Source: a virus
Strand: one strand, 5' to 3'
Virus record (IMG/VR): IMGVR_UViG_3300037200_000150
Span: 1-21,683 of that record
Length of the DNA: 21,683 nucleotides
How positions within the stretch are numbered: position 1 is the stretch's first letter; each line of letters opens with the position of its first letter. The notes below the pieces were generated by a model. It was not told the DNA's origin. It did no database searches and saw nothing but the letters and a program-made list of their open reading frames with translations. The position numbers and the translations under genes were made by a program. Shown piece by piece: positions 1 through 21,683 of the stretch.

Positions 1-224
1 GGTTCCCGTGTTGGGCGCGAGCGACGCCGATACCGGTAGCGTGCTTCCCGATTCGATGACCGGCGGATATAAACCGCCGCCGGAAACTCATGCGTCCGGT
101 AATATCTTACCGGATAGCATGGTCACGCCGGAATCGCGTCCGGAGGCGCCCACGGGTGGCTCGTGGGGTACGGCCCAGGATAAGGTTCCCGTGTTGGGCG
201 CGAGCGACGCCGATACCGGTAGCG
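1..224 (+). repeat. in-frame direct repeat (period 183 bp)
   Basis: Bases 1-41 recur exactly at 184-224. The period is 183 bp, which is 61 codons, so the reading frame is kept and the peptide VPVLGASDADTGS is repeated. The left copy touches the window edge and may extend further. A shorter degenerate repeat (LPDSM) lies inside the unit. Confidence 0.9.
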
Positions 225-643
225 GTTCGTCTATGCGCGGCCGCGGCGCGCTATTCAGCGCCCACGACATGACCCCCGCCGAGTGGACCGGCCTCGAGAA
301 GGGCCTCGGCGAGGTCGCCGGTAACGCTGGGCGCGAGTTCGTCAAAGAAGAAGAACGCGAGCCCGAGCACGAAACGGATAAAGCCACCTTCGGCTCGACG
401 ACCGGCGACGACGGCGACGACCTCGCCGAGAATGGCGACGAAAGCCCCGACGACGGCAACATGATGATAGACGATATGCCCGCCACGGACGACGAACGTG
501 CGACGAACGTTCCGGCCCTCGGGGACGGCGCCAGCAACCTCCTGGGTTTCGCCGGCAATGCTGAGCCCCAAACGAGCGGCGGTTCCGATAACCCCGCGGT
601 ACAAGAAGCCAACCGCGTCAATCGTAGCCCGCCGACGTATTGA
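2..643 (+). CDS. acidic repeat-bearing phage protein, 5' end outside window
   Basis: The reading frame is open from base 2, so the true start lies upstream and only about 213 C-terminal residues are seen. The visible part opens with VPVLGASDADTGS, which recurs 61 residues later. In between, LPDSM occurs twice (VLPDSMTGG and ILPDSMVTP). The second half is strongly acidic (runs such as GDDGDDL and DESPDD) and has a charged segment (KEEEREPEHETDK), so it looks disordered. The stop at 641-643 is followed by a GAGGAG ribosome site serving the next gene. By position, just before the connector genes, it could be the tail of a capsid, scaffold or decoration protein, but no family is recognised. The minus-strand frame at 88-1014 across it is judged a shadow. 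Confidence 0.6.
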   Translation, partial: VPVLGASDADTGSVLPDSMTGGYKPPPETHASGNILPDSMVTPESRPEAPTGGSWGTAQDKVPVLGASDADTGSGSSMRGRGALFSAHDMTPAEWTGLEKGLGEVAGNAGREFVKEEEREPEHETDKATFGSTTGDDGDDLAENGDESPDDGNMMIDDMPATDDERATNVPALGDGASNLLGFAGNAEPQTSGGSDNPAVQEANRVNRSPPTY

Positions 644-657
644 GGAGCAAATTTCTG

Positions 658-972
658 ATGCGCACCGTCGACTATATCCACGTTTACGTTCATGATGGCC
701 GCCGCCGTACGCGGGACGATTGGTCGCCCGAGGCGCGTGCTGCGGCTGCGAAAGCGCGACAACATCCACACTCGGGTTCGTTTACCAGTGGCCAAGCGCG
801 GGCACATAAGGTTTTGACAGAGGAAGGTCACAGTCATAAAGGGCGTGACCACGAAAACGTGCATCATTACCAGCATCCTCGGTCGGGTGAGCGCACCAGT
901 GTATATCCAGACGGCACCGCAAATGTCTTTGCAAGCATGGGCCGCGGACAAAATTATACGCGATCCTTTTAA
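658..972 (+). CDS. small His-rich phage protein, paralogue of the 1591-1971 gene
   Basis: A 104-residue protein starting at ATG 658. GAGGAG at 642-647 supports this start over the in-frame TTG at 640. It has about fifteen histidines, many in the second half (EEGHSHKG, ENVHHYQHP). It aligns with the product of 1591-1971: both have D-x-IHV-x-x-H near the start, then P-x-SG-x-FT-x-GQA, HK-x-LT, GH-x-HKG and a Y-x-HP-x-x-G-x-RT stretch. The SGxFTxGQ motif resembles short motifs seen in other phage head proteins, but I recognise no named family. The two paralogues sit on either side of the DUF4054-like connector gene, which suggests a role in head completion or assembly (inference). The His content would suit metal binding. 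Confidence 0.75.
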   Translation: MRTVDYIHVYVHDGRRRTRDDWSPEARAAAAKARQHPHSGSFTSGQARAHKVLTEEGHSHKGRDHENVHHYQHPRSGERTSVYPDGTANVFASMGRGQNYTRSF

Positions 973-986
973 TAATGGGCCAGTGC

Positions 987-1000
987 TAGCCCGTGGGCTA
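987..1000 (+). promoter_or_regulatory. hairpin enclosing the GTG start of the connector gene
   Basis: TAGCCC-GT-GGGCTA is a perfect dyad centred on the GTG start codon at 993. No Shine-Dalgarno sequence is visible in front of this start. In mRNA the stem (five to six pairs) would hide the start codon, so translation of this gene may depend on ribosomes arriving from the preceding gene. That role is inference. Confidence 0.4.
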
Positions 1001-1505
1001 CCCGAACCCGCCAAACCCGCCGATAGGCGCCGTCACCCCGGCCGATCTTATCTCGAAATTCGTCGAGTTTTCGGTGGCCCAGGGCGGTATCGAGTTCTTG
1101 CCCAAGTACCCCGCGTCGCAGATACAGTTTTACCTCGATTGGGCTTATCTCAGCCTCAACCCACGCCGATGGGGGCCACTCTTACCGATGGGCGTGCAGC
1201 TTTTCGCGGCGCATTATTGCGTGCTTGAAGCGCAGGCCCAGGATCAGGTGAACCAAGGCGGCGAGCCGGGTATGGCGACGGGGTTGATATCGAGCACTTC
1301 CGCGGGGGGCGTTTCGGTATCGTTCGATACGAGCACGCCGGCCAATCCCGAAGATGGCGAGCTCAATCTTACCGTTTACGGTACGCGTTTCGCGCGGCTC
1401 AAGCGCCAGCTCGGCGCGGGCAGCTTGACGGTGACCGGTGGAGATTGTTACCCCGCGGGTACGCCGGCCGGCGGCTACTACGCGCCGGGGTGGCCGTGGT
1501 TGTAA
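993..1505 (+). CDS. DUF4054-like head-tail connector protein
   Basis: A 170-residue protein. The pattern is that of the DUF4054 connector family: an N-terminal helix segment (LISKFVEFS), YPASQIQFYLDWAYLSLNPRRWG, then an AAHYCVLEAQAQ helix, a GLISSTSAGGVSVSFD strand region and a conserved YGTRFARLKRQ helix. Such proteins form a ring below the portal. GTG 993 is the only reasonable start because an in-frame TAG lies at 987-989. No clear ribosome site precedes it and the start sits in a small hairpin. It is flanked by the two His-rich paralogues and followed by other neck genes, which fits the role. Confidence 0.8.
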   Translation: MGYPNPPNPPIGAVTPADLISKFVEFSVAQGGIEFLPKYPASQIQFYLDWAYLSLNPRRWGPLLPMGVQLFAAHYCVLEAQAQDQVNQGGEPGMATGLISSTSAGGVSVSFDTSTPANPEDGELNLTVYGTRFARLKRQLGAGSLTVTGGDCYPAGTPAGGYYAPGWPWL

Positions 1506-1590
1506 CCGCGAAGCAACGCGCCGCGGTTATATCCTTCGTAACGTCGCCATGATCAACCGTTCCTGCCCTTGTGGCTGCGGAGGCCCTCTC

Positions 1591-1971
1591 GTGAAAACCA
1601 GTATCCGTTCGTCGCGCCTTCGCTCGTTGGGTTTCGACGCTATCCACGTGCACCTGCACCGCGGTGAGGGTGAAGATGCGGCTGAGGGCGGTCCGGCGCA
1701 CGATCCGAAGTCGGGGCAGTTTACGGCGGGTCAGGCTGTGCGGCATAAAGAATTGACCGCAGCCGGGCACGAACACAAGGGTAAGGTCGATGGGGAACAT
1801 CTTTATAACCATCCAAAGACAGGCACGCGAACGACGGTTCATTCGGGCGGCGAGATGACACAAACGCACCCGGCCGGTGGAGCGCTCAATCCGCGCCCGG
1901 CGGCCCCGATGAATACTTCGCGTTATCCAGACCGCAATTTCAATCGTCATGGCGAACGCCGCACGAAGTAG
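1591..1971 (+). CDS. small His-rich phage protein, paralogue of the 658-972 gene
   Basis: A 126-residue protein. GTG 1591 is chosen because GGAGG at 1579-1583 lies seven bases ahead and because the resulting N-terminus (KTSIRSSRLRSLGFDAIHVHLH) aligns with the start of its paralogue. An upstream in-frame ATG at 1549 would add MINRSCPCGCGGPL, a Cys-rich piece with no counterpart, and has no visible ribosome site. The centre carries HDPKSGQFTAGQAVRHKELTAAG, then EHKG and a LYNHPKTGTRTT stretch. These are the same motifs, in the same order, as in the 658-972 protein, which points to an ancient duplication. The C-terminus (NPRPAAPMNTSRYPDRNFNRHG) is unique and basic. Function is unknown. Confidence 0.7.
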   Translation: MKTSIRSSRLRSLGFDAIHVHLHRGEGEDAAEGGPAHDPKSGQFTAGQAVRHKELTAAGHEHKGKVDGEHLYNHPKTGTRTTVHSGGEMTQTHPAGGALNPRPAAPMNTSRYPDRNFNRHGERRTK

Positions 1972-1977
1972 CCTGAC

Positions 1978-1993
1978 CGAACGCAAGCGTTCG
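1978..1993 (+). promoter_or_regulatory. perfect dyad just ahead of the 1999 start codon
   Basis: CGAACGC-AA-GCGTTCG is a perfect inverted repeat ending five bases before ATG 1999, where a ribosome site would be expected. No Shine-Dalgarno sequence is visible there. As RNA it would form a short stem next to the start, resembling the hairpin at the start of the gene at 993. A control function is inferred only. Confidence 0.4.
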
Positions 1994-1998
1994 ATCAT

Positions 1999-2388
1999 AT
2001 GCCCTACTTACCGCTCGCCCCGGCGCTCCAAAACTGGATGATGATCGATCAGTTCCAGGTGCAGCGCCGGGTTGAAACGATTAGTACCGAAAACGGCCGA
2101 TCGACGATCGCGATCACCGAGACGATAAATCCGGTTTGGGGCGTCGTGACCCCCGCGAGCCCGACCGACTTGAAGCGCTTAAGCGATTACGACGTGCAGA
2201 CGAAGCATATCGCGATCACCGCGGCGTTCGCGTTTAGCGGCGACGGCGCGAACGGTGTCAAGGCCGACTGGATTACTTGGAACGGCGACTTGTACGAGGT
2301 CCTCGACGTGAAGGCGTACGAACGTTACGGCTTAGGCTTCACGAACGCGATCGCGGGACTGATCACCGCGCAACCGAACGTGCCGTAA
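1999..2388 (+). CDS. head-tail connector / stopper-like protein
   Basis: A 129-residue protein starting at ATG 1999. The layout (early MMIDQFQVQRR, the GVVTPASPTDLKRL turn, then beta strands with DWITWNGDLYEVLDVKAYERYG and a final GFTNAIAGLITAQPNVP) is typical of small beta-barrel stopper/adaptor proteins in this gene position. The W-x-G-DLYEV-x-x-V-x-x-Y-x-x-YG pattern is common among them. It would close the connector after DNA packaging. The assignment rests on order and pattern, not on a named family. Its last ten residues are encoded a second time at 2532-2564 with different third codon positions. Confidence 0.55.
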   Translation: MPYLPLAPALQNWMMIDQFQVQRRVETISTENGRSTIAITETINPVWGVVTPASPTDLKRLSDYDVQTKHIAITAAFAFSGDGANGVKADWITWNGDLYEVLDVKAYERYGLGFTNAIAGLITAQPNVP

Positions 2389-2422
2389 AGACGGTCCCGC
2401 GTCGCTACGCGCCGTAGGACCG

Positions 2423-2554
2423 ATGCCCGTCCACGTAAAAGATACTTCGGCTTCCGTAATCGCCACGCTGCGCGCCCTAAGCCGGCGCCGCGTTTTGGTG
2501 GGCGTGCCGGCCTCGAATAACCACCGAGACCGGCCTTATTACGGCCCAGCCTAA
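2423..2554 (+). pseudogene. duplicated 5' fragment of the tail-completion gene
   Basis: ATG 2423 opens a 43-codon frame. Its first 34 codons (MPVHVKDTSASV to ASNNHR) match the start of the tail-completion gene whose main body lies at 2964-3488. It then runs into foreign sequence and stops at 2552-2554. An AGGA at 2416-2419 lies only three bases before the ATG. This copy holds the normal-looking ATG, while the downstream copy has ATC in its place. The fragment is therefore read as the left duplicate made when the 2524-2897 segment came in. Whether a short peptide is made is unknown. Confidence 0.7.
2429..2523 (+). repeat. 95-bp perfect direct repeat, left copy
   Basis: These 95 bases are identical to 2898-2992 (offset 469 bp). 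They encode VHVKDTSASV onward to ASNNH of the tail-completion gene. Recombination between the two copies would remove 469 bp, including the reverse-strand gene, and rebuild an intact gene starting at ATG 2423. Confidence 0.97.
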
Positions 2555-2564
2555 CGTACCGTAA
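2529..2564 (+). pseudogene. orphan C-terminal scrap of a stopper-like gene homologue
   Basis: In the frame starting at 2529 the sequence reads T-GLITAQPNVP-stop, the same ten final residues as the stopper-like protein ending at 2388. The underlying codons differ at eight of ten third positions with no amino-acid change. It is therefore not a fresh copy of the local gene but the end of a diverged relative's gene, brought in with the reverse-strand gene. There is no start codon, so it is a remnant. Confidence 0.85.
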
Positions 2565-2822
2565 TTATTTTTTCCAAGGGTAAGCCTTAACGTAGCCGTT
2601 TCCGGTGGGATGGTTAATCGTCGCATCCCATCCTAGGGCTTCGAACTTCTTCTCGGCGGCCTGACGCTCGGCGATGTTTTTGTATGGCAGGCTTAGCATC
2701 GGCAAGCCTTCATTACCGTGACAAGCGAGACCTTTTGGCGCATTAACTCCGTTCTGTTTAGCATAAGCGACCGCTTCCGCGTAGGTGCCGGCGAAATCGA
2801 CCATAATGGTACCGCTAGTCAT
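2565..2822 (-). CDS. 85-aa reverse-strand cargo gene (moron-like), unknown function
   Basis: This is the only convincing minus-strand gene in the window. ATG is at 2822-2820, with GGAGG (minus-strand reading of 2831-2835) eight bases ahead and a plausible sigma70-type promoter at 2852-2880. The protein is 85 residues. It begins MTSGTIMVDFAG, then a helix-like EAVAYAKQNGV, a short GLACHGNEGLPML stretch, a charged AERQAAEKKFEALGWD helix and a YVKAYPWKK end. This suggests a small alpha/beta fold with one Cys-His pair (ACHGNEG). No family is recognised. It is less GC-rich than its neighbours, opposes late transcription and is bracketed by a 95-bp duplication. These are marks of a moron, a gene expressed independently of the late operon, often in lysogens. 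Confidence 0.75.
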   Translation of the reverse strand: MTSGTIMVDFAGTYAEAVAYAKQNGVNAPKGLACHGNEGLPMLSLPYKNIAERQAAEKKFEALGWDATINHPTGNGYVKAYPWKK

Positions 2823-2851
2823 GTGGGTGTCCTCCGTTTGCTAGAAATATT

Positions 2852-2880
2852 CATATAAGCCCGCGTCTACGAAAAGTAAA
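2852..2880 (-). promoter_or_regulatory. candidate sigma70-type promoter of the reverse-strand gene
   Basis: Read on the minus strand, TTTACT (2880-2875) and TATATG (2857-2852) are separated by 17 bases and stand in an AT-rich patch unlike the surroundings. Each hexamer matches the consensus at four of six positions. The ribosome site follows at 2835-2831 and the start codon at 2822. Spacing is ideal but hexamer matches are only moderate. Confidence 0.5.
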
Positions 2881-2897
2881 TAGGTATCGTCATCCCG

Positions 2898-2992
2898 GTC
2901 CACGTAAAAGATACTTCGGCTTCCGTAATCGCCACGCTGCGCGCCCTAAGCCGGCGCCGCGTTTTGGTGGGCGTGCCGGCCTCGAATAACCA
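2898..2992 (+). repeat. 95-bp perfect direct repeat, right copy
   Basis: Identical to 2429-2523. Just outside, the left copy starts ATG-CCC while this copy starts ATC-CCG, so the start codon is lost here. On the right the copies part at CAC-CGA versus CAT-CGC, still both His-Arg. Confidence 0.97.
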
Positions 2993-3488
2993 TCGCGAAC
3001 CCGAACCGGGTGAAAAGGGCGAGCCGCTATCCAACGCGACGATCGCTTATCTCATGACGAACGGCGTACCCGAGCATAACGTGCCGGCTCGCCCGTTCCT
3101 GGCGCCGGGTATCCGTCGCGCCGAGACCGCTATTAAGACCGCGTTCAAGGCCGCTACCATAGCGGGCTTAGCCGGCGACCTAGGCAAAGCCGACGCTAAC
3201 CTAGACCTAGCCGGCTTCAAGGCTGAGACCGCCGCGAAACTGGTCATCGCCGAGGGCATACCCCCGCCGCTCGCCCCGGCGACCGTAGCGGCCCGCGCGC
3301 GCAAGAACGCGCCGAAAACCGGCCGTAAGGCAACGGCGAAAGAACAGGCGGCGTTTAACGCGCTCTATTACGAGGCCGTGAATTTAACCGGGGATACGGC
3401 GCTGCCGATCACCGGAAGCCCGACGACGCCGCTCGACGATACTGGTGCACTCTTAAAAAGTATTACGCACGTAGTGGAGAAGAATTGA
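2964..3488 (+). CDS. HK97 gp10-like / tail-completion protein with displaced start
   Basis: The body has the hallmarks of phage tail-completion or gp10-like neck proteins: VGVPASNNHRE, LSNATIAYLMTNGVPEHNVPARPFLAPGI (the NxPARPFLxPG box), then PPPLAPATVAARARK and a closing DDTGALLKSITHVV. TTG 2964 gives 174 residues, but homology to the fragment at 2423 shows that the native protein begins 24 residues earlier. The frame is open back to 2880, yet the expected ATG is ATC at 2892 and no ribosome site is seen for the TTG. Either a weak internal start (TTG 2964 or GTG 2967) is used, or only DNA that has lost the insert makes full protein. The stop overlaps the next ATG by one base. Confidence 0.7.
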   Translation: MVGVPASNNHREPEPGEKGEPLSNATIAYLMTNGVPEHNVPARPFLAPGIRRAETAIKTAFKAATIAGLAGDLGKADANLDLAGFKAETAAKLVIAEGIPPPLAPATVAARARKNAPKTGRKATAKEQAAFNALYYEAVNLTGDTALPITGSPTTPLDDTGALLKSITHVVEKN

Positions 3489-3706
3489 TGGAACGTACCG
3501 GTACCGCCACCGAACCGTGTACGAATTGTAAGGGCACCGGGCTAGTCGCGCGACCGTACGTCGGTATAGCCGAGGGCGACCATACGCGTCGATTCGTTAA
3601 ATCGATGTTTGAGAAAGAAATATGCTCGAAATGCGACGGGGGCGGCGTCGTCAAGTTCGATTCGACTAAGGTACGGGAAACACCGCCGGTTTTTGATTGC
3701 GGTTGA
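3488..3706 (+). CDS. small zinc-finger protein with two CxxCxGxG motifs
   Basis: A 72-residue protein from ATG 3488, overlapping the preceding TGA by one base, with GGAG at 3476-3479. Two DnaJ-type motifs, C11-TN-C14-KGTG and C46-SK-C49-DGGG, could together hold one zinc ion. Between them lies a basic stretch (DHTRRFVKSMFEKE). DnaJ zinc fingers normally have four such motifs and bind unfolded protein. A two-motif form inside a connector gene cluster might assist folding or assembly, but that is inference. The C-terminus ends in Cys. It could equally be a small regulator. Confidence 0.7.
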   Translation: MERTGTATEPCTNCKGTGLVARPYVGIAEGDHTRRFVKSMFEKEICSKCDGGGVVKFDSTKVRETPPVFDCG

Positions 3707-4384
3707 ATGACCGTCGCTCAGAATAGCTCGCACCGTGGATTTCTGCATCCGGGTACGGGCGTAACGCTAAAATTCGATACGCCGGGCCTCGGTTTCGATC
3801 AAGGCACTTGGGCGTATTTTCCGCGGAGCGGGCAAGTTCTCGACGATTTCATGCAACAGGTCGTCGTCGGGATTACCGGCTTACCGGGTAACTTGGTCTT
3901 TCCGCGCTGGCAGGCCGAACCGCCCAATTTGCCGCAGACGAAGGTCTCGCAGACCGATACTGAAGGTGTGAGCTGTTGGGCCGCGGTAGGCGTCACCGAA
4001 AGTACGCCGTGGGGCTTTCCGGCGCTTACCGAACAAAACGTGGGCGCTGCGACGGCGACCGGTTTTCAACGAGTGAGCGACCAAGAAGAATTTAAGCTCC
4101 TCTGCTCGTTTTACGGTCCCGCCGCCGACGCGTACGCGACGATCCTGCGCCTCGGTTTGACGGTGGGGCAAAACCGCGAGTGCCTGCAGCTCTTAGGCAT
4201 CGGTTTTCAGCAGACGAGCGGCCGGCGGCTCGTGCCGAGTTTGGTACAGGGGCGCAACCTGCGCCGGGTCGATATAACCGTGACGTTCATGCGCGAAGTC
4301 AAAATATTCTACCCGGTGCTCTATTTGCTCACGTCCGCGGTTTCGTTGGCGACGGACGTAGGCTTTACCGACGAAATTCAGTGA
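3707..4384 (+). CDS. gp12-like neck terminator (LIC_12616-like) protein
   Basis: A 225-residue protein whose ATG directly follows the preceding TGA. The pattern of phage neck/tail terminators of this group is seen: an early FMQQVVVGITGLPGNLVFPRWQ segment (helix followed by the PxNLVxPRWQ strand), a central GFQRVSDQEEFKLLCSFYGP strand region, a helix (ATILRLGLTVGQNRECLQLLG) and a C-terminal LVQGRNLRRVDITVTFMREV strand. This protein would cap the tail tube and join it to the connector. An unusual N-terminal extension contains FDTPGLGFDQGTW (3773-3811), a motif repeated in the DUF2612-like baseplate protein at 15871-15909. Confidence 0.75.
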   Translation: MTVAQNSSHRGFLHPGTGVTLKFDTPGLGFDQGTWAYFPRSGQVLDDFMQQVVVGITGLPGNLVFPRWQAEPPNLPQTKVSQTDTEGVSCWAAVGVTESTPWGFPALTEQNVGAATATGFQRVSDQEEFKLLCSFYGPAADAYATILRLGLTVGQNRECLQLLGIGFQQTSGRRLVPSLVQGRNLRRVDITVTFMREVKIFYPVLYLLTSAVSLATDVGFTDEIQ

Positions 4385-4391
4385 GGTTCCT

Positions 4392-4931
4392 TTGGCCCAA
4401 TCGAGACGGCTTACCGCCGATCCAGCCGCGATCTATGCGGCGCACGCTGCGGAAGCGCGTTCGGAGCACCGCGCCGCCGCGTCCGATGAGGCGCGTACGC
4501 ACCACGATCACGCCGCTTCGGCGCACGAGCTGGCGGCGCGGTTGTTGGCTCGCGTGCCACGACTTCAACGTTCGCGCGCCGCGCTCCAGCAAGCTGCGGC
4601 GGGCGCCCGTAGCGGGCGCAATCGCAACGAGCGCCAAGCCCTTTATTACGAATCCGAGATGACGCGCGTCGATCGCGCGATCGCGGCGTGTTCGTCGCGC
4701 GCGAATGACCATTACTTGCGCGGTTTGGAACATAGCGCGGTCGCCCGCGAGCGCGCAGCGTCGACGCTTTCGCACGAGGCGCGGGTGGACGCGGCGGCGG
4801 AACTGGTGCGGGCCGCCGAGGGGGACCATGAATTTCGTACGGCGGCGCAGCTACGCGCCCAGGTCGCCGTGCCGCCCCCGACCGGGGTGGAGCACGCGTA
4901 CGTTGACGATTCCCCGGCGGTTTCGGAGTAG
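4392..4931 (+). CDS. Ala/Arg-rich helical protein of unknown function
   Basis: A 179-residue frame from TTG 4392, with GAGG at 4383-4386 overlapping the previous stop. It ends six bases before the sheath start and so fills the gap between neck and sheath genes. The protein is almost wholly helical by composition: Ala-rich with His/Glu/Arg (AAHAAEARSEHRAAASDEA, HHDHAASAHELAARLLA, LALYYESE-type helix, EHSAVARERAASTL), ending in a Pro-rich tail (VPPPTGVEHAYVDDSP). Overlapping frames on both strands are long because of the GC-rich bias, so confidence in the frame rests on the start signal and the tiling. No family is recognised. A coiled-coil scaffold or chaperone role is possible. Confidence 0.6.
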   Translation: MAQSRRLTADPAAIYAAHAAEARSEHRAAASDEARTHHDHAASAHELAARLLARVPRLQRSRAALQQAAAGARSGRNRNERQALYYESEMTRVDRAIAACSSRANDHYLRGLEHSAVARERAASTLSHEARVDAAAELVRAAEGDHEFRTAAQLRAQVAVPPPTGVEHAYVDDSPAVSE

Positions 4932-4937
4932 TATCGC

Positions 4938-7079
4938 ATGAACAGCGGCCTGCCGGTTTCCCTTTTCGTCGACGTCGAGGTCAACCTTAGCGCCATCCAG
5001 GCGCAGGCACCCGCCGTCAACACGAACCTCGTTATCGGCACGTCGAACGTGATTCCGATTATCGAGCGGGAGCGAGAATACTATACCATCGCTGAAGTGG
5101 CCGCGGATTTTGGCACGAGCGCGCCCGAATACCTCGCCGCGTTGCTGTGGTTCGGACAAAATCCGCAGCCGACCAATCTGTTCATCGGCCGATGGGCGCA
5201 GGCGGCGACCGCGGGGCAGCTTATCGGTGGCGGCGTGACCGCGGCCAACCTGCTCATTTCGGCGTGGACCCCGATCACTTCAGGCTCGTTTACGATCTTC
5301 GTGGATGGTATCCCGTACACGTTGACGGGTATGAATTTCAGCGCCGTGACGAACCTTAACGGCGTGGCGAGCGTGGTACAAACCGCGCTGCAGGCCGCCA
5401 CGAGTGCGACGCAGACCGTCGTTTACAATTCGATTTACAACGATTTTATCGTCACCGATTCCGCCACGGGTACGAGCTCGGTCATCGGATTCGCCACGAG
5501 CCCCACCGCGGTGGGTTACGCGGCGTTTTCGGGTCAACCGACCGCGAACGACACGCTGACGATCGACGGCACCGCGGTTACCTTCGTTTCGTCGGGCGCG
5601 AGCGGCAATCAGGTCAACATCGGTCTCAGCCTCGCGGCGACGCTGACCGCGCTGCTAACCTTCCTTAACTCTTCGACCGACGCCGGCCTCGCGCTCAATA
5701 ACTATTACGTCGTCGGCTCGACGCTCTATATCGTGGACAAGGTGGCCGGCGCCTCGGGCAACGGTCATACGTTGGTGAAGTCTTCGACCGCTATCACGCT
5801 GTCCGGTGCGACGCTTACGGGCGGCGGCTGGTACGCAGGCGGCTACGCGAACTTCGCCGGTCAGCCCACCGCGGCGGATACGATCACCGTCAACGGGGTT
5901 TCGATCGAGTTCGTCGCCTCGGGCGCCACGGGCAACCAGGTCAACATCGGCGGTTTGACCGCGGTTACGATCCAGAACCTGTTGACGTTCCTGCAGGGCT
6001 CTACCAACGCGTTGCTCACCGTCATGGGCTACGCGGCGAGCGGCGTGCGCCTGTACTTCCGGGCGAAGGTCGGCGGTGTCGGCGGCAACGTCTATACGCT
6101 GACCGTATCATCGACCAACGTCACGGTCTCCGGCGGTACGCTCACGGGCGGCACGGCGACCGATATTTCCGGAATGCTTTCGTTGGCAGCCGCGAGCAGC
6201 GGGTGTTTTCAGTCGCCCGGTATCGCGGCCGAAAGCGCGGTCACCGCGGTTACGACGTTTGATAACATGTTCTCGACCCAATGGTACGGGCTCGAGGTCT
6301 TGGGCGCGATGGACAGCGACCACGAGGCGATCGCGGCGTACATCGAGGCGGCGGCCCCGGCGCATTACTACGGCGTTACGACCCAGGAAGCGGGCGTGCT
6401 CGTGGCGACGGACACGAGCGATATCGCCTACGTGCTCAACGAGCTGGGCTACAACCATACGGCGGTGCAATATTCGAGTACGTCGCCGTACGCGATCGTT
6501 TCGTACCTCGCCCGCATCCTCACCACGCAGTGGCTTGGTTCGAATACGACGATCACGCTGTTTGGCAAGCAAGAACCGGGCGTCGTCGCGGAAAACATCA
6601 GCGTTACGCAATATGAATCTTGCATTGCGAAAAAGTGCAATGTCTACGCGACGATCAACGTCGGTTCGCCGATCATCGCCGAGGGAACGAGCGCGTCCGG
6701 ACAATTCACGGATACCGTTATCGGGGCCGACTGGATGTCAGGCGAACTTCAGCTCGCCGGCTACGACGCGATTACCGGAACGCCCACCAAGATACCGCAA
6801 ACGGACGCGGGCGACGGCGTCCTCGTCGCGGCGTATACCGGGGCGTGTCAGCTCGGCGTCACCAACGGCTACGCGGCGCCGGGCCAGTGGAATAGCGCGG
6901 GCTTTGGGGCGCTGCAACAGGGGCAGAACCTGCCGGCCGGCTATTACGTTTACATACCGTTGATCGCGACGCAATCGGAAGCGGTACGGCAAACACGCGC
7001 CGCGCCGGTGTGTCAAATTGCGATGAAATGCGCGGGCGCGATCCAAAGCTCCGACGTCGTCTTCAACGTCAACCAATGA
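4938..7079 (+). CDS. tail sheath protein, DUF3383-like, with tandem inserted domains
   Basis: A 713-residue protein with GGAG at 4925-4928. Residues 1-190 show the DUF3383 sheath pattern: SLFVDVEVNLSAI, LVIGTS, a YYTIAEVAADFG segment followed by LLWFGQNPQPTNLFIGRW, then a GSFTIFVDGIPY domain. The C-terminal half (about 425-713) continues with GLEVLGAMDSDHEAIAAYIE, an LNELGYNHTAVQY region and a closing helix (YYVYIPLIATQSEA). Residues 193-298 and 302-406 are two copies of a beta-rich domain (FSGQPTANDTLTIDGTAVTF versus FAGQPTAADTITVNGVSIEF; ASGNQVNI versus ATGNQVNI). They probably decorate the outside of the sheath. This makes the protein longer than I would expect for the family. It contracts around the tube to drive injection. 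Confidence 0.85.
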   Translation: MNSGLPVSLFVDVEVNLSAIQAQAPAVNTNLVIGTSNVIPIIEREREYYTIAEVAADFGTSAPEYLAALLWFGQNPQPTNLFIGRWAQAATAGQLIGGGVTAANLLISAWTPITSGSFTIFVDGIPYTLTGMNFSAVTNLNGVASVVQTALQAATSATQTVVYNSIYNDFIVTDSATGTSSVIGFATSPTAVGYAAFSGQPTANDTLTIDGTAVTFVSSGASGNQVNIGLSLAATLTALLTFLNSSTDAGLALNNYYVVGSTLYIVDKVAGASGNGHTLVKSSTAITLSGATLTGGGWYAGGYANFAGQPTAADTITVNGVSIEFVASGATGNQVNIGGLTAVTIQNLLTFLQGSTNALLTVMGYAASGVRLYFRAKVGGVGGNVYTLTVSSTNVTVSGGTLTGGTATDISGMLSLAAASSGCFQSPGIAAESAVTAVTTFDNMFSTQWYGLEVLGAMDSDHEAIAAYIEAAAPAHYYGVTTQEAGVLVATDTSDIAYVLNELGYNHTAVQYSSTSPYAIVSYLARILTTQWLGSNTTITLFGKQEPGVVAENISVTQYESCIAKKCNVYATINVGSPIIAEGTSASGQFTDTVIGADWMSGELQLAGYDAITGTPTKIPQTDAGDGVLVAAYTGACQLGVTNGYAAPGQWNSAGFGALQQGQNLPAGYYVYIPLIATQSEAVRQTRAAPVCQIAMKCAGAIQSSDVVFNVNQ
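5514..6155 (+). repeat. tandem domain duplication inside the sheath gene
   Basis: Residues 193-298 (5514-5831) and 302-406 (5841-6155) of the sheath protein are homologous units of about 105 residues. Both start GYA-x-F-x-GQPTA-x-DT, share SGA(S/T)GNQVNIG and LLTFL, and end S(S)T-x-x-x-SG-x-TLTGG. DNA identity is lower than protein similarity, so the duplication is not recent. Confidence 0.85.
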
Positions 7080-7129
7080 TAGCACGCGTGTCAGCGTACG
7101 TCATCCAGCAGTAGAAGGACGATTAGCGG

Positions 7130-7576
7130 ATGTCCGGTACCTATTCCCTCCTAGACGTCAATTTTTCGATCGTCGGACCGAACATATCGACCTCGGCGAC
7201 CGGCGTCGCCGAAGAGGGTTATACGCCGGCCTTCGAGGAAGACTCGGACGTGATGACCCAGGGCGTCGGGGGTGTTATGCACTCGCTGACCGTTGCGAAG
7301 CGGGGCGCCGTCGAGCTGCACATTCTCAAGACCAGCCCGATGAACGCGCAGTTGAACTACGCCTACATTCAGGATCGGGCGAACGGCTCCCAGCAGTGGG
7401 GCCAAAACGTTATTACGATCACCAACCCGGTATCCGGCGACAACTGGAACTGTAAGTCTTGCGCGTTTCGCCGGCACCCTTCGACGCCGTACCAAGTGCG
7501 CGGTAGCGTCCACGTGTGGACGTTTAATTCGGGTGAGATGGACCCGATCTTGGGGAACCTTACGCCAAATACCTGA
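7130..7576 (+). CDS. tail tube protein, DUF3277-like
   Basis: A 148-residue protein with AAGGA at 7116-7120. It follows the sheath gene, as tube genes usually do, and has the DUF3277 layout: SLLDVNFSIVGPN, an acidic AFEEDSDVMTQGVGGVMHS loop, then LTVAKRGAVELHILKTSPMNAQLNY, a TITNPVSGDNWNCKSCAF stretch and a final VRGSVHVWTFNSGEMD strand. It would polymerise into the inner tube through which DNA passes. Its TGA stop is the first three bases of a large inverted repeat. Confidence 0.85.
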   Translation: MSGTYSLLDVNFSIVGPNISTSATGVAEEGYTPAFEEDSDVMTQGVGGVMHSLTVAKRGAVELHILKTSPMNAQLNYAYIQDRANGSQQWGQNVITITNPVSGDNWNCKSCAFRRHPSTPYQVRGSVHVWTFNSGEMDPILGNLTPNT

Positions 7577-7660
7577 CAACGCGCGCAGCGGGTTGTCATC
7601 CTTTTGCGTTTATATTCACAGAAATTAGTAGTAGCTGACAACCCGCTGCGCGCGTTGTCA
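7574..7660 (+). repeat. 25-bp perfect inverted repeat with 37-nt loop
   Basis: Bases 7574-7598 are the exact reverse complement of 7636-7660. Each arm is itself a dyad, TGACAAC-N11-GTTGTCA, so the heptamer occurs four times. The loop (7599-7635) is AT-richer than the flanks. The left arm begins at the tube stop codon, and the right arm ends just before the GGAG ribosome site (7663-7666) of the next gene. There is no T-run after the stem, so it is not a standard terminator. It may be an mRNA stabiliser or processing site after the abundant tube message, a read-through brake, or paired operator sites. Confidence 0.95.
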
Positions 7661-7673
7661 TAGGAGCAGACAG

Positions 7674-8033
7674 ATGTTTACCGTGAAACTGTTCGATCGC
7701 GAACGCCTCCAGATTATCGAGGCGGATTCCGTAACGGTCGTCGATGAGACGCCGTATCTGAGACGACTGACTTGCGCTCGCGGCGGCTCTACGCAAGCGT
7801 ACCTGGTCGGCGTCCTTACCCGTACGGCGTCCCCCGCCGACGGGCTCGTCGTGTACGACCGCGCCATCGTTGAGAACGGCGAGGGCCGTACGACCGAGGT
7901 CATTCGTACCCGGTCGCTTCCCCCCCTTAGCGAACGCTACTATCCCCCTCCCCCCTCCGAAAATCCCGATAGTGCTTACGTCGGTTCTGATCCCGCTACG
8001 CTCGAAGATCGCGTACCGGGAGCATCTCGATGA
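7674..8033 (+). CDS. hypothetical phage protein with Pro-rich C-terminus
   Basis: A 119-residue protein from ATG 7674, with GGAG at 7663-7666 right after the inverted repeat. The N-terminal two thirds look like a small beta fold (MFTVKLFDRERLQIIEAD, VVDETPYLRRLTC, AYLVGVL, GLVVYDRAIVENGEG). The tail is Pro/Ser-rich (SLPPLSERYYPPPPSEN) and is encoded by C-runs at 7920-7926, 7944-7948 and 7950-7955. Its stop overlaps the next ATG by four bases (ATGA), so it is translationally coupled to the chaperone gene. I recognise no family. Confidence 0.65.
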   Translation: MFTVKLFDRERLQIIEADSVTVVDETPYLRRLTCARGGSTQAYLVGVLTRTASPADGLVVYDRAIVENGEGRTTEVIRTRSLPPLSERYYPPPPSENPDSAYVGSDPATLEDRVPGASR

Positions 8034-8494
8034 CCGCGCCCGTCGAACATACGATCGGCGAACATCGATACGTCATCGGTCGCCTCAACGTGCGCCAACA
8101 GGCCGAGGTCGCGACCCGCTTAGGCTTTATGACGCTGGCGCTGGAGCGCGACCTAGCGGAAGACCACGTCGAGGGCGCGCGCTTCATCGGCTCGATCGTT
8201 ACGGGCGATTGGGGCTCGCTTCCGCAGGCCGATCGCGATACGATCATGAACACTTGCTTCTCGGTGGTGCGCGTCTACCGCGGCGAGCCCGAACGGCTGC
8301 ACCCGGCGTTCAATATGCAGACGGGGCAACCGCAATTCGAGGACGTCGGTATCGACCTGGGCGTTATGTTCGAGCTCGTGGACCTCGTGATTCAGGAAAA
8401 TCTGGCCCCTTTTTTCGCGAAGTTTCGCGCCGACAGGGAGCGTCGGACGACCGATTTACTGAACCAGAGCGCCCCGCCGGATACCGGCCCGTAA
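8030..8494 (+). CDS. tail assembly chaperone
   Basis: A 154-residue protein with GGGAG at 8018-8022. Position between tube and tape measure, together with the pattern HTIGEHRYVIGRLNVRQQAEVATRL, a mid-protein helix-rich core and a final QENLAPFFAKFRADRE helix, fits the tail assembly chaperones of myophages. These bind the tape measure and bring tube subunits. Near the end, codons CCT-TTT-TTC contain the slippery heptamer T-TTT-TTC (8410-8416). The -1 frame is open across the whole gene, so a longer fusion with the following small frame is likely, as in lambda gpG/gpGT. Confidence 0.75.
   Translation: MTAPVEHTIGEHRYVIGRLNVRQQAEVATRLGFMTLALERDLAEDHVEGARFIGSIVTGDWGSLPQADRDTIMNTCFSVVRVYRGEPERLHPAFNMQTGQPQFEDVGIDLGVMFELVDLVIQENLAPFFAKFRADRERRTTDLLNQSAPPDTGP
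8410..8416 (+). promoter_or_regulatory. probable programmed -1 ribosomal frameshift site
   Basis: In the chaperone frame the codons are GCC-CCT-TTT-TTC-GCG. T-TTT-TTC is a perfect X-XXY-YYZ heptamer, and the overlapping C-CCT-TTT is another. A -1 slip joins residue about 129 to the frame that runs without a stop to 8655. A CGCGA-AGTT-TCGCG stem (8416-8429) follows directly, closer than the usual spacer. Confidence 0.65.
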
Positions 8495-8496
8495 GA

Positions 8497-8655
8497 ATGT
8501 TGACGGAGGAGGATTTTCTGTTTCGCCCCGTACTTCGCGGCGTCCTGCGGGCCGAGTCGCTCGTGGACGGCACGGTGGACCTCGCGTTCATCATGGTGTT
8601 GAACGACGCGCTCGACGTACAAGACGAAAACGACTTGCGGGCTAGGCAGAAATAG
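8497..8655 (+). CDS. small second tail-chaperone frame, DUF6889-like
   Basis: ATG 8497 lies two bases after the chaperone stop and would give 52 residues: LFRPVLRGVLRAESLVDGTVDLAFIMVLNDALDVQDEN is the core. The pattern of a PVL start, a SLVDG-TVDL turn and a MNDALDVQxEN-like end matches the short DUF6889-type proteins found between chaperone and tape measure in this phage group (from memory, not searched). The ribosome site is weak, and the same frame is open upstream through the chaperone gene. The segment is therefore probably also, or mainly, made as the C-terminus of a -1 frameshift fusion. Confidence 0.65.
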   Translation: MLTEEDFLFRPVLRGVLRAESLVDGTVDLAFIMVLNDALDVQDENDLRARQK

Positions 8656-8658
8656 GCT

Positions 8659-11004
8659 ATGGCCGATTCTGAGGTCGTTCAAGAATTTCTGGTTTCGCTC
8701 GGGTTCAAGCTGGACGATAGCCAGCGGGCGCGTTTTGATGCTGCCATGGGTTCGAACCGCGCGTCCGCGGCGGCGCTCGACGCGCAGCTCGCGGCCGTAG
8801 GTAAGCAGCTAGGTCTCTTGGGGGATCAGCTGCTAAAGGTTTCGGGGCATCCGACCCGCGAGGCCGAAAACGCGGCCGATCGGCTTGCCAAGCGTCACGA
8901 CGCGTTACAACGCGGGGTAAAACAGCTCGGATTGACCGCGGTAACCGCGACGACGGCGTTCGTCGCGGGCTTCGCCGAGATGGCGAAGGCGTACGAACAA
9001 CTTTATTACGTGAGCCAGCGCACCGGGGTCTCGGCCCAGGGGCTCGCTGCCGGCAACTTCGGCGGTTCGCAGATCGGCCTTAACTCCGGCGACATCCAGG
9101 CGGCCACCGAGGCAATCGCGACCGCGGCGCGTAACCCAGGCATCAAGAACTTGATCGAGAGCTGGGGCGTCGCCTCAAATGACCTGCGCGGCATCGTGCA
9201 TCACCTCGCCGCGCTGCCGCCCTACCTGCAGGACGCTTACGCGGGCATGCTAGGTATTTCGGGTACGACACTGCGAAACCTGATAAACAATCAGGACCAA
9301 TACGATAAGTCCGTGCGGGAGTTCAACGCGCGGATCGCGGCGTCCGGGGTCGACTACAAGAAATTTATTGACGATACGGTTGACATTACGCGTTCGCTCG
9401 GCACCGTATGGTCGCAAGTCGAGACGATCGGGGTACAGAGTTTCGAGGAGGTCTACCCCGCGGCGCATAAGCTGCTGGGCGTGACCGAGGGCTTGTTAGA
9501 TACCACGATTAAATGGAACGCCGCCCATCCCGGTTTTGCTGCCGCGGAGGGATACGCCGTCGCCACGGTAGGGGCCGTCGGTCTATTGGGGGTCCTCGGC
9601 AAGATATCGGGACTGCCGCTTTTGCGGTTCGGGGTTTTAGGCGCCCTTATGTACGGGACGTACGAGGGCGGCAAGGGATTCGTCGAAAACATGACCCCGG
9701 AGGGCGCGGCGGCGCGTCGAAAGCAAGAGGATAAATATGGGATACGCTCGCCGATCCCGGACCCGGCCGAGGTTTTAGGGTGGCTGTTTAACGTTGGTCG
9801 TGGTAATACGTGGCAATCGCACGTTCCCGGCACGGTGGACTGGTTTAAGGGAATTAGTGGGCGGCGCCCCGGCTACGGCACCGAAGGCGATCAAGGCCCG
9901 ATAGGCGACGTGGGGCCGACGCTAGGTCCGACCAGTTCAGACGCGGTGGATTCGTGGCTGCGCGGCAATTCGACGTATCACCCGGTGGTGCAGGTTCTCG
10001 GGCTCGAGGCCATGTTGAGTGGTATAGGCGCGAGTGGTGGCTTTGGTGTCGCGGGTGGCGGAGTCGGCGTGGATCGCTCCGGCGGTCCGCAATCCAGCGT
10101 GGGTGGTCGCTCGGGAGAAACGGGCGGAGGTGGATTTACTTCTGGCACAGTGGGTGGCGGCGGCTGGGAAGCTGCTAGTGAGATCATACAGCAGTACGAG
10201 AGCAGCGGTGGGAAGAATATTCCGAATGGGCAGGGGTCGTCTGCCTTCGGGCCTTGGCAGATTTTGCAGGGCACTTGGAATGATATCGCCCCGAGGGCCG
10301 GGGTGGACCTAGGTCAGTATCCTACGGCGCGCTCAGCTCCCATAACGATGCAGGAGCAGGTAGCCCGAAAGTTGTGGGAGACTAGGGGGTTTCAGCCCTG
10401 GACCATAGGCAATCCGGCCCTAGCACGTGCCCTCGCAGGTGGCGCCTTAGCGTCCTACGCTACGGGTAACGCCGTACCGGGTGGCGCGTCCCCGGTAACG
10501 GGCGTGAACCCAGAGTTCGCACACCGCATCGAGGATATGGTGGCTCACATGCCACCGGAGCTTAGGAAGAAATTTCAGATAATCAGCGGGTTCCGCGACG
10601 CCGCGCGTCAGCGTCAGGTGAACCCTGGGGTTACCAACTCTCATCACACTCAAGGAATGGCGGTGGACACGACCTGGGACCCCGCGGTGCGGGCCTGGAT
10701 TCGGGAGCATGGGTCGGAGTACGGCGTCGGGTATCCCCTGCTCGGAAACCCTAAGGAGGGAAACCATCTGGAACCTCTCGAGGGTGGCAAGCGGATTATG
10801 GATATGCAGGGGTGGCGTAGGACGCACCTAGGCGGTGATAATTCGACCGCCTCGTCATCTTCTGGTGACAAACATGTCGAGCTTAACCACCCGGTCACGG
10901 TGCATATTCACGGCGACGCCGCGGATGCTTCGCAGCGGGTGTTATCGGCGCTTAACGACCATTCCGGTCGCTTCCTGCGCAACGCCGAAGCGACGATCAC
11001 CTAA
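8659..11004 (+). CDS. tape measure protein with lytic transglycosylase and M15-type peptidase domains
   Basis: A 781-residue protein. Residues about 15-95 are charged and helical (coiled-coil like). Residues about 294-335 are hydrophobic (VATVGAVGLLGVLGKISGL), as in tape measures that reach the inner membrane. A Gly-rich linker (about 450-500) leads to a lysozyme-like transglycosylase domain with QQYESSGG (likely catalytic E514) and SSAFGPWQI. A Zn-peptidase-like domain follows, with SGFRD, H663-TQG-MAV-D670 and E700-GN-H703, the H...D...ExxH pattern of VanY/M15 carboxypeptidases. The last 60 residues are a linker and helix. It sets tail length and opens peptidoglycan during injection. The enzyme part (about 10130-10860) uses AGG, CCT, TCT and GGG codons more than the rest, suggesting a swapped-in module. 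Confidence 0.85.
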   Translation: MADSEVVQEFLVSLGFKLDDSQRARFDAAMGSNRASAAALDAQLAAVGKQLGLLGDQLLKVSGHPTREAENAADRLAKRHDALQRGVKQLGLTAVTATTAFVAGFAEMAKAYEQLYYVSQRTGVSAQGLAAGNFGGSQIGLNSGDIQAATEAIATAARNPGIKNLIESWGVASNDLRGIVHHLAALPPYLQDAYAGMLGISGTTLRNLINNQDQYDKSVREFNARIAASGVDYKKFIDDTVDITRSLGTVWSQVETIGVQSFEEVYPAAHKLLGVTEGLLDTTIKWNAAHPGFAAAEGYAVATVGAVGLLGVLGKISGLPLLRFGVLGALMYGTYEGGKGFVENMTPEGAAARRKQEDKYGIRSPIPDPAEVLGWLFNVGRGNTWQSHVPGTVDWFKGISGRRPGYGTEGDQGPIGDVGPTLGPTSSDAVDSWLRGNSTYHPVVQVLGLEAMLSGIGASGGFGVAGGGVGVDRSGGPQSSVGGRSGETGGGGFTSGTVGGGGWEAASEIIQQYESSGGKNIPNGQGSSAFGPWQILQGTWNDIAPRAGVDLGQYPTARSAPITMQEQVARKLWETRGFQPWTIGNPALARALAGGALASYATGNAVPGGASPVTGVNPEFAHRIEDMVAHMPPELRKKFQIISGFRDAARQRQVNPGVTNSHHTQGMAVDTTWDPAVRAWIREHGSEYGVGYPLLGNPKEGNHLEPLEGGKRIMDMQGWRRTHLGGDNSTASSSSGDKHVELNHPVTVHIHGDAADASQRVLSALNDHSGRFLRNAEATIT

Positions 11005-11702
11005 TGCCCGCGCTCGTCGACCTCAGCGGTGCAACGTTGCAGCGACAAATCTTTTCGGCGTCGTTGAACTTCGGTCCCGGCACCTTTCTCACGGTCGAGG
11101 AGGACCCGACCGACGACTCCGTTATCACGCAACACCCCGTCGACTCCAGCGCGGTCATGAGCGACCACTGGTACATCCAGCCGCCGGAACTAAAACTACG
11201 CCTGGGTTGGTCGAACGCGGACCCGCAAGCTACCGGTCCGACGTACGTACGCGACGTTTATTCGTCGCTGCTGCAGTTGAAGAATAATCGACAGCTCTGT
11301 ACCGTCTATACGGGTAAGCGCTTCTACTACAACATGGGCATCCCATCGTTGCGCGGTCCGGTTACCAATCCGCGGTTCGAATACTCCATGTTGGTCGACC
11401 TGATCTTCCGACAGGTGCTACTGGTTAGTTTGGCGACGGCGACGAGCGCGCCGACGAGTGTCAATGCGGCGCCTAACCCGCAGGGCACCGCGAGTCCGCA
11501 GACGAACCAGCCGACGCAGAACACCGGGTTTAACCAGCTTCGCAGCGCCGGTCCGGCTAATCAGGCCACGGGAATCCCTTCGGGTGAGATTAGCGATACG
11601 ACGAGCGGCGGCTCGCCCGCCGACGCCGTACCCGGTATAGGCGCGCCGAATAACAACGCCGGGGGCGCGGGGCCGGCGGATTACTATCAAGCGGCGGCTT
11701 AA
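11004..11702 (+). CDS. Dit-like distal tail / baseplate protein
   Basis: A 232-residue protein whose ATG overlaps the tape measure stop by one base. The first 140 residues follow the Dit-like N-terminal pattern of this phage group: a TFLTVEEDP strand, HPVDSSAVMSDHWYIQPPELKLRLGWSN, then YSSLLQLKNNRQLCTVYTGKRFYYNMGIPSL and an EYSMLVDLIFRQVLLV strand. From about residue 145 it becomes a low-complexity Asn/Pro/Gln/Gly/Thr stretch, likely a flexible tether. It would form the ring joining tube and hub. Confidence 0.7.
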   Translation: MPALVDLSGATLQRQIFSASLNFGPGTFLTVEEDPTDDSVITQHPVDSSAVMSDHWYIQPPELKLRLGWSNADPQATGPTYVRDVYSSLLQLKNNRQLCTVYTGKRFYYNMGIPSLRGPVTNPRFEYSMLVDLIFRQVLLVSLATATSAPTSVNAAPNPQGTASPQTNQPTQNTGFNQLRSAGPANQATGIPSGEISDTTSGGSPADAVPGIGAPNNNAGGAGPADYYQAAA

Positions 11703-12047
11703 ATGCCCCAGATAGATGGTACCGCCCAAGTTTATCAAGTACCGCTGTCGCCGCGGCCGCAGCGCCTATCGGTGACGTTGTTGGGCGTGACGTTTAACCT
11801 GCGGACCCGTTGGTCGAACGCCGGCAACTGTTGGTTATTGGACCTATCCGACGTGGACATGAACCCGCTTATCGGCTCCATACCGCTCGTTACGGGCGCC
11901 GATCTACTCGAACAGTACGGTTATTTGGGCATTGGTGGGGGCTTTTTCGTGCAAAACACGTCGGGTCCGCCGGATACCGTACCGGGATTCACCGAGTTGG
12001 GCACTACGTCGCAACTCATATTCGCGCCGTACGTCGCGGGCACGTAA
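11703..12047 (+). CDS. baseplate plug protein, Pam3 gp18-like (DUF6983-like)
   Basis: A 114-residue protein, starting directly after the previous stop. The single small beta domain shows the pattern RLSVTLLGVTFNLRTRWSNAGNCWLLDLSD, then IPLVTGADLLEQYGYLGIGGGFFV and a PDTVPGFTELGTTSQLIFAPY end. This matches the plug family known from cyanophage Pam3, which sits between Dit-like ring and hub. It is co-translated with the hub gene (stop and start share one base). Confidence 0.75.
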   Translation: MPQIDGTAQVYQVPLSPRPQRLSVTLLGVTFNLRTRWSNAGNCWLLDLSDVDMNPLIGSIPLVTGADLLEQYGYLGIGGGFFVQNTSGPPDTVPGFTELGTTSQLIFAPYVAGT

Positions 12048-13273
12048 TGTCTTCGCCCTCGCCGTCGCTGGCGTCGCCGGTAAACCCGCCTTCGGGCACG
12101 GGCGCGTCCTCGGGTCCGGACCTTTACCAGTCGGGTCCATCGACCAGCGATCAATGGCTTCGAAAGTTTTCGCTCACGTTACTCGGCGCCGGGGGCCAGT
12201 CGTGGACCCTGAGCGATAGCAGCGCCTCGGGCGCGCTTAGCGGCGGTACTACGACGGTAGATGACCCGTTAAGGATCACCTTTTCGGTACGTTGCGCGCG
12301 CCTACAGTCGCGGCAGTCCGCGGTCATCAAGGTTTATAACCTCGCGCGCAGCCATCCGGCCGCGGGCTTGGTGGCATTATACAACCGCGTGGTGCTACGG
12401 GCCGGCTACCTGACGGGTAACTTCGGTACGCTGATCGACGGCACGATCGTACAACTGCGGCAGGGTCGCGAACCGACCCTGACCGAGACCTACCTAGAGA
12501 TTACCGTGCAGGGCGATTTATGGGCAAACGTGACGACGGCGGCGCAGTCGTTCTCCGCCGGGGCGACCGCCCAGGGGGTGGTGTCATCCGTGGTGGGGCT
12601 AATGTCCGCTTTCGGGACCGCGCTAGGTAGCATCGCGGGGGTGTCGAGCGTACCGTTCATCCTGGGCCGGGTACATTACGGCATGGCCGTGGACGTGCTT
12701 TCGAAATATGGTATCGTCTCGCAGCAGAACAACGTCGTGAACGTCGTCGGGCGCACGCAGGCCGCGGCGACGGGCGGGACGATCGCGGTAAACGCCGCTA
12801 CGGGCTTAATCGGTATGCCCGAGATTAAGGGGCCTAACGGGGTCGAGTTCGCGGTCAACCTCAACCCGGCGGTACAGGTCGGCACGATCGTACAGTTGGA
12901 TAATGCGCAGCTCAACCTGATCGCGGGCGGTACGCAAAACGCGAGCGCCGCAGGGAATTTCAACACCACGAAGGGGCCGGGTGTGAAGCAGTTCGGTTAT
13001 TACGTGGACCCGTCCGCGGACGGCACCTACCTCGTGGTGCTCACAGAACACGTAGGCGACTCGCGCGGCAACACGTGGGAGACCCGCGTCACGGCGTGGC
13101 CTAAGGGCGCGGCCTCGTCGCCCGGTACGGACCTAACGGTGACCGCGAACGCGCTTAACGGCGTCGGGGCCGGTGCGTCGCCGGATCAGGACCAGACGCA
13201 GCAACAGCCGCCCCAGCTACCGCCCGACAACGACGCGGGCACCTATCAGGCGTATCCGGGCGCGGTATATTAG
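12047..13273 (+). CDS. baseplate hub protein (gp27/gpD-like, Pam3 hub type)
   Basis: A 408-residue protein. ATG 12047 overlaps the plug stop by one base. The same frame is open far upstream, but that part overlaps the plug gene and is rejected. A Ser/Pro-rich N-terminus (first 30 residues) is followed by FSLTLLGAGGQSWTLSD, an RITFSVRCARLQSRQSAVIKVYNL strand pair, the VVLRAGYLTGNFGTLIDGTIVQ barrel segment and a TYLEITVQGDLWANV strand. Its second half has YGMAVDVLSKYGIVSQQNN, then a PEIKGPNGVEFAVNLNPAVQVG barrel region. This is the hub plan that holds the spike. The C-terminus is Gln/Pro-rich and disordered. Confidence 0.75.
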   Translation: MSSPSPSLASPVNPPSGTGASSGPDLYQSGPSTSDQWLRKFSLTLLGAGGQSWTLSDSSASGALSGGTTTVDDPLRITFSVRCARLQSRQSAVIKVYNLARSHPAAGLVALYNRVVLRAGYLTGNFGTLIDGTIVQLRQGREPTLTETYLEITVQGDLWANVTTAAQSFSAGATAQGVVSSVVGLMSAFGTALGSIAGVSSVPFILGRVHYGMAVDVLSKYGIVSQQNNVVNVVGRTQAAATGGTIAVNAATGLIGMPEIKGPNGVEFAVNLNPAVQVGTIVQLDNAQLNLIAGGTQNASAAGNFNTTKGPGVKQFGYYVDPSADGTYLVVLTEHVGDSRGNTWETRVTAWPKGAASSPGTDLTVTANALNGVGAGASPDQDQTQQQPPQLPPDNDAGTYQAYPGAVY

Positions 13274-13276
13274 GTC

Positions 13277-13951
13277 GTGGAACTCAACGAGTTTATCGGC
13301 GACTTCGAGGAATACCTGCGGGTCCACTTTCGACGGTACCAGTCCGGTATGTGGACGGCGATGCCCATGGTGGCCAATACGTGGAACCTGCCGACCAAAG
13401 GCCAGAATACGGTGCACGCGACGCCCGGTATCGCCGGTCAGGCCCGACAGCCCGACGGTTCTTGGGCGGTGGAGCCCATGCCGCAGTGCCCGGACATGCC
13501 GGTGCATTTTATGGGCGGCGGCGGGTCGTTCTTCACGCACCCGATTTCGCAGGGCGACGAAGGTATCGGTATCTTCATGTCGCGATGTCGTGACGGTTGG
13601 TGGCAAATCGGCGGCGCAAACGTGGCCCGTCCGCAATACGGCGAGCAATATATGCACGAGCTGGGTGACGGTATCTTCATCCCGACGCGGCTTAGTCACG
13701 CCAACGCGCTGGTGAACGTGAGCCAGACCACCGCGCAGCTTCGCAACGTGGCCGGCACGTCGTACTTTGAGATGCTGCTCATGGGCGGCGGCGGTTTTAA
13801 CTTCGTGACGCCGGGAGGCGCGGTGCGGATCGACGGCAACGGCAACTTGACGGTGACGGGCGAGGTCACGCGCGGGTTCGGCGGCGCAGACGCGGTGAAC
13901 CTGGGCCAACACACGCACGCGCACGGTCCGGTTCCGGACCCCGGTTCGTAG
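13277..13951 (+). CDS. central baseplate spike, gp138/gpV-like
   Basis: A 224-residue protein from GTG 13277. An N-terminal helix (MELNEFIGDFEEYLRVHF) is followed by an OB-like domain with PDMPVHFMGGGGSFFTHPISQGDEGIGIFMSRCRDGWW, the gp138 N-terminal pattern. A beta-helix region (VRIDGNGNLTVTGEVTRGF) ends in LGQHTHAHGPVPDPGS. The H212-x-H214-x-H216 cluster at the tip resembles the HxH site that holds an iron ion in the P2 gpV spike. It would pierce the outer membrane. No better start with a strong ribosome site is seen, and the next ATG (13349) would cut off the N-terminal helix. Confidence 0.8.
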   Translation: MELNEFIGDFEEYLRVHFRRYQSGMWTAMPMVANTWNLPTKGQNTVHATPGIAGQARQPDGSWAVEPMPQCPDMPVHFMGGGGSFFTHPISQGDEGIGIFMSRCRDGWWQIGGANVARPQYGEQYMHELGDGIFIPTRLSHANALVNVSQTTAQLRNVAGTSYFEMLLMGGGGFNFVTPGGAVRIDGNGNLTVTGEVTRGFGGADAVNLGQHTHAHGPVPDPGS

Positions 13952-13952
13952 G

Positions 13953-14390
13953 ATGACGTTCGCGGTACGCGCGCTTTCCGCGACGGGCGACTATACCTTC
14001 GGACGCGGAGCGCAAAATTTCCTGCGGGACTCGCCCGCGGCGGTCGCGCAGGCCGCGTTGACGCGTTTGTTGCTCTGGCAGGGCGAATGGTTCTTAGACC
14101 TACTCGACGGTACGCCGTGGTGGCAAGATATTCTCGCGCAGAAGAATATCGGTCTTGCGGGCGCGGTGATCGAGGCTCGTATTTTAGGTACGCCGTTCGC
14201 GCAAAGCATCGACGGCTACGACGCGATCTACGACAGTGCGACGCGAACGTTCACGGTGCTAGGTACGCTCAACACGGCGTTCGGTTCGATTCAGTTTAGT
14301 TTTCCGCTCAAGTTTAACCCCAACGGCGGCGGTAACTTATTCGTTATCGGTGGTAACCCACTAGGCGTGGGCGGCGGTCCGATCGGATGA
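13953..14390 (+). CDS. gp25-like baseplate wedge protein
   Basis: A 145-residue protein starting one base after the spike stop. GDYTFGRGAQNFLRDSPAAVAQAALTRLLLWQGEWFLDLLDGTPWW is the gpW/gp25 wedge pattern: a leading glycine-rich beta turn, AVAQ helix, then GEWFLD with a nearby DGxPW. The second half is a beta hairpin domain (TRTFTVLGTLNTAFGSIQFSFPL) and a Gly-rich tail. It links sheath and wedge. Stop and next start overlap by four bases (ATGA). Confidence 0.75.
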   Translation: MTFAVRALSATGDYTFGRGAQNFLRDSPAAVAQAALTRLLLWQGEWFLDLLDGTPWWQDILAQKNIGLAGAVIEARILGTPFAQSIDGYDAIYDSATRTFTVLGTLNTAFGSIQFSFPLKFNPNGGGNLFVIGGNPLGVGGGPIG

Positions 14391-15637
14391 CGACGTATCC
14401 GCTACCGACGCTAGGGCCGACGATTACGTCGGCCGGCATTACGGTGCCCGCGTTTGAAGATATTCTGGCTTCTTATCAAGCGTCGTACCGGGGAATTTAC
14501 GGTAGCGACGTAAGCCTTGCGGCCAATGACCAAGACGGTCAGTTGCTCGGTATCCTAAGCCAGGCGGTCTACGACACGAACGACGCGATCGTAACGGTGT
14601 TTAACGGTTTTTCGCCAACGAATGCCCAGGGCGCGGCGCTTTCTAGCCTCGTCAAGATCAACGGGCTTCAGCGGGAGGCGTCGAGCTTTAGCACCGCGCC
14701 GGCAACGATCATCGGGCAAGCGTTGACGTTTATCGCCTCGGGTATCGTGCAGGACGGTTTCGGTAACCAGTGGACGTTGCCGTCGAACGTGCAGGTGCCG
14801 ACCGGCGGCGCGATCGACGTCACGTTGACGTGCGCGACGCCGGGGGCGATCACGCTGCCGGAGGGGTCAACGACGATTACGGCGAACGGCGGGGGTCTTT
14901 CGTTCGTTACGGTGATACCGGGGTTTCAGTCCGTCACCACGACCTCGGCGGCGACGCCGGGTGCGCCCGTGGAGCTCGACGCTACGCTGCGGCAACGGCA
15001 GGCGATTTCGACCGGTTTACCCGCGCAGACGCCGCTGGAGGCGATCCTCGCTAACGTCGCGGACCTGCCCGGCGTTACGCGCTACGCGATCTATGAAAAT
15101 GATACGAACGCAACGGACGGCAACGGGTTACCGGCCAAGTCGATCTGCCTCGTGGTGGGCGGCGGGGACGAGCTGGCGATCGCCACCACGATCGCCGAGA
15201 AGAAAAATCCCGGTACGGGCACGTACGGGTCCACTTCTCAGATCATCATCGATCCGAGCGGCGTACCAAATACCATTCGATTCTTCGTGCTTGATTTCAC
15301 GAACATCTACGTCGGTGTGACGCTTACGCCGCTCGCGGGCTACGAGGATACGACGGGCACCCTGATACAAAACGTGGTCGCCACTTGGGTATCTTCGTTG
15401 TTGATCGGGCAAAACGTGCAGTATTGGAAGCTCGGTAACCCGATCAACTTGTCTGGTACGATCGCGCAAACGGTATCTGGTTTAACGCAACCTCAGCTCG
15501 ACGCGTTGAGCGCGACCTACGACGTTGCGGCCGTTAAGGTGGGTACGTCGCCTAGTCCGACGGGGGTGATCGATATTCCCATCGCGTTTAATTTCGCCGC
15601 CGCGTGCGTCGCGGCCAACGTGGTGATAACGACGTAA
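14387..15637 (+). CDS. baseplate J / gp47-like wedge protein
   Basis: A 416-residue protein. The Baseplate_J pattern is clear: an N-terminal FEDILASYQASYRGIYG, then NDQDGQLLGILSQAVYDTNDAIVTVFNGF and GAALSSLVKINGLQREASS. A beta-rich centre includes GAITLPEGSTTITA. The RQRQAISTG segment precedes PLEAILANVADLPGVTRYAIYEN and VVGGGDELAIATTIAEKKNPG. These proteins form the periphery of the baseplate wedge and carry the fibres. It is coupled to the genes on both sides by short overlaps. Confidence 0.88.
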   Translation: MTTYPLPTLGPTITSAGITVPAFEDILASYQASYRGIYGSDVSLAANDQDGQLLGILSQAVYDTNDAIVTVFNGFSPTNAQGAALSSLVKINGLQREASSFSTAPATIIGQALTFIASGIVQDGFGNQWTLPSNVQVPTGGAIDVTLTCATPGAITLPEGSTTITANGGGLSFVTVIPGFQSVTTTSAATPGAPVELDATLRQRQAISTGLPAQTPLEAILANVADLPGVTRYAIYENDTNATDGNGLPAKSICLVVGGGDELAIATTIAEKKNPGTGTYGSTSQIIIDPSGVPNTIRFFVLDFTNIYVGVTLTPLAGYEDTTGTLIQNVVATWVSSLLIGQNVQYWKLGNPINLSGTIAQTVSGLTQPQLDALSATYDVAAVKVGTSPSPTGVIDIPIAFNFAAACVAANVVITT

Positions 15638-16332
15638 TGCCCACGACGAGTGACTACCTAGCGTTGATTACGTCGGAGTTCGCGGACGACCCGGACTTCG
15701 TGGCGACGGTCGCATTGAACGTACAGCCGTACGTTGATATGCAGGTCACGCTATCGGGCATGAACGCGTTGTTCGACGTGGACGACGCCGTAGGGCAGCA
15801 GCTCGATACGGTGGGGCAGTGGATCGGTCGTACACGCTATATCGCGACGCCGCTCAACATCTTCTTCAGCTTTGACACGGTAGGACTTGGGTTCGACCAG
15901 GGTATCTGGTACGGGTCGTTCGAGCAGAATACGGGTCTCACCGCCCTACCGGACTATCAGTATCGTATCCTGCTCAAGGCGACCATCGCGGCGAACTATT
16001 GGGACGGCACCATACCGGGGGCCTACGCGGCCTGGAATACGTTGTTGAATCCGTTCGGTTTCGGCATCCTAATTCAGGACTACGATGACATGTCGATGGC
16101 GATCGCCCTGATCGGGCAGAAGCCGGACGCCATCACCGAGGCGCTGTTCACCACGGGCGAGCTCGATCTAAAGCCGGCCGGCGTTTCGTTGGTGCACGTG
16201 CTTCCGACGGTCTATCCGGCGGGTAACGTCAACGGCGTCAAGGGTACGCCCTACTTCGGGTTCGACGTGCAGAACGAAAATATCGCCGGCTTCGATACGG
16301 GCGCGTGGGGCAACTTCGTGGATCAGGAGTAA
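15637..16332 (+). CDS. DUF2612-like baseplate protein
   Basis: A 231-residue protein whose ATG shares one base with the J-like stop. An upstream in-frame start at 15604 would overlap the J-like gene and is rejected. The DUF2612 pattern is seen: MPTTSDYLALITSEFADDPDF, VDMQVTLSGMNALFDVDDAVGQQLDTVGQWIGRTR, then FSFDTVGLGFDQGIWYGSF, DYQYRILLKATIAANYWDG and FGILIQDYDDMSM. The C-terminus has two aromatic-Gly segments (YFGFDVQ, IAGFDTGAWGNF). It fills the position of gpI-type proteins that attach fibres to the wedge. The GLGFDQGxW box is shared with the neck protein at 3707-4384. Confidence 0.8.
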   Translation: MPTTSDYLALITSEFADDPDFVATVALNVQPYVDMQVTLSGMNALFDVDDAVGQQLDTVGQWIGRTRYIATPLNIFFSFDTVGLGFDQGIWYGSFEQNTGLTALPDYQYRILLKATIAANYWDGTIPGAYAAWNTLLNPFGFGILIQDYDDMSMAIALIGQKPDAITEALFTTGELDLKPAGVSLVHVLPTVYPAGNVNGVKGTPYFGFDVQNENIAGFDTGAWGNFVDQE

Positions 16333-16337
16333 AATAG

Positions 16338-17732
16338 TTGACGTATCGCGACCCGTTCGAGGAGTTCCTGGCACGCGCTACCCGCGCGCGTAACGTGTGC
16401 GAGGTCGCGCAGACCGACATCCTGACCTTCTCGCTGGGCGCAGGGGCGAACGTCGAATCGCAGGCGGCGTATGCTAGCGATCCGGTACAGCAGAACGGAT
16501 ACAATACCGGGATAGTGCCCGCGGCGCAGATCAGTAAGGTCAACCGTCAGGGTAATTTAATGGCCGCGGCCCTTAGCCAGGTCATGGCGGCGGTGCTCGA
16601 TGCCTACGTGCAGGATAACGGTAACTTCACAGCGGTCATCGCCCAGCTTTGGCAAACGCTGCTGGGCAGTGGGTTTTTCCTAGACTCCGGATCGGTGAAT
16701 GCCGTTCTGTTAAGCAACCCTGCGGTTCCGGCGGGCGCGCTGACCTTTACCGCCCCGCTGCCGGGCACGCAGTTCAATGTCAAGATCCTTAATACCAACA
16801 CCGGATCGGCTACCCTGAACTGGATGGGTTTGACGAGCTATACCACGATCCCGATCGTGGCGGGCGACGGCGCCGCGCTGAGCGGCGGTGAGATGATCGC
16901 AGGGCGAATCGTCAGTTTCATTTATGACGGCGCGAACGCGCAGATTGTCGGGCCGGCGACCACCTCGGAATACGGCGGCAACCCGATCGGCGTGCTGTCG
17001 GGCGGTTACTTGACGGTCGAGAGCACGACGAGCCTACAGTTCGCGCGGCTGAACGGCACGCAGGTGCCGATCTCGGGCGTCTTCCAGATGATCCCCGGCA
17101 CGCCCATCACGGTTTCGAACTCGGGCCTCGCCGCCAACACGTTATACTACGTTTACGTCTACATGAACGCGGGGACGATGACGCTGGCCCTATCGACCAC
17201 GGGACACGTGGCGGGGCCGAACGGCTACCCGGTGTCGGGCACCAATAGCGGTTACACGCTGCTCGGGATGGTGCGTACGAACGGGTCGTCGCAGTTCGTG
17301 CCGATATCGATCGGTAGCGGTGCCGGCGTGTCATCGACGATTCTTTGTCTTAACTACTATAACCAGACCCTGCAGCCGGGTTATTGCTCGATCTTAAACG
17401 CGACGTCGACCTCGGGTAGTCCGGTGGAATTAAATTCGAGCTATCGTATCCAATTCTTGAGTTGGAACGTCGCGTTGGTGGGTACGCTGATGGGTGAGGC
17501 AAGCAACTCGGCGGCGCCGAACTCGTCCTCCGCGGCGATCGGTTTAGACGGTTCGCTCTGGAGCCCGGTGGCGGCGGCCGGTACGCCCACCACCAATACG
17601 CAATTATGTACGACGACGGCCTTTGGCGCGGTAATCGTTTCCGAGGGCTATCACCAAGGTGAGATATTCGGTAGCGTGAACGGGGGTACGGGCACCTTTA
17701 CCGAGGACCTCCTGATGCAGGTAAACGGGTGA
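16338..17732 (+). CDS. tail fibre protein
   Basis: A 464-residue protein from TTG 16338, with AGGAG at 16325-16329 giving the right spacing. Residues 1-120 are helical and probably dock on the DUF2612-like protein. Residues about 120-220 form a beta domain of the phage-fibre type (AGALTFTAPLPGTQFNVKILNTNTGSATLNWMG, ALSGGEMIAGRIVSFIYDGANAQIVG). The middle is a repeat-like beta region (ISGVFQMIPGTPITVSNSGLAANTLYYVYVYM). The end (about 350-464) looks like a small beta-sandwich tip. It is likely the host-recognition fibre. No chaperone gene of the usual tfa type follows. Confidence 0.75.
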   Translation: MTYRDPFEEFLARATRARNVCEVAQTDILTFSLGAGANVESQAAYASDPVQQNGYNTGIVPAAQISKVNRQGNLMAAALSQVMAAVLDAYVQDNGNFTAVIAQLWQTLLGSGFFLDSGSVNAVLLSNPAVPAGALTFTAPLPGTQFNVKILNTNTGSATLNWMGLTSYTTIPIVAGDGAALSGGEMIAGRIVSFIYDGANAQIVGPATTSEYGGNPIGVLSGGYLTVESTTSLQFARLNGTQVPISGVFQMIPGTPITVSNSGLAANTLYYVYVYMNAGTMTLALSTTGHVAGPNGYPVSGTNSGYTLLGMVRTNGSSQFVPISIGSGAGVSSTILCLNYYNQTLQPGYCSILNATSTSGSPVELNSSYRIQFLSWNVALVGTLMGEASNSAAPNSSSAAIGLDGSLWSPVAAAGTPTTNTQLCTTTAFGAVIVSEGYHQGEIFGSVNGGTGTFTEDLLMQVNG

Positions 17733-18136
17733 TGAAGATGAACCCTTGTCCAATTTGCGGACCCAACGGTCCCGCCGCGCGCCTCTCTAGCGACGCCGTG
17801 AACGGCAAGTATCGCCGGATGTATGCGGCGCAAAACGAGGGTCGCGACCCGCCGCTACTACACCACGTCTGGTGCGAGCGCTGCCACGCGGCGACCGCGC
17901 GCTTTGAGAATCCGGACGCCGCGATCGCGGCCTGGGACGCGGGAACCGTTACGCGATCGGAATCGGCCATCGCCGAACTACCGGACCCGCGCGCCTGTCC
18001 ATGGTCCGTCGAGCGAAATTGTCATCCGTGCTTTTGTGGGCGGTCCTCGCACCCGGAGGCCCACGAGCCGGCGGGTCGCCTGCGCGGCCTATCGCCCGAA
18101 GCGGCGGTCGCCCACTACGGCGCGGTCGATAAGTAA
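17732..18136 (+). CDS. Lar-like restriction alleviation / zinc-binding protein
   Basis: A 134-residue protein. ATG 17732 shares one base with the fibre stop; GTG 17729 and ATG 17738 are alternative starts. C6-PI-C9-G and W-C48-ER-C51 bracket about 40 residues and are followed by ENPDAAIAAWDAGT. This is the CPxCG ... CxxC ... AIxxWN pattern of Lar-type proteins, with WD in place of WN. Lar proteins moderate host type I restriction. An extra C-terminal Cys/His cluster (C89, C97, C100, C102 and nearby His) is not usual and may hold a second metal. The neighbours are fibre and spike genes. The assignment is by motif only; a general zinc-ribbon protein is possible. Confidence 0.65.
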   Translation: MKMNPCPICGPNGPAARLSSDAVNGKYRRMYAAQNEGRDPPLLHHVWCERCHAATARFENPDAAIAAWDAGTVTRSESAIAELPDPRACPWSVERNCHPCFCGRSSHPEAHEPAGRLRGLSPEAAVAHYGAVDK

Positions 18137-18137
18137 G

Positions 18138-20957
18138 ATGCGACGCTTCGCGTTTCTACTGATCTTACTGGCGCTCGCGGTAGCCGCGGGGGCGCTGCGC
18201 GCGTCGGCGCAAACGTTCAATAGCCCGAGTTGCGTACAGAACGGCGGATATCCGTTTCAGCAGGGCGGTTGCCTAAACGCGCAAGATTTAAATAAGGCGA
18301 TAGAAGGATCGCCGTCGCCGTATCCGCCGCAAAATCAGACCGGCACCGGGGCGGGGTTGGGCAAGTACTGGCTCGACTCGTCGACCGGTCCTACGACGCC
18401 GACGTTGCGGCAGTGTGTCAACCCGTCGGGCTGCAGCCGTAACTACACGCCTTCCGATTGGTTGAATTGGGGCGTCTATAACGTAAACACGCAGACCTTC
18501 GCGTTTAGCGCCGCCGTCGGTGGACTGACGCCGATCACCATCACGGCCGCGGCGCCGTTGTATTTTAGCGGACCGTCCAGTAACATCTTGAATTTATCGC
18601 TTAGTTCGGACTTCACGGTTAATGGCAGCAACCAGCTCGCGCTTTCCGCGAACGTGCTCAGGGCGTCGAATAACCTGTCCGACGTTGCGAGTAAGTATAC
18701 CGCCGCGAACAACATCGGTACAACGACGACGATTACGACGTCGGGCACCTTCCTGATAGGTGCGACGACGACGCTGTGGGGTCCTATTTCGTGTGGCGAC
18801 GGCACGCTTAACCTGCCGGCGAGCCCGGCCGATAACGAGCCCCATACGATCGTCAACCTCGGGCTATGTCCGTCGAACTCCATGACCGTTTCGGGGAACG
18901 GCAAGAACATCGGCCTCGGTTCGGCAGTGGTGTCGACCGGTCCCGGCGTAATCAACGTGCGCTATTCGGCCGCCGCCGGATTCTGGGGTCCAGGCGACGT
19001 AAGTTCCGTCGCAGGCGCGCTGACCTATACGGCGGTGAACGTTGCCAACAACGGTTCGGACTTCTCCAACCCCGCCGCGGTGCCGGCGAACATCGGCGCG
19101 CTGCCGCACGTTGCGACCCTGGCGGCGCTCCAGGCGGCCTCGATCGCGACCTACGGCGGCGCGGGCGCCCAGCTCGTGCGAGACGACTACATCGCAGGTT
19201 TGGGGTCGCCCAAAATTACTTATACGGCCGAGACTGGGAACTGCGCCGCCAACTCGCGGGTGAACGACGGTGGCTCGTGCGCCAATACGACGAGCGGTGG
19301 CAACAGTTGGTACGCGACGTTTACCGGCACGGCCGACGTTCGCATATGGGGTGCGCCGGTCACTGGTAACGCGCCGTCCGTGGGTAGTGACGCGGAGCCG
19401 GCCATCGCCGCCTGCCTCGCGGCGTTAGGACCGAAGGGGGTCTGCCAGCTCAACAAGCGGCACACAATCCTGACGAACCTGGTGCTGCCGACCGCTACCA
19501 GCATCAAGTGCCCCGAGACGCCGGTCAGCGGGTTATTCAGCGGGTCGTTCACCTACCTCAACGACGACCCGGCGATCCTGCTCGCTAGCGGGATTACGAT
19601 TACGGCCGGGGGCGCGGGCGCCGGGGTATACAACTGCAACGTGGTGCCAAGCGGTCTTACGATCCCGATATCGAGCGGCTCCGCGTTCTATCCGCAAACG
19701 GCGATCTCCGACGCGGGCAACTTCGACTTTAGCGTCAAGGACAGCACGATCGGCGGGTTCAATTCGGCGATCCAGGTCAGCGGGCCGCGCCCAAACCTCG
19801 ATCACGATTACCTAGACGGCGCGGGCAACACCGTCGCCGTTCTGCAGTGGGACGTCGGCAACACCGACAGCGGCTTCATCAACGACGTTAAAATCCAGCA
19901 GATCGTTACGTCGGGAACCGCGTCGAGCTGCTCGGTGTTGCTGAAGCCTGGCGTCGGGCTGCGCATCGGCGTGGCGTCCGGGGTCGGCGCGGCGTCGGTA
20001 TTCATGGACAATGTCGTCGTCCAGGGCTTCCTGACCAAGAACTACGATTTTGAGAACAGCGCCATCATCGGCAACATCTGGTCGGACGGGGCGAGCAATA
20101 CCGGGTGCGCGTCGTCCTATCCCAACACGCAGGTCGGCGTTTATATTGCGCCCAACGTCACCGTGTATGGCGGCTCGATCAACGAGAACCAGAACTACAC
20201 CGGCTTGGTCGACAACTCGTCGTCGGTCTTCAACACGATCGGCGCGGTAAGCATCGGGCAATCGCTGGGCGATTGCCTGCAGCTGGGCACGAGCGGTACG
20301 GCTGGCGTCGCCCATTTCCGCGACCTGTTCGCCAGCGCGTGCGGCATCTCCGGCACCGGCCACGCGATCGATTTCAAGAACGCCGGGTCGAAGCTGATCT
20401 CCGATATCTGGACGCTCGCCCTCGGCAATACAGAATCAGCCGCGGCGCCGTACATCGTGGGGACGGGCTCGATCCCGATCGGGCAAGAGATGCGCGGGAA
20501 CGCCTTTGCCGCGAACATCGACACGGACCTGCCGACCTCGGGCATCAACGGCACCAGCCTGTTTGACGGATCGTTCTACCTGTCGGGCGGCGCGGACATC
20601 GTCATCGGCGCCATGAGCGCACCCCTCGGTCCGGTAAGCGCGGTGTCGGGGGGGTCGGGGTCGACCGCCTCTGTCGTCGGCACCGAGGCAAAGGGCACGA
20701 TCACCTTTACCGCGGGCAGCGGCACCTTCAGCACCGCCACGGTGACGGTCTCGCCGCTGACGATCCCGCTCGGCTCGGCCGGCTCGGGGTTGTGCACCGG
20801 TGCACCGACGAACAACGGCGTGTCGCCGTGGACGGGACCGGCGACCATCATCGGCAGCATCCTCTCGGACACGTCGATCGAGTTCTACCTGACCAACGGG
20901 GCGAACTTCGTGCCCACGGACAGTTACACCTTCGGCTACCGCTGCGAGTTCTTCTAG
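18138..20957 (+). CDS. tailspike-like beta-rich protein with N-terminal signal peptide
   Basis: A 939-residue protein from ATG 18138, one base after the previous stop. The frame upstream is open but overlaps the Lar-like gene. It opens with MRRFAFLLILLALAVAAGAL and then RASAQ-T, a textbook Sec signal peptide with an AxA-type cleavage site around residue 25, which is rare on virion proteins. Residues about 30-350 are beta-rich with Asn/Thr/Ser. Residues 368-405 are a Cys-containing module shared with the gene at 21062. Residues about 425-820 have the spacing of a right-handed beta-helix (SVKDSTIGGFNSAIQVSG, FINDVKIQQIVTS, VFMDNVVVQGF, VYGGSINENQNY), typical of polysaccharide-degrading spikes. 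The end is a compact beta domain. From about 19700 on, codons are richer in GCC, ATC and CTG than upstream. Confidence 0.75.
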   Translation: MRRFAFLLILLALAVAAGALRASAQTFNSPSCVQNGGYPFQQGGCLNAQDLNKAIEGSPSPYPPQNQTGTGAGLGKYWLDSSTGPTTPTLRQCVNPSGCSRNYTPSDWLNWGVYNVNTQTFAFSAAVGGLTPITITAAAPLYFSGPSSNILNLSLSSDFTVNGSNQLALSANVLRASNNLSDVASKYTAANNIGTTTTITTSGTFLIGATTTLWGPISCGDGTLNLPASPADNEPHTIVNLGLCPSNSMTVSGNGKNIGLGSAVVSTGPGVINVRYSAAAGFWGPGDVSSVAGALTYTAVNVANNGSDFSNPAAVPANIGALPHVATLAALQAASIATYGGAGAQLVRDDYIAGLGSPKITYTAETGNCAANSRVNDGGSCANTTSGGNSWYATFTGTADVRIWGAPVTGNAPSVGSDAEPAIAACLAALGPKGVCQLNKRHTILTNLVLPTATSIKCPETPVSGLFSGSFTYLNDDPAILLASGITITAGGAGAGVYNCNVVPSGLTIPISSGSAFYPQTAISDAGNFDFSVKDSTIGGFNSAIQVSGPRPNLDHDYLDGAGNTVAVLQWDVGNTDSGFINDVKIQQIVTSGTASSCSVLLKPGVGLRIGVASGVGAASVFMDNVVVQGFLTKNYDFENSAIIGNIWSDGASNTGCASSYPNTQVGVYIAPNVTVYGGSINENQNYTGLVDNSSSVFNTIGAVSIGQSLGDCLQLGTSGTAGVAHFRDLFASACGISGTGHAIDFKNAGSKLISDIWTLALGNTESAAAPYIVGTGSIPIGQEMRGNAFAANIDTDLPTSGINGTSLFDGSFYLSGGADIVIGAMSAPLGPVSAVSGGSGSTASVVGTEAKGTITFTAGSGTFSTATVTVSPLTIPLGSAGSGLCTGAPTNNGVSPWTGPATIIGSILSDTSIEFYLTNGANFVPTDSYTFGYRCEFF

Positions 20958-21062
20958 GTGGACACCTTAATCGCAATCTCGATTGGTGCCGCAATCGGTG
21001 TCCCGATCGGTTACGCGGGCCACCTTGTGGCGATGAAACTCGTGCGCTGGCTCGGATTTTGA
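20958..21062 (+). CDS. 34-aa single-pass membrane peptide
   Basis: GTG 20958 follows the spike-like stop directly. It encodes 34 residues that are nearly all hydrophobic (MDTLIAISIGAAIGVPIGYA, then GHLVAMKLVRWLGF): a single membrane helix with a basic C-terminal end. Its TGA shares one base with the next ATG, so it tiles perfectly between two larger genes, which is the main evidence that it is real. It could be a small membrane protein working with its spike-like neighbours or a holin-like peptide, but nothing specific can be claimed. Confidence 0.5.
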   Translation: MDTLIAISIGAAIGVPIGYAGHLVAMKLVRWLGF

Positions 21063-21683
21063 TGATGATCCAGTTCCTGTCCGACAACGCCCTGTCGCCG
21101 TGCGCCTTCTTTTTGCTCGGGGTGGTGCTGTTCCTCGTCGCGGTCCGGCTGTGGTCGACACGCGGCCGGTCGCGCGCGCCGATCGTCCTGGCGGCGCTGG
21201 CGTTCGTGGCCGCGGCTGTGCCGGCCGCGGTGCCGTTCCCGCTCGCGCTTACGAACACGGCCCTGATCAAGCTGCCCGCGGCGCCGCTCATCACGTCGTA
21301 TCCGATCCTGCGCCTCGGCGTTAATGCGGTCGGGGATGCGCCGATAAGCTGGTGGTATCAGCAGGCCGGCACCTGTTCCGCCAACGGCATGACCGCCGAC
21401 GTAGGGTCATGCAACAACAGCACGAATGACAGCAACAGCTTTGTCGCCGCGTTCCCCACTGGCGGCGACGTGCGCGAGTGGGGCATCAAGTTCGACAACT
21501 CGACCGACAACTCGACCGGGATGCAAGCGGCCTTTGCGTGGGCCGCGAAGGGCAACAAGCTGTCGCTGCCGGCGACCCTAAGGCCAGCCCTGTTCGGAAC
21601 GGGCGTCGCCGTCACCCTGACGACCGGGGCGACGGCGACGTTCGCGGGTGCCGGGGCGGAATTGTCGTTCCTGGAATACACCG
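21062..21683 (+). CDS. membrane-anchored spike-like protein, 3' end outside window
   Basis: ATG 21062 (with another ATG at 21065) opens a frame that stays open to the window end, 207 codons so far. Residues about 14-31 (CAFFLLGVVLFLVAVRLW) and 40-57 (PIVLAALAFVAAAVPAAV) are membrane helices joined by a basic loop (STRGRSR), so the C-terminal part should face the periplasm. Then comes a spike-head pattern (YPILRLGVNAVGDAPISWWYQ) and residues 104-141, which align without gaps to residues 368-405 of the previous large gene (18 of 38 identical, including both Cys and the D-V-R-x-W-G end). GMQAAFAWAAKGNKLSLP resembles the start of a beta-helix. Codon use is like the second half of that gene. Confidence 0.65.
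   Translation, partial: MMIQFLSDNALSPCAFFLLGVVLFLVAVRLWSTRGRSRAPIVLAALAFVAAAVPAAVPFPLALTNTALIKLPAAPLITSYPILRLGVNAVGDAPISWWYQQAGTCSANGMTADVGSCNNSTNDSNSFVAAFPTGGDVREWGIKFDNSTDNSTGMQAAFAWAAKGNKLSLPATLRPALFGTGVAVTLTTGATATFAGAGAELSFLEYT

Follow-up and report, generated by a model that had tools for sequence, protein, structure and literature searches.

How does a phage genome come to carry one neck gene in two pieces, the first cut short, the second lacking its usual start, with an open reading frame on the opposite strand between them? The question is raised by the linear IMG/VR record IMGVR_UViG_3300037200_000150, a metagenomic phage contig that was analysed over its whole length of 21,683 bp (the window). 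Matches to PHROG and Pfam profiles, together with the gene order, show that the contig encodes the neck and tail of a phage with a contractile tail (Table 1). The duplicated gene, a tail-completion/Neck1 gene, is called c below, the head gene upstream of it h, and the reverse-strand reading frame x85.

Table 1. Coordinates of the neck and tail features in the window, in order of position
Feature	Position	Strand	Remarks
DUF4054 adaptor	993-1505		Profile match
Head gene h, 129 aa	1999-2388	+	phrog_939 'head protein', PHROG E = 8e-18; intact, ends GLITAQPNVP-stop
Spacer, 34 bp	2389-2422	+	Ribosome-binding-site-like TAGGA ahead of ATG 2423 (sequence)
Left tail-completion/Neck1 copy, truncated	2423-2554	+	ATG kept; out-of-frame fusion, 43 aa
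Left repeat copy, 95 bp	2429-2523	+	Identical to right copy
h remnant, 11 codons including stop	2532-2564	+	GLITAQPNVP-stop; second, diverged h gene
x85, 85-aa ORF	2565-2822	-	Moron-like; directly after h remnant
x85 leader, 69 bp	2823-2891	.	A+T-rich (43.5% G+C); GGAGGA ribosome-binding site; possible promoter
Right tail-completion/Neck1 copy, full length, 198 codons	2892-3488	+	ATC where relatives have ATG
Right repeat copy, 95 bp	2898-2992	+	Identical to left copy
Neck terminator PF23961	3707-4384		Profile match
DUF3383 sheath	4938-7079		Profile match
Tube gene	7130-7576		Gene order and similarity to relatives

Several features elsewhere in the tail region can be described briefly. The sheath gene contains inserted, internally repeated stretches at 5490-6160, including 41-nt repeats that are 83% identical and 327 bp apart. 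These stretches make up the excess length of the sheath protein, which has 713 residues compared to about 490-500 in several relatives. The interval that separates the tube gene from the following gene contains a perfect 25-nt inverted repeat at 7574-7660, with its arms 37 nt apart. The arms are themselves partly palindromic (TGACAAC...GTTGTCA), the RNA fold of 7565-7675 has a predicted energy of -55.6 kcal/mol (z = -8.8), and a search of Rfam with the inverted repeat gave no match. The tape-measure-like gene (8659-11004) seems to include a peptidase M15/VanY-like stretch at about 10480-10800 (SGFRDAARQ...SHHTQGMAVD), recognized by eye only.

The 95-bp tracts are identical and in direct orientation with a distance of 469 bp from start to start, which confirms the first-pass annotation. 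Judged from the comparison of the two tracts, such an identity cannot be chance. The wider copies (2423-2529 and 2892-2998) are 96% identical over 107 nt. The left copy starts ATG CCC GTC and follows the register of c for 36 codons, after which it reads the end codons of h in another frame; it had been described as cut at 43 codons, and an open reading frame of this extent is found. The right copy is the sole full gene body of c in the contig and matches phrog_222 over most of the protein (PHROG E = 3.4e-24). It starts ATC CCG GTC, and its ATC aligns to the conserved start methionine of the relatives, in agreement with the earlier claim that ATC stands where ATG belongs. Its reading frame contains a stop codon at 2877, and starting at TTG 2964, the next of the usual start codons, would cost 24 residues. 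Joining the flanks at the repeat in silico produces a 198-aa gene with an ATG, just as had been expected for a recombination that deletes 469 bp. The proposal that an insertion or duplication has broken the completion gene is supported by these results.

The upstream gene had been called a stopper. This label is not retained, because the gene matches the 'head protein' family phrog_939, and its matches to head-tail joining and head completion proteins in the PDB are weak. Likewise, the reported "remnant of another stopper gene" is a real remnant, corresponding to the end of h, but the name does not hold. The remnant encodes the same ten residues as positions 2356-2388, with eight of the ten sense codons changed, in the third base every time. 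The codons at the edges of the repeat (ATG CCC against ATC CCG, and CAC CGA GAC against CAT CGC GAA) also differ at third positions only, and the probability of finding this edge similarity by chance is 0.006. Altogether, 13 of the 15 homologous codons in the flanks are different, compared to none of the 31 in the core (Fisher p = 1e-9). A simple recent self-duplication would have left the copies equally similar throughout, and it was rejected because it cannot explain this contrast. The pattern suggests that two diverged versions of the locus meet here and that the core was made identical by a separate recent exchange. The third-position changes would thus need two diverged parents plus that exchange. 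The identical tract inside diverged codings is the one truly odd feature of the locus and is not fully explained.

Relatives were collected from IMG/VR by profile searches, which gave 80 loci with c, 80 with the sheath and seven with h, in addition to named phages such as the Burkholderia phages Magia and BgManors32. Searches of IMG/VR with the single proteins c, h and x85 had no matches. The neck module of these DUF3383-sheath myoviruses (phrog_222, phrog_939) shares with the contig the adaptor, completion/Neck1 and head proteins as well as the terminator, sheath and tube genes. Unlike in that module, the order of the completion and head genes is reversed in the contig and the pair is partly duplicated. 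In 156 related loci that have both genes (a few contigs being counted twice), h follows c, and the two genes usually abut. Among the loci compared, h precedes c only in the contig and in locus L169, where single intact copies of h and c, the latter with an ATG, are separated by a spacer of about 230 bp (L169:107-1312). No relative was found that repeats the two-copy arrangement and has a usable start on its second copy of c: L169, the sole relative with the same order, has no duplication. Single copies exist in either order. In the tree of h, L169 groups with three loci of the usual order (L066, L047 and L015), apart from the contig, with a support of 0.998. Its position on a different branch indicates that the order swap probably arose more than once, and the swaps in the contig and L169 are apparently independent. 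The suggestion that the swapped order is itself a product of duplication is weakened by the same locus. No duplicated neck block was found in the homologous loci outside the contig; in L168, c is split over frames without being duplicated.

Small extra genes between the neck genes are common in the relatives. Of 158 loci, 20 have a gap of more than 200 bp between c and h, and 25 of 150 have one between the adaptor and c. The contig also has two paralogous small genes among its head genes (661-972 and 1591-1971), which carry an N-terminal IHV(H/Y)(L/V)H motif. Starts resembling HIHVHLHD also open small inserted genes in L027 and L071, and this phage group may have a family of small accessory genes with a common start of this type.

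The presence of a reverse-strand reading frame of 85 amino acids between the repeats is confirmed. It lies between h and c, two genes that adjoin, in the opposite order, in the majority of relatives, with a median gap of 6 bp. Its G+C content is 52% and that of its leader 43.5%, compared to 62% for the contig, and the GGAGGA sits a few bases ahead of its ATG. The length of the reading frame is by itself weak evidence for a gene. When the insert was shuffled 2000 times, a frame of 85 aa arose in 186 cases, but one accompanied by a GGAGG ribosome-binding site arose in only two. No relatives of x85 were found in searches of IMG/VR, phage, plasmid, GTDB or PDB sequences, and there was no match in Pfam, PHROG, NCBIfam or PADLOC. 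The family profile searches revealed neither a nuclease domain nor a recombinase match. AlphaFold gave a poor model (pLDDT 60), and the Foldseek matches of this low-confidence model to LAGLIDADG proteins were dismissed as noise (E of about 0.5 or higher).

The first-pass annotation saw in this gene the capture of a moron. The reverse strand, low G+C content, A+T-rich leader and strong ribosome-binding site agree with such an origin, whereas the region was found to contain no sigma-70 consensus promoter and no terminator, although signals that depart from the consensus could escape such a search. The gene is therefore called moron-like only, a description that appears to fit in part. Like the morons of tailed phages (Hendrix/Juhala type), x85 is small, lies on the opposite strand between structural genes, differs in base composition from its surroundings, and has its own ribosome-binding site and an A+T-rich leader. 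Unlike these genes, it lacks a consensus promoter and terminator, and its insertion is accompanied by a partial duplication and a broken neighbouring structural gene. The locus also resembles insertions of free-standing homing endonucleases with recoded flanks, in which a small gene is situated between structural genes and the end of the adjoining gene is changed synonymously. However, x85 matches no nuclease family.

A single non-homologous join between two related phages, which left a partial tandem duplication around the moron-like gene, is given an even chance of being the correct explanation. One parent, A, would have carried h, the 34-bp spacer and c, and the other, diverged parent, B, would have carried h, x85 and c, with x85 as a small moron-like gene between the two. 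If A was joined, at about codon 36 of its c, with the final 11 codons of the h gene of B, at about 2524-2531, the order h, c', h', x85, c would result in one step. The sequence would then be of A type upstream of about 2528 and of B type beyond about 2531, at least as far as the beginning of c. Two direct copies with a non-homologous join between them (h...c' / h'...c) are indeed present, and the join is supported both by the 95-bp identity and by the natural gene edges, which lie on one side in the left copy and on the other in the right. Both junctions from h to c, one through the spacer and the other through x85, suggest that the parents themselves had the h-c order. A three-unit tandem array derived from the usual c-h order was also considered, and was set aside as less economical than this two-unit (h c) model.

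We infer that A and B were two distinct phages, that a real molecule contains the join and that the core is identical through recent exchange, which could have been an earlier exchange between A and B or a subsequent conversion of one copy by the other. Rad52-like enzymes let phages recombine in spite of divergence, and pieces of genes are often swapped in this way (PMC3945230), so that both the setting of the join and a subsequent equalization of the core by phage recombinases are plausible by analogy. As in other products of illegitimate recombination in mosaic phage genomes, truncated pieces of adjacent genes are fused out of frame, full-length copies flank them, and the direct repeats can be resolved by deletion. 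Unlike in those products, the core is 100% identical while the flanks and the tail of h are heavily changed at third positions. The two-phage join does not account for everything. An identical core is not implied by a single join and demands a second event, and ATC as the only start of c in B is unexplained, because a living B phage should have had a good start. Neither parent turned up among the searchable IMG/VR records and GTDB genomes. A degenerate pattern designed on VGVPASNNH, which is encoded at the 3' end of the 95-bp core, had no match in IMG/VR and one irrelevant match, in a Clostridia MAG.

The arrangement might instead be a technical chimera or strain mixture, as the first-pass annotation had warned, in which co-occurring relatives with and without x85 were joined during amplification, library preparation or assembly, so that it existed in no virion. 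This is a serious rival, although less likely than the two-phage join. The contig is a linear fragment that opens with 41 bp repeated exactly at 184-224, suggesting that the assembly broke in a repeat; two diverged codings stand side by side; and an essential neck gene is left without a normal start. However, the join at 2524-2531 has no long parental overlap that a k-mer assembler could use, which makes it probable that a physical molecule, either a recombinant or a library chimera, carried it. The contig also contains no N, and the overall and third-position G+C contents of the structural genes are alike on both sides. An old tandem duplication of h and c within one lineage, followed by divergence under selection, deletion of the middle of one pair and recent gene conversion of the core, is unlikely. 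The changes confined to third positions in the h tail and edge codons would indicate that both copies were under selection, and the swapped order in the contig and in L169 on its separate branch would fit recurrent duplication and loss. Nevertheless, two working copies of both genes would have had to be kept for a long time, whereas no relative has two, and conversion between short, strongly diverged copies is expected to be inefficient.

It is very improbable that x85 and its flanks are a mobile cassette that spreads among the phages of this group by homologous recombination through its own gene-end arms, where the recoded h tail would guard x85 from re-targeting and the contig would represent an aberrant, half-homologous insertion. 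The least credible proposal, one that can hardly be entertained, is the regulated switch of the first-pass annotation, in which the completion gene would be silenced and reactivated by the 469-bp segment. A deletion across the repeat would restore the full 198-aa gene, but recombination between direct repeats deletes and does not invert, so that the segment would be lost. No inverted repeat flanks it, x85 matches no recombinase or invertase, and a second state was seen nowhere.

In the contig form, c could be made only weakly. An ATC start is weak in E. coli, with 0.1-0.3% of the activity of AUG in one reporter context, and reaches several per cent in clostridia (PMC9680021), so that little of the c protein would be expected, unless the host is different in this respect. 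A crossover between the 95-bp copies would remove x85 and give back a normal c gene. As it can be resolved in this way, the contig form is expected to be unstable or rare, and it is probably a transient or minority form. The locus combines known kinds of event, the gain of a moron-like gene and a duplication by illegitimate recombination, and is unusual in the identical tract between diverged codings.

Should the arrangement prove to be a chimera, it would be a caution for the reading of duplications in metagenomic phage contigs. If it is real, it would show that a phage whose completion gene is crippled can last long enough to be sampled. It would then illustrate how the neck module of contractile-tailed phages, strongly conserved as it is, acquires small extra genes and order swaps, the route being non-homologous joining between relatives, partial duplication and then resolution.
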